A stretch of 64,000 bases of DNA from Brachypterus glaber. Its lineage: Eukaryota > Arthropoda > Insecta > Coleoptera > Kateretidae. The DNA is taken from NCBI GenBank assembly GCA_958510825.1, contig OY294047.1, positions 49,025,365-49,089,364 on the forward strand, written 5' to 3'. The notes under the pieces are model-generated. The model was not told the origin of the DNA and did not search any database. It was given only the letters and a program-made list of their open reading frames with translations. This document shows, one piece after another, positions 1-64,000 of this stretch (the first letter of the stretch is position 1; every line of letters begins with the position of its first letter). The position numbers and the translations under genes were made by a program.

Positions 1-437
1 ATACTTCGATCCGACTAGTGCAAATAACTCATAGAGAAGGAAAGACCTCCAAAGCCGTTGTGAAAAAGTGTGATAAATGTGCCTTGCACATGCGCACTAT
101 TATTGTTGTCTTTGACAAGTATTTTTTAACCTTAGTTGTATGTGTCAAATAAAAATTGTAAAAAATGCAACAAAAAAAAAAACAATAAATATCTAGGAAG
201 AAACGTCGAAATAATTTTTTTTTAATTATGTTATAAGAATTTTTCGAGCTGTGTTTGAATTTCGGGATTTTTTACACCTACTTTGAACACCAGGGATTGA
301 CCCTTTGCTCTTCATAAAGCAACAATACAGGTCATGTTTAAAGTAATAAATAAATGCAGCAAAAAAACAATTAAAACACAGTAAAAGTCCAAAAATGAAC
401 AGAAACAAGCGACAGTATTGACAGTATAAACAAACTA

Positions 438-527
438 CTAATAATTCGTCACCCGTATTGGTTTGAGATTTTTACTGGGCGATTTTTGGAGATACGACAA
501 ATGAATACTGGGGTGACGAATTATTTT
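438..527. repeat. Short hairpin MITE-like element
   Basis: A 15-bp perfect inverted repeat (AATAATTCGTCACCC at 440-454, its complement ending at 525) encloses about 56 bp. No coding capacity. It looks like a miniature TIR element; the CGTCACCCCAGT-type end resembles ends of other TA-flanked elements in this window. Bases 1-437 to its left are AT-rich with no recognised gene. Confidence 0.5.
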
Positions 528-1183
528 ACGACCGACAGTATTTCACAGCTGATAGAGATGCGTACTGCGCAAGGTCAGATAAATTGCGTTACGTCATCGT
601 CATCGCAGCTCCGTCCTGTTACAAAATAATCTTGCGCAGGCTGGACTCTTAGTACTTTTTTTTTCTCTATGAAATAACTGTAGTAAGTATACATTCTATA
701 TTTTATACTGACCCTGGACACGTTTCCAACTAGTAATCTACTTAACTAAATGTGATGAACAGACATGATTCATGTCACATGAAAGCAAATTGGCAATCTG
801 GTTAAAGGTATAAACATAACCATTCTATCTCGATGTGACTGTAACTATGCCATCGTTACTAACGAACCATTACGATGTACACTACCGTACTAAGCACAGA
901 AGTGGTAACTTGTATTTTGGTTATTTTAAGATAATAACAGTTAATTTTCAGTATTCTCAGTCACAAAAAATTATATTCCAAGCCAAAAAAAAATAAATTT
1001 GATTAGAATCAGAAAGATAAAAGGTTAATTAGTTGTTAATATCATAAAAATGTTTACTATTGGATAATTAAATAGTAAAATAGGTTTATAGTTACGACTT
1101 TAAAAATTATTATTTTTAACTTGTAATACTAAAGGGATTTGTCGTATCTTATAAATTAATGAAGAAAATGAAGAAAAAGAACG
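528..1183. other. AT-rich spacer
   Basis: No ORF of note, no RNA gene and no clear repeat boundary was seen here. Confidence 0.4.
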
Positions 1184-1516
1184 TTTATCCAATACATACA
1201 GATAATGAGACAATTACCAGCTTTATTTTAAATAGATAAACTCATGAATAACCCCCGCGTGGCTTTTACTTTATTGAGTGGATAATTATTTATTTTACCT
1301 ACTCAACTGTCACTTGTCAAATTATTTTCTTGTAAATGTCATTAAAATTTTTAATAAAAATATGAATTTCTAAGCTATTTATTGGATAAAACCTTGTATG
1401 GCACTCATGGGTAAACCGATATTGCCCTCTCGAAAATTAACCTGCTTGGCTGACGCCTCGCAGTTTAATTTTCTCATGGGCAATATCTTACTTTACCCAC
1501 TAGTACCATAAATAAC
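1184..1516. mobile_element. Family B repeat, copy 1
   Basis: About 330 bp, repeated in opposite orientation at 9,331-9,659 and 52,191-52,527 with high identity. It contains a strong internal stem (GAAAATTAACCTG paired with CAGTTTAATTTTC, around 1,432-1,475). It has no ORF. Ends are near TTTATCCAATACATAC and CCATAAATAAC. It is read as a short non-autonomous element of unknown superfamily. Confidence 0.6.
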
Positions 1517-2204
1517 TATTATGAGCTAACAATATATTATTTTACATACCTCGATCTTCGTTTGTTATAAAAATACTTATTAAAATTTTGCCGTATCTCG
1601 TTAATTATTAGTATTATATTAAGGCATTTTATCGTAACTTCTTAAGTTACGATAGATACGGCAAATTGTCTTAGTAATTAACAACTTTAAAGGAGATACG
1701 GCAGCTTTAATAGAGTAATTTTATTATTAAAAAATAAATTAAATCGTTTAATAATTTGATAAAAATATTCATCGATTGTTATTACATCATCTTGGAGTTA
1801 CAACTCATTTTTGACAAAAAAGTAAGTTACCACATCTGTGTTTAGCACGGCAGTATAGAAATACACACCGTTTGGATTTAGACGGTATATGTTTTGAAAG
1901 GTTGACACAATCATAATTCTACAGTTTTTAATTTGGCTTTTTCCAAATTTCAGTTGAATCGGGTGTATTTTTTTAAGAAAACGAAAACGGTATAAATTTC
2001 AATTATTAGTATGTTTCTTCTATTTTTTAAAATATAAATATGAATTAAAATAAAACTAGACACAAGGTATGTTTTCTTTGTTGTAATAATACAGTCGAAG
2101 TAGCACATTGTCGTTAAAACGTTCGCAAACTATTCAGTGATTATGCAGAAAAACAAGCTGTGAAAACATACAGAATGCTCCCTATTATATAGTATACTAT
2201 ACAC
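1517..2204. other. AT-rich spacer with a small hairpin
   Basis: No gene seen. Around 1,576-1,670 inverted GCCGTATC/GATACGGC motifs flank a 12-bp-arm palindrome (CGTAACTT..AAGTTACG), possibly a degraded MITE. Confidence 0.35.
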
Positions 2205-2206
2205 TA

Positions 2207-3020
2207 GGGTGAGCCGAAAAATTGAAATCTGGAATTTAAAAACGCAATACCCTACAAAATATGCCTTCTTATATGCCTAATGTGTGTGCAAAAGCAGAAT
2301 CAGATTAAAGGTCATCTTGAGCCCTCTACAAAGCCTTTAATATTAATGAAAATTTATATGTATAATATATTTCTTCACATTTGTAATGTATACACAGCGT
2401 GTCAAAAGTCCGCCTCCCCACCTTTAACTTTTGAAAGGCTTAAGATATCAACTTAAAATTTGGAACACATAAATAACATGACCCATATATTTCTTTGGTG
2501 TATATTTGGTATGCTTAGGGGGCACGATGGAGACAGGGGAATAAGGGGGGAAATTTTTTTAAACAGAAATGGGGTCGTGTGATACATCATTTTAAAGCTT
2601 ATAAAATTCTCTATTTGCACACATATTTTTTTATTTTTTCGGAACAATTTTTGGGGTTATTCGCGTAAGAATTAAATCAGGTGAAATTATGCCTCAGTTC
2701 CATCACAAATCAGAATATAGAGTGGCTTAAAATATGGCCTATGATGTTTGTAAATGTTATTTTCGGTTGTAAAACTTATTTGTTTTTGCAATAAAACAGT
2801 TTTTGCATTTTGCTTATTAAGTTTTCTTGTTTTTATTTTTTTTTTAATTTTTCCTAAAAGTTACAAAATGTACACCTTTGTAGAGGGCACAAAAATTGAA
2901 AAAATAAATAAAATAAAATACAAGCTTTTTTTCTCTTTGCAAGACGCATCTTTCCCCCCCCCCCCCATTGGATTTTAAAATTAAAAAAAAATAAAACACC
3001 TATATAGGAACGGCCCACCC
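2207..3020. mobile_element. TA-flanked TIR element, 814 bp
   Basis: Ends are GGGTGAGCCG and CGGCCCACCC, each bordered by TA, which fits TA target-site duplication as in Tc1/mariner-type elements. A second inverted pair lies inside (CCCTCTACAAAG near 2,318; CTTTGTAGAGGGC near 2,876). No transposase was seen, so it is non-autonomous. From about 2,394 it also carries sequence related to the end of the 5,389-6,115 element, suggesting nesting or recombination. Confidence 0.55.
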
Positions 3021-3654
3021 TACTATACACATTGAATATTATAGCAGATTAATCGTAAAGTTTGGTTTCTTACAAAATAAATCGAAAGAATTTTTCAAAA
3101 TCCCCGGGGGACTCAATTTTTTTTTAGGAAAAACACTTTACAAATAAGTTATACATTTGTATTAAATAAGTAAAAAAAAACTAAAAATACATTTAACAAG
3201 CCTTTACAATATTTAAAAATATAAATCATATTTCATGGCTTCCGGGCTCACCCAGAGTCGGCGCCTATGGCCAGATGATAAAATGAATTAACAGTAGTTG
3301 GCGTAAACTCAGTTTTGACTCATGAACGTAGAAAATAAACACAGAAACATAGGCTTACGGGATAATTTTGCCGAATTATGACGGAAATTTTTATAAATCG
3401 AAACATTTGACGACTAATTTGTTACCCACAACAATATTAACTATACATATTAACTATACATATGTATATATATATCGGTGTTTTTCAAAGAAAAAACCGA
3501 CATTCGATTTTTATCTTTTAAGAATACGAAAGTTTTAATTTTTATTTATCGATAACTTTTTCCCACCTTACTCATTTAAATGGAATCATTAAAAAAAATC
3601 AAGATAAAAAGAAATAAAAATGTAAATATTTAAAACCTCGCCTCAACGCTAGAG

Positions 3655-4775
3655 TCGACGCGGCGCCTATGCGAGTACTGGAAATTCGCCGATTACTGGT
3701 AATTAAAACAAAGACTAAAAATTCTTCTTGGTGAATATAACAACGAATAGTGCCACGAAAAACAATTGTACAACTCGACAACTTCCTTCAATTGTTGCGT
3801 TTCAATGTAAACGTCTAAAACAATGCAGTCAACTCTTGCCATGCAACTATACTTTTAGTTTTCTATGTATAGAATTCTACAGTGCGTGCATTAAGTCTGG
3901 AATCACCCGATTAACTTTTTAGTTACAAGTAAAACACAAAAACCCTCGGATAGGTCGATTTTTATTTTTAATTTTGCAAATTATGGTGTAATAAAAGTTA
4001 TTAAAATTTGCACCCCCTTGCACCCTCACCTCCCAACTTTGTTTTTCAAATAGCAACCTACCCCTTGTGACACTTCGTTGGAAAGGTAATTTAATAAGCT
4101 TTCCAACGGTGTATAATAAAGCCTAATTTGGTAAAGGGCTAATGGTAAAATGCACAATTTAGTTTATTATAAAGACATGTAAAGTATAACTTTAGTTCAC
4201 TATAAATGTTCAAATTGATGTCCTTCAGCTCTTTGACAGTGGACAGTAAAAAAACGGGATTAAAATCGATTAAATAGTAAACATAAAATTGGTCAATAAA
4301 AAGAAAAAAAATTGCATTTTTCAACAGGGTATAGAATATTACAATAAGTTTAAAACAACCTTATTTAGATTCTCAGGAAGGTGCCAAGTAGAAAATAGGG
4401 CAACAATTACCATATTATGCGTAATATTTCACACAAACAATGTTTAAATAAAACATGCGTTTTTTCATAGACCCTTTAACAAATTAAGCTTTATCATACA
4501 CTGTTGGAAAGCTTATTAAATTACCTTTCCAATGATGTATCACAAGGGGTAGGTTGCTACTTGAAAAAAAAACTTGGGGGGTGAGGGTGCAAGGGGGTGC
4601 CAATTTTGATAACTCTTTTTAGACCAAAATTTGCAGAATTAAAAATATAAATCGACCTGTCTGAGGATTTTTGTATTTTACTTGTAACTAAAAAGTTTTT
4701 CGGGTGATTCCAGACTTAATGCACGCACTGTATAATCTACAGTACTGGGCGAATTTCCAGTACACGCGGGTAGAA
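3655..4775. repeat. Inverted 'TACTGGAAATTCGCC' pair flanking a nested element
   Basis: GAGTACTGGAAATTCGCC at about 3,674 recurs in inverted orientation at about 4,743, and again with longer similarity at 17,405-17,452. These are probably ends of one TIR family (C). In this copy the interior is occupied by the 3,880-4,730 element. Confidence 0.45.
3880..4730. mobile_element. Tc1/mariner-like MITE with long TIRs, 851 bp
   Basis: The ends CAGTGCGTGCATTAAGTCTGG and its complement are bordered by TA on both sides. The inverted arms extend for roughly 250 bp with moderate divergence. No transposase ORF is visible. The CAGTGC start and TA flank match Tc1-type elements; superfamily placement is inference. 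Confidence 0.75.
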
Positions 4776-5388
4776 TATTAACTTCAAATAAATCGCTGTA
4801 AACAATTTTTTACAAATGGTGCCTCTCCCCTATCCCGTCATAAAACAAAATAATTTTATAATAAATTTGTTTGTTTATTTTTTTGACTTTCTAGATGGTT
4901 TTAAACTTTTTTTTCTATTTTTCTATTTCTCTATTTCTCTTTTTTGTAAATAATAAGATTATGTACAGATTTTTTTTTATTTTGGTGGACAAAGGGAAAG
5001 AATGCTAATAAAATTTTTTGGTGGTAACTTTTATTTTTATTTACTCTTTAGGAGGTTTTTAAATTTTACCCGCTTTTACCCCCCTCCCCTTGACAGATCT
5101 TGCTCAAATACGAACTTGTCCAAGACAATAATCATTATGAATGTTTTTATTGTGTAGAATGGTAAATATTTTGTTAAAGTCTGACCCAGTGCAAAAACAT
5201 TATTTTTCTGCAGTCGACCATTTATATTATATTCCAGTTTAAAAAATAAAAGTCTTGTTTTAAACAACTTGTTTACCATCAATATGTAAAAGAGCAATAC
5301 ACTCTCCGAATGTGACAACAAACCTTGTTGCCATATTTAATTATTTTTAACAGCATCAATTTCATGAAACTAGTAAGATCAAATCATA

Positions 5389-6115
5389 CAGAGCAGTCCA
5401 AAAGTCACTCCCCCCCTCTTAAGTTTTGAACGAGTTTAGATATCGACTTCAAATTTAGAACTTTTAAATAAGACAACTTAAACTATCTTTAAGCATATAT
5501 TTGATACTTTTAGCTTTTAAAATGTGGGCAGGGGGGCATGGGGCGACATATTTTTAAATAGAAAGGTGGGTCGTGTAATACATCATTTTAAAGCTTATAA
5601 AATTCTCCATTTAACTGTATATTTTTTATTTTTTTTAGACATTTTTTTTGGGTTTAAAATAGGGTTGAAAATGGGTATTTTTGTCAAAATTTCTCTAAAA
5701 AATCCAAACAATTTTTTAAAAATGCCTAATTTCATAATGAAAAAAAGTAAATTATACTTTTAAACTAATTTTAGTTGACATAAATAAAAATTAACAAAAA
5801 AAAAAACTTAAAAATTATTTTTTTTAGCAGAAAAAACTGAAAAATCAAAACCTTAAAAAACATGTTTAAAAAAATTAAAAATGTATGGTTATATAGAGAA
5901 TTTTAAAGACTTTAAAATGATGTATCACACGACCCCCCTTTCTATTTAAAAAAATTTCCCCCCATGCCCCCCTGCCCACATTTTAAGAGATAAAAGTATC
6001 AAATATATGTTTAATGATAGTTTCAGTTGTCTTATTTAGGAGTTCTAAATTTGAAATCGATATCTCAACTCGTTCAAAAGTTAAGAGGGGGGGGGGTGAC
6101 TTTTGGACCGCACTG
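5389..6115. mobile_element. Tc1/mariner-like MITE with long TIRs, 727 bp
   Basis: TIRs of about 220 bp start with CAGAGCAGTCCAAAAGTCAC and end with GTGACTTTTGGACCGCACTG, bordered by TA. ORFs that cross it are low-complexity shadows. Related fragments are at about 2,394-2,650 (left end) and 46,915-47,060 (right end). Confidence 0.75.
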
Positions 6116-6117
6116 TA

Positions 6118-6794
6118 TATACATAGATGCGCCTTGAGTCCACGTCAAACCGAAATGTTTTCATTGCTATATCCAGGTAGATTTTACCTTCCCGCTTCTG
6201 GTCACCACCCACCGCAATAGTGGTTAGTTGACAAATATTTTATACTTCACCTCCTCGCAACCTCACTGCTATAGTGGTTTGTTTACAATTGGCTTTGTAT
6301 ATGTTCCACATAAAACAAATCAACATTAATGCCATATCTATGTATATATGATCTAATGTAGTAAGTAGCAATTCACTGTTTTAAAATGTTAATTTATTTA
6401 GGTAAAATAAATTTACAACAAATACTGTTATTTAATATACGGTTATTGGCAATAAATTATTGCATTCCTAGAGATAGTTAATTGACGGTTTGCTCACCGC
6501 AGTAATGAGAAGAATCTAGCACATGATCACTGGTTTGCTTAGTTTTGTTTTGACGGATGTCAAAAGGGACTTCTGTTTAGTCAGTTGTAGTTTTATGAAA
6601 TAGTTTAATTTGAGTGGGGTTACGGTGCGCATCAGGTCCACAAAAATGATCTATATTTTTGCACTGATTTATGGTTTTATTACTAAAACTTACTGTCTTG
6701 AATATAATTAGGTGCGGAAAATACAGTTTTTTTGGTAGAATGTATAGCAAAAGATTGTTAAAATACGAATTTATGTTTGATTTTTTGGTTTGAT
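6118..6794. other. AT-rich spacer
   Basis: No gene, RNA or clear repeat was recognised. Confidence 0.35.
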
Positions 6795-6974
6795 TTGGTA
6801 GTTTGCTGGTTTGGCTTTTTTTTTTTAATGGGAGACGTTGGTTTACGTTAACAATGGTTTGGTTTGGTAGTTTGCTGGTTTGGTGTTTTTTTTTTTAATG
6901 GGAGGCGTTGGCTTACGTTAATAATGGTTTGGGTTGGTAGTTTGCTGGTTTGGTGTTTTTTTTTAATGGGAGGC
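6795..6974. repeat. Tandem repeat, about 70-bp period
   Basis: TTGGTAGTTTGCTGGTTTGG recurs at 6,795, 6,864 and 6,934, giving about 2.6 copies separated by T-tracts and AATGGGAGGCGTTGG. It lies about 430 bp upstream of the lectin gene's first exon. Confidence 0.75.
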
Positions 6975-7398
6975 ATTTTTCAGATATGATATTTAGAAGG
7001 CGATATATTTTAAAAATCAAATGTTTATTAATGAATATTCCGCAATTTTTTTTACGAAAATACTATTAAAAGCGAGTACTTTTAGCCAATTAAAAAAAAA
7101 CTGTTAGCTCGCAAAGAAAAAAGTAGGTATTTTTGTAAAATTCTGCAAAAGAATGTTACATAACCTTAAAATAATTTTTGGCATACGTCAAAACAAAAAT
7201 AAGAAAATCAGTGCGCTTGTTAATTGATTGAAATACTTCTAGACGTTCGGTCTGGCAACGTCGTATTTCGGATTGTATTTTTTTGCCGCATTCTTTCGAT
7301 TTTAATCGATCTAAGATTATCATCTTAGATCCGTGTGTTAAACTATGGAATTCTGTTTGAATATTTGGTAACACAATTTAGATAAATATATATTAAAA

Positions 7399-7462
7399 AT
7401 GGGGCCAATTAGTTATCAGGTTATCTGTGGACTTTTATTTGTAGGTTTTTTTGAATTTATTG
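7399..7462 (+). CDS. Lectin gene exon 1: signal peptide (predicted)
   Basis: ATG GGG CCA... encodes MGPISYQVICGLLFVGFFEF and one more residue, a typical hydrophobic secretion signal, and stops at a GGTAAGTG donor in phase 1, which matches the phase-1 acceptor of the first lectin exon at 9,850. No other suitable start exon was seen between 7,463 and 9,849. The intron that follows (about 2.4 kb) contains TIR elements. Assignment to this gene is inferred from phase and character. Confidence 0.55.
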
Positions 7463-10400
7463 GTAAGTGTCAAAATAAATAAATAACTAAAAAAATTAAG
7501 TGTGTTTGAAATAGGGTCAATAATTTTAAGGGGTAATTCTACATCATAAAATATGAAAAAAAATTCTATAAACATATGTCTAAAAATGCGGCTTAAGGGA
7601 GCTAAGCCCTTTTGAAAGTGGCTTGATAATTATGTTTTTATTTATTAACTCAGAAACCCTTTGGGATATAGCAACGAGGTTTTGAACGTAAACTAATCTT
7701 AATAGTGTCCATCTTCGTATGTCATTTTAACCAGGGTGTACAAAATCTTTTTAATGTATTTTGACCTTAGGAATTATATGCCAATAATAAAATTACAAAA
7801 AAAAAATACAGAGAAAAAATTGACAAATTGACTTTTTAGTTTCTTTTCGTCGCATTTTTAGACATATGTAGAAACTTTTTGTCATATTATCTTATGTAGA
7901 ATCACCCCTTAAAATTATTGACCCTATTAAAAATACACATTTAGTCTACATAATTAAGATACTATTATGAAAAGAGGGTTGTTATTCTTTAAATTTGAAA
8001 TGGAGTTGGTATTATACATCATTTATAATTAAGTTATATGAAAGTATTTTATTTACTAGCTTTTATTTATATTTTGTTATTAGCTTTAAAAGCTAAGTAT
8101 TTATATTTTGATCTTCGAGGCCTAAAGCCTAATTTATTGGAAACAACATTAGCTTTTTATTACAAACTGTTTTTTTCTTTTTTATTTAAAAATAAAATAA
8201 TTGTTTTAGGTGCTATTTCCAATAGTAAAAAAGGACACCATAATAGAAGTAAGATATTTTAATAAAAAAATGTATACGGGGTGAGTTCTAGGATTAGAAT
8301 ATAATTATTTAAACGAAACGGTATATGTTTAAAAAAATGCTTAAATAACTCAATTTTTATTTCAAATTCTGCATCTATATGTCTATACTTATATCTGCCC
8401 AAGAGCAACCCAATCAGATGATATATAATTTTTGAGGTCTTTAAATTTAAAATTAAGGACAACCCCACCCTTGGGGGTGTTAGATTTTTTTACTAACAGG
8501 TTCAATTTTTGCGACGTTATAAGTTCATAAATATACCTACCTATTTTTATAAAAAAGTAAATATTTTAAAACTTTCCACCCAAACCAAACCAAAATTCTA
8601 TTTTCAGATTCAGTTTTAGCACTCTCAATGAGCCCTAGGCGCATATACTTAATTTTGTGCAATAATATTTATTTTTAAATTTAGTGCATTATGTCCCCTA
8701 TTATGGTATACCCTACCTGGGGGTGGAGTTAAAAAATGTTTATTATTAGATTTAGGTTAATAAACTCACAAAAACCCTATACATATTTTCACAAAAATAT
8801 TAAAAAATTAAAAATCGTTACCACCACCCCAACCGGGGGTGTAGTTGGAAAATATTAATTATATACCAAGGTAGAGAAGATATTTTTTATAGCCGAACGT
8901 ATTAAATTTCGGGGTATGTAGCAGCGAGGGATTTAAGAGTGCGAGGCTGTAATAGTCTTCTCTACTCTAGTTTATATATTAGTTTTTTTACTACTACCAC
9001 TATTTAACTATTTTTATTCAAATAACAAAATAAATTATTAACAGAAATTATATTTCTTGAATTTTTTATAAAAATCAAGAGCCTTGCCTTGCTTAAGTAA
9101 ATATTTTGAACTGACGTTTAAAAATTTAGTTTTTTTTTTATTTTTTTCATAATATTTAGCTAATTATTTATTGTATTAATTGGTAATAATTATAATTAAT
9201 TATATTTAATAAATAAAAAGTTATTTAAAGCTATTTTCTTGGGTTTAATTAAAAATTGAACAAAAACTGAAACATCTAAAGTGACAGAAATCAATTATTT
9301 ATAAAATTTACTCCTACTAGGAGAAAAATAGTTATTTATGGTACTAGTGGGTAAAGTAAGATATTTCCCATGAGAAAATTAACCTTGGCGTCAGCCAAGC
9401 AGGTTAATTTTCGAGAGGGCAATATCGGTTTACCCATGAGTGCCATACAAGGTTTTATCCAATAAATAGCTTAGGAATTCATATTTTTATTAAAAATTTT
9501 AATGACATTTACAAGAAAATAATTTAACAAGTGACAGTTGAGTGAGTAAAATAAATAATTATCCACTCAATAAAGTAAAAGCCACGTGGGGTTATTATTG
9601 AGTTTATCTATTTAAAATAAAGCTCGTAATTGTCTTATTATCTGTATGTATTGGATAAAAATTGTTATTGCTATAGGTGAAGAAAATTAATTTCACAGTC
9701 TGAAAACATGATAAATAATGGTATGTTCTAAAGCTAGTAGTGAAAAAATATTATTATAAAATTCAGTTTAAGTACGCTTAAAAACCCTATATAAAATTTT
9801 TTACGAAATATTAAAAAATACCCTTGTATCAAAGGCTTTTAAATTTTAGTACCACAGGTATCGTATGCTTGCGATGGCTTTTCAGTTACCTTAAAATGTC
9901 CAAATAATGAAGTTATTAAGGTTCTCGGCGCTGATTATGGAAGATGGACCAGAACCGTATGTAATAGTGAACCAATTCAAAATATGAACTGTCATTCGGA
10001 TCGGTTAAAAACTATAAAATATGTGCAAGGCGTGTAAGTTATAAGTTTTTATAAAAATGTATGTAAACTTACGTAAAATTACTTTTTATTTACAATGACA
10101 AATAAAATAACTTATGTAAAACGCACATGTGAAATTGTGTAAAATTATTAAATTTTGATAAAAATAATTTAAAACCCAATAAATTTACATTATTTGCTTT
10201 AATGTAAAAATTTCTTAAGTAAAGTTTGATTATGTTAAAATTACCTGTTTACATTAAAATACTTTATGTTTTAATTAAAAATTATTAAATATTAAATAAA
10301 TATATGTTAATTTACATGCTTTATGGAAAAGGATATAAATAATTTAAATATCCTTCTATCTCTAACACGGTTCGCTTTTATTTACTTTTAGTTCGACCAA

Positions 10401-13400
10401 AAATCAAATAATATATAACTCTTAATAAATAGCTTAATTTAAAGAAACATTTAACTTTCTTGTTCATTAATTAAAAAGAAAAGAGGGTTTATTCTAAAAA
10501 TACAAAACAAAAATTATAGAGGTCACGTGACTCTTTTTTCCGATTAAAAAACTATTCAGAAAGATTTTTTGACTTTGTATACCGTATATAAGAATAAACG
10601 AGAATTTTTGTATTTCGGTATAGTTTTTTATTGAAAAACATATAGATTTCTGCCTAGCGCTTTCGGAGTGTTAGTCCATCTTCAGGGCTGGCACTGAAAG
10701 TAAGTAAAGGGGGGGTCAGTTAGATTTGAACAGATTTTGGGGCCCTTGAAATTAGGTTATGTTAAATTTTATTAAATTACTTACTTGTCAGTGCCTTACA
10801 GGGTGCAGCAGAGGATAAATAGTTGTTGGAAAGTACATTTAGAGCAAAGGGACGATTTTAAAGTGTATGTAATCGTCCCTTTGCTCTAAATGTACTTTCC
10901 AACAACTATTTATCCTCTGCTGCACCCTGTAAGGCACTGACAAGTAAGTAATTTAATAAAATTTAACATAACCTAATTTCAAGGGCCCCAAAATCTGTTC
11001 AAATCTAACTGACCCCCCCTTTACTTACTTTCAGTGCCAGCCCTGAAGATGGACTAACACTCCGAAAGCGCTAGGCAGAAATCTATATGTTTTTCAATAA
11101 AAAACTATACCGAAATACAAAAATTCTCGTTTATTATTATTATTATATAAAAAACTATTCGTCCGATAGATTATTTTATAAATAATTTTTTAATTGCAAG
11201 TAAATAAATTATACAAGAAAACTAAGTTTTTAAAAGTCGAACAAAAAGTGAATAACGGCGAACCGTGCAACCGTGCAACAAAATTACACTTCTTAACACA
11301 AAATATATTTTTTGTAGCTGCGAAAACAAAAATAATTGTCAAATAGGAGCAGGTAATGGATATGATGATCCCTGTTTAAATACCTTTAAGCATTTGGAAA
11401 TAATTTACACATGCATTGGTAAGAGTAAATAAAATTTTGATTATATATACTCTATATAATATATTATATACTCTATTTATACATATTTATTTTAGCGGTT
11501 TATCTGGAACCAACTCCCAAAAATGGTAAGTTTTTTTAAGATCTTGAAATAATTTTGCATAATGTAAAAAAGTTACACATTTTAACACAAATTAATACTG
11601 AATTGTGTTACAACAATTTGTGTTGTTAAGATTTTGCAAAATCTACACATTACCTTTAAAGGTAAAGCTTTGTAATTTATTGTTTATTAAATCTTGAGAA
11701 ATGTCGTTACACACAAGTATATGTTAATAAAAATGCCATATATTATTATAGTATAATTAGTAATTATTTATTACTAATAAATATTTATTTAAAACGAATT
11801 TGTTTATAAATGTATTTAATTTTTATTATTAAGCACAAAATTATAATAAATAGCCTACAAATTTTTATACATATGTATGTCAAACAGGAAATATGGTTTT
11901 AATTTACCCTTAGTTTTCTTAGTTTTTTATTTAATACAATATAATTAGGTATTATTGTACATAGCTGTTTAATGGGTTGCCTATAAGCTTGTCCTAAATA
12001 AAGGCAAACTTGACAGTTTGCTAGTTACTGTTTTACACTTCATAAGAAAAATAGTGTATATTTTGATGTTTTTTATAAAAGTCAGGTAACTAAATCAAAA
12101 TGAAGTATTTTTTATAAAATCTACACACTCATAGAATAGTTTCTATTTTTAACATGAAAAACAAAAAATATTGGGATTAAAAAACATAAAATATATCTAC
12201 GAGGTAAATATCTAAATAAAATTAGGCAACCCTCCATACATAAATATCACACTAGGGTGATATAAAAATATCAAACAAGTTTGATATAAGGCGTTTTCTA
12301 AAGAACAAAAGAGTGCTAAATGTCATTTTCATAAAGGATCGTAGGAAAAACATATTTTTACCGACTTGTTAAATCCTTCCTGTTATATTTTTGTATGAAA
12401 ATGTTTTATTTTTTTAGAACTGTGGAAAGCAGTGCATGGTTGTGATGGAGACATAAATAACCTAGAATGCCCAAATGGTAAATTAATAAACATACATGTG
12501 GCAGATGATGGAAGATGGAACAGAATTATATGCAACAGGGAACCCATCAAAACATTAAGCTGCTATGCGGATTCACAGATTTCTTTGGACTTTCACAAGA
12601 AAAGGTTAGTATGTTAGAAAAAATAGTTAGTATGTATTGTTATCAAAACTCCATTGATCCCTTAAAAAAGGCTCAAAATAGTATAGTTAAAATTATGTTA
12701 AGAAAAGGTAGATTATATTCCACCGAACTTCTGTATAAAGAATGTGGTTTGCAAAGTATTCGGAATATATATGTTTTTCAGTGTGTAATATGGATGCACA
12801 AAAATAAAAATTTCGGGGCACAAGTTTGTGATACTAGACAAGCAAATTCTCAATATTTACCTTTTTTTAAAACATCTTTTACGCAAAGAAATGTTTTCTA
12901 TTTTGCACCAAAATTCTATAATTTTATTCCACGAGAAATAACACAAATTTTACATTATAAAAAATTTAGAAAAGACGCTAAAAATTATATTACTGCTAAT
13001 TTACATACGTTTTTAAGAGTTATTTTGCAGTAAAAGTTACTATTTATATAAATTTGCTTACCCTCCCACTTACCCCTTTTTCCATTTTCTAAATCGATGT
13101 GTACATTTTCCTCCTAAATTTCTTTTTTATTTTTTAACTTTTTTGGATTTTTACTTTTGCACACATTTAAAATTTCCTCAGCACATACTCATATTTTTGT
13201 TTTGTTTTTTGTTTTATATAAGTATATAATTGTAGCGATGAAAATATATTTTTTACACAATGTGATACAATTTTTAAGCTTGAGTGGTCTGTTTAACACA
13301 CAAATCCTAGATTTAGGTGAACAGGCTAAAAATATTATATATTATATTAGTATCAATTTTCTTTTTATCTCATGTTTAAATAATCTGTGAACTTATAAAT

Positions 13401-16400
13401 ATTAAAAATTATGTAGAGGAAATGCGCCTAATTTCGGATGGTTTCCAAATTTCGGATAGTAGTGTATTTAAGATACTGTGTGCAAAGGTAAACAGAAACC
13501 TACTTTTATGTGAAGCCAAAAGTCAAACTAAATCCGTCCTGTAATATGATAACGGTAGAGCTTCTCCCCTTTAAATGGCAGCATAAATCGTTTATATTGC
13601 AAATGGCAGTTTTGTGCTCAGTTGCATTATTATGCTTGTTTATTTTATAAATAATCGTTATAAAAGTTCGTGATTCTGTCTTGGGTAAGTTATGATGTTA
13701 GTTAAATTGATCCACTATTCATAATTAAGCAATTTGAAAACGTAAACATTCTACAAATTTCTAATCTAAAAAGCAGAAAGTTGCCTAATTTTGGATAGAC
13801 CATTTTTGTGCATTTGATTCCCAATTTCGGATATCCGCAAGGTAATTATTATTCAGGATAACCAACCATTAATTATTTTTTTTATAATGATACAACAAAC
13901 TAAGATAAACAATTTTGAAAAAACGAAAATTACCTAAGATACTAAGATATTCGAAATTGGGAATCTAAAATTATAGTTCCTATAGTATTTCGTAGAAAAT
14001 CGCTTAATGATTAAATTACGTCTTAAATGTGAAGGAATAACAAGAAACATAAGCAATGGGATCCAGATCTACTCTTGAAAAAATTTTTTCGGATATGTCC
14101 GAAATTAGGAGCCCTTTTTCAAATGCACAAAAATGCGCTGATTTTTTTTAAGCGTGATTTTTGGAAAAAATAAACTGTAATAAAATTGCTTTTATAATAA
14201 ATCATGGTTCGCTATAATAAGTTGTATCTGGTTATATAAAAAAAAATATCAAAAAGTAATACCGAGTATTAAATATTGAATACATTGTAAATGGTATCCG
14301 AAATTAGGCGACTTTCCTCTTTCTATTGTGTAATTTTTGAGGTTCTTAATAATATTGAATTGAATTTGAATTGTATGTTAGAATGTAGGATGATATCCGC
14401 TTATGTTAGTATGTATATACTAGTGTATGTGACACTAGGGTGGCCCTTTTATATACCTTTAATTATCTTAAAATTTTCATTTAGGTGTGACTAGAAAATT
14501 CTGAAAATATGAGAGCGATCAAACTTCACTAATATAATTTAAATTATTTTTTTTATTTTACTTTTTAGCTGTGATAATAAGAAGAATTGTAGTTTAGAAT
14601 CAAGTGGTGGTCCTCAACCTGATCCATGTTATGGTACTTTAAAGTTCAGTGAAATAATATACAGTTGTGACGGTAAGTTTATAACCTAAATCCCTCGATT
14701 AATTATATATAATTTATTTATAAATGCACTATAAATAATAACTGGAAAAATACCTTACATATGTTTTAAAGTTTTTCCATAAATATCTGTAGCTTCGTTC
14801 TAAAAGGGCCAATGTCAAAAATGTTTAACGGATACACTAACTCAAACATTGTCCGTTTTAGTAGTTTAACAGAAATGTTTATTGAAAACACACGTCAGCC
14901 CTTGTCGCTTAAAGTCCACATTTATCTCACAAGCTCTGACTTTTTTAGGTTATATAGATCTGAAAAAAATTAGTTCGGCGGTATAACTCAAAATACGGAA
15001 AAAATTAAATATTGTATTGTATACATGTTGGTATAGTAAAAAGTCCATACCTTAATCGAAAACTCGACTACATTCACATGCATATGCTATAAAAATTATG
15101 ATTTTTTTTGAACAGCGTTTTTGAAAAATTTTCATACATGTATTGGAAGTACTATCCAATATATGTATGGGAAGGTTACCACATTTTTTTTAGAGTGTAT
15201 AATTTATTAATTGTAAAATAAACATTAAAACAGGGTAAAATGTTAAAATGATAATTAAAATTACACTGGCAAAGTAGAGTTTAGTGGTATTTTATATTTT
15301 ATTAAATTTTATTTTATTTTTGCAATTTTGGTGAAGGCGCGCAACTGGGTCAAGAGGTTTCTCGTCTCATCCATAATTTATATCTCCAAATATTTCGCTA
15401 AGCCAGTCCCCAACCTCCTTGAGTTATTTTTTTTATTATTTTTCAAATATCAATAACTGGCATGCTAAAATTTAAGAGGTGATTTTACATCTAAAATCTT
15501 GAAAAAAGTTTACATAAAGGCTAGAGCCCTAAGGGAGTTACGGCCCTCCATACACATATTGAATGAGAAACAAAAAAGCAACAATAAAATTTTAATCCTA
15601 CAGTATTAGAACAAGAGTACCTTTGTTATGTATTTTGACCTGAGGAATCATATTCCAAAAATAAAATTACAAAAAAGTTACACAGAAAAAAGTTTGGGAC
15701 AAAAAACTAATAAAAAAGCCTCGGGTTAAAATAAGTTCATGAAAATAACATAGAAGATGGGCCTTATTAAGTTTAGTTTACATTCCATACCTCGTTGCTA
15801 TACGTCATAGCGTTCCTAAGTTATTAAATAAAAACCGATTTTTTAGCCCTTACGACGCATTTTTAGATATATGTTTATAGGAACTTTTTTTCATATTTTC
15901 CTATGTAGAATCACCCCTTAAAACTAATGACATCATTTATTGGACATCCTGTATACCTCAAACTTATTACAACAACGTTTGGTTGTACTATTTTTAGATT
16001 TTTCTATCAGTGCCCTGCTGAAAATGACGGGTCTGGGCGGGTATAAATGGTGCATAAACCGGACTTGAGCGGATGAAATTCACCCACTCAAGTCCGGTCT
16101 ATGCAACATTTATACCCGCGCAGACCCGTAATTTTCAATAGGGTGTACTAATATTTTTAATTTTGTTTTTTTTCTAGAGCCTCCACCAAAACCAGCAGGT
16201 AATCTTTATAAAGAACCTTCACTTTCCGGTTTGGACCGTGTCAATGGATTTTTACTGTCTAAACCCGAAAGTGAAAGTTCTTTTTTTTACTTTATAAATA
16301 GCATTAATTAATAAGAATTTAGATACAAGAGTTTATTTCTAATTAATACCGTTTTTAAGGAAAATTTATCAATAATATCGTCGGCTTACAAGTAAAAGAC

Positions 16401-19400
16401 ACTAAGTCACTTTTTTGCAAAAATGGGATTTTTAGGGTACTGTAATTAATTTTTGATGATCTATGTACAGGTAAACCGAACTTACTTCTAGGTGGACTAC
16501 CAAGAGAGTTCCCACTATACAAAACGCACCAGTTTGATTTTGAATAAAATTTTATCTGGCAATAGGCACTAAGTCACTTAGTGCACTTGGTGCGTTTTAC
16601 TTGTAGATTATTTCAAATGTTTCTGCACTAAGCGACTGAGTGTTTGTTTGGCGAAACGTGCATTCTTGTAACAATTATTACAAAAATTAAAAAACAACAG
16701 TGAAAGTTAAATTTGTCAATATCTCAAAACCATGTTTTTGGACTTAGTGCTCTTTACTTGTAAGCCGACGATATAATAAATGGGTATGGAGTAATAATGT
16801 TAATCTCTTTAGTCCTGTTATTTTTTCTACTACTTAGGGGTCATACTCAAAATACTTAACGCTCTTATTAGATGCGTTACAAGGGAGAAGGTTTATTTTT
16901 TCACCCAAAATGAACTAACAAGAAATAATGGATGTAAAAATATAAAATGGTTTATAAATCTAAAAAAAACAAGCATAGTTTCAGGCTTTTAGGGGGTAAA
17001 TTTCCGTATTCATTTATATTTTTAATCTCCATCCCCTTTTAACTTTTTGAAAAAAATGTCCTTGTATCAAAGGCGGATACACGCGGCTGTCGTGACAAAA
17101 ATAAATTTCTATCCGCCTCGGATACACGTGGCAGTTAACGTGTTAATTTAAATTTTAGTACCACAGGTATCGTATGCTTGCGACGGCTCTACAGTTACCC
17201 TAAAATGTCCAAATAATGAAGTTATTAAGGTTCTCGGCGCTGATTATGGAAGATGGACCAGAACCGTATGTAATAGTGAACCAATTCATAATATGAACTG
17301 CCATTCGGATCCGTTAAAAACTATGCAATATGTGCAAGGCGTGTAAGTTTTAGTTTTCGTAAATGTATGTAAACTTGTGTAAAATTACTTAAAACTAGGT
17401 AACCAATAGTCGGCGAATTTCCAGTACTCGCATAAGCGCCGCGTCGACACAATTTTCGTTGTTTTTGTTTACAATGCCAAATAAAATAACACAGCCCCAC
17501 GTTTTTGTCTCAAATGCATACAAAAAAAAGCATTGTGCGCTATATCTCAAGATTATGAGGGTCCACGATTTTTTTGAATTTCAGATTTGGTTTCAGGGTC
17601 AAAAAATGCATAGGAATACCATAGTCTTCATTAGAACTCCGGACTTTTTTTATTTTGTGGGGCTGTGTAATTTTTGTAGAAGACACATGTGCAATTATGT
17701 AAAATTAGTAAAATATGATTAAAATAATTTAGAATTTGATAAATTTATATTATGTGTTTTAATGTAAATATTTCTTAACTAAAGTTTAAATTTGTTAAAA
17801 TTATCTATGTTTAAATTAAAATACATATAATAAAAAATTGTTAAAAAAATACAAAAATGTATTAAGTCCAGTGACTGGACTGGACTCAAATGACGAGGAA
17901 TCCCTATGTTAAAATTGCAAAACATGCGCACTGGCTGATATTTTAAAGGGTAGTAGTTGATGGTAACGGAACACTTTTCTTAGTTTTTTACTGAGCGATT
18001 TGCGATTTGAATGTTAAGGGTGAATGCGGTTATCTCGGTATACATATTACGATAAAAATGCAAATTAACAATTTCGTTAAGGAGGAAATTCCCAACAATT
18101 TTTGTTTAAATAATTTTTTTAATATATTAATAACAATCGAGTAATAAATATTCAAAAATGCCCATGTTGAATTTGAATTTAATTAATTAAAAATAAACTT
18201 TTCGCCCCACAGATTATTTATTTTTTTATTTTAAATCAATATTGAAATCACAAGTAGGGTAGATACCCCAGTTATAGCCACCTTAAGAAAAATTCTGATT
18301 TTATTTCTTTTTATTATGTTCCATTATAATGTTAAGATTGCAAGTTTTGGTTTTTCTGAAACTTACAATATATCTCTACTATAAAATAAATGTTTAAACA
18401 ATATAACTTCAGCTGATATGTTATAAAATAAAAACAAACAAAATAATACCAATTCTCTAGTTTTAGCCACCCAAGCACCGATTTTAGCCATAAAAATTCA
18501 CCAGATATAGCCACCATTAAAAAAAAAACTAAAAAGATGTTAAAAATAAATTATTTATATTTTTGTAACAGTTTTAGAACATTTAAAATTTATAGTTTTT
18601 TAAAAATATATACTTCTTAATCAATATTTAAAATGATTTCGTTTTTTATTACATTTCTTCTTACATACATCTTTTCTTGGATAATTATCCGATAATTATA
18701 AATATTTATTAATTTTATTTATTTTTTATTTTTATTTGTTAAGAGTCTTTTTGGGATCTGAACCAGCTGGTAGTTTATACCATATCTGACACTATAAGTT
18801 TTACAAAAATATTTATATGTATATGACAATTTCACATTGTGACATGTTTAGTTTTCAGCTTCAGTCTTGAATCATTTGAGTCATTTTGATGGCCCGTTCT
18901 CTACTATATTTTGTATAATACTCCTCCTTTTTTAATTTAAATGTATTAATGGCTAATAATTAAAGGTGGTTTTCGCTAAAATCTTTATTATTTGTACAGT
19001 GATTTTGACATATTGATATTTTTTGACATTGGCTATAACTGGTACTAGTTAGGTTTCAGTTTTAGCCAATTCTGTGGCTATAGCTAGAAAGAGAAGCATA
19101 TTAGTGTCCCAGTTATCGCCATGCAAATTTAAGAATAAATTCTGCAAAATATGTATTAAAATATTATTAAAGTAACTGTTTAACTTGATATAAATATTTT
19201 ACGAATTTAATTTTACCTGAATTAGATATTTAAAATAATTTTTCTAGCGGTTTCTTAAGAAAAGTCATAAGAAATTACATTATTTTCAAAATCAAAATTT
19301 TAAATAGGCGCTGTATTCGTTTCGCTAGAGTTAAAACTTATTTAACATATTTGTTGTCCCAACTTTTATGATTCAAATCGGATTTAAACGATAATTTTGA

Positions 19401-22400
19401 TCTAAAGTCTCCTATTTCTTAGCTATACCCAAAAAACTACTCTGACTGGCTAAAACCGGTGCAGTGGCTAAAACCGGTGATCCTACCCTATACAAATGTG
19501 TTTTTCTATTAAAAAATTACACTTCTTAACATTTTTTTTTTGTAGCTGCGAAAATAAAAATAATTGTCAAATAGGAGCAGGTAATGGATATGACGATCCC
19601 TGTTTTAATACTTTTAAACACTTGGAAATAATATACACGTGCAATGGTAAGAGTAGGCAGACTAACATCTCTACTCTAAATTTCTCTACTCCCTAACTTC
19701 CCTACTCCATAAAATCCCTACTCCATAACAACTCTACTCCGTAACATCTCTACTCCATAACATCTCTACTCCGTAACAACTCTACTCCACACTATAGACA
19801 CTCGATTAGCCACTTGTCTTAACTCAAAAGAATATTTGTCATGCTAAGTCACTGTCAAAAATGAATGCAGTTTATTAATTACTTACATATTAGTGCATGT
19901 TAAGAGTATGCGGTCATTGTTGCTTTTAGAATAATTCATTTTAATTGTTCTAGATTTACATTTAAAGATAAACGTTTTCTAGGAAAAAAATAAAATTATC
20001 TAGAAGAAGAAGATTCTTTGTTCTTTGAACTGCTCATTTATTATTAAGTGGCTAATAAAGTGCATATAGTGTGGAGTAGAGTTTTTAAGGAGTAGAGATG
20101 TTATGAAGTAGAGATGTTACGGAGTAGAGTTGTTGTGGAGTAGGGATGTTATGGAGTAGGGATGTTAGAGAGTAGAGAAATTTAGAGTAGAGATATTAGT
20201 CTGCCTAAGAGTACAGTATGTTCAACAAGAGCGTATCTTTATTTTTTTTTCTATGAAAGATATTTATTTATTAATTTTTTTACATTAAAGTAGATAAAAA
20301 ATGCTATTTCTCTCCTACTAAGTACACCGTGAAATCTCCGTTGTTATTCAGAATGGCTTAAAACCTTTTTGGCATACTTTCTGCGTATTTTACTGTCCAC
20401 GACCTCCATTTCTAACTAAAGGCTGGTGCGAGCTGCTTCAAATTTAGCAGTTTTATTCCTTCAGGTTTGGACTTTAAAAGCCTCTACACGTTTTCGATCG
20501 GATTTGCATCCGGTGGTTGTGAAGGCCAAAGTAACGTTGTGATGCCATTTTTCCTCTTCCAATCGGTGCAGAGTCGACTGAGGTGTTTTGGATCATTGTC
20601 CTCTTGCAAGATCCAAGCTTTGTTTTTGGATCTAAACATTCTTTTTACTGACTTTATAAATCCACGCTGGTAAATTATCAAAATTTTATAAGCATTTAAA
20701 TTCTCAGTAAACAACTTTAGGCAACTAAATCCACGTACTGAAAAGCATCCCCAAACATGAATTTTTACGGGGTGCCTAACTGTGCACTGGACCAAATGCA
20801 TTTCACAGTAAGAACAAGCATTTAGACTTTTTAATCACTTTTGATGTATTGGCGACCTTTAACTTAGGTCCTTGCCAATGCAGGCACAAAAAGACCGCGG
20901 TCGACCGCCTCAAATCTCTTGGCCTAAACCGAACTCATTTTCTTTAACGTGTGCTCGTCACGACAATTCGACTACTACGGTAACAAATCAGTGCTACAGA
21001 AATAGTACAGAGATAGGAGAACTACGCTATAAAATATGGCGGAGATCCCTTTTAAATTTTTTGAATAATCAAAGACACGCTCTTGTTGAACAGACTGTAA
21101 AACTTTTGATTATAGTGTATTTAACACATATTTATTTTAGCGGTTTATCTGGAACCAACTCCCAAAAATGGTAAGTTTTTTTTAAAGATCTTGAAATCAT
21201 TTTTTATAATGTAAATAAGTTACACATTTTAACACAAATTAATACAGAATCATGTTATGCCAATTTTTCTTGTTAAAATTTTGCAAAAACTACATATCAC
21301 CTGTAATTTTTTGTTTATTAAATCTTAAAAAATGTCGTGTAAAAATTACACATAAGAATAAAAATAGCATATATAATTATAGTATAATATATTATAATTA
21401 CTAATAAATATTGATTTAAATTTATTACCGTAACACGGATTTGTTTATAAATGTATGTAATTTTTATTTTCTTTAACAATTTTACATACGAAATAAACAA
21501 CTTTTTACCAATTGTTAAAAACATCTTGATATATTTTTTTATAAAAATGTTTTTTTTAGAACTGTGGAAAGCAGTGCATGGTTGTGATGGAGACATAAAT
21601 AACTTAGAATGCCCAAATGGTAGATTAATAAACATACATGTGGCAGATGATGGAAGATGGAACAGAATTATATGCAACAGGGAACCCATTAAAACATTAA
21701 GCTGCCATGCGGATTCACAGATTTCTTTGGACTTCCATAAGAAACGGTTAGTATGTATGTTTGGACTTGTATGACTTTCTACTTATATCTATGTTAGTAT
21801 GCATATAGTAGTTTTGTGACACGGAATTTACATAACATTAAATTGTACCTAATATTAGTGATATTATATCACCAGGGATCGGTATCTTGTTGCAATTCCA
21901 GTGTATTGACTTTATTTATGACACCTTCTGTCTAGGGAGGGGGAACAAGCACTAGTAAATACGGTAAAAAGAATTATTTTACATTGATAGAAAAAAACAT
22001 TTTGTAAGGAATTTGGTAGTACCTATCTGTGATGATTGTATTAAAATCATCGCTGACAAGTTAAAAATGTTGACCCTGTTTGTTTTTAACCTTTCGACGT
22101 TTTAGACTTTCCTGAGTCTAAATCAGTAAAAAAAGGAGTATGTCTATCTGCCAGAGTTTTTGGTCATAATTAAGTTAACTATTATTGGATTTTATTATTT
22201 AGCGCTTTAGAGAAAGAGTTTTTAAAACAATTTATTCCAAAAAACAATGAAATTTTCAGCGAGGGATAAGGACCTTTATTAGTCATATTCTTTTTTTCAA
22301 TTAGGGGCGCCAAACCAAAAGCTTGCTTCGGGGCGCCGAATTTCTAAGGTCGGCCCTGCATATTGCAGAAGGGGATTATGTTCATCCAAATACCTAAAAG

Positions 22401-22750
22401 TATACAAATTTTGACTATATTATGTGTCGAGGTAAAGAACCTCGATATCTGACAGTTTTGTCATAATATAAAGGATCTCCATGCCGAAAGGGGCATTTCC
22501 CTCAAATCTCCCCCACAAAGCCACATTATTTATTTATATATTAGTTATTTATATACCTAACTGATTCATGGTATGTAAACGTTAACATTCATAATATGAA
22601 TAATATTATTATAATTTAAATATATTCTTTTTATTTTAATTTTTAGTTGTGATAAAAAGACAACTTGTAGTTTAGAATCAAGTGGTGGCCCTCAACCTGA
22701 TCCATGTTATGGTACTTTAAAGTTCAGTGAAATAATATACACTTGTGACG
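7399..22750 (+). CDS. SUEL/rhamnose-binding-lectin-type secreted protein, four domains, 3' end not found
   Basis: Spliced model: 7399-7462, 9850-10033, 11318-11418, 11496-11525, 12418-12604, 14569-14672, 16178-16198, 17159-17342, 19546-19646, 21141-21170, 21560-21746, 22647-22750. All junctions are GT/AG and phases agree throughout, giving 432 codons. A hydrophobic N-terminus is followed by four SUEL (Gal_lectin) domains with the family's patterns: ACDG near the start, LKCP or LECP, GADYGRW or VADDGRW, VCN or ICN, then DPC..T and a final YxC. This family binds rhamnose or galactose outside the cell. Domains 1 and 3, and 2 and 4, are almost identical, so a two-domain block was duplicated. If the last donor is not used, the reading stops six codons later (GKFIT then stop). 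Which sugar is bound, and where the gene ends, cannot be told. Confidence 0.8.
7510..7928. mobile_element. TIR element in lectin intron 1, 419 bp
   Basis: The inverted ends AATAGGGTCAATAATTTTAA continue as arms of over 60 bp (shared TTCTACAT and CATATGTCTAAAAATGC). The flanks fit TA duplication (TA|GGGTCAATAA). A diverged relative occurs at about 15,467-15,935 in intron 6, and a fragment at about 24,500-24,650. No ORF. Confidence 0.7.
8460..9240. other. Intron 1 interior with CCCC/GGGG hairpins
   Basis: Repeated short patches with ACCCCCA/TGGGGGT pairs (near 8,465, 8,718 and 8,826) are each followed by A/T-rich sequence. No gene seen. These may be remnants of a TIR family. Confidence 0.35.
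9267..9750 (-). mobile_element. Family F repeat, copy 1, interrupted by family B
   Basis: The outer parts (9,267-9,330 and about 9,660-9,750) match, in reverse orientation, the outer parts of 59,243-60,218 (CTGAAACATCTAAAGTGACA, and TAGTAGTGAAAAAATA). In this copy the interior is family B (9,331-9,659). In the other copy the interior is family D. Together they show one host element hit by two different insertions. Confidence 0.6.
9331..9659. mobile_element. Family B repeat, copy 2
   Basis: Reverse-complement copy of 1,184-1,516. It lies inside family F sequence, so its borders are set by comparison with the uninterrupted F sequence near 60,140-60,175. Confidence 0.65.
9850..10033 (+). CDS. 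Lectin gene exon 2: SUEL domain 1, first half
   Basis: Enters in phase 1 after TTTTAG and leaves in phase 2 at GTAAGT. Encodes VPQVSYACDGFSVTLKCP, then NNEVIKVLGADYGRWTRTVCN and CHSDRLK. The Cys spacing and the GADYGRW motif are the SUEL signature. Exon 8 is its near-identical duplicate. Confidence 0.85.
10366..11267. mobile_element. Family G TIR element carrying a palindromic insertion
   Basis: Ends CACGGTTCGC and its complement; a related sequence starts at 53,060 (CACGGTTCGCCGTTATTTAC). Without the inserted palindrome (10,558-11,147) the element would be about 300 bp. It sits in the intron between the two halves of lectin domain 1; the duplicated intron (17,343-19,545) lacks it. Confidence 0.6.
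10558..11147. mobile_element. 265-bp-arm palindrome flanked by a 13-bp duplication
   Basis: Arms 10,593-10,857 and 10,871-11,135 are reverse complements with no mismatch found by eye and a 13-nt loop. The block is flanked by TAAAAAACTATTC at 10,545-10,557 and 11,148-11,160, a likely target-site duplication. Each arm carries CTGAAGATGGACTAACAC then CTCCGAAAGCGC, which resembles the CUGANGA...GAAA hammerhead core found in Penelope-like element termini; that resemblance is unproven. No ORF. Confidence 0.8.
11318..11418 (+). CDS. Lectin gene exon 3: SUEL domain 1, second half
   Basis: Phase 2 to phase 1. Encodes CENKNNCQIGAGNGYDDPCL and then HLEIIYTC, the C-terminal cysteine pattern of SUEL domains (C....C....DPC...........YxC). 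Exon 9 is its duplicate, with a few residue changes. Confidence 0.85.
11496..11525 (+). CDS. Lectin gene exon 4: linker micro-exon
   Basis: A 30-nt exon, phase 1 to phase 1, encoding about AVYLEPTPKN between AG and GTAAGT. An identical 30-nt exon is present at 21,141-21,170 in the duplicated half. It supplies a short proline-containing hinge between domains 1 and 2. Confidence 0.75.
12418..12604 (+). CDS. Lectin gene exon 5: SUEL domain 2, first half
   Basis: Phase 1 to phase 2. Encodes ELWKAVHGCDGDINNLECP, then INIHVADDGRWNRIICN and TLSCYADSQISLDFHKKR. It is the counterpart of exon 11. The donor is G|GTTAGTATG, shared with exon 11. A long alternative-frame ORF that runs on into the intron is not part of this gene. 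Confidence 0.85.
12618..13033 (+). pseudogene. LINE reverse-transcriptase C-terminal fragment in lectin intron 5
   Basis: Open reading includes QNSIDPLKKAQNSIVKIML, LYKECGLQSIRNIYVFQ, then TSFTQRNVFYFAPKFYNFIP, the pattern seen after the RT domain of CR1/Jockey-type LINEs. The catalytic RT region is missing, so it is a dead 5'-truncated copy. The duplicated intron (21,747-22,646) has no such insert. Sequence from 13,034 to about 13,410 is A/T-rich and may be its 3' UTR. Confidence 0.7.
13416..14319. mobile_element. TIR element with repeated 'AATTTCGGAT' motif
   Basis: Left end GAGGAAATGCGCCTAATTTC, right end the complement of GAGGAAAGTCGCCTAATTTC. Variants of CCTAATTTCGGAT recur subterminally (13,452; 13,790; 13,830; 14,096). 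No transposase. It is absent from the duplicated intron. The left flank has TA, while the right flank is less clear. Confidence 0.65.
14569..14672 (+). CDS. Lectin gene exon 6: SUEL domain 2, second half
   Basis: Phase 2 to phase 1. Encodes CDNKKNCSLESSGGPQPDPC, then YGTLKFSEIIYSC. It is the duplicate of exon 12. Its donor is GACG|GTAAGTTT. Confidence 0.85.
15467..15935. mobile_element. Diverged relative of the intron-1 TIR element
   Basis: GAGGTGATTTTACATC at the left and GTAGAATCACCCCTTAAAA at the right form an inverted pair, and internal phrases (GACGCATTTTTAGATATATG; CTAAGGGAGTTACGGCCC) match 7,510-7,928. No ORF. Confidence 0.5.
16011..16145. repeat. Hairpin MITE, about 135 bp
   Basis: Arms of about 58 bp (GACGGGTCTGGGCGGGTATA at left; complement TATACCCGCGCAGACCCGT at right) around a short loop. 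It lies 33 bp upstream of the linker exon at 16,178. Confidence 0.7.
16178..16198 (+). CDS. Lectin gene exon 7: linker micro-exon
   Basis: A 21-nt exon, phase 1 to 1, encoding EPPPKPA after TTTCTAG and before GTAATC. It joins domain 2 to domain 3. No copy of it was found after domain 4. Confidence 0.6.
16202..16305. repeat. Imperfect hairpin just after the linker exon
   Basis: CTTTATAAAGAACCTTCAC pairs imperfectly with GTGAAAGTTC....ACTTTATAAA; GGTTTGGAC pairs with GTCTAAACC. A small TIR-type repeat 3 bp beyond the splice donor. Confidence 0.5.
16376..16774. mobile_element. Family I TIR element, short copy (399 bp)
   Basis: Ends ATATCGTCGGCTTACAAGTA and its complement; interior has CACTAAGTCACTTAGTGCAC-type inverted motifs. 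A second, longer copy is at 41,317-42,356. No ORF. Confidence 0.75.
17159..17342 (+). CDS. Lectin gene exon 8: SUEL domain 3, first half
   Basis: Duplicate of exon 2 (same length, same phases). Changes include FS to ST after ACDG, Q to H after SEPI, and R to P after CHSD. All cysteines and GADYGRW are kept, so the domain should fold. Confidence 0.85.
17491..17666. mobile_element. MITE with ACAGCCCCAC ends, 176 bp
   Basis: Inverted ends ACAGCCCCAC / GTGGGGCTGT. The matching part of the duplicated intron (near 10,105) lacks it, so this is an insertion after the gene duplication or a loss there. A related end (TTTTGTGGGCCTGTGTAA) is near 35,770. Confidence 0.65.
18257..19488. mobile_element. 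TA-flanked TIR element with repeated 'TAGCCA' motif, 1,232 bp
   Basis: Left end GGGTAGATACCCCAGTTATA; right end complement of GGGTAGGATCACCGGTTTTA; TA on both sides. Subterminal regions carry many TATAGCCA/TTTTAGCCA copies (left near 18,275, 18,467, 18,485, 18,508; right in the opposite orientation near 19,024, 19,070, 19,450). This layout suggests repeated transposase-binding sites. No transposase ORF. It lies in the intron splitting domain 3. Confidence 0.75.
19546..19646 (+). CDS. Lectin gene exon 9: SUEL domain 3, second half
   Basis: Duplicate of exon 3: CENKNNCQIGAGNGYDDPCF then HLEIIYTCN. Phase 2 to 1. Its donor GTAAGAG is followed within about 10 bp by the foldback-like element, yet the splice signal is intact. 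Confidence 0.85.
19656..20205. mobile_element. Foldback-like element with 16-bp sub-repeats in its TIRs
   Basis: Ends GGCAGACTAA and TTAGTCTGCC, with TA (and possibly TAAGAG) on both sides. The left arm is built of 16-bp direct repeats of the type TCTACTCCGTAACATC (about 19,672-19,795) and the right arm of the same repeats inverted (about 20,075-20,190). Between them lie about 280 bp of non-coding sequence. Long TIRs made of tandem repeats are the hallmark of foldback elements. Confidence 0.75.
20214..21097 (-). mobile_element. Defective Tc1-like transposon, 884 bp
   Basis: TIRs CAGTATGTTCAACAAGAGCG / complement of CAGTCTGTTCAACAAGAGCG, flanked by TA. It carries a minus-strand transposase remnant (20,484-20,801). 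Autonomous Tc1 elements are usually about 1.6 kb, so much of the transposase N-terminus is deleted. It begins about 8 bp after the foldback-like element. Confidence 0.85.
20484..20801 (-). pseudogene. Tc1 transposase DDE fragment
   Basis: 105 codons matching the C-terminal half of Tc1 transposase: HVWGCFSVRGFSCLKLF, LQEDNDPKHLS (second catalytic Asp region) and WPSQPPDANPIENV (final Glu region). The HTH DNA-binding part and first catalytic Asp are missing, although a GRPR-like patch is readable near 20,890-20,905. It is not functional. Confidence 0.85.
21141..21170 (+). CDS. Lectin gene exon 10: linker micro-exon
   Basis: Same 30 nt as exon 4 (AVYLEPTPKN), phase 1 to 1, between TTTTAG and GTAAGT. 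It joins domains 3 and 4. Confidence 0.75.
21560..21746 (+). CDS. Lectin gene exon 11: SUEL domain 4, first half
   Basis: Duplicate of exon 5, with K to R in PNGK and Y to H in SCYAD. Phase 1 to 2. The intron after it (about 900 bp) is the uninterrupted version of intron 5 and shows the pre-insertion state. Confidence 0.85.
21780..22646. other. Lectin intron 11
   Basis: A/T-rich. Around 22,300-22,360 there is a short GC-richer patch (GGGGCGCC repeated twice) of repeat type. No gene seen. Confidence 0.35.
22647..22750 (+). CDS. Lectin gene exon 12: SUEL domain 4, second half (last exon found)
   Basis: Encodes CDKKTTCSLESSGGPQPDPC, then YGTLKFSEIIYTC, ending in phase 1 at GACG|GTAAGTTT. The duplicate of linker exon 7 that would be expected next was not found. 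Either a distant 3' exon exists beyond the repeats, or the message reads through to the TAA near 22,765. Confidence 0.85.
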
Positions 22751-22770
22751 GTAAGTTTATAACCTAAATC

Positions 22771-23024
22771 CAACGAACTAATAACTCTTCTCTCTAGAAT
22801 AGGCATTTCATTTGTAAAAACTGAAAAAAACGTAGCCAACATATACATTTGTCTGTCTTACTCCCACAGCATTGTTCTAACAGAGACAACAATAACAGTT
22901 ACTGGTAATTGTTATTGTTCAGGCCTGAATATACATACTATTTGTTTACAAACAAACCGAGATGTTGTCGATACTTTATATTAACGGTATGCGTATTCTA
23001 GAGAGAAGAGTTGTTAGTTCGTTG
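22771..23024. mobile_element. hAT-type MITE with 8-bp duplication, 254 bp
   Basis: The TIRs begin CAACGAACTAATAACTCTTC (left) and CAACGAACTAACAACTCTTC (right, inverted). CCTAAATC is duplicated on both sides (22,763-22,770 and 23,025-23,032). The matching place in the duplicated intron (near 14,682) has a single CCTAAATC and no insert. An 8-bp duplication fits the hAT superfamily. Confidence 0.9.
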
Positions 23025-23122
23025 CCTAAATCCCTATTATTAATTATAATTATAATTTATTAATTATAAAATTAATAATAAAATATGGTGGAACGTTAAG
23101 TCAAACTACATACATACATACA

Positions 23123-23379
23123 TGTTTGTTTAACCTCGTACTATTTTACTTAATTAAGCATCCCCTAAGTCTAGGACTTGTGTGGGCTAGTAGTAGAGGG
23201 AACCACAGGCTTATACTGACTTTCGAACCAGTTTATAGCAAGTGTCCATTTAACTTATCGCCTTCGCCAAATTTCAATTATTAATTAACTGAAAAAGGCA
23301 AATCGGAGCCAGTGAGAATCGAACTCACGCTAGTCGACTTGCTATGTACATGCGTTATCCCACTACGCTGTGCTCCCAT
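23123..23379 (-). mobile_element. tRNA-derived SINE, copy 1 (head type X)
   Basis: Read on the minus strand: a GGGAGCACAGCGTAGTGGGA head with an A-box-like part, then a B-box-like GAGTTCGATTCTC, then a body with TTAATTAATAATTGAAATTTGGCG, ending in an AAAC-type tail. Same body as the copies at 36.6, 40.6 and 42.7 kb. It is not a functional tRNA gene. Confidence 0.8.
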
Positions 23380-24890
23380 ATAACTAAAAGTGATAAATAA
23401 AATATGCCAAAATTGACCCAAAAGCCCAAAAATTATGTTCTTAACGTATGTTTAGTAGTATTTTATATTTTATTAAATTAAATTTTATAAATGCAATTTT
23501 GGTATTTTGTGATATACACATTCAAAATTTTAAGTTTATATCTCATCCCGTTCAACATTAACCGAGGGTGTACTATTTAAAAGAATAACCCTGTATATAC
23601 AATTATACAATTATATACAATTATATAATGTATAATTTAGTATTATAGTCCTTTTATTTATTTAAAATAATCACACCCCGGGGACTAGCGAGCTGTTTTT
23701 CGTTCGTGAGCCTAGCGTTAATTTAAAACTGATTAGAAACCACCGCGCTGAACCGCAAGATGGCTCTGCCTCCTATAGAACAAACTAACGCCATTGTATA
23801 TATGATAAAAGCTAAAAACAGTGTAATTCAAAAACAAAAGCTAGTACAAAACCTTTTTTCCATTTTAAGAAGCACCCCCAATGAACACCACTTTTAAAAT
23901 CAAAGCATTACATATGTTTATGACCTGTTTTCTTATCCAGACCATGTAGCACATTGTTATCAAAACATTATTCCCTAAACGACTGGCTTATTATCCAAGT
24001 TTAAGTAGCAAATATATACAAACAAAAGCACCAAATAACCGTAAACTCGACCACTTCTTTGTCCCTTGACCATTACAATGTAAATGTTTATCGTACACTG
24101 TACGTCGTACAGGGTCATCCAGAAAAATGGTGTAAAGGTTTTCTTAAAATTAAAATTTTAAAAAATAAAGCAAAAAAATGCCTATCGGTTGGTCAGTTCG
24201 GAGAATTCGTGATCACGCTAAATCAAGAACGCTTTCTAGTTTAGATCAAATTTAGACCAAAGGTTTCTTAAAAAGTTCTCGACTGGCTCGATAAAAATCC
24301 CCCTACTCTACCCTATAGGGTAGGGAATATAGTCGAAAATTAGATTTTTTTATTTTTTATTTTTTTATTTTTCAAATTTGTTCAAAAATGGATGGTAAGA
24401 GTATTTTAGTTTTGGTTTGTGATATTTTTTATAGATGGAGAGAAAAAGGATCCCCCGTTTCGCACGTTTCTCTTTAAAATAACTAAATCAAAATAACATA
24501 AGATGATTACAGGCAAAAGCTCCTTATAATAGCTCAAAGAGTTCCTAACTTATTAAATAAAATACGATTTTTTAGCTCCTTTTGAAGGGGCGCAGCTACC
24601 TTAAGATACATTTTAAGACCTATGTTTATAGGATTTTTTGTTTATTTATCCCCATTAAAATAAATGCTGTATAAAATAAAATAAAATAAGTATTGCTGGT
24701 ACTAGCAGCCGTATTTTTTGTTCTTTGTCCGATTTTTTTTGGTTGTATTTAAAACTAATTAGCTTAAACTAATTAAACAAAAATTTGAAAACAAGTCAAG
24801 TATTTGTAATCGGTCTGATTGTTTGCCCTAGTATTTGCATTCAGGATGCGCTCTGAATAGGACGCTTAGATTGTATTAAACTATTTAATT
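23380..24890. other. AT-rich spacer, degraded repeats
   Basis: No gene recognised. A short ORF at 24,059-24,244 has no family features. Around 24,500-24,650 there is a fragment of the 7,510-7,928 family. Confidence 0.35.
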
Positions 24891-24891
24891 A

Positions 24892-25735
24892 AACAAGTCA
24901 TGAAGATATGTAATGCTTCGCACTCCATTATATACTATTCACAGTGGATAGTATATTGCGTTTTCCAAAATACCCATTTTACGCAGGTTAAAATGATTTA
25001 ACTTAAACGCAAAATACGGATGGCAGTTACACTGACCTTTACACCACGAGTAGACTTTCAAAATTTGTCTATACGGTTTGTTCCAGTATACCGGGTGTTT
25101 TTTTTTTCAGCGAATCAAATAGGAATTGACTAGTCAAGTTCGTCCGAGATCCAACTTTTTATGTGGCTGTGTTATCTCTGCAACTAAAATTCCGATAAAA
25201 AAAGTTTTTTACAAAACATTTTTATTTTTTTGAGTTAAAAGCATTAAAAAAAATTATGTTTCTATTTAAAAAAGTTGACCTTGAAATTACCTTAAAAAGT
25301 TAAATATCCGTAAAAAAAATCGGCATTTCGTTTCCCCTTTTGATTTAATTTTTAGTATTTTTAGTATTCGAGATATTTGAAAGTTTCCGGTTAAAAAAAC
25401 ACCCGGTATAATGTTATTTTCACGTCAAGTGTGTCCTTATAACTTTTTTGTTTTTACTGGATTCTTTAAAAGTATTTTTTTTTTAAAAGATTACGTCAAT
25501 CGGACTTTTTTTAAGTTTTACCCCATATAACTGTTTTGTTTTGAAATAATTAATAGTTATTTTGTCCACAAAAAACGTAACATCGGACAAACGGACGGAC
25601 GTACGGACAGACGGACATTTTCAGAGTTTCTTGTTTTTTCATGAAACATATCTAGGATTTTTTTTGTCTAAGACGTTTTAAGCTACCGTGTAATATTATT
25701 CTAGCGCTTGCGTGCTATGAATAGTATAATAATAA
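24892..25735. mobile_element. Family A TIR element, copy 1
   Basis: Left ATTATATACTATTCACAG, right CTATGAATAGTATAATAATA. Related: 39,765-40,432 and 60,869-62,245, plus end fragments at about 45,160 and 52,535. The interior has GGACGGACGTACGGACAGAC (about 25,595). No transposase. Within it, TACCGGGTGTTTTTT (about 25,088) and AAAAAACACCCGGTA (about 25,395-25,409) mark a nested TA-flanked insert. Confidence 0.65.
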
Positions 25736-26610
25736 CAGATTTGTATCGTCCAAACTTAATTAAAATATTATTAAATTCGTCACAAAGAAACTACTTAAAA
25801 TCTCATTAACAACAAATTTTGATTTGCGTAAAGTTTCTAAATAGACAGTTATGTTTAGACTTTCACGGTGATTCACCTTCGCCATGATAAAAGCCTCACC
25901 TAAAATAAATATACTAATATGCTGCCCCCCCCCCTCCCCAAAAAAAATATGACAAAAAATTGTACCACTAAACTCATAGAAAGGCAAAGGAATTTATCGG
26001 ATTTAAGGCTAAACACGCAAAATAATATCACTGCACGATCACAGATATAAAAAACATGTAATTTCTCAAAATTTAGCTCTTAAAACATACTTTTTTTTTA
26101 ACTTTTTTAATTGCTTAGTCTTACATAGAGAAATGCAGGATATGACAACATCGCAAGAGAAAGAATAACCCTCATTGGTAAATTAAAAATAGCGCTAATA
26201 ATTGCATGTGTTGAATGATGCGCTGTTGCCAAATTTGCAATAATAAACTGGGTTTTAGGGAATTTTTATTTATATTTCTATTTGATTAATATTAATAAAT
26301 AAAACTTAGAAATTCGTTTTTTATCATAATTTTACATGTTTTTTAATAAAAATATATTTTTGTCGTTAAGCCCTAAATTCCCTATTAAAACGATATGGTC
26401 GTTTCAATCTCCGATACTTACCGTCAATTGGAGTGACTTCGGACGGTATGGGTGACTTCAAACACTTTTTCGCAAAGCCCCCTGAACCAAAGCACGTATG
26501 CACAAGTTCTGGGGTTAGTAGTAGTAGTAGTAAGGGTGGGGAGGCTACAAGCCAGGCAACTAGGCCATTGTGGCCCTTTTTGCCAGCCCCGAGCTGTCCC
26601 AGCCACACAT

Positions 26611-29600
26611 CTACCCTACTCCCTGCCTAAACCTGCCGGACCTCCTTATAAAGGTCGCGATATCTGTCCAGGCAAGGGTACGCAACTCCTCTCTTCGGAG
26701 AGTTGCCACTCCGAAGATCTCCTGTCGTATTCTGCCGAACCGATCGCATTGTCCTAGGAAATGGAAGGACGATTCTTCGTCTATCCCGCAACCCGAACAG
26801 ACGGGGTCGTTACCAACCTTCATCTTGAACAGGTGCCTTCCTAGTCCACAGTGACCCGTGAGGATCCCTGTGAGTTGGCTGATCGTGGCTCGGCTTCTTC
26901 CTAGTAGCCACGCGGTTTTTGACTTGCTTGGACCGGAAAGGAAGTCCTTTGCCTGTCTGCAGTTCGTGACCGTTGACCAGCTTTCCCTTAGTTTTTCTCC
27001 AGCCCACGTGTTGAGGGCTGATGTGACTTGTTTCCTTGTAATACCAAGCATGGGTTCGGGTCCCATGCACGGAGTTTCGGCTCCGAGCCTGGCAAGTTCG
27101 TCTGCCTTCTCGTTGCCTGGTATCCCGCTGTGTCCAGGGACCCATACAAGGTGGACTCTTTTGTTCCTCGCTAGCTCCTCCAGGGCTTCTATGCATTCCT
27201 GCACAAGACTGGATCTTGTGCTGGGTGCACTGAGAGCTTTCAGGGCTGCTTGGCTGTCGGAGCAGATGTATACATCTGATCCGTTGCTCCCTAGAACCTC
27301 TTCGCATCTTGCCGCTTCCTGTATCGCAAAGACTTCCGCTTGGAATACCGTGGGGTACCTGCCGAGCGAATAGCTCTTTTGAACCCCCGTGTCTTGTACA
27401 AAGAAGCCTGCGCCCGAGCTTTGCGTGCTTTCCATCCGGGAGCCGTCTGTATAGCACACTGTTGCGTTTTGGGCAAAATTAACTTCCTTGTTCTCCCACT
27501 CGTGTTTTGTTGGTATAGTGAGAGAGAATGCTCTGTCAAACCTTAATCGGTCTTCCGCCTCTATCACCTTGATGCTGCTGATAGGTAACTCTACTCTGGC
27601 AACATCGGCGATTTTTGTATGTCCGTAGACTGCCCCTTCACCCAGCCAGCATCCAACATCTCTCATTCTAAGGTAGCTAGCCATTGCCTCCCTCCTTATC
27701 CAGGACGGAAGCGTTGGCAGCCCCAGTAGAACTTCCAGTGCTGATGTGGGGGTCGTCCTGATTGCGCCGGTGATCCCGAGACACGCTAGTCTTTGGATCT
27801 TACTCAGACTCCGAGCTACTGTGGTTTTGCTGACGCTTGGCCACCATACCACCGAGCCATATTGGACTCTGGGTCTAATGACGGCGGTATAGATCCATAA
27901 TAGAATCTGTGGGGTCATGCCCCAGCTTTTTCCCACTGCCCGACGCAAGTGCCAGAAGGTCGCAATCGACTTGTCAATGACTTTGTCTACATGCGCCTTC
28001 CAGTTGAGTTTACTGTCTAGGGTTACTCCCAAGTACTTGACCTCTTGTGAGAGCACAAGCGGTTTTCCGTACATTTGGGGGGCCCTAAAGTTCTCTATCT
28101 TTCTCCTATTGGTAAAGAGGATAAGCTCAGTCTTTGTTGGGTTGACTGATAAGCCTTTTTCCTCACACCACTCTTCTATTATCCTGCAGGCTGTCTGGAT
28201 TCTTTCACAGACCGTGCCCAAGAACCTTCCAGTGACTAGGACCGTGCCATCATCTGCAAATGCTTGTGCGTATAGCCCAGCGGCCGTCAGCCTCTCTAGG
28301 AGACTGTCCATAACTAGACACCATAAGTGAGGTGAAAGACAACTGCCCTGTGGACATCCACCCCTCACCCCGATGTCCAGACGACAGTCCCCCAGAGAGG
28401 CCATGACATTCCTTTCTACCAGCGCAGATCTTACCCAACTAACCAGCGCTGGCGGGGTGCCCCTCGCTAATAGCGCACCGCAGATGGTTGACGTTCTTGC
28501 CCTGTCGAATGCTCCCTCTACGTCAAAGAATATGGCCAACGCCCATTCTTTGTGGTGTAACGCCTTTTCGACTCTTCGCACTATAGCGTGGAGGGCCGAG
28601 TCTGTCGACCTGCCTCGCCTATATGCATGTTGTCCTCTATGGAAAGGATGCCTGCTAAGCACTCCTTCCATCAGGTACCGGTCCACTATCTTTTCCAGCG
28701 TTTTCAGCAGGAAAGATGTAAGGCTTATTGGTCTGAAGGATTTGGCGGTTGTGTAATCCTTCCTACCCGGTTTGGGGATGAAGACCACTCTCGCCCTCCT
28801 CCATTCCTTTGGAACATATCCCAGCGCCAGGCTGGCCTTAAAGATCCTCTTCACGCTGGGAAGAACGATCTCTATGCCCGCCTGGAGTAGCGCTGGGAAT
28901 ATGCCATCCGGTCCTGCTGCCTTGTATGGGTCGAACTCTTTCACCGCCCATTTGATCGCGCCGTCTTTGATAACCTCCTCGGCCAGTTGCCGGTCCCCTC
29001 CTGGGAGGGGACCCTGCTCTACCTCGGGGTTATCTTGTTCGACGCTTTCACCGGGAAAGTGAGTCTCCAGCAGTAGTCTTAAGGACTCTTCGCTGGAGGT
29101 GGTCCAACTCCCATCTTGTCTCTGTAGCGAGCCTACCGATTTATTAGACGTGCCGCTAAGAATTTTCATCAGCCTTGCAGAATCCGACAGTGACTCCATG
29201 TCTCCGCAGTATTTCCTCCAGCTTTGTTTCTTGCTTCGTCTAAGCTCCTTTTTGAAATCCCTTCTCACCCCTCTATACCTATCCCATGAGGACTCTGTGT
29301 CTTCCCTAAAGGCTTGGTTGAATGCCCGCCTACACTCCTTGCGCAGGGTGTCCAGCGTGCCATTCCACCATGGGACCTTTCGGTCCTTGGCCTCCCTGAG
29401 TGGACAAGCCTCCTCATAAGCTGAGATTATGGTATTATTTAGAGTGGTGACCTCTTTGTCTAATTGTTCCTCTGTGAGTATCTCACTGTCTGAATCCCAG
29501 TTATGACTTTTGAGCTGGGAGAGGTAATTCTCCCAGTCCGTTGCCCTTGGGTTTCTTTTCATGATTGGATCGGGTTTGTCCGACCTTAACTCAAATCTTA

Positions 29601-30267
29601 CCATTCGATGGTCCGACATGGTTATGTCCGACGACACCCTCCAATTCAAAATGTTCTCTGATAGAGTGATAGATACCAGCGTTATATCAATCACCTCCTT
29701 TCGGACTCGATTGACAAATGTTGGCTCCTTCCCTCTATTCATTATCTCTAAATTGGTCGATGCTAGGTACCCCAACAAGGTTTCCCCCCTAGGGTTTATA
29801 CCCGTGCTTCCCCACACCACGTGGTGTGCGTTCGCGTCGCAACCGATAATTACTGGTAGGCGCTGTTCATTCGCGAATTCCACCAGGCTCACTAACTCCC
29901 TCGAGGGAAGTACGCCTTCGTACGGCAAATATAAGCTACCCACCACCACCTTATGACTAATGCCTCTTACCTTGTGCTCCAGAATAGCTGCCGTTACATC
30001 CTTGGTGCCCAGCTGGGTCAATGGAACCACGTTCAGCTCCTTAGATGCCAGGATACATGTTCTGATGTGTTCGTCCTCTTTGCCAACTATAATTTTATAG
30101 CCGGCTGCACCTAACCCCCTTACGTTGTTCCTGTAAACATAAGGTTCCTGTACCAATACGATCTCGCCTACCTTGTTAGCAAGAGCGCTCACCAGTTCCC
30201 CAGTTGCACTCTTGCTATGCTGTAGGTTGATCTGGCTTACCTTTAACGCCGCCATTGATGGGGTCAC
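26611..30267 (-). CDS. LINE ORF2: endonuclease, reverse transcriptase, RNase H
   Basis: 1,218 codons. APE-type endonuclease at about 10-235 (QEPY with E41, CDANAHH around 143-149, SDHR around 218-221). Reverse transcriptase at about 490-760 (FFDVEGAFD with D582, FADD at 670-673). RNase H at about 936-1,065 (YTDGS D941, E978, CSDSQAA D1004, PGHSG H1046, KADELA D1056). A C-terminal CCHC-like cluster follows (C1157, C1160, H1169, C1174). All catalytic residues checked are present. It nicks target DNA and copies the element RNA in the nucleus. It starts 23 bp after ORF1 ends. Confidence 0.95.
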   Translation of the reverse strand: MTPSMAALKVSQINLQHSKSATGELVSALANKVGEIVLVQEPYVYRNNVRGLGAAGYKIIVGKEDEHIRTCILASKELNVVPLTQLGTKDVTAAILEHKVRGISHKVVVGSLYLPYEGVLPSRELVSLVEFANEQRLPVIIGCDANAHHVVWGSTGINPRGETLLGYLASTNLEIMNRGKEPTFVNRVRKEVIDITLVSITLSENILNWRVSSDITMSDHRMVRFELRSDKPDPIMKRNPRATDWENYLSQLKSHNWDSDSEILTEEQLDKEVTTLNNTIISAYEEACPLREAKDRKVPWWNGTLDTLRKECRRAFNQAFREDTESSWDRYRGVRRDFKKELRRSKKQSWRKYCGDMESLSDSARLMKILSGTSNKSVGSLQRQDGSWTTSSEESLRLLLETHFPGESVEQDNPEVEQGPLPGGDRQLAEEVIKDGAIKWAVKEFDPYKAAGPDGIFPALLQAGIEIVLPSVKRIFKASLALGYVPKEWRRARVVFIPKPGRKDYTTAKSFRPISLTSFLLKTLEKIVDRYLMEGVLSRHPFHRGQHAYRRGRSTDSALHAIVRRVEKALHHKEWALAIFFDVEGAFDRARTSTICGALLARGTPPALVSWVRSALVERNVMASLGDCRLDIGVRGGCPQGSCLSPHLWCLVMDSLLERLTAAGLYAQAFADDGTVLVTGRFLGTVCERIQTACRIIEEWCEEKGLSVNPTKTELILFTNRRKIENFRAPQMYGKPLVLSQEVKYLGVTLDSKLNWKAHVDKVIDKSIATFWHLRRAVGKSWGMTPQILLWIYTAVIRPRVQYGSVVWWPSVSKTTVARSLSKIQRLACLGITGAIRTTPTSALEVLLGLPTLPSWIRREAMASYLRMRDVGCWLGEGAVYGHTKIADVARVELPISSIKVIEAEDRLRFDRAFSLTIPTKHEWENKEVNFAQNATVCYTDGSRMESTQSSGAGFFVQDTGVQKSYSLGRYPTVFQAEVFAIQEAARCEEVLGSNGSDVYICSDSQAALKALSAPSTRSSLVQECIEALEELARNKRVHLVWVPGHSGIPGNEKADELARLGAETPCMGPEPMLGITRKQVTSALNTWAGEKLRESWSTVTNCRQAKDFLSGPSKSKTAWLLGRSRATISQLTGILTGHCGLGRHLFKMKVGNDPVCSGCGIDEESSFHFLGQCDRFGRIRQEIFGVATLRREELRTLAWTDIATFIRRSGRFRQGVG

Positions 30268-30290
30268 TCATGGGGCGTGGTTGGCAAAAC

Positions 30291-32120
30291 TTATGTGGTC
30301 CGCTGGGGGCCGCTCGCGCCCGAGGGGCCGCGGCTGACAACTCCGCTCCAAGATGTGACCTTCCTTACGGAAATAGTCATCAGCTCGAAGCACAGCTGCC
30401 AGCTCGCCCCCTCTAGGCGCCTGACGGCGTCCCTTTCTACCACAAAAGTGAGGAACCAGTCTCCTGCCTCTCCCGTCGTCTGGATGTGACGCCATCCCTC
30501 GATGTTGAGCGAGGGATTCTGGAAAGCCATCAGCCTCTTCACCTTGCCTAGGTCCAGCTCTTTCTTCCTTAGCCAGAAGCCTACCTTCTCCGGCCATGGA
30601 GCATCGGCTGCCGCCACCTTGGTGAAGGCAACCCCCTCCAGGGTCGGAGTTGGCCAGGTTTCCAGCAGCCAGCGCTTTGTTGGCAGGGTCATGGTCGTTA
30701 TCAGGAACCAGCCGGGAAATACCACGCCTGAGTTCCTGAATCTGAGGGGACCCACAGGGGGAGTTGCCTCTATAGCCCTGAACATCTCCTCCACCATGCT
30801 CGCCCTCAAGCGCTCTGCCTCTTCGGGCGTAACCTTACCGTCCTCCCTATCCGACCTTATTACCACCTGCAGCTCCTTCTTCGAAGGGTCCTCGGTGGTT
30901 TCAGGGTCGGACATTTGCGTCGGCGCGTTACCCTCTCCCCTCTCCAGGGAGGAGACCTGATGGCGTGTGCCACCCTCCCCTCTATGGAGAGGCGAGACGT
31001 GCTTGCGCTTTCCGCCGTTGGGAGGGGTGCGGTAGTGGTTAGGCCTTTTCCTTGAGCTACCTGGAGGTGTTTCTTTGTCTGTCCTCAGTCTCTTTTTGCT
31101 CGCCTCTGGCTTAGAGCTGGAGGTTCCTTGGAGCCTCCTTTCCTCGCCTCGGGCGGACGCCGGAGCCGTTGGCAGCGCAAAGAGCTTCTTGGCCACTCTC
31201 CTTTCGTTCCTGGCTGATGGACCTCTCCCTTGAGTTTGGCTAGGTTTCTGAGGGACCGGTTGCCTTACCGCTTCCTGTATGCCCTCATGTGAGCAGCCAG
31301 GTCGCGGTACTGGCGTCGGTCTCCTAAACCCTCCGTCCGGTTTTTGGGGGTCGCCGCACCCTCCAACAGGCTTACTTCCCCCAGTGGGGATATCCGCCTG
31401 TGGAGCGCCTTCGGCTTGCCCAGTCCCCGTCGCAAGGCTGGAGCTAGAGGCGGCAGCGTTACTTTGCTGCTCTCCTTCTCCCTCCTTGGCCATCCTCTTC
31501 TTCTCCTTCCTTCTTTGGAACTTCCTCCTCTGCTTCTCTCTTTGGTTCTCCTTCTTCCGAAGTGCCGCCGCTTCAGCTGCTTCCCCGGCCGCCCCATCGA
31601 GGTTGGTGTCTTCGGACGTCTTCCTCGGTGACCCAGCTGGGGAGTTAAGGAGTTTTTCCTCCTCTACCGCGTCTATCTCGTGTCCGTCGGACGTCTCCAT
31701 AGAGTTGAGGAACTCTGTTTCCTCTTTTTGTGGCACTATCTTTTCCATATTTTCGTTTTGATTCATGGCTAGAACAAAGTTGTGTGCTAGTATTTGTGTA
31801 GTGTGTAAGTGTGGGCATTCGATAGGGCGTGGATCCCCCCCTTTCCATCGAATGACTCGCGGGCGCTCATCCTTAGTGAGAAGTCTGGCGGCCGCTTTTC
31901 CCCTGGTGAAGCCCCCCGGAAGTGTGCAGCGGGTCCTCAACCAGGCGCTACCTGGAGCCGCTGCACACCCCAAGATTATACACCGACTTATAGGGCGGCC
32001 CCCTACGCTAGCTAGGCAAGGGTGGGCCCCTTTCATCGGCGGCACAGGCGTGCCTGACCTGCTTATTTCACCGCTACCATTCCATCGTGACTTCCCTCTA
32101 AAGTAGCCTCCACGAGCCAC
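30291..32120 (-). CDS. LINE ORF1 (nucleic-acid-binding-type protein)
   Basis: 609 codons if the first ATG is used; a second ATG at 31,766 (MNQNENMEKIVPQ) may be the true start because the first 118 residues look like translated 5' UTR. The middle is Arg/Lys/Glu/Pro-rich and probably disordered. The C-terminal 180 residues (VVFPGWFLITTMTL through WQLCFELMTI) resemble the insect DUF4780-type domain seen with such LINEs. No CCHC knuckle was found. Presumed role: binding the element RNA. The DUF assignment is from memory and needs a profile search. Confidence 0.75.
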   Translation of the reverse strand: MARGGYFRGKSRWNGSGEISRSGTPVPPMKGAHPCLASVGGRPISRCIILGCAAAPGSAWLRTRCTLPGGFTRGKAAARLLTKDERPRVIRWKGGDPRPIECPHLHTTQILAHNFVLAMNQNENMEKIVPQKEETEFLNSMETSDGHEIDAVEEEKLLNSPAGSPRKTSEDTNLDGAAGEAAEAAALRKKENQREKQRRKFQRRKEKKRMAKEGEGEQQSNAAASSSSLATGTGQAEGAPQADIPTGGSKPVGGCGDPQKPDGGFRRPTPVPRPGCSHEGIQEAVRQPVPQKPSQTQGRGPSARNERRVAKKLFALPTAPASARGEERRLQGTSSSKPEASKKRLRTDKETPPGSSRKRPNHYRTPPNGGKRKHVSPLHRGEGGTRHQVSSLERGEGNAPTQMSDPETTEDPSKKELQVVIRSDREDGKVTPEEAERLRASMVEEMFRAIEATPPVGPLRFRNSGVVFPGWFLITTMTLPTKRWLLETWPTPTLEGVAFTKVAAADAPWPEKVGFWLRKKELDLGKVKRLMAFQNPSLNIEGWRHIQTTGEAGDWFLTFVVERDAVRRLEGASWQLCFELMTISVRKVTSWSGVVSRGPSGASGPQRTT

Positions 32121-32470
32121 CCTACGGGGGTGGAGTAATCCCTACCCTCCCGACCCACGTGTGTGTGTGTGTGTGTGTGTGTCAGTGTGCGTGTGTAGTG
32201 CTTGTAAGATATGTGTGTGTTTTTTACGGGAATTTGATCCCCAACCAGTTTTGGTCCGCCTCGGGCCCTAGTTCACCCCGCGGCCTCAAATCATTGATGA
32301 GAGCTGGCTGGGGCTTCCTCCGGGATAGCCGTGGACCCCAGCCATCTCAAACCAACAACCGAATAGCCCGTTGTGCAGTGCCCGACTCTCGCCAAGTATT
32401 GTCTGACGAGCCGATCCCCTATCCGCCACCTGGGGAGGCGCCCGATGGAGGACTGGAAGCCCCACACGGG
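32121..32470 (-). promoter_or_regulatory. LINE 5' UTR with (TG)n tract
   Basis: GC-rich leader of the LINE. It includes a TG microsatellite at about 32,158-32,206. LINE internal promoters lie in this position, but no promoter element was identified. GGACCAAAACTGGTTGGGGA (minus strand, near 32,240) has a similar match at the right edge of the window. Confidence 0.5.
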
Positions 32471-32552
32471 AGTTCTGGGGTTAAGTGCAAAAGTTGTGAA
32501 AGTAAACCCAACTACTTTCACCCACAATGTGCGAAGTCACCCCAGTTGACGG

Positions 32553-32987
32553 TATTTGATAACAGAAAAAAGGTCGTCAACTAAAAATTATGAAAGAATT
32601 GCTGAAAACTATTTTCTATTTCTCAATTATGTTTTATTACTTTTTTCTTCTTTATTAGTTGGAGTACTTAAATTTTAACACACTAACTTCCCAGTTATAT
32701 ATTTTTTTAAACAAAAAACAATTAATTACTCAAACATACTCATATTATCATAACTTGTTTGTTAGCTACTTAGCTAGAGGCAATTTTTATTACCCATTGA
32801 GTGTTCCATTAAAGTTTGTTCACTTAGTTCAATGTTAAATTATTTAAAATTCATTATTTAATAATCTATTCTTAGAAACAAGATATATTAATTGTTTTTA
32901 TATAGTAAATAAAACGCTATTTAACGATCAAATAGTCTGACTTAAATCAGTTTTGTTCTATCATTAGTGTTAAAACAATAGTTAACA
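32553..32987. promoter_or_regulatory. Upstream region of the i-type lysozyme
   Basis: AT-rich, 434 bp between the TIR element and the lysozyme start. A TCAGTT initiator-like site lies at 32,947-32,952, about 36 bp before the ATG; a TATATAG stretch sits about 45 bp further upstream, further than a usual TATA box. Promoter calls are tentative. Confidence 0.3.
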
Positions 32988-33482
32988 ATGAAAAATTTTG
33001 TTTACGCGATATTACTTACAGTATATGTAACGTTTGTTTCTTGTATAGTTTTAAACCCACAAAGTAGTCTTGATTTGCCCGTAAACCAGCAATGCATGGG
33101 CTGTATATGCGAAGCGGCGTCCGGATGTAACACCACCGAACTATGCCAAGGAGATGTTTGTGGTCCATTTAGAATAACCAGGGCATATTGGGTTGATGCT
33201 GGAAAACCGACAATGGCTAAAGAACAACCAGACTCCAAAACAGCATTTTCAAATTGTGCCTCGGATGTTTATTGTAGCTCGAAGATTGTGCAAAATTATA
33301 TGAGCAATTTTAAACAGGATTGTACCGAAGATGGTAAGATTGACTGTTTGGATTTTGTTTTAATTCATAAATATGGAGGATATGAATGTAAAAATGGAAG
33401 GTCCATTCTTGATCCCTATGCTGAAAGGTTTAACACTTGCCAGCACTATGTTGATATGGCACTAAATATGAAAATGAATTAA
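32988..33482 (+). CDS. i-type (invertebrate, destabilase-family) lysozyme, complete, intronless
   Basis: 164 codons. Signal peptide at about 1-19 (MKNFVYAILLTVYVTFVSC). The mature part has 12 cysteines (36, 39, 41, 47, 53, 58, 90, 96, 112, 120, 134, 151) and the family pattern CMGCICEAASGC, CGPFRIT, AYWVDAGKP, VQNYM, DC...DGKIDC, HKYGGYEC. Family members cut peptidoglycan or isopeptide bonds. In mollusc enzymes a catalytic Glu precedes SGC; here this place is Ala44, and the following loop is shortened, as is usual in insect members, so muramidase activity is doubtful. AATAAA signals at 33,489 and 33,498 follow the stop. Length is normal for the family. Confidence 0.93.
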   Translation: MKNFVYAILLTVYVTFVSCIVLNPQSSLDLPVNQQCMGCICEAASGCNTTELCQGDVCGPFRITRAYWVDAGKPTMAKEQPDSKTAFSNCASDVYCSSKIVQNYMSNFKQDCTEDGKIDCLDFVLIHKYGGYECKNGRSILDPYAERFNTCQHYVDMALNMKMN

Positions 33483-33488
33483 ACTCAA

Positions 33489-33503
33489 AATAAATCAAAT
33501 AAA
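33489..33503 (+). terminator. Polyadenylation signals of the lysozyme
   Basis: Two AATAAA hexamers, 7 and 16 bp after the stop codon, in an A/T-rich 3' region. Confidence 0.5.
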
Positions 33504-33629
33504 AAATAATAAATTTTTAATTAAATATTAAACATTTTTTACAACTTTTTAATAAATAGTTTTTTTATAAATAATCCCGTCAATATTTTACTAATCCTTA
33601 TAAACTTGTAGCTTTGTTTCTTTTATATT

Positions 33630-33773
33630 ATGAAAAGTAAGAATTTAGATTTAAAAAGCAACAAACCAGTCCAAAGATATGTTTCTGATCAATTTAAAAT
33701 AACTTGGGCATATACTGATGCTGGACAACTGACACTAGTCAAAGAACTAAAACTCAAAAAATTCTTAACTTAA
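33630..33773 (+). pseudogene. Decayed i-type lysozyme fragment
   Basis: A 47-codon reading frame contains QFKITWAYTDAGQLTLVKE, aligning with PFRITRAYWVDAGKPTMAKE of the intact gene 150 bp upstream; the DNA also matches (GATGCTGGA, CAT ATT/ACT region). The cysteine-rich N-terminus and the whole C-terminus are gone and the GDVCGP motif is now YVSDQ, so it cannot fold as a lysozyme. It indicates a former tandem pair. Confidence 0.75.
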
Positions 33774-33866
33774 AAAATTCTCGTTCCAAAGTTACGGACA
33801 CATATAAACAGACACAAAAAAAGTCAAATAAATAAGTATATTTCTATAGCAATTAAACAAAAAAAA

Positions 33867-34679
33867 TAGTATATTATTTACCAAGTGAGAGAAGTTTAAC
33901 ATTTTTGACCTGCGTCAAATTTCGGGATGAGCGCGCTAGCGCGAAGCCCGCAAGACGCGGTCTAAAATGTTAAATCTTCACTCATGTGGAAAATATAGTA
34001 TTTTTTTCACTACAAGTACAATTAATTAGCTATTTATTTATTTTACTAAAATTTAATGAAAAAGCTTATAAATTTAAAATATCACGCTAGCCGTTCGCGG
34101 CCATTAAAAAAACAAATGAATAACATGACATTTCTAGCAGAAACCTGCTAAAATTATTAAGTTAGAAAGTGTTTCCGTGTTAAGTGTAATAAAATATATA
34201 AAAATGGAAAGTGAAATGCAAAGTGATGATTCTGGTACTCCCCCAGAAATAAGGGGACAGGCGAAAACTGTGAGAGAGAATCTATTGCCTCAAAAATCAA
34301 TATATGGGGGTTGTACCTCTAGTAATCTATGATCCTTACGGTAATATATTGGTTGTATAATCTATGGTTGAATATGATGGACCAATGATTTTCACTTTTC
34401 GAAGTGTTTTTTGTAAAACATTTTTTATAGGTACTAATTTAGTTAATATTTTTTAATTTATCATGCAATAAATAAATTTGGTGCCTAAAGACACTTGTAA
34501 ATAGCAATTTGATTTAATAATTAAGTGAAACGTCAGATGCCAAAAACAGCTGAATAAAAATTCATTATTAACCATGGTGCAATTTCATTATTTTTAGAAC
34601 CTCATAGGTAGAGAAATAATATTTCTACCAATGAAAAGAACGGTAATAAAGATGTGCTTTTAGGCTGGTGGTGAAAAAA
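33867..34679 (+). mobile_element. Family D element, copy 1
   Basis: About 810 bp, also at 47,157-47,790 (shorter) and 59,308-60,123. Starts AGTATATTATTTACCAAGTG, ends GGCTGGTGGTGAAAAA. It has a GC-rich inverted core (GCGCGCTAGCGCG, near 33,930) and, in this copy, a 42-codon ORF at 34,204-34,332. Superfamily unknown. Confidence 0.7.
34204..34332 (+). CDS. Short ORF inside family D (possible captured or remnant exon)
   Basis: 42 codons: MESEMQSDDSGTPPEIRGQA, then KTVRENLLPQKSIYG and TSSNL. Codon usage looks coding-like, and the NLLPxKS phrase recalls the start of insect tyrosine-recombinase-like (Crypton/ZMYM-type) proteins; this is recall, not proof. The 59.6-kb copy is frameshifted after MESEMQ, so the peptide is not conserved as such. 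Confidence 0.35.
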   Translation: MESEMQSDDSGTPPEIRGQAKTVRENLLPQKSIYGGCTSSNL

Positions 34680-35383
34680 TATTGTTAAAATTGTTCAAAT
34701 ATGTACGAAATTTAAATTTATTTTACTAATTTATTAAATTGAACGGAATATATATTAAATTTAGATAGTAATTAATTAAATTACAGACTCAGAATTTTCA
34801 TTAAGTGGGATAAAATAAGAAAAATTCATGAAATTAATTTCGAAGTAGACATAACTCTTGTCTTGAATTACGAACAATACGCATCTTTTCAGTAGGCTGT
34901 GAATTATGAAAACTTTATAAAATTACCTACATCAAAAGGATAAATTTATAGATAAGAAATTTTATTATTTATAGAGTCTTGAATAAAAATCAAAATGAGC
35001 AGTCTAAAGAGATAAATAGGCTGGAATATAAACAATGATTTTATTATTTTTAGATCTAAGTGTCCAAAGTACCTACTAATTTAATTTTTTTTCTTCTTTA
35101 ATATCTTTATTCTTCTTATTTTCTTTTTTTCTCTTCTTGTTCTTTTTGGCTTGTAATGTATAACTTAAATATTAGTTCAAAATCCGATTAATTTTAAAAG
35201 TTTTTTATGACAAAACTAGATGCTATAACTAGAATTTACCTTTGCCAAATAATAATTTGATATTAGTCCTGTCAAATAAAGAGAAATTCCTATGTTAAAT
35301 TGCAATAAATGTACACGGGCTGATATACATATTTAAATTTTAATATATTTTAAAGGTTAGTAGTACTAAATACTACCAAACCA
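34680..35383. other. AT-rich spacer
   Basis: No gene or clear repeat recognised. Confidence 0.35.
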
Positions 35384-35611
35384 AGCAAAAAAATGAGCCC
35401 ATGAGTGCCTTTTCATAGCAGATTCATGTTCAGCATTACAAAAAACATAAAAATAGGTGGGTCTCAACCCCAACACAGACAACTTTTTTTTTGAAGGCCT
35501 TCATAAGGCTTACCAAAAAAAAAGTTGTCTGTGCTGGTGTGAGACTCACCTATTCTTATGTATTTTTGGATCTGTAATAAAAAAGGCATTTCATGAGCTC
35601 AATTTTTTGCT
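35384..35611. mobile_element. TIR element with nested hairpin, 228 bp
   Basis: Ends AGCAAAAAAATGAGCCCATG and complement of AGCAAAAAATTGAGCTCATG. The inner arms (TAGGTGGGTCTCAACCCC; CAGACAACTTTTTTTT) form a hairpin. A single-ended relative follows at about 35,653-35,790 in the same orientation as the left arm. Confidence 0.65.
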
Positions 35612-36600
35612 ACACTGAATTAATATGAGATTTTAAACATTTTAGGCAGTTTTTTCAGTGTAGCAAAAAAATGAGCCCATGAAGTGCCTTTTTATGATAG
35701 ACGAATGTTCAGCATCCCAAAATACATAAGAATAGATTGGTCTCAACCCTATCACAGACAACTTTTTTTTTTTGTGGGCCTGTGTAATTTTAACAAAAAA
35801 ATAAACCTTTGTATTTACTGAGATGTAAGTTTATTTACAATATTGTTTTAGTATATTTTTATACCATAGTATAAATAAATTTAAAAATATCTTCTTCATA
35901 CTAAATTAATTTTTATGGTCTGAAAACACGCTGATAAGAAGCGACACAAAAATAATTTTCGAAAAATATATATTTGTTCTCGTGTTTGTTTATCAAACCG
36001 TGTATAATAAATATGTAATTGTGGGGCCGTTTCGGTTTAAAAGGGAGAGAAAACTGTAAATATATTTAAATAAAAAATAACCCAAGGAAGTGTTAAGGTT
36101 AATGTGTCGCTTAAAGGGGAATGGAAATGAATAAAACACTAAGAAGGCTAGGACAGTTTCCAACTAAATTCACAAACATGTAAAAAAAATGTTTTTATTT
36201 AGTGTCCAGAAAATAAACTAAAAATGGTACATTTTCACCGAATTTACTTTCTCGCGAAAAGTTTCAGAGTTTTAAAGTGTTGATTATTTAGCTGTTAGAT
36301 ATTTTTGTAACCATTTTCCATTTATTTTCGGTCAGTATAAAAAAGTAACCTGCAAATGTAAAAATTCGTCTTCCTCAAAATTGCAAAAAAAAATATTTTC
36401 CGGCCTTATGCGATTTTTCCAGTGAAAACTAGTATTGGAAATTTGTTATTTTGTAATTTACTATTATAAATATCACAAGCAAAATTGTCAAAGTTATTTT
36501 TGAGAAAATCAAATTTTTCGATTTGCAGTAAATTAACCTAATTTGGTAGAGTAAAGAAAAATTCAGAAAATCCTTCTGAGTAATCCCCTAATAAGTTTAA

Positions 36601-36860
36601 GTTTGTTTTTATGTTTGTTTGTTTTTAACCTCGTACTATTCTACTTAATTAAGCATCCCCTAAGTCCAGGACTTGTGTGGGCTAGTAGTAGAGGGAACCA
36701 CCAGCTTTAATTGACTTTCGAACCAATATATTAAATTTCAATTATTAATTAACTGAAAAATGCATTCGGCACCAGTGAGGTTTGAACTCACGATCATTGG
36801 CTCAGTGTCAATGCTATATCGATGCCTTAGACCGCTGAGCTAATTCTCCCATTCTCCCAT
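36601..36860 (-). mobile_element. tRNA-derived SINE, copy 2 (head type Y)
   Basis: Minus strand: GGGAGAATTAGCTCAGCGGT (A box TAGCTCAGCGG), later GAGTTCAAACCTC (B box), then the same body and AAAC-type tail as copy 1. The head differs from copy 1 in the A-box half and middle. Confidence 0.8.
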
Positions 36861-39764
36861 AAAGTTTGGTTTTAATCTGTTAAATGGTATGGCTTGTAAC
36901 CCTTTCGAAGGACGGACCGACGGACGGACAGACATTGAAAATTCAGTTATTCGGAATGTATAGTCTTAAAACGTATAAATCATCAAAATCTGGAAATTTT
37001 TTATATTCGCTAGTCGGCAAATTTTACCTTTACCACGCCCATAAGAGGATAGGCGCTGACTCCGGGAGGCCCGGGGGCCATGACTCCCCTGGACTTACAG
37101 CAGTAGGGCTGGGCCCCCCTTGGAATATTGTTTATTCTTTTAAATCATAAAAGCTTCACAACTTTTAACTATATTTTAGTCCGTTTTTCATTTAATAAAA
37201 CTTTTATGTATTTTTTTTTATCCCTGGGATTTTAAACAAAAAAGTCCTAAAGTATATAACGTGACTTAAATAACAAGCTTGCCTAAACGCTTGGACAGAT
37301 AATCAAGTAACTTGCATTTTCCTGGACTTAATTTAAAATTAAATTTCCAATTCAGAAAAATGTGGGGTGAGTCCTATTTTCCTAAATTATTCAGGCTGAA
37401 TACCTGTTTTTCTAAAAATAAAAGTAACCGCTTTAATTTTTTGTCACATTTGCCAGATGGTTAAATCATCCAAATCCCACATGATTGAAGGAGGACACTT
37501 TTGCCTGCCTTTCTTTCCCTTTTAGACATGCCATATTAAAAATATATTTGAAAAAAATCAAATCAATATTTATAATGAATTTTTATATTAATTTTTGTAA
37601 ATATTAAAAAAGTGTAAACCTGTATGTATAAAGATACTTGTACATGTGCATCTTAGGGTGGGAGTGAAAACTTAATTTTAAAATTTTTAATCCTGTAAAA
37701 TACTGAATAAAAAATTGGGATTGAATTAAGCTTGAATAACTTGAATAAGATTGAAATAAACAAAACGAACCAAATAGGTGGACGTATATATCAAAATTTT
37801 GAATTAATTTCGAAAAAAACTGGTATAGGGGGGTTTTGAGGTCGCTGATTACAAATCTGATAATTTATTTTCAGAGTATGGCGAATCTAATATGGGAAAC
37901 ACATATTCACAATTTTTATTATATTCCCGGTCTACTGAATGCGCATGCGCAAACTTTAAATTAACCGCGAAATTAAAATTGACCGCGAAATTAAAATTGA
38001 CCGCGAAGTTTAAAAGAAAGAAAGGAAATTTTCTTAATTACCCTGCTTAAAAAGATCACACACCTTTTTGCTCATATCTTGAAAACACGAAGAGATACCA
38101 CAAAAATAACGATAAAAGCGACCCCCTAGGATCCCACACAAGTCCATTTTCAATAACTTGAGGACATGTTCCCACTGGGAACTTCCCAGTGGGAATGTCC
38201 CCAAGATGATTGGAGGAACTAGTTCCTCTAGGCTAAAGCCTCCAGATATCTACGGCTCACCATACCAATCCGATAATGTGTATCGAATTAGCTGACCAGT
38301 AAGTTAATTACTAGTTATTACTAGTAGTATATCCTTGTAAAGACAGCTGCCTTTTAATACTAGTATTCCTAGAAGGCGACTTTATTCATTTAGAAAATTT
38401 ATTTAGTGGTAGGAAATAACATGTGGTGCCACCTATAGCATAACGCTGTCAAGTGCAAAATACAGAAGCCTGTACTATTCCTCAATCGGGTACCGGGCAA
38501 CATTTGCTATTTTACGTTGAAGTCACATATGACATCATTTAATGATTTAACGTAAAATGTATACACCTCATGACAAACTCATTACAAACTCATAACATGA
38601 TCACAAAATCATGAGATGTGCTCATCATGATGTTCGTATGAGTACAAAACGTGGAAATCATAACATGATGCTCCATGATCCTTTGCTCTCATGAGGCCAC
38701 ATGAGTTCATGGATGTTGTCAACGGTTCGCAAATTTTTAAAATCCTTATTTCCACTCTAATGTATCTGCGTCAAAATAAAGTTTATTAAAGTTCATTTTG
38801 CAAATTTATTACTGTGCTTATATTTTCTAAATTTTAAAAGAAAAATGCTCAGTTATGTAATATTTTTAAAGCGGTGTATTTTAAAAATAATTGCAGCGAT
38901 TTATTTCTTAAACGAGTCCTATATCGTAGGTACGCTAAAAGTGGATTGCCTTTTGAAACAAATCCGCAAAAAAGCAAAAAATAACTAATAACTAGAAAAA
39001 CGTTATTTTCTGCAAAATCAGCGAACATTTTAAGCTTGTAAAATATCGTATGTACGTACCACTGTGATTTCTAGTTATAGCTAAAACATAATTTTATACA
39101 CGTAGAGAAAAATCGTTATAAAATCAAACAAAAGTCATACTATTTGAAAGAAAACCAATATGTTTTTGCTCCAACAGTTGTTAATTCAAAAAGATATTTT
39201 TTAATTTTATAAGCCATTGTAAAAATAAAAATATTCATTGTAATTTTAAAAATATTTCCTTTTAAATAATTTGTAAACTTGTAAATGATTTGAATATAAA
39301 ACTGCTTATTTTAAAAAGAATTCTTTTAATATATTGATATTTTTCAACAATATAAAGAGAAATATTATAATTTTATTAAGAAAACATTAAAATAAGAAAG
39401 TAAGGGACAATACTTTTACTTTAAAGTGAAAAACGGTTTGGTGTTAAAATTATTTTTTTAAATTAATATTTTTCATAACTAAAACGTATAGTTACTACTT
39501 TTAATATTTTAAAAGGCAATTTTTTTAAATTAAAATAATTTCTTATTGATTTTACAAGATGAGATTTTTCTGAGTGTATAAGTACTATTATTTTAAAGGG
39601 ATTTATTTTATACTATTTTCCGAGAAAAATGTATAAAATTGGATCCAGATATACAATGAAAAGTTAAAACGAATTTTAAATAAATTAGTAATTCTAACAC
39701 ACCAAACACAAAATAATCTAAACGCTTAATCCAAAAAACAGTATATCATATATGGTGTCATTTC
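36861..39764. other. AT-rich spacer with small repeats
   Basis: No gene recognised. It holds a 17-bp direct repeat, GACCGCGAAATTAAAATT, about three times (37,963-38,010), a hairpin with arms near TTCCCACTGGGAA (38,162-38,200), and a CATGA-rich stretch (38,573-38,715). Confidence 0.45.
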
Positions 39765-40432
39765 GTGAATATATTTAATGCTACGCATTTCATTATATAC
39801 TATTCACAGTTAATAGTATATTGCATTTTCCCAAATACTTTTTCCAAAATACAAAAAAAATTTAAAATATTAAAACAAAAACTTTTTATTGAATAACAAA
39901 AGTGTTAAAAAAAATATTTTCTTTTTGCCAAAAATTAAAAAAAAATTGAAAAAAAAATAAAAATTATAGTTTTTTAATTTTTAAAAAAAGTTTAACCCCC
40001 ATTACTTGTTTGTTTTTATGGGGATTACTTTCAAATTTGGTAGAATTGATCCTTATAATAAAAGTAATTTTTCCTGAAAAAGATACGTTAATCGGAATTT
40101 TCTTTCAGGTTTTTTTGATTTTTTAAAAAGTTTAGCTCCCTATAACTTATTTGTTTTGATAGAATCACTTTCAAAAACAATAGGGATCTTCCCCTTATAG
40201 AACTTGATTTTTCCTAAAAATAAAAAAGTTGATCGGATTATTCGTTCTTGAGTTATCCTGTCTACAAAAACGTGACACCGGACAGACAGACGGACATTTT
40301 TAATTTTTTTTTCATGAAACAAATTTGTATCCAAGAATTTTTTGTCTAGGACGATTTTTAAAAATTTGAAAAATTCGATACTACCGTATAATACGATTCT
40401 AGCACAGGCGCTGTGAATAGTATCATAATAGA
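39765..40432. mobile_element. Family A TIR element, copy 2
   Basis: Left end ATTATATACTATTCACAG, right end GCGCTGTGAATAGTATCATA, with shared GGACAGACAGACGGACAT inside. The ORF crossing its right end (minus, 40,140-40,550) is not conserved and is taken as chance. Confidence 0.65.
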
Positions 40433-40572
40433 TAGTACACGGAGTCCGTCTTTCAGTAGTTCTTGTAAATGTTTTATGAACTTTTTTTCTTGATAATTTT
40501 TTATGAACTATGAAATATGGCCCGCGTAAATTTACGTCAATCTTTCCCACATGTCAGTTTAGTACCAGTTTA

Positions 40573-40844
40573 TGTTTGTTTTGTTTGTTTGTTTGTTTTT
40601 AACCTCGTACTATTCTACTTAATTAAGCATCCCCTAAGTCCAGGACTTGTGTGGGCTAGTAATAGAGGGAACCACCGGCTTTAATTGACTTTCGAACCAA
40701 TATATCTAGGGAGTACGCCTTCGCCAAATTTCAATTATTAATTAACTGAAAAAGGCAATCGGCGCCAGTGAGGTTTGAACTCACGATCATTGGCTCAGTG
40801 TCAATGCTATATCGATACCTTAGACCGCTGAGATAATTCTCCCA
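40573..40844 (-). mobile_element. tRNA-derived SINE, copy 3 (head type Y)
   Basis: Near-identical to copy 2 over the head and body; its tail is (AAAC)n, about four units. Same orientation as the others. Confidence 0.8.
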
Positions 40845-41316
40845 TAGCTTACATATTTTGAAAATTCTAAATTTATTACCTATTTGAAATTTCACTGTAC
40901 ATGAAGATATATTTTGCTGCCAACATTGAAAGATTATTGATACTTATCTTTCTCTTGCATTTCCCCCCTTTTAATTAATTCGATCTTTTATTATTAGGTA
41001 CCCAGCTGTAATGAATAAATCTTTGAAATTAATAAAGCAATTGTTTCATTGAAAATCTACAAAGAACACATTGAAATGTATATAATGCGCCTGCTTTGAT
41101 TTAAATTGAAAATTTCAGCAGTTTGGCAAAATAGGGCAAGATAGTAACTATAGTAACGAATTATGATGTATTTCGACTATATAGATATTTAAATTCAGGA
41201 ATTTTATGATAAAATGGGAGGGTTTAGTGTAAAAAGAAAAAAAAATATTATAATAATTTTTTATGGTACATATAAATATAATATACAGGTTGTTTATTTA
41301 TAAAACACCCTGTATA

Positions 41317-42356
41317 ATATCGTCGGCTTACAAGTAAAAGGCACAAAGTCACGTTTTTGCAAAAATGAGATTTTAATGGCACTGTAATTAATTTTTGATG
41401 ATTTATGTATAGGTAAACCGAACTAACTTCTAGCTGGACTGCCAAGGGAGTTACCCACTATACAAAACGCACCAATTCGATTTTGATTAAAATTTTATCT
41501 GGCAATAGGCACTAAGTCACTTAGTGCACTTAGTGCGTTTTACTTGTAGATTATTTTAAATGTTTCTGCACAAAGCGACTTTCTAAAAAGAGTTAATTTT
41601 TAAAAATATGATTAAGAAAATTAAGCAATCTTTGTTTTATTTATAATAATATTTTTATTATAATTAGAAATAGCCGAGATATAGACAAATAATTGAAGAG
41701 GTGCAGATTTTTATAAAAAAATATAAATAAAAAAAAACTAACTTATAGATTTTTTAAATTTTGCTCTTAAATCCTTGGTTACTATATAAATAACAAGAAT
41801 ATAAAAAAAAACTAAAGTTCGCGGCAATTTTGGAAAACATGCCTTAGAATTGGACCGTGAAGTGTTTTATCATTAATAATGATTCATTATAATTATTGGC
41901 TTTAGGAGATGCTTCTTTGCCGGCACAGCCGATGGCTTCTGAAAACTGGCATAGTAAGCAGTTCCATATTAATACTAATTAATTATTATTATTAATTTTG
42001 GAAACGTTCTTTAAACAATCAAAAAGTCGAAACCCTTCTTTTAAAAATCTAATTAAAAGTCCAAACGAAAATTTATGTAAACAACTTGTTTTCTACTTAA
42101 AGTTATACATTACGTTTAATTAATAGAAGGGTTTTAATTTTAATTAGTTGTTTTTTATATTATTTTATTGACTTAGTGCTCTTTTATTTAACTGCAAATG
42201 GGACATTATTATGTCCAAACATGTCATTGCAATTTGCGGTAGTTTTTTTCCAAAAACAATTATTACAAAAAGTAAAAAAGAATAAAAGTTTAATTTGTCA
42301 ATATCTCAAAACCATGTTTTTGGACTTAGTGCTCTTTACTTGTAAGCCGACGATAT
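41317..42356. mobile_element. Family I TIR element, long copy (1,040 bp)
   Basis: Same ends as 16,376-16,774, but with about 590 bp extra between 41,583 and 42,170. The extra part carries a small exon-like segment at 41,906-41,953. Either this is the fuller element, or it has taken an insertion. Confidence 0.65.
41906..41953 (+). CDS. Candidate 48-nt linker-type exon
   Basis: GGCTTTAG precedes and GTAAGC follows; phase 1 to 1 as in the lectin linker exons. It would read GDASLPAQPMASENWH and is GC-richer than its surroundings. It could be a distant lectin linker exon or a chance or captured segment inside the TIR element. No lectin-domain exon was found next to it. Confidence 0.2.
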
Positions 42357-42700
42357 AATATTTATGTTTTTAACTGTATAAGGCTAAAGCTCAAGCTTGA
42401 CATAAATTTTGTTATTTTTATTTTTCAAACATATATGAATGTACGTATAAGACTTTCTCATTTCGTTTACATAAACATAATAATGATAAAAAAAATTTCG
42501 AATTATTTAAAAAAAAAACTACTTCTAAAAATATATAAGAACATAACTATCTATAGTCTAAAAACTCTTCTATGGTTAAAAGCATTTGTCAATTAAAAAC
42601 TTTTTGCCTAGTTTTTGGTTGAGGATACTAGTAGTTTTTATTACACATTGTGACATTGTTATTGTATTGTATATTTTCGAATATATTAATTTTTTACATT

Positions 42701-42879
42701 TTGTTTAACCTCGTACTATTCTACTTAATTAAGCATCCCGTAAGTCCAGCACTTGTGTGGGCTACTAGTAGAGGGAACCAATTTATAGGGAGTGTTCGCT
42801 TCACTTACGCCTTCGCCAAATTTGAATTATTAATTAACTGAAAAAGGCAAATCGGCGCCGGTGAGAATCGAACTCACGC
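42701..42879 (-). mobile_element. tRNA-derived SINE, copy 4 (truncated)
   Basis: Body and tail as in the other copies; the head is cut inside the B-box half (GCGTGAGTTCGATTCTCAC), matching head type X of copy 1. The 5' part of the tRNA-like region is missing. Confidence 0.75.
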
Positions 42880-43553
42880 TATTTTGGGTAGTAAACTCGT
42901 CAAATACGAAATTTTATAAAAAATACATTTGAAATTCTAAAATATAAGAGTAAAACTAATAAAACATGTTTATGTATTAAGAATGTCACAGACATCAGGA
43001 GTTTTTTACACAACCTTTTAACACTGAAATTATTATGTGAACTATTTCTAGTAGAAATATTTTCTACTCCTTTATTAGATATTTTTTGAGTTATTCTTTT
43101 GATACCCAATATACTTTTTAGCTAAGCCCCTTCAAGTATATTAAATTTAATTAAACCCAAACAAAAAGCCATTTTCTGAAGTATTTTCTTAGTGAACTGA
43201 ATCCTATAGACAACAATCTTTGGACTACATAAAGAAAATAAATTTTAAATCGAATTAATATTAAAGGAGCTTATTATTAGACTCTACGCAAGGAACGGGA
43301 AAGAAATCGACGAGTGTCTCGGAATTTAAGCCAAACAAGCATAATATTAAGATTTTGCACACTTAAAGATGTATAAAAAATACTTTTTTCTACGACTGCT
43401 TTAGAATGTAAGCAAATACACATACTTTTCAAATACAGAATGAATCCATTCTAGCTCTAGATACGGTATGAATATTCCATATCAAGTGTTAGAATGCGCA
43501 CATGTAGTGCCATCTCTTGTTTATAAAAGAAAAAAACTGTAGCAAAATTAGCG
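42880..43553. other. AT-rich spacer
   Basis: No gene seen. Ends in an A-run that leads into a (TA)n tract. Confidence 0.35.
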
Positions 43554-43572
43554 AAAAAAAAAAAAAAAAAAA

Positions 43573-43575
<3 letters not shown>

Positions 43576-43616
<41 letters not shown>

Positions 43617-45854
43617 TATATTCTTATGGCGTACAAGGTGAGCTCCTCCCATGCTAAAGTTGCGGCTAAAGTGGGCTCCGCGGCAAGGTGAGCTCCGATA
43701 CACGGAGCCCACTTTGCCAAACGCTAAAAATATCGCCAAACATCTTATTTTAAGGTGTAGATTCATTCTCTAAAGTTTCAGCTGGACTCCATTTTGGTCG
43801 CTATCATGAATATGTATACTTTTTTAGTTTGCGTGTATATTATTAGATGGCGGCAATTGTAAACCTTAATATACAGCTTTGGATACCTTCAGCGGTCAAC
43901 CTGGAATCCACTACGCTTGGCAATGCAGCATATGTATATTTTATACACCTAGCGGTTATGGTAAACTCATATAAATAAAAGTGAATCTTTGACGGCTTAT
44001 AATAATGCAACAAGAAAACAACACTCTATTTTATTTGCCTAAACTAGTAATATGAAAATACGGATCATTTATTTTGCTATTTAGTGCATCATTGTGTTCT
44101 CGGGTGGGATCATTGAGTTCTCGGATGGGGTAATTGAGTTCTCGGATGGGATCATTGAGTTCTCGGCTCGGCTCGGAGGAAAAAAACTATTTTATATAAT
44201 AGGCTGACTGAAATTATTGTTTATTACTTGCAAAAAGTATTACATAAGCATGGAGAGCCCCAAATAAGCTTTTATAAACCAAGAATTGAGATCCCAGTAA
44301 CTTTGAATACCTATAGCAAATAAGTTGGGCTCCTTAGTCACGTGATTGATGTATATCTTTCGAAAATATATTGAATACCTATCTAAATACCTTTAGCAGA
44401 TAAGTTGGGCTCCTTAGTCACGTGGTTAATGTATATCTTTGGAAAATCTATTGCTCTAGCGTTTAAGTTGAGCTCCATGGAGCTTGATCTAGCGATGCAT
44501 CGACATTCTCTTTTTAGTCACGTGACTATTGCAATGGTTCTCTGTTATTTGTTATTAAATTGTCTAAGAACGTAAAGAAATTTTTTAAATATGTCGAAAA
44601 GAAGTAAGAGAATATTGCTTTTGGCCACAAGTCAAGCTTCCAGATGTAAGTATTAAAAAGTTACTATATATTTTAAATCAAATACGAAGTAAATAAATAA
44701 ATATTGAGCAAAATTATAATTATCTACATAATATTATTACAACATAGAGTAGAAAAAAGCGGGAGAAGGAGGTTCAAGGTCACGGTTCGGCTAAAAATCG
44801 GATATTGATACTTGATTTCTGATTGTTTTTTATTAAAAAAGTAAAATAATGCAATTACTTTCCCCTAGGAAAACCTTTTCATTGTTTTTTTACGTTTCTG
44901 GAAGTTTTATATCCAAAAAAGGTCTACGTTTGCAATAAGTATAGAAAAAATTTCAAAAAATAATTTGAAATTGAAATTCTTATACATTTTAGTTAATAAG
45001 GAGTTGAAAAAATAAAGATTTGTAACATTTTTATTTTATGTTTTCAAATCATTTGATATCCTAGGTATCACTGAGCGTTAATGGGTTAACCCATTAGCGC
45101 CAAGATTTTTTGTTTTCTAATTTTTATTTTATTTTTTGTATCAAATCAGTTGATACCGCTTATACTATTTACAGAGCCTGTGCTAGAATACTATTATACG
45201 GTAGTTTTCAAAATTTTTCAAAAATCGCTTGGAGCTAGCGACTTAAAATTTGGTATGCAGATTTATTTCTTATATTATCTTAGACAAGTTCGTATTTGAG
45301 CAAAATCGGTTGGGGAAGGGGAGTAAAAGGGGAGGTTATATTTTTTTGTTCGTATTTTTTATTATTAACAATAGAAGAAAAATTTAAATAAAACTACAAA
45401 AAATATGTCATTATCATTTTTTGGTTATAATTTTTGTCATTACCTCTCTCTCCCCAAAATGTACCATAATGTTTCTGGACATAATCTATTTTATAAGAAA
45501 GTATTCTCGCTCATTCGAGACTATCTGGGATTTGAAACCCATTTGTCAAAAATGAGAAACGCTAATCTCGATCATTTCAGACTAAACATATTGCTGCTCA
45601 CCGTCGCCCTAATCAATATTTTATTTAAAAAAACATGACAACACCGCAAGGAGCCCAGGTTGCTTAAAATACCCAATACACGGAGCCTGCTTTGCCGATA
45701 GGTATGGTAATACACGTCAAAGGAGCTCAACCTAACCGCTACATGTATGGGATCCCGTCTTGTACTTTATGTGTATAGTGGTATACACGAAATATACACA
45801 AGGACTCCACCTTTCACTCTATGTATAACGGAGCTCACCTTAACCGCTATCTGA

Positions 45855-45916
<62 letters not shown>
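43576..45916. mobile_element. Element bounded by (TA)n on both sides with inverted subterminal motifs
   Basis: (TA)n at 43,576-43,621 and 45,856-45,916. Just inside, AAGGTGAGCTCC (left) and GGAGCTCACCTT (right) are inverted. The left half has repeated GTGAGCTCC/GTTGGGCTCC, the right half the complement GGAGCTCA/GGAGCCC. It also contains a 21-bp tandem repeat (44,089-44,165) and a 79-bp repeat (44,307-44,453). The only longer ORF, 45,405-45,638, has no recognisable family. Confidence 0.6.
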
Positions 45917-45918
<2 letters not shown>

Positions 45919-46088
45919 CCATGAAATATTGTATAATTTAATGCAATTTAAAGTTTTACGTTAAAATTACATAAAGTTTATTAGTTTGTCTTAATATTTG
46001 GCCAGTTTTTTATATATTTAGTTTAAAAAATTAAAACTGCTCCATCTATTTAATTTATATACTATAGCCTGTTAAGTATTGTAGTATT

Positions 46089-46374
46089 CTGCCCTGTTAA
46101 GACAAGTTGTCCTATCTGCAAAAAATTCACTTTTTGAGATAAGCACACCATTGTATTGCTCTACACTCTCCTCATGTGCATACTAAAAAAATGTCCTATC
46201 TAAAAATCCTAAAAATTAGCCCAAGACGTTTGTCCTATGTGGAAAATTTTCAATGTGCCAACGCCATATTTATTTTTAAAAACATGTTTTTAAAAGGTGC
46301 AAACAAAAACAATAAACTGGACATATCTCAAAACATCTAATTTGCAGATAGGACAACTTTTCTTAGCAGGGCAG
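46089..46374. mobile_element. TIR element, 286 bp, with TATT flank
   Basis: Ends CTGCCCTGTTAAGACAAGTT and complement of CTGCCCTGCTAAGAAAAGTT; TATT on both sides. TTGTCCTATCTGCAAA is shared by both arms. The internal ATATCTCAAAAC resembles family I interiors. Confidence 0.75.
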
Positions 46375-46914
46375 TATTGATGTATGCATGGATGGCTTTT
46401 CTAAATAAAATTTTCGTCAATTTTCATTTTTTCATAGTAGAAATAAAGCTGTAAAGGGAGCGAGATTCAATTTATGAAAAACGAAAATAAAATCTCTGAT
46501 TGAAAAGTTAAATTACTATTCAATTTTTACGTCTTCTTATTTCCTGACAAATTATATAATTTATTTCAAGTTTTATTTTAAATAAAAATTTCGCAGCGTG
46601 TTTCTGAAAAAATTGGCTTGATTTTGTGATCAAAGGCAAGAAACTGTAAATTACATTTTTTATAGGGCTTAAAAAAAGCTTTCATATGAATAAATATATA
46701 TATTTTTTAAATTGGATAATAAATGAGTTATTCTAAAGAAACATTTTACTGGTTTGGACTTTTTTTACCTTGAAAACAATGTGGTTTATGAAAAAATTGT
46801 TTAAATCTTTTTACTTAGCGCTAAATTAATAAAATCCAGTAGTAATTGAAATTAACTTAATTATAATACATAAAACGCTCAAAATAGGAGTTTTAACCCC
46901 ATTTATTTTATACT

Positions 46915-47060
46915 TAAAATGACGTATGACACGAACTCCCTTTTTATTAAAAACAATTTCCTACCTCCCCATAGGGACCTGTCCATATTTTATAAGATAA
47001 GAATGTCAAGTATGCATCAAAAGATTTACAACACATGATGTCTTATTTCTTAACTCATTC
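46915..47060. mobile_element. Right-end fragment of the 5,389-6,115 family
   Basis: AAAATGACGTATGACACGAACTCCC and the following CTCCCCATAGGGACCTGTCC parallel the right arm at 5,915-6,060. The terminus itself is missing. Confidence 0.5.
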
Positions 47061-47156
47061 AAAAAAAAATTGTTCTGTACACTAAAGCTTAAGTCACAAA
47101 CTAATTTTATAATATATTCTCTCAAATTAAAATAAATATCAAAAACTAAAGAAAAT

Positions 47157-47790
47157 AGTCTATTACTTACCAAGTGAGAGAAGTTTAACATTTTTGACCT
47201 GCGCAAGACGCGGTCTAAAATGTTAAATCTTTACTCGCGTGGAAAATATAGTATTTTTGTCACTACCAGTACAATTAATTAGCTATTTATTTTACTAAAA
47301 TTTAATGAAAAAGCTACTTTCTTTAGTTAATTTTACTTCAAGTTCTTCCCTCTTTAACACAACTGATTTCAATGAACCGGAAAACCCCACAGTACCCCAC
47401 ATCTTTGATACAAATTCACCTCATATAGGACACTCATAAGAATTTAACATGAAAAAAAGAGAAATAAATATACCAATAACATCACCTGCTCATATAAATA
47501 TGTCTTGCCGAAATTGTACAATTAACTAAAATTTTTATAGTAGTTTACAAAATTACTAATTAATTTTGTTAAATTTTGTAAATAAATATGTCATTTTAAA
47601 ATATAAACAATTTTATTTTAAGGTTATATCAACAAAAGACCAGATTATTTGTGCTGCGCAATTTGCGCATGGCTTGGAGCAAGGCATATTATTTTTAGAA
47701 CATCTGGTAGAGGTAGAGGTAGAGAAATAATATTTCTACCAATGAAAAGAACAATAATAAAGATGTGCTTTTAGGCTGGTGGTGAAAAAA
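47157..47790 (+). mobile_element. Family D element, copy 2 (internally deleted)
   Basis: Same start (AGTCTATTACTTACCAAGTG) and end (GGCTGGTGGTGAAAAA) as copy 1, but lacking the short ORF and part of the GC-rich core. Confidence 0.65.
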
Positions 47791-49131
47791 AGGATTTATT
47801 ACGTTAGTAGCTTAAGGCATAAAGCTGGAAAATATGTATTTTTTTATTGTTTATGATAAAACTACGAGTAATATGAAACGAAACTCCAATATATTACAAA
47901 CTTTTCCCATAACTTTTTTTCTATGATGAATCTCTTGAGGTATATAAATAAATACGTTCCTAATATATTATAACTTATAAGTTTGTTATTTAAGATCCTT
48001 TTGCTTTTTTTTTGCAAAACTAGACTTATACCTTTTAAATAAAACTGAATCTATCATATCTATTTTTATTTTCGCACAAGGGTCTATTAAAGTTGAACTC
48101 TAAAAGTATAGGTAATGTATAGTGGTACTTTTTCTTTGTTCTTTTAATTTATTTTAGTTCATGTATTTGAAAAGCACTTGTAGTAAATATTTATTTAGTC
48201 TTTTCTATGTGGAGCCAGCCATAGCATTTGTAATTTTAAAAATTTTAACACCTCCAAGTATTTTTAGTCCATGCCAATAAGGTCGTAAAAATTCTTTTAA
48301 ATTTATTATTATTATCTCAAAATCAACGAACCAAATATGCACTCTAAGCCTATTTTAAAATCAACAGTCTATCTGCCCATTTTTGTGTATTTTAACCCCC
48401 TTTTTCCCTTGTCACAAAGTGTCACACCCGCACTGACCCCATCCCTCCATGTCACGTCACGTTAAATTATTATATTCAAAAATAATTTTGTACTTTACAT
48501 ATTTTTAATACATTTTAAACCTGTAGGTCCTTTAAGAAAAAATATATAGTAATAATAAAAATTAAATTAAATAGATATTAGGAATGGACGTGTCCTTAGG
48601 CAAAACTCTATGTTTTTGGAGTTGTCTAATAATAGGTTTGGTACCTACGTTAAAATACATGTATTTAAAATAAAATTTAAAAGAAGTTTCCTTTTTTAGT
48701 TTCAATAAAATTTCGCAATTTTTTTTAAAAGTTGATTTTAAATTTCACAATGTAAGTGTTGCATCCTATATATTAATATAGCTAAAGAAAAGAAAAAAAT
48801 ACACGTTTAAAAATCCACAATCCTTTATTATCACTTATTCACCGTTTTTTTTTTTCAAAAAGTGGAATACTGTATACTTTATCGCCATTCTTCTTCTTTT
48901 GTAAAGTGTGTAAATAACTTTACAGCTACAAAGCCCGAAATAGTTTCACAGACCTTTGTAAGAAAATGTTACACTATTTTATTGAAATACACAAAGTAAA
49001 ATGTTTTCTTAAAAGTAAAATCAAATCCTTTTGAGTACAGTGACAATCCATGAAGATAGACAATAACATAATAATAATAATAATATAATCGTAGAGTGGA
49101 TATATATTTAGTTTACGATATAATGATAATA

Positions 49132-49167
<36 letters not shown>

Positions 49168-49249
49168 CTAAATGTTTATTTATTCTACGAAGAAAATACC
49201 GTAAATTTATTTTTTCTACGACTTTCTTAGAATGAGTTAAATCGCACAG
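47791..49249. other. AT-rich spacer with (ATA)n tracts
   Basis: No gene seen. AAT/ATA microsatellites at about 49,068-49,090 and 49,125-49,162. Confidence 0.4.
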
Positions 49250-49640
49250 AAAACTCTTATGGTGTTAACCGCTGGGGTGTTTTATCGAAGGACCTTGAGG
49301 CAAAAGGGACTTACTTGTATTTTTCCCGGTTTCTTCTTTTACTTGGGCCCAAGATGATGTTTCCTCGAAGGAATGGCGTAAGCCCTATTTGCAACTCGTT
49401 CTACGCGAAATGTTATTTTTTGTATTTTCCATAGCGTGATTCATTACGAATAACTATTGTTATTTTTGTTCTTTGGAAGCGATAGTGGGGTGAGTATCGT
49501 ACCCCTGGCAAATTTAACGTATTGTCCAGACAGTACTGTTTTACGAACTCATTCAAATTACACTGTAATATCGCCTCAAGACAGCAACTTCAGGCAGTAC
49601 GTCATGCGCATGAAACCTTTTATTTGTCCGCAAAAGGTAC
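49250..49640 (+). other. Coding-like island, unidentified
   Basis: A GC-richer stretch in AT-rich spacer. 49,250-49,377 lies between CGCACAG and GTAAGC and is open for 42 codons (includes YGVNRWGVLSKDLEAKGTYL). 49,480-49,636 is open in two plus frames (one includes VSIVPLANLTYCPDSTVLRT) and is followed by GTACTT. The phases of the two parts do not join in a simple way, and no family was recognised. It could be exon remnants or an old repeat. Confidence 0.25.
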
Positions 49641-49951
49641 TTTTTCAAAATCTACTATATACAGGATGAAAACTAAACATATGATATATAGCACATTTCA
49701 TATATAAAACCTATTACGTTTTATGGCACATTCCGTGATAGATTTTATATACCGTAATAGGTTTCATATTTTTAGCAAAATCAACGAAATACAAAATTCA
49801 CTATAAAGTATTAAATTATTAGATGAAAATTAAATTATTTGATGTAAATTATTGTTTTTTGTTAAAACTTTGGTGATTATGTAATTTATAAAAAAAAAAT
49901 TAATGTATAAAACTTCAGTCGTGAAAAAAGTATAGTCTGCAACACGTGTAG

Positions 49952-51722
49952 AATAATAATAATAATAATAATAATAATCTTTATTTCACAAATTACATCA
50001 ATTATACGACCATGAACTATAAATAATTACAAAACATTTATGCATAACCAACATGAAAATGAAAATAGTCAAAAGAGAGAAAAAAAAAAAACATAGTACC
50101 TAAATATATGAACTTAATCTATAACATTTACATTTAAATATTCTGACATTGAGTACGGCTCTAATTGAACCAATAAATTAAAAATTTGCCTCTTGAACGA
50201 GGAGAAGTTTAAAATAGATTTGATACTGTTAGGTAACTTATTAAAAACAATAATACACATATAAAAACTACCTTTTTCGAACTGTACAAGCCTATGACGC
50301 GGCAGTTTGTAACTAATACATCTGTCCCTAGAAGACCTAAAACTACTAAAAATACTTTTGTTTTTAAACATAAAAGTTAAAAGCTCATAAATATAAAGCC
50401 CATTTAAAGTAAGAATACCATTTTCTTTAAAATTACCCCTACAAGAACCATTGTACTGTAGACCTAACATTGTGCGTAAAGCGCGTTTTTGAATTTTAAA
50501 AGCATCCTCTGCGTTCGAACTCTGACCCCAAAAAGTGACGCCGTATCTTAGGACTGATTGAAAGTTTGCGAAATACACCGATTTTAATGTTTCAAAATTA
50601 ACGTACGATTTTAACACCCGTAGTGAGTAACATGTAATATTTAATTTTTTACACAATTGTGCTAAATGTAAATTCCAACTTAAATTTTCATCCAACATTA
50701 ATCCCAAAAATTTAGTGTCTCTCGCAGTATTCAAAAATGTGTCGCCAAACGGCAGCACTTCAGGGGTGATAAAGTTCGAACGAGAGGTTTTAAAAACTAC
50801 TATATTAGTTTTTTCGCGATTTAAAAGAAGTTTATTTTTCAAAAGCCACTGTAAAATATTTTTTACGCATTTGTTATACAATAAAATTAATTCATGAAAG
50901 TATTTAGCCCTCATTAGCAGGTTTGTGTCATCCGCAAAGTTAATTAGGCTACAATTTAAATTAAAAAAAGCATTTATGATGTCATTCATGAAAATTATGA
51001 AAAGCAAAGGACCTATAATACTTCCCTGTGCAATGCCGGTGCCCTCCAAAATTGATGGGTCAGAAAAGTAATAAACTCCATTTTTAACGACAGCCACTCT
51101 TTGTGATCTTCTTGTTAAGTATGATTTTATCCACCGCAGTGCATTTCCCCTCACACCGTACCTCTCGAGCTTTTGTAACAAAATGTCGTGGTCTATTGAC
51201 TCATAGGCCTTAGTTAAATCTAAAAATAAGGCAATGATGTACTCAAAATTTTCAAACCCGGAGAGAATACCATGCGCAAAATCATGCACGGCGGTAGTTG
51301 TGGATCGATTTTTTAAATATCCATGTTGGCTTTCGTTAAAAAGGTTATTTACTTCAAAAAATTCAATTACCCTTCTAGCCATGGCTGTCTCAAAAATTTT
51401 TGAAAAAGCTGATAGAAGGCTTATAGGTCTATAATTTTCAATTTGACATGGATCATTCTTTTTATGGAGTGGTTTTACTAACGCAACCTTTAACTTTTCG
51501 GGAAATACACCATGAACCAATGAATTGTTGACCATATAAGCAAGAGGTTCAGAAATTTGCAAAGCACACAACTTTAATATTGCCACAGGTATTTCATCGA
51601 CGCCACTGCTCCATTTGTTTTTTAAATTTCTAATAATATCTAAAACTTCTAAACTTAAAACTGGTCTTAAAAAAATTGAGTTTTCATTATTTACAATGTC
51701 ACTATAGCTACTCCTCAGTTGT
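49952..51722 (-). mobile_element. 5'-truncated LINE (CR1/Jockey-like)
   Basis: Minus-strand element with a 490-codon RT ORF, a short 3' UTR, and a (ATT)n tail (49,952-49,978 on the plus strand reads AAT repeats). The coding frame continues upstream of the first ATG to about 51,720 (SYSDIVNNE, KNKWSSGVDEIP), then is cut. The endonuclease and ORF1 are missing. Confidence 0.88.
50114..51586 (-). CDS. LINE reverse transcriptase, N-terminally truncated
   Basis: 490 codons without stop. RT motifs: NYRPISLL (51-58), HGYLKNRSTTTAV (88-100), FLDLTKAYESIDH (D123), GSIIGPLLFIIFMNDI, FADD (217-220), then FLGLMLDENLSWN. The C-terminal part follows the CR1/Jockey pattern. Because the element lacks its 5' half, it cannot mobilise itself. 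An open RT frame indicates fairly recent insertion. Confidence 0.9.
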   Translation of the reverse strand: MAILKLCALQISEPLAYMVNNSLVHGVFPEKLKVALVKPLHKKNDPCQIENYRPISLLSAFSKIFETAMARRVIEFFEVNNLFNESQHGYLKNRSTTTAVHDFAHGILSGFENFEYIIALFLDLTKAYESIDHDILLQKLERYGVRGNALRWIKSYLTRRSQRVAVVKNGVYYFSDPSILEGTGIAQGSIIGPLLFIIFMNDIINAFFNLNCSLINFADDTNLLMRAKYFHELILLYNKCVKNILQWLLKNKLLLNREKTNIVVFKTSRSNFITPEVLPFGDTFLNTARDTKFLGLMLDENLSWNLHLAQLCKKLNITCYSLRVLKSYVNFETLKSVYFANFQSVLRYGVTFWGQSSNAEDAFKIQKRALRTMLGLQYNGSCRGNFKENGILTLNGLYIYELLTFMFKNKSIFSSFRSSRDRCISYKLPRHRLVQFEKGSFYMCIIVFNKLPNSIKSILNFSSFKRQIFNLLVQLEPYSMSEYLNVNVID

Positions 51723-51789
51723 GGACCGTCCCCCTCGCTCCTATCGCGGCTCGTGGGATATGCATATGCATATGCATTCTACACTTGTT

Positions 51790-52190
51790 ACAGAATATAC
51801 TATTTTAAATCTAATCTAAAAATCCAGTATATGAAACGTTTTTTTATTTACTTCTACGCGTAAACACGTCGAAATATATGTTTTTTCAGTGTTGTTGTAG
51901 CATTTTGAAATTTTGATACGAGCTAATAATACACTTTTAGCGATAAAACTACGAAGGTTCTGATAAAGACTACGGATGCTTCTGAAAATATTCGACTGCA
52001 AAGTCGTATTTTATCTTTTAAGCACTTTTGGCTTAAAACGTTCGTCAAATCGACAAACGAAAATGTATAATCGCATTAGCATAAATTGATTCTGAAATTT
52101 TCAGACTAAAATATAGAAAATTTTCAGGTTTCAGACCTTTGAGACAGTGGATTCCTTTTCATGAGTACTAAGAATTTTGTTTATGTTATA
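51790..52190. other. AT-rich spacer
   Basis: No gene seen. A short ATGCAT repeat lies just before it (51,758-51,778). Confidence 0.35.
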
Positions 52191-52527
52191 GTTATTTATG
52201 GTACTAGTGGGTAAAGTAAGATGAGAATGCCCATGAGAAAATTAACCTGTGAGGCGTCATCCAAGCAGGTTAATTTTCGAGACGGCAATATCGGTTTACC
52301 CATGAGTGCCATACAAGGTTTTATCCAATAAATAGCTTAGGAATTCATATTTTTATTAAAAATTTTAATGACATTTACAAGAAAATAATTTGACAAGTGA
52401 CAGTTGAGTGGGTAAAATAAATAATTATCCACTCAATAAAGTAAAAGCCACGCGGGGGTTATTATTGAGTTTATCTATTTAAAATAAAGCTGGTAATTGT
52501 CTTATTATCTGTATGTATTGGATAAAA
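52191..52527. mobile_element. Family B repeat, copy 3
   Basis: Same orientation as 9,331-9,659. It is followed within 10 bp by an end of family A (52,535). Confidence 0.65.
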
Positions 52528-52534
52528 TATATTA

Positions 52535-52660
52535 TTATATTATTCACAGCGCCTGCGCTAGAATAATATTATACGGTAGTTTCGAATTTTCAAAAAAAAT
52601 CAAAATCGTCCTAGAAAAAAATTCTTAGATATAAATTTGTTTCATGAAAAAATAACCAAC
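52535..52660. mobile_element. Family A end fragment
   Basis: TATTCACAGCGCCTGCGCTA and ACGGTAGTTTCGAA match the right end of 39,765-40,432 in reverse orientation. The rest of the element is missing. A similar fragment is at 45,160-45,250. Confidence 0.6.
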
Positions 52661-53059
52661 TTTTTTATTTTTATAAAATTTATTCTAATTTGTATTTATA
52701 GATAATATAATAGGATTTACTATAATTCCCTAATATTGAACAAAAATAATTTATGTTATTTGTTTTAATGTGCTTCATAAATTATACATATGTTTAAATT
52801 ATGCACTTAATTAAAATAAACTTGAATTTATGTCTGAAGTTGGCTATGACTGAAAACTGAATATATGCTAATATTATGACAGGTTTACAGACTTAGCTAG
52901 ACCTAAAATATGAGTGTGTTTAATTATTAATTATTACAAGCTTAGGATATGTTATAAATTCTGCTTCGTTGAGTTTCAATATTAGGTATATTTGGTTTTA
53001 TGCAAATCTTATTAAAGCAAAGACAATATATAATTAACTAAGCAAACAATAAGCCTTAT

Positions 53060-53265
53060 CACGGTTCGCCGTTATTTACTTTTAGTCCGACTTTAAAAAT
53101 AACTTAGTTTTCTTATGTAATTTGATTATTTACAATGTATATAGATTTAAATCTAAAAATTAAATAATCTATCGGACAAAACGTATTTTCTTCGCAATCA
53201 CGTGACCTCCATAACTTTTAAATTATTGGTCAATTGGAGCAAAAGTTACATTCTCCTACCTACTT
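53060..53265. mobile_element. Family G element, fragment
   Basis: CACGGTTCGCCGTTATTTAC, then AACTTAGTTTTCTT and CACGTGACCTC, match in order the two sides of 10,366-11,267 without its palindrome. It therefore shows the state before the palindromic insertion. Confidence 0.55.
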
Positions 53266-53361
53266 ATTAATTAAAAACAAAATAAAAAAAAATAAATCTC
53301 AAAAATGTCTTGAAACGATTCTAAAACAATAAATAGTCAAATTGGGTAAGCAATACACCAC

Positions 53362-53997
53362 AGCTAGCCTTAAAAAATTTAAATGAAAAGTCAAACGACC
53401 CCGGATTTCTTGATTTTAGGTTGTTTTTGGGACATTTCCAAACAGTTTTTTTACAAAAATTGAAATCTCTCACGAAGCCGTGGTGGTTTGAAAAAAGTCC
53501 GTATTGCGATGTCACGAAAAACTTGCCGAAGAAGAAGAATTACTTTATTTAAAAACTGCTTCATGAGCGATTTCAAGTTTTGTCAAAAACTGTTTGGAAA
53601 TGTCCCAAAAACAACCAAAAAGTCCAAATCCGGGGTGGTTTGACTTTTCATGATATAGGGTGTGTCATAGAAAAAAGTCCGTATTGCGATGTCAGGAAAA
53701 ACTTGAAGAAGAAGAAGAAGAAGAATGGCTTTATTTAAAAACGTCTTCCTGAGCGATTTCAAGTTTTGTCAAAAACGGTTTGGAAATGTCCCAAAAACAA
53801 CCTAAAATCAAAAAATCCGGGGTGGTTTGACTTTTCATGATATAGGGTGTGTCATAGAAAAAAGTCCGTATTGCGATGTCAGGAAAAACTTGAAGAAGAA
53901 GAAGAATGGCTTTATTTAAAAACGACTTCGTCAGCGATTTCAAGTTTTGTCCGGGGTTGTTTGACTTTTCATTTAATTTTTTTAAGGCTAGCTGTGA
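53362..53997. mobile_element. TIR element with internal 180-187-bp tandem repeats
   Basis: ACAGCTAGCCTTAAAAAATT at left and its complement at right, followed inward by TGAAAAGTCAAAC.ACCCCGG. Inside, units beginning AAAAAAGTCCGTATTGCGAT start at 53,491, 53,671 and 53,858. GAAGAA microsatellites of varying length lie in each unit. ORFs crossing it are repeat shadows. Confidence 0.7.
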
Positions 53998-54000
53998 CAC

Positions 54001-54034
54001 CATTTTCTTTAGAATGGCCATTCTAAAGAAAATG
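54001..54034. repeat. 34-bp perfect palindrome
   Basis: CATTTTCTTTAGAATGG is followed directly by its exact complement, with no loop. It lies directly beyond the TIR element. Confidence 0.85.
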
Positions 54035-54340
54035 TGGTCTAGAAATATTTCTTTTTAAAATTCATGTAACTTTCGGCACGTTTGCTGTACTAAACTAATA
54101 TCGTTGTTGTTTATTGTGTTCCTGCTTCCCCTCATCAAGAAGTTGATTTAGAGTATAATCCAGCCTCTTAAGGTAGTTTGGAAATTTCAAATTTACTGTG
54201 AGGTTTAATAGTCAAAAACTAAGAACGACATCAAGCAATCAACATCAACAATCATTGGCCGGTTCTAGGTTTTCATTTACCGGGGGCCCAACATATTTTT
54301 AAAGTAAATAAACATTTGAAACAAGGCCGTATCCCGGGGC

Positions 54341-54877
54341 TCCCTCGCGAGAGAGGGAGCATGCACTCAATTTATTGGCCCTGAACCTTTCTGTGGCTTT
54401 AACAAAAGCCATCAGGTAGAGGCAATTAAGGAATGGGAAACCAAAATCAAAACTCGATATTGGAAAGACCAAAACTTAAAGGCCAAAATATTCATAAAAT
54501 ATGAAACTGAACGAAAAAGAAAGTTACTCGATCTCAGCAAGGTGGACCTAAAGACCTATACAGGGCTGTTGACCGGACACTGCCCGACATTTACCTTCTA
54601 TGCTCAGAAGCATCAAAAACGGCCGAACACATTATGTGCTTCTGCAAAGCCATTGCTCGCAAAAGGCTACAATATCTAGAACAGGTATACCCAAGACCTG
54701 CAGATATATCCCAAGTAGCCCTCAAAAAACTCTTAGGCTTCTTTGGAAGCCTAAAGTTTGATGTGGATTAAATTGCAAAGGGGATTCACAATAGATGTCA
54801 TTGGTCGCAGTGATTTGAAAGGCAGTACCATGCCTCACAGCCCCACTTATATTGTATTGTATTGTATTGTATTGTAA
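54341..54877 (+). pseudogene. LINE 3' remnant with (TTGTA)n tail
   Basis: Readable frames give IKEWETKIKTRYWKDQN, TGLLTGHCP, then after a frameshift EHIMCFCKAIARKRLQYLE. The TGHC...EH..C.C pattern is the cysteine-rich C-terminus of RNase-H-bearing LINEs, as in the intact ORF2 at 26.6-30.3 kb (LTGHCGLGRHLF). It ends in five ATTGT units (54,849-54,877). Confidence 0.75.
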
Positions 54878-55394
54878 GGTTAAACCGTCGTTGGTGCAAG
54901 TGGCTATTTTTATTTTTATTTTGTTCTTAGTGTCTACTAATGTTATTCAAATTATAATGTAAAATAATGTTTATATAGTTTAAAGATACGCCACTGGCGA
55001 TAAAATTCTGGTACAATAATCCACGGGGTAAATATTACAATTCTCTTTGGCCTGAATTTCCGTTAAGTTGGTAAAACTTTGCCGAAGCTTTATGTAAATA
55101 TTTGTCTAACTAGAAGGTATTATAATAATATTAAGTGCTTTTCCAGCAAAGCAGTCTATTTTATTATGACGCAATCAATTTCCTTCGTTTCAAAACATTA
55201 ATTTAAATTAGGTTCGATTCGCGTGAAATTATTTGTTACTCTTCACAGGTTTAGAGCTAGCTAGTTGGAAAACCAAATTCCCTAAAATTACTCGTATTTT
55301 AAGCCATACTTTTAAAAAAATAACAAAATCTGTTGAAAAGTAAATCAGACATTTATTGCTTAAAGCAATTGCTTTTCAATTTAAAAGGTTCCAG
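54878..55394. other. AT-rich spacer
   Basis: No gene or repeat recognised. Confidence 0.35.
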
Positions 55395-55402
55395 TTAAAA
55401 AA

Positions 55403-55775
55403 GGAGGAGAGGGAAAGAGAAACAAGAGGAAGAAGAGGAAGAAGAGGAAGAAGAGGAAGAAAAGGAAGAAGAGGAAGAAGAGGAAGAAAAGGAAGAAGAG
55501 GAAGAAGAGGTAGAAGAGAAAGAAGAGGAAGAAGAGGAAGAAGAGGAAGAAGAGGAAGAAGAGGAAGAAGAGGAAGAAGAGGAAGAAGAGGAAGAAGAGG
55601 AACAAGAGGAAGAGGAAGAGGAGGAAAAAGAGGAAGAAGAGGAAGAACAAGAAGAAGAGGAAGAACAGGAAGAAGAGTAAGAAGAGAAAGAAGGCAATGG
55701 AGGAAGAAAAGGAAGAAAATGAAGAAAAGGAAGAATAGGAAGAAGGGGAATAAGAGGGAGAAGAGGAAAAAGATA
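55403..55775. repeat. Purine-strand simple repeat (GAAGAAGAG)n
   Basis: About 370 bp of nearly uninterrupted G/A on the plus strand with a 9-bp GAAGAAGAG-type period. Long ORFs on both strands here (Arg/Gly-rich or Ser/Phe-rich) are artefacts of the repeat. Such tracts can form triplex DNA. Confidence 0.9.
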
Positions 55776-55829
55776 AAAACATCACTTCAATGTTTAAGGA
55801 CCGTATTAAGTAACATATTTTATTTTTGA

Positions 55830-56276
55830 ACCACTAGTGATGTTTGGACTTTTTGGCGTTTTTTAGCATGAGTACGTGGCTCTAAGCTTGTCTCCTTATG
55901 CACATCTCTCCTAATCTCCCACCCCTACTTAGTTGTGTCACAGGATCCATTTTTTTATATTTTTTTCCCTAGTATCCCAACTTATTCTATTTTTATCTCC
56001 TATGATTTTAGAAGAAAAGAGGGCGAAAATAATGAGTTTTTACCACCTATTTCTCACTTTTCTTAGAAATCTGGGGTAGAAGAAACATTCTTGGGCAAGA
56101 TTCGGTCTCAGAGAGCCAAAATTAGTCAAAAAACATATGACTGCAATCAGGGCAAGACACCGTATTGCCTAGTATAATAATATAAATACAACATGAAAAA
56201 TAATAAAATTTTATTTTAAATATTTTACTACCAGCGATTTAAAACATTTATGGACTGTTTTTATTTTTCTTGTTTA
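55830..56276. other. AT-rich spacer
   Basis: No gene recognised. Confidence 0.35.
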
Positions 56277-56280
56277 CTGA

Positions 56281-57656
56281 CACAGTGGGTTTTTGGAAAG
56301 TTTAGGTTTGACAAAAATTACGAAGAAAACCACACTCTGATCGTGATTCATGATTATTTGGACATTACAAAACCACTTTTTTTAAAATCGAGTTAGCTCG
56401 TTTTTGCACTTTTTTTTCGAAAATCAACATAGCAGGAGTATAAAAAATTAAGTGTTAAAAAATGTTACTTTGTTTCTTATTTTTACAATTTTTTTTTATT
56501 TAGGACACCACCAAAATCATTCCAATAGTTTTAAAATTTTTCTTTTAAAGTCCTCTTTTGTACAATAACCGAGAACATACAAAATTTTTATAAAGTAATT
56601 TTGTGTAACCTATGCGTACACGGCTAGGGTTACCAGGTGCTAAATTCGAAATCCCGGTCGTGACCGGTGAAAAATCCAGATATTATACGAAAAGCCCGAT
56701 TTTGGTGCACAAATTACTGACATTTTTTATTGACCGCTAGCGGTTAAGAGTTCTTATTATTAGAGTTTTTGACAACACATTTATAATTTTTAAAGTAATT
56801 TTTATTATTTTGTACATTTTACTAATATTTATTTTTTTATTACCTATTATAATAATAAATAATGATTAAACTCTAACTGTAAAAAAAACATAACTCTAAA
56901 TAATTAAATTTTAACTTAAAAATAAATACAAGTTAAAGGTGTGTTGAAGAAAAATCCACAACCGCTTTTCTTAAATATTTTTTAAATATTTTGTATAAAA
57001 TTTATCATTTATTTATCATTTAATAATCTATTTAATACATAAAAAATGTATTTGTTTTTTATTCTAAATACGTGACGTTATTTTAATTATTCCGTTTCTA
57101 TAGCAATTTGGGATGTCATTAATCAAGGATACTTGATTTTTGTGAGGTTTTATAAAATAGCATTCTTTTAAAGTCTTTTAGTTTATAGTTTATTTTAGTA
57201 AAAAAAACATTATACCAAGGTAAAAAATACTTTTGCAGCCTCGGATTCTTATATCTCAAGATTCTCGGGATATACCTAATACACCTCTGCTATAAAAAAT
57301 GTATTTTCTATAGGTATACCTATTTTATTATGTATTTGTGTAATTAAGTTTTTTTTTTGTATTTGCTCGATTATTGTATAAAAGACGACATTAAAAAAAG
57401 AATTTTAAAACTATTAGAATAATATTGATGGTGTCCTAAATAAAAAAAATAGTAAAAATAAAAAACAGAGTAACATTTTTAAACGCTCAAGTTTTCATAT
57501 TCCTTCTATGTTCATTTTCGAAAAAAAGTGCAAAAACGAGCTAACTCGATTTTAAAAAAAGTGGTTTTGTAATGTCCAAACAAGCCTGAATCACAATCAC
57601 AGTGTGGTTTTCTTTGTCATTTTTGTCAAACCTAAACTTACCAAAAACCCACTGTG
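56281..57656. mobile_element. TIR element with CACAGTGGG ends and CTGA duplication, 1,376 bp
   Basis: Inverted arms of about 230 bp (CACAGTGGGTTTTTGG at left, CCAAAAACCCACTGTG at right). CTGA lies immediately outside both ends. CAC-type ends with a 4-bp duplication fit the CMC/Chapaev group, but no transposase is visible, so this is inference. Confidence 0.7.
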
Positions 57657-57660
57657 CTGA

Positions 57661-59003
57661 TATACACATTCAAAACATGGCAACAAGGGCATTTGATACT
57701 TTGGACCCTAATTTTTTATCTCAAAAAATTTACAAATTAGGATTACGCTGTAAGATTAACAAGTGGATCCGTTCTTTTTTATAGAAAATTTATAGTAAAA
57801 ATAGGGTAAATGTTCTCGTCAAATTTTAATAGTAAAATAGGTACTCCTCAAGGAAGCGTCTTAGGACCTTGGCTTTTTTTATTATTTATAAACGACCTTC
57901 CTGACTATATAATTGAGGGCTTAATATTTATGTACGCAGATGATACCACCATTTTAATTTCTCATAAAAATTTACATACACTTAACTTACTTTTAAATAC
58001 TGTTTTACAAAAATTTAAAGAGTGGTGCGACAGAAATAAATTAATTATTAATATGAAAAAGACAGTTATAATAAACTTTGGCAGGAAACAAAAGAGTATG
58101 CAACTACAAAAATATAATTTTAACGATACGGAATTAACTACGGCAGAAAGTACAACTTTTCTAGGAATGGTCTTAGATAAAAATCTTTCTTGGGAATTAC
58201 ATACAAATTTTGTTGCCAAAAAAATAAACAGGGCTTTTTATGTTTTGTACTCTTTGAAAAAATCTGTAGGAATATCCCAACTATTAACAGTTTATTTCGC
58301 AAACGTGCACTCAGCTCTTTCGTACGGGATTTTAGTCTGGGGTCAGTGTAATGACATAGATAGGCTACTTATTATCCAAAAACGAATTTTGAGATTAATT
58401 TTTAATATAAAACCCCGTGATTCATGTCGTGATGTTTTTAAATTAAACAAGATTTTAACTGTGACGTCAATTTATTTATTTAAGATTTTAACTTTTATTT
58501 TTAATTTAAAAAAGGACCTTCAAACAATAAACAGCAACCACAAATATCCAACAAGAAATGGAGATTTGCTGTTGATGCCAAAACATAGATTAGAATTTTA
58601 TAAAAAATCTACCTATTATGCAGGTCGCTTTTATTTTAACATGTTGCCTCATGAACTAAGAAACTGTGATAAACTAAATGTGTTTAAGAAAAAACTCAAG
58701 GAGGTACTTATAAATAACTGTTTTTATTCCTTACAGGAGTTTATTAATTTCTGTAAAAAGTAGTAACCCTATATTTGTGATACCGTCTGTTTTTTTTTCT
58801 TTTTACTTTATTTCTATAACAAGTACTCCTATATTTGTGATACAACAGTCTGTTTTTTTTTCTTTTTATTTAATTTTTATTTTTTTTTTTCAGATTTTTG
58901 TACTTATTAAATATAGGTAGGCTTATGTATTAAAATGACATATCCAATCTATTGTAAAATAGCTTAATGGACGAATAAAGTTTTTATTTTTTTTTTTTTT
59001 TTT
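57661..59003 (+). mobile_element. Broken LINE fragment (CR1/Jockey-like)
   Basis: RT remnants in two frames at 57,680-57,784 and 57,810-58,763, a 3' UTR with a duplicated CTATATTTGTGATAC phrase (58,770 and 58,832), and a T-rich end after AATAAAG (58,975). It starts right at the edge of the CACAGTGGG element, so the TIR element may have inserted into a longer LINE, or the LINE may be truncated there. Confidence 0.8.
57675..58763 (+). pseudogene. Reverse transcriptase pseudogene
   Basis: ATRAFDTLDPNFLSQKIYKL (motif A region) ends at a stop near 57,782. The reading resumes with KIGTPQGSVLGPWLFLLFIN, then MYADDTTILI (YADD motif), FLGMVLDKNLSWELHTNF, and a CR1/Jockey-type C-terminus to 58,763. 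The stop/frameshift break and the missing N-terminus show it is dead. It is related to, but distinct from, the minus-strand copy at 50-51.6 kb. Confidence 0.88.
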
Positions 59004-59242
59004 AATAGAGAGTTAATAATCATAAAGACAAAATAAAGGAAAACTGAAAAATATAAACATTTAAACACAAACTGTACAATGTGTGATAGTATTCGTGATC
59101 CTTGGTGGTAATTTTTAATTTTGTTAATGGAAAGGGGTCTAGATAAAAAACAAACAATTTATAATTTTTTGACGTTTCTTTTGTAATATCAACTTCTTAA
59201 GAACTCTACAACTGTAGCTGTTGGTAACAATACAAAATAAAC
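59004..59242. other. AT-rich spacer
   Basis: Nothing recognised. Confidence 0.3.
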
Positions 59243-60218
59243 TTTTTTCACTACTAGCTTTAGAACATACATACAACATTATTTATCATGTTTTCAGACT
59301 GTGAAATAGTATATTATTTACCAAGTGAGAGAAGTTTAATATTTTTGACCTGCGTCAAATTGCGGGATGAGCGCGCTAGCGCGAAGCCCGCAAGACGCGG
59401 TCTAAAATGTTAAATCTTCACTCACGTGGAAAATATAGCATTTTTTTCACTACCAGTACAATTAATTAGCTATTTATTTATTTTACTAAAATTTAATAAA
59501 AAAGCTTATAAATTTAAAATATCACGCTGGCCATTAAAAAAACAAATGAATAACTTGACATTTCTGGCAGGAATTTTCTGGTGATCTGCTAAAATTATTA
59601 ACTTAGAAAGTGTTTCCGTGTTAAGTGTAATAAAATATATAAAAATGGAAAGTGAAATGCAAAAATGATTCTGGTACTCTCCCAGAAATGAGGGGACAGG
59701 CGAAAACTGTGAGGGAGAATCTGTTGCCTCAAAAATCAATATATGGGGGTTGTACCTCTAGTAATCTATGATCCTTACGGTAATATATGGGTTGTATAAT
59801 CTATGGTTGAATATGATGGAACAATGATTTTCACTTTTTGAAGTGTTTTTTGTAAAACATTTTTTATAGGTGCTAATTTATTTAATATTTTTTAATTTAT
59901 CATGCAATAAATAAATTTGGTGCCTAAAGACACTTGTAAATAGCAATGTGATTTAATAATTAAGTGAAACGTCAGATGCCAAAACAGCTGAATAAAAATT
60001 CATTATTAACCATGGTCCAATTTCATTATTTTTAGAACCTCTGACGTCATAGGTAGAGAAATAATATTTCTACCAATGAAAAGAACAGTAATAAAGATGT
60101 GGTTTTAGGCTGGTAGTGAAAAATCAATTTTATTCACCTATAAGAATAATAATTTTTTCTCTCCTAGTAAGAGTAAATTTTATAAACAATTGATTTCTGT
60201 CACTTTAGATGTTTCAGT
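59243..60218 (+). mobile_element. Family F repeat, copy 2, interrupted by family D
   Basis: Outer parts 59,243-59,307 and 60,124-60,218 match the reverse complement of 9,660-9,750 and 9,267-9,330. Between them is family D copy 3. Confidence 0.6.
59308..60123 (+). mobile_element. Family D element, copy 3
   Basis: Close to copy 1 over its whole length. It lies inside family F; comparison with the F copy at 9.3-9.7 kb defines its borders. The small ORF of copy 1 is frameshifted here. Confidence 0.7.
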
Positions 60219-60435
60219 TCTACCCAAAAAGGATAGAAGACATACATACACTCCCACTTCCACCCATCCAAACAAATTCTGTATTTGTTCTTTGTTGAAC
60301 AAATACAATATTTACTTGGTCGGGCGAAAAGTGTTACTATTATTTTTATTAAAGAAATTACTGGCGCCATCTAAATTTTAGTAGAATTATCTTATTCTAC
60401 AGATTCACATTAGCTATGTTCGTTCATGCCGCTCA

Positions 60436-60527
60436 GTGCTACACTTTTCGGCCAACCAAATAAATACTGTATTTGTTGTATGAAAAACAAATACAGTATT
60501 TATTTGGTTGGCTGGAAAGTGTAGCAC
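60436..60527. repeat. Hairpin with about 40-bp arms
   Basis: GTGCTACACTTTTCGGCCAA... pairs with ...TTGGCTGGAAAGTGTAGCAC with few mismatches. A looser relative with the same AAATACAATATTTACTTGG theme lies at about 60,265-60,335. Probably a very small MITE. Confidence 0.75.
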
Positions 60528-60868
60528 AAATGAGATAGAGATAGGGTAGACGTCTTTTGTTTCATAATTCTAGTTGTAGAGAGCTCCATTGGCAGATTTT
60601 TGTTTTTTGCATGTTTATTTTTTTATATTCTTCTTGTAGCTTTCTCGTCATATATTCAAAGTCGCATTACTATTACTACTTGGTCACCGGCAAACTTACG
60701 TTTCAATTTAAATAAGAAATCCCGTATTTCCCAACTTTTTTCAATCTATGAAATGTGAATACAAAACTTTACGACTTCGAATATGGACATTACAGCCATA
60801 AATTAAACCTGCGCTGGGTTATGCAGTTATTTTCATTTTATTGCTTCGTTTGGAAACTGCCCGTAAAC

Positions 60869-62245
60869 TAAAACAAGTCGTGAAGATATGTAATGCTTCT
60901 TATTGCGTAGTATACTCTTCACAGTGGTTATATTGCGTTTTCTCTCTACAGGGGTGCTCCGAAGCATGGGGGGGGGCGCAGTGCCGTAGCCAGAAAAAAA
61001 TATAGGGAGGCTCAGCCCCCAGGGTGGCACCCTCAAAATTAAAGTTTGTCTCTGAGGGTTTGAACCTAAACCTGGCGCCCCTACAAAAACAAAATTGGCT
61101 CCCCAAAAATTACCTTCAAGAAAAAAAGCTTTGTCCCTGAAGGTTTCTACCAAACTTGGCACCCTGCAAAAAAAAAAAAATTGGCGCCCAAAAATTACAT
61201 TAAAAAAAAAGCTTTGTCCCTGACGGTTTCTATCAAACTTGGCGCCCCTGCTAAAAAAAAATTGGCGCCCAAAGGTGGGTGACTTAAAAAATGCCAGGGG
61301 GACATCGAAAATTCCAGGGGGGGCTCAAACCAAGGCCAGGGGGCTTAGTCCCCCTGCCCCCCCCCCCTAGTTACGGCCCTGGGGGGGGGGGAATATTTCC
61401 GGACTTAAAATTGAGAAATTTACAAACTCGGACCCAGATCCTGATAGAAAATTTTTGATGACTAAAAAAAAAGGTTCTCACCAAAAGCTTTACCCCTAAC
61501 GGAAAATTTTAAAATAAAGAAAAAGAAAAGGTGATATGAGGTGCACCTCTGAAAAAAAAATCCCAACCCTGACTCTCTATATACTTTTCAAAATATAATT
61601 GTTTTGATCTCGTGCGCATACATTATTTTTTATACACTATGACAAAGTGGCGCCCTCTAAAACTTTTGGAGGTTGCTGAAAGTGAATCTAATAATAAAAA
61701 AAACTAGTAGTAGTTTTCGTGAAAATTGATATATTGGGTTTTTGAGGTTGCTGAAAGTGAATCTGATAATAAAAAAAATTCTTAATCCACCCCCTGAGGG
61801 GCAGGGGGTAGTTTTCTTAATAATTTGTATATTGGAGATTTTGTGGTCGCTAAAACTGAGTCTTATAATAAATTTTTTCTAATTTCACCCCCTGAGGGGT
61901 GGGGTGTGGTTTTTGTGAAAATTGGTATATTGGGGTTTTACGGTTGCTGAAAGAGAATCTGATAATAAAAAAATTCTAACACCACCCTCTAAGAGACGGG
62001 GGGTAGTTTTCGTGAAAATTGGTATATTTTTAAGGTTGCTAAAAGTGAATATGATAATAAAAATCCATTTTACGCGAGTAGGTGAAAAATGGGAAAGCTC
62101 TTTTACTGGGCAGTATATTTATTATTTCGTTTTCAATTTTAATGAACCTAGGCCTATAGGGGAAAGTATTATTTTGTTGGCAGCAGTATTTTGACTAAGA
62201 CCATATTAAACTCTTCTAGCACTTACGCGCTGTGGGTAGTATAAT
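60869..62245. mobile_element. Family A TIR element, copy 3, with two internal tandem arrays
   Basis: Left CTCTTCACAGTGGTTATATTG, right GCGCTGTGGGTAGTATAATA. Inside: a roughly 97-bp repeat with GGCGCCC and AAGCTTTGTCCCTGA (61,047-61,270), a G/C homopolymer-rich patch (61,300-61,390), and a roughly 100-bp repeat with GGTTGCTGAAAGTGAATCTG (61,660-62,065). Confidence 0.6.
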
Positions 62246-62356
62246 AATGTCAGTGCATGCTTTTGCCTCACAGGACAGATATCTTATGTCAGCAAAACGG
62301 ATTTTCCCATTGTTGTGTACAAAAGTTTTTTAAAAACAGTCTATAAACCTATCTGG

Positions 62357-63275
62357 CCGTAACAAAGTTGCAGGAGCTCCACGCGATATACAGTCAGTTT
62401 TGTCCCTTCCGAATGGCTTTCAATGCCATAAAAGTTTCCAACAAAGGTCGTAATACTGTATTGAATTTCGATGTATAAATATTAACTTTAACATATTTTC
62501 TGTTTTATTTTCCTTTACGTTGAGGTAGATGAAATAAGATTTTTAATAGGATAGATTCTTGTACTTTTTTACAGTTCAGTTCAGTTCAGTTCAGTTCAGT
62601 TCAGTTCAGTTCAGTTCAGTTCAGTTCAGCCGTAACAAAGTTGCAGGAGCTCCACGCGATATACAGTCAGTTTTGTCCCTTCCGAATGGCTTTCAATGCC
62701 ATAAAAGTTTCCAACAAAGGTCGTAATACTGTATTGAATTTCGATGTATTAATATTAACTTTAACATATTTTCTGTTTTATTTTCCTTTACGTTGAGGTA
62801 GATGAAATAAGATTTTTAATAGGATAGATTCTTGTACTTTTTTACAGTTCAGTTCAGTTAAGTTCAGTTCAATTCAGTTCAGTTCAGTTCAGTTCAGTTC
62901 AGTTCAGTTCAGCCGTAACAAAGTTGCAGGAGCTCCACGCGATATACAGTCAGTTTTGTCCCTTCCGAATGGCTTTCAATGCCATAAAAGTTTCCAACAA
63001 AGGTCGTAATACTGTATTGAATTTCGATGTATAAATATTAACTTTAACATATTTTCTGTTTTATTTTCCTTTACGTTGAGGTAGATGAAATAAGATTTTT
63101 AATAGGATAGATTCTTGTACTTTTTTACAGTTCAGTTCAGTTCAGTTCAGTTCAGTTCAGTTCAGTTCAGTTCAGTTCAGTTCAGTTCAGTTCAGTTCAG
63201 TTCAGTTTAGTTCAGTTCAGTTCAGTTCAGTTCAGTTCAGTTCAGTTCAGTTCAGTTTAGTTTAGTTTAGTTGAG
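62357..63275. repeat. Tandem array of about 280-bp units ending in (TTCAG)n
   Basis: CCGTAACAAAGTTGCAGGAG begins units at 62,357, 62,630 and 62,913. Each has about 215 bp of near-identical sequence followed by a TTCAG pentamer array of differing length; the third array is longest (about 63,128-63,270). Unit lengths differ by multiples of 5 bp. No ORF. Confidence 0.9.
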
Positions 63276-64000
63276 ACTTAGAAAGTAGAACTCAAAAATA
63301 AGACTCTTAACACTTAAGGCTAGGACACAGGAGGATTTTTGGCGCCTCCACTCGACACATAGCTGTCATTTCAGGTCTCTAGAGGGTCCTAGCCCTAACT
63401 GTGCCGAGCCTATTCCGGCTGGACCGGAAGACTGCCCCTCAGGCAGGGTTTTTTTAACTTGACCAGTTTTTTTTTCACCTCTCTTTTTATATGTTAAGCT
63501 TGTAATAAACCAATGAAACAATAGTTAATAAAGTTATTAAGGAACAAAACAAAACAAAATAGATGGCTTTAGCATTGAGAGGCACCTCTGGTGGCCTTTA
63601 GGTGGGTAAGTGTGGGTGTGGGTGGGACCTCTCTTTTCTCTTTTTTTTACACGACTTATTGTGTGATTATTTGTTTATCTGTGTAGTTGGTTTGGACTTT
63701 TTCAAACATTATAATTTAAATGGCCCATAATTCATTTATTAATATCATTTAATGAGCTTACCAGTCACATGTGAATTAATTAAATCAAACTTAATATTAT
63801 AATTCCCGTTTGTTTATAGCGATATTAATTAGTAATTACTAAATGCTAATTAGAAATAACTAATAATTTTGCGTTAAAAGGCTAAAATCGAATAATTACA
63901 CAGGACCACAATTTTTTTGTCGGTTGACGAGGATCAGGTGTATATTTGGTAGCTGAACCCGAATTAGTTTTGGTCCATCACGTCAGGGTCAGGGTTAAAT
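63276..64000. other. Right-edge region, possible LINE leader
   Basis: Partly GC-richer (63,335-63,440) with no ORF. Near 63,960-63,980 a minus-strand GGACCAAAACTAATTCGGGT resembles part of the 5' UTR of the full-length LINE, so another LINE may start beyond the window edge. Otherwise nothing recognised. Confidence 0.25.

Follow-up and report, generated by a model that had tools for sequence, protein, structure and literature searches.

How a perfect palindrome comes to lie between two copies of a short direct repeat is the question raised by this locus. It is found in a 64,000-bp stretch of the Brachypterus glaber genome (hereafter the window, whose own numbering is used throughout). The segments 10593-10857 and 10871-11135 are perfect reverse complements, 265 bp each, on either side of a 13-nt loop (10858-10870). 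After a mismatch at 10592/11136 four further pairs match, and the repeat search returned arms of 270 nt. The whole insertion of 590 bp (10558-11147) is flanked by TAAAAAACTATTC at 10545-10557 and at 11148-11160, identified from the sequence and from a duplication survey as the left and right copies of a target-site duplication. The mismatch-free arms, the loop and the 13-bp target duplication described in an earlier note on this DNA are all confirmed in the sequence, and the palindrome is real. Its outer ends are unequal. On the left, 30 nt (10558-10587; 35 nt with the exact 265-bp arm) separate the target duplication from the palindrome, and on the right there are 7 nt (12 nt with the exact arm) that consist of a TTA stutter. 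About 37 nt of the left end are missing from the right end, which is closed by the TTA repeats. This asymmetry proved to be the key to the origin of the palindrome. The miRNA-like Rfam matches across the loop, all under the gathering scores, were rejected as expected of any long hairpin.

The arm was searched against the whole genome (648 Mb, 842 contigs) and gave at least 48 matches. It corresponds, with one mismatch over 270 bases, to the pseudo-LTR (pLTR, unit position 1-263) of a tandem array of a Penelope-like element (PLE) at C1:101631114-101642975, whose period is 2898 bp. When four complete units of C1 were compared, three were identical and one differed at one base. A frame of 799 codons (795 amino acids from the first ATG) is intact in four copies of the array, and this single ORF would encode a PLE-type reverse transcriptase (RT) with a GIY-YIG domain. 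Among the 7996 candidates scored, which were those sharing most words with the protein, 601 were homologous at E<=1e-3. Most of the 120 homologues listed of these 601 are annotated with PF00078 (RVT_1) and seven with PF01541, and those named among the matches listed include Diabrotica, Coccinella and Lepidoptera. The protein aligns nearly end to end, at 35% identity, with a homologue annotated PF01541. The RT residues K322, H324, K325, G446-G450 and V485-D487 are invariant in ten aligned proteins, and the KIHK motif is one that we take to be PLE-specific. GIY..YIG is found in the C-terminal part, where G683, Y685, Y697, G699, R708 and E757 are invariant in the alignment and presumably have the catalytic roles of a GIY-YIG endonuclease. 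Motif and homology thus point to a C-terminal endonuclease of this type. The NCBIfam group II RT model matched the protein at E 1.5e-8, far under the model's cut-off. Three Pfam scans of the protein itself gave zero matches, and so did a search of solved structures at E up to 1; two homologues were rescanned with Pfam, of which one matched RVT_1 and the other (P0007) matched nothing. The relation to Penelope-like terminal repeats that had been proposed from the sequence is borne out, since the arm sits in RT-encoding tandem arrays. Single arms joined to a Penelope-type RT were found in the arrays of both C1 and C254.

The palindrome is therefore a recent insertion of two head-to-head pLTR copies of a PLE. 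Comparison with the array showed that the left arm (10558..10857, minus strand), whose 5' end is unit position 1, has a long end with a tail. The tail (10558..10594, minus strand; about unit 264-300) lies between two presumed reverse-transcription start sites, its ..TCTTTCT end abuts the target duplication, and it corresponds to the PLE tail described in PMC11167929. The right arm (10871..11147, plus strand) has a short end, which stops at about unit 263 and continues as the TTA stutter. Each arm holds an unspliced GT-AG intron of 91 nt (unit 74-164) at 10694..10784 on the minus strand and at 10944..11034 on the plus strand. A base-pair check also predicted a minimal hammerhead core (unit 168-208) in each arm. 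In the left arm it occupies 10650..10690 (minus strand), with the predicted cut between 10655 and 10654. In the right arm it occupies 11038..11078 (plus strand) and reads CUGAAGA..GAAAGCGCUA/GGC, the slash being the predicted cut between 11073 and 11074. The head-to-head junction (10856..10870, plus strand) is made of a 2-nt microhomology (10856-10857) and the 13-nt loop, which is unit 2886-2898 and contiguous with the right arm only. Because the loop belongs to the right arm, that arm exceeds the left by 15 nt at its 5' end. The perfect match of the arms had been read as a sign of very recent origin or of gene conversion. Recent age is supported, and gene conversion is not needed, since arms of young copies match because they were copied from the same or nearly identical RNA.

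Insertions of the same build were collected from the whole genome with a 25-base pattern (unit 239-263, up to 2 mismatches), and the reversed pattern was used as control. The pattern gave 73 matches and the control none. Five of these matches are in the C1 array, two are in C254, ten are single copies, and the others form 28 neighbouring pairs. All 28 pairs are head-to-head and each has a target duplication of 12-14 bp (L049 included, the right end of which was scored as short). In every pair the tail, about 37 nt long, takes one arm to about unit 300, and the other arm ends at about 263-272. The length agrees with the 30-40 nt of the optional PLE tail, and the 2898-bp array and the 28 inverted pairs show tandem copies with pLTRs in both direct and inverted order. 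With at least 48 genome matches of the arm and 28 pairs of like build, each with its target duplication, the structure in the window is far beyond chance. L044 and L045, about 711 kb apart on C1, are one and the same dimer, flanks included, in opposite orientations; probably a segmental inverted duplication took place here after the insertion. They represent one insertion in two inverted copies, so L045 was dropped and 27 independent dimers were counted. All 27 combine a long with a short end (P = 7e-9 under independent, even ends), and the long end is on the left in 14 of them and on the right in 13. The ten single copies outside arrays and pairs have five long and five short ends. Single use of either site is thus common, and independent choice would predict mixed ends in about half of the pairs. 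L041 was left out of the analysis, and L079 was dropped as a pattern match with no PLE sequence upstream.

The same pairing was observed in two other PLE families. The protein of family 2 is 50% identical to that of family 1, and its pattern gave 20 matches against 3 in the reversed control at equal stringency; all four pairs are long plus short, and the seven scorable singles are three long and four short, with one chance-like match set aside and a match on C414 left out of scoring. The family 3 protein is 35-36% identical, and its pattern matched 234 times in the genome, but not once when reversed. The 100 of these matches that were listed include 25 minus/plus neighbours no more than 2 kb apart. 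All 25 were examined, and 23 are long plus short, one is long plus long, and one (L086) is unscorable, its right end continuing into the element. Over the three families, one long and one short end were therefore found in 54 of the 55 scored pairs (27/27, 4/4 and 23/24). In the exception, L099/L100 in family 3, the two sides agree at 117 of 117 bases read away from the pattern, a stretch that takes in the tail. Since even the flanks are identical, this pair has the appearance of an inverted duplication of genomic DNA and not of a single insertion. The short start is near the apex of a predicted hairpin (stem UAUACCG/CGGUAUA, -5.7 kcal/mol) and the long start is 3' of it. In L063 and L066 the letters of the stem differ, yet ATGCTG/CAGCAT and TTGGAG/CTCCAA still pair by eye. 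A (TTA)n stutter is frequent at the short end beside the target duplication (L043, L044, L046, L047, L051, L059 and the window at 11134-11147), which suggests slippage at initiation. In L027 one end is a normal long end and the other is an internal fragment (unit 853-2477) in inverted orientation, and a 10-bp direct repeat flanks the copy; its structure suggests that the second strand was primed internally.

The arms also carry information on the RNA from which they were copied. In 17 dimers both arms cross the intron, and nine of these are unspliced in both arms, eight are spliced in both, and none is mixed. Unspliced and spliced dimers are each found in both sequence lineages (T or A at unit 264), so that the state is not simply a subfamily mark. 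In family 2, two of the four dimers are informative for the intron and both are spliced in both arms. Ten loci of family 3 were examined. In five of them (L086 included) both arms are informative, and in each case both are spliced; one arm each is informative in L088 (spliced) and L090 (unspliced). With one state only, these two families carry little weight for concordance, but they show that the template was sense. Spliced arms reach no further than unit -79, whereas unspliced arms reach to -1145. We infer that the spliced templates were ordinary mRNA starting at about -60 to -80, and that the unspliced ones were read-through from an upstream copy. Many spliced arms start at unit -58 to -79 (L047, L051, L053, L056, L058, L059), possibly the transcription start of the PLE mRNA.

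The 5' ends of paired arms are a median of 16 nt apart, compared with 167 nt after shuffling, and none of 20000 shuffles was as close. This matching persists when eight clustered dimers are removed (median 28, n=19); in five dimers (L026, L028, L034, L043, L047) the ends are more than 100 nt apart. The host might also have brought the 5' ends closer together by trimming palindrome centres, and two like RNAs in one particle could be a source of both the intron and the 5'-end concordance. At the junction, an overlap of at least 2 nt was found in 15 of 27 dimers, against 18% expected from random joins, and 1-17 extra bases were found in five dimers. The overlaps of 10-24 nt in L032, L051, L053 and L054 are probably inflated by over-extension of the alignment. 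The short arm reaches further 5' in 16 of the 27 dimers and the long arm in nine, and in two they are equal, which does not show which arm was made first.

Together these data make it probable that both strands of a staggered cut were primed on sense RNA at two start sites and that the cDNAs were then joined end to end. The GIY-YIG endonuclease of the element would make a staggered double-strand cut, whose 13-nt stagger is seen as the target duplication, and both target strands would offer their 3' ends as primers for reverse transcription of the sense RNA. The long-ended left arm would come from the strand on which copying began at the more downstream of the two sites, about unit 300. The short-ended right arm would come from the other strand, where copying began some 40 nt further upstream, at about unit 263 and close to where the predicted hairpin has its apex. 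Both cDNAs would reach nearly the same point of the template. Their 3' ends would be joined, mostly through a microhomology of a few nucleotides or a short filler, and the opposite strands would then be filled in. The two cDNAs most likely came from the same RNA molecule. If each site is used once on one RNA, no long plus long or short plus short dimer can arise, and a site under copying is not free for a second primer, so that one RNA used twice is the simplest account. We hold the balance to be about even for the fuller statement that PLE integration couples the copying of both strands to a single RNA, with two start sites each used once, one per side of the break, and with in vivo hammerhead cleavage setting the 5' end of some templates. 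If this is true, a single type of event would yield the tail and the inverted pLTRs as well as the target duplication. The earlier note had suggested an inverted dimer made by target-primed reverse transcription or template switching; the former agrees with these results, and the latter is contradicted by the unequal ends.

The rival that deserves most attention supplies two RNAs, one for each subunit of a dimeric particle, with a protein dimer coordinating the start sites and a common source transcript making the RNAs match. Lunse et al. in 2017 reportedly described hammerhead variants of PLEs that cleave as dimers, and the self-complementary AGCGCU, which replaces helix III and its loop, could pair between two RNAs. 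The PAc protein is also predicted to form a dimer (PMC11167929). Against this, a pool that is about half spliced should yield mixed dimers, which were found in none of the 17, and the matched 5' ends require an extra assumption. We therefore regard two RNAs as possible but rather doubtful. A fold-back of the cDNA 3' end, which would copy itself and insert as a hairpin, would produce small loops and matched 5' ends just as observed. However, a copy of one cDNA cannot gain a tail absent from the first, and where the short-ended arm reaches further 5', as it does in 16 of 27 dimers including the window (the junctions of L053 and L054 being ambiguous), neither arm can be copied from the other. In the window, fold-back from the right arm cannot make the left tail, and fold-back from the left arm cannot make the loop. 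The second arm would also be expected to continue into copied target DNA. The fold-back reading is thus contradicted for the window and for the other unambiguous dimers, and we consider it very improbable in general.

Self-priming of an antisense RNA, proposed for the PLEs of Adineta (PMC3846280), makes head-to-head repeats, and all 28 pairs are indeed head-to-head. It does not predict unequal ends, and dimers in which neither arm retains a GT-AG intron number eight in family 1, two in family 2 and five in family 3. Splicing needs sense RNA, so the spliced dimers had a sense template, and the antisense reading is contradicted for these families and retains hardly any credibility. Perfect palindromes are a known class of assembly artefact, and 32-bp imperfect inverted repeats enclose this one, as would befit a fold-back in the assembly or a DNA transposon whose terminal inverted repeats are long. 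The unequal outer ends abutting a 13-bp direct repeat, the 28 pairs of the same build, and the position of the arm in an RT-encoding tandem array leave these two readings a negligible chance. The transposon, artefact, fold-back and antisense readings were rejected on the grounds given for each.

If both strands are primed on sense RNA, the hammerhead may have had a part in setting the 5' ends of some templates. The core in the pLTR has the layout of a minimal PLE-type hammerhead, with CUGAAGA, an extra U, a 3-bp stem II, GAAA, the self-complementary AGCGCU, A203 and a 3-bp stem I. The base-pair check on one arm, which had been proposed for the suspected hammerhead, gave the CUGANGA and GAAA core, stems I and II, and A203 as H17 at the predicted cut. 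A free-energy fold pairs the stretch somewhat differently. Rfam reported no hammerhead at gathering across the window and none at E up to 5 in 9000-13000. PLE hammerheads are described without helix III in a review (PMC6155905), and this missing helix may be the reason why Rfam does not report them. In four independent dimers (L042, L044, L052, L055), the start of both arms falls at unit 204-206, just 3' of the predicted cut and within 3 nt of it. These eight of 54 arm starts form the largest such cluster, and the four dimers span two sequence lineages; L042 has a 12-nt filler that repeats adjacent element sequence. To our knowledge, this footprint is the first genomic hint that PLE hammerheads may cut templates in vivo. 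A second promoter or an RT stop at unit 204 is a less probable but by no means idle explanation. Cut and initiated 5' ends look the same in genomic copies, and Rfam reports no hammerhead here. Against it stand the four dimers of two lineages, whose arms all start at most 3 nt from the predicted bond, and a structure-induced stop would be expected before stem I is read and not on its far side. In families 2 and 3 (L065 and L066), a hammerhead-like core reads CUUGAAAAUG, with conserved positions altered and an adjoining intron at the same place. Among six 5' regions of other PLE frames, the plain CTGANGA..GAAA pattern was seen in L067 only, which has a run of N and was left out; L063, with an altered core, was likewise left out of the hammerhead comparison, and a core of the CTGANGA..GAAA type was searched for and absent in the 5' regions of L062 and L064.

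Penelope of Drosophila virilis, the founding member, has inverted and direct pLTRs and a tail. In LINE twin priming, two priming events use one RNA at one target, and the internal second priming gives an inverted 5' piece. Unlike this, both arms here start at the element's own 3' start sites. The closest described system is PAc, a Poseidon PLE of Anolis carolinensis, whose protein cleaves and extends both strands from two adjacent internal RNA start sites (PMC11167929). As described there, PAc shares with the present element the tandem pLTR-ORF organisation, RT and GIY-YIG, a minimal hammerhead followed by two start sites, and a tail that is the segment between these sites. The core layout, extra U included, is the same as in the printed PAc RNA (PMC11167929). 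Start-site use by PAc is reported as equal between strands, whereas here one site per strand was used in 54 of 55 scored pairs; the lack of a top/bottom difference in PAc fits the 14:13 split and gives no support for coupling (PMC11167929). The same study describes hammerhead cleavage as dispensable in vitro and traceless in reads, whereas four dimers here start at the hammerhead site. The Penelope elements of Adineta vaga have direct and inverted pLTRs with head-to-head inversions, an optional 31-bp tail at one inverted pLTR and target duplications of 8-10 bp (PMC3846280). The authors favoured antisense self-priming and left an unspliced sense template open, whereas the spliced dimers here need sense RNA.

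Inverted pLTRs with one tail, pLTR introns, minimal hammerheads and two-strand extension are in print (PMC3846280, PMC11167929, PMC11722881). The open-licence literature searched showed neither the pairing rule nor the concordance of intron state nor the ribozyme footprint, and priority is not established. What is added here is that natural insertions use both sites together, one per side of the break, with the same splice state and nearly the same 5' end. The 2013 study left the choice between sense and antisense template open (PMC3846280), and for three families natural dimers answer it, the template being sense RNA that is often spliced. The 2024 in vitro study leaves later steps of integration for validation (PMC11167929), for which one long and one short start per insertion on matched templates is a testable rule.

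Other elements were seen in the window. The 32-bp inverted repeats around the palindrome (10366-10397 and 11236-11267, 88%) have a related piece at 53060-53136, and the probable target of the PLE was a small, MITE-like element with inverted repeats. A GC-rich LINE-type element occupies 26611-32120 on the minus strand; domains for endonuclease, RT and RNase H are present in its 1218-aa frame, which is preceded by a 609-aa frame without a Pfam match. Frames matching RVT_1 are also present at 50114-51586 (minus strand) and 57810-58763 (plus strand).
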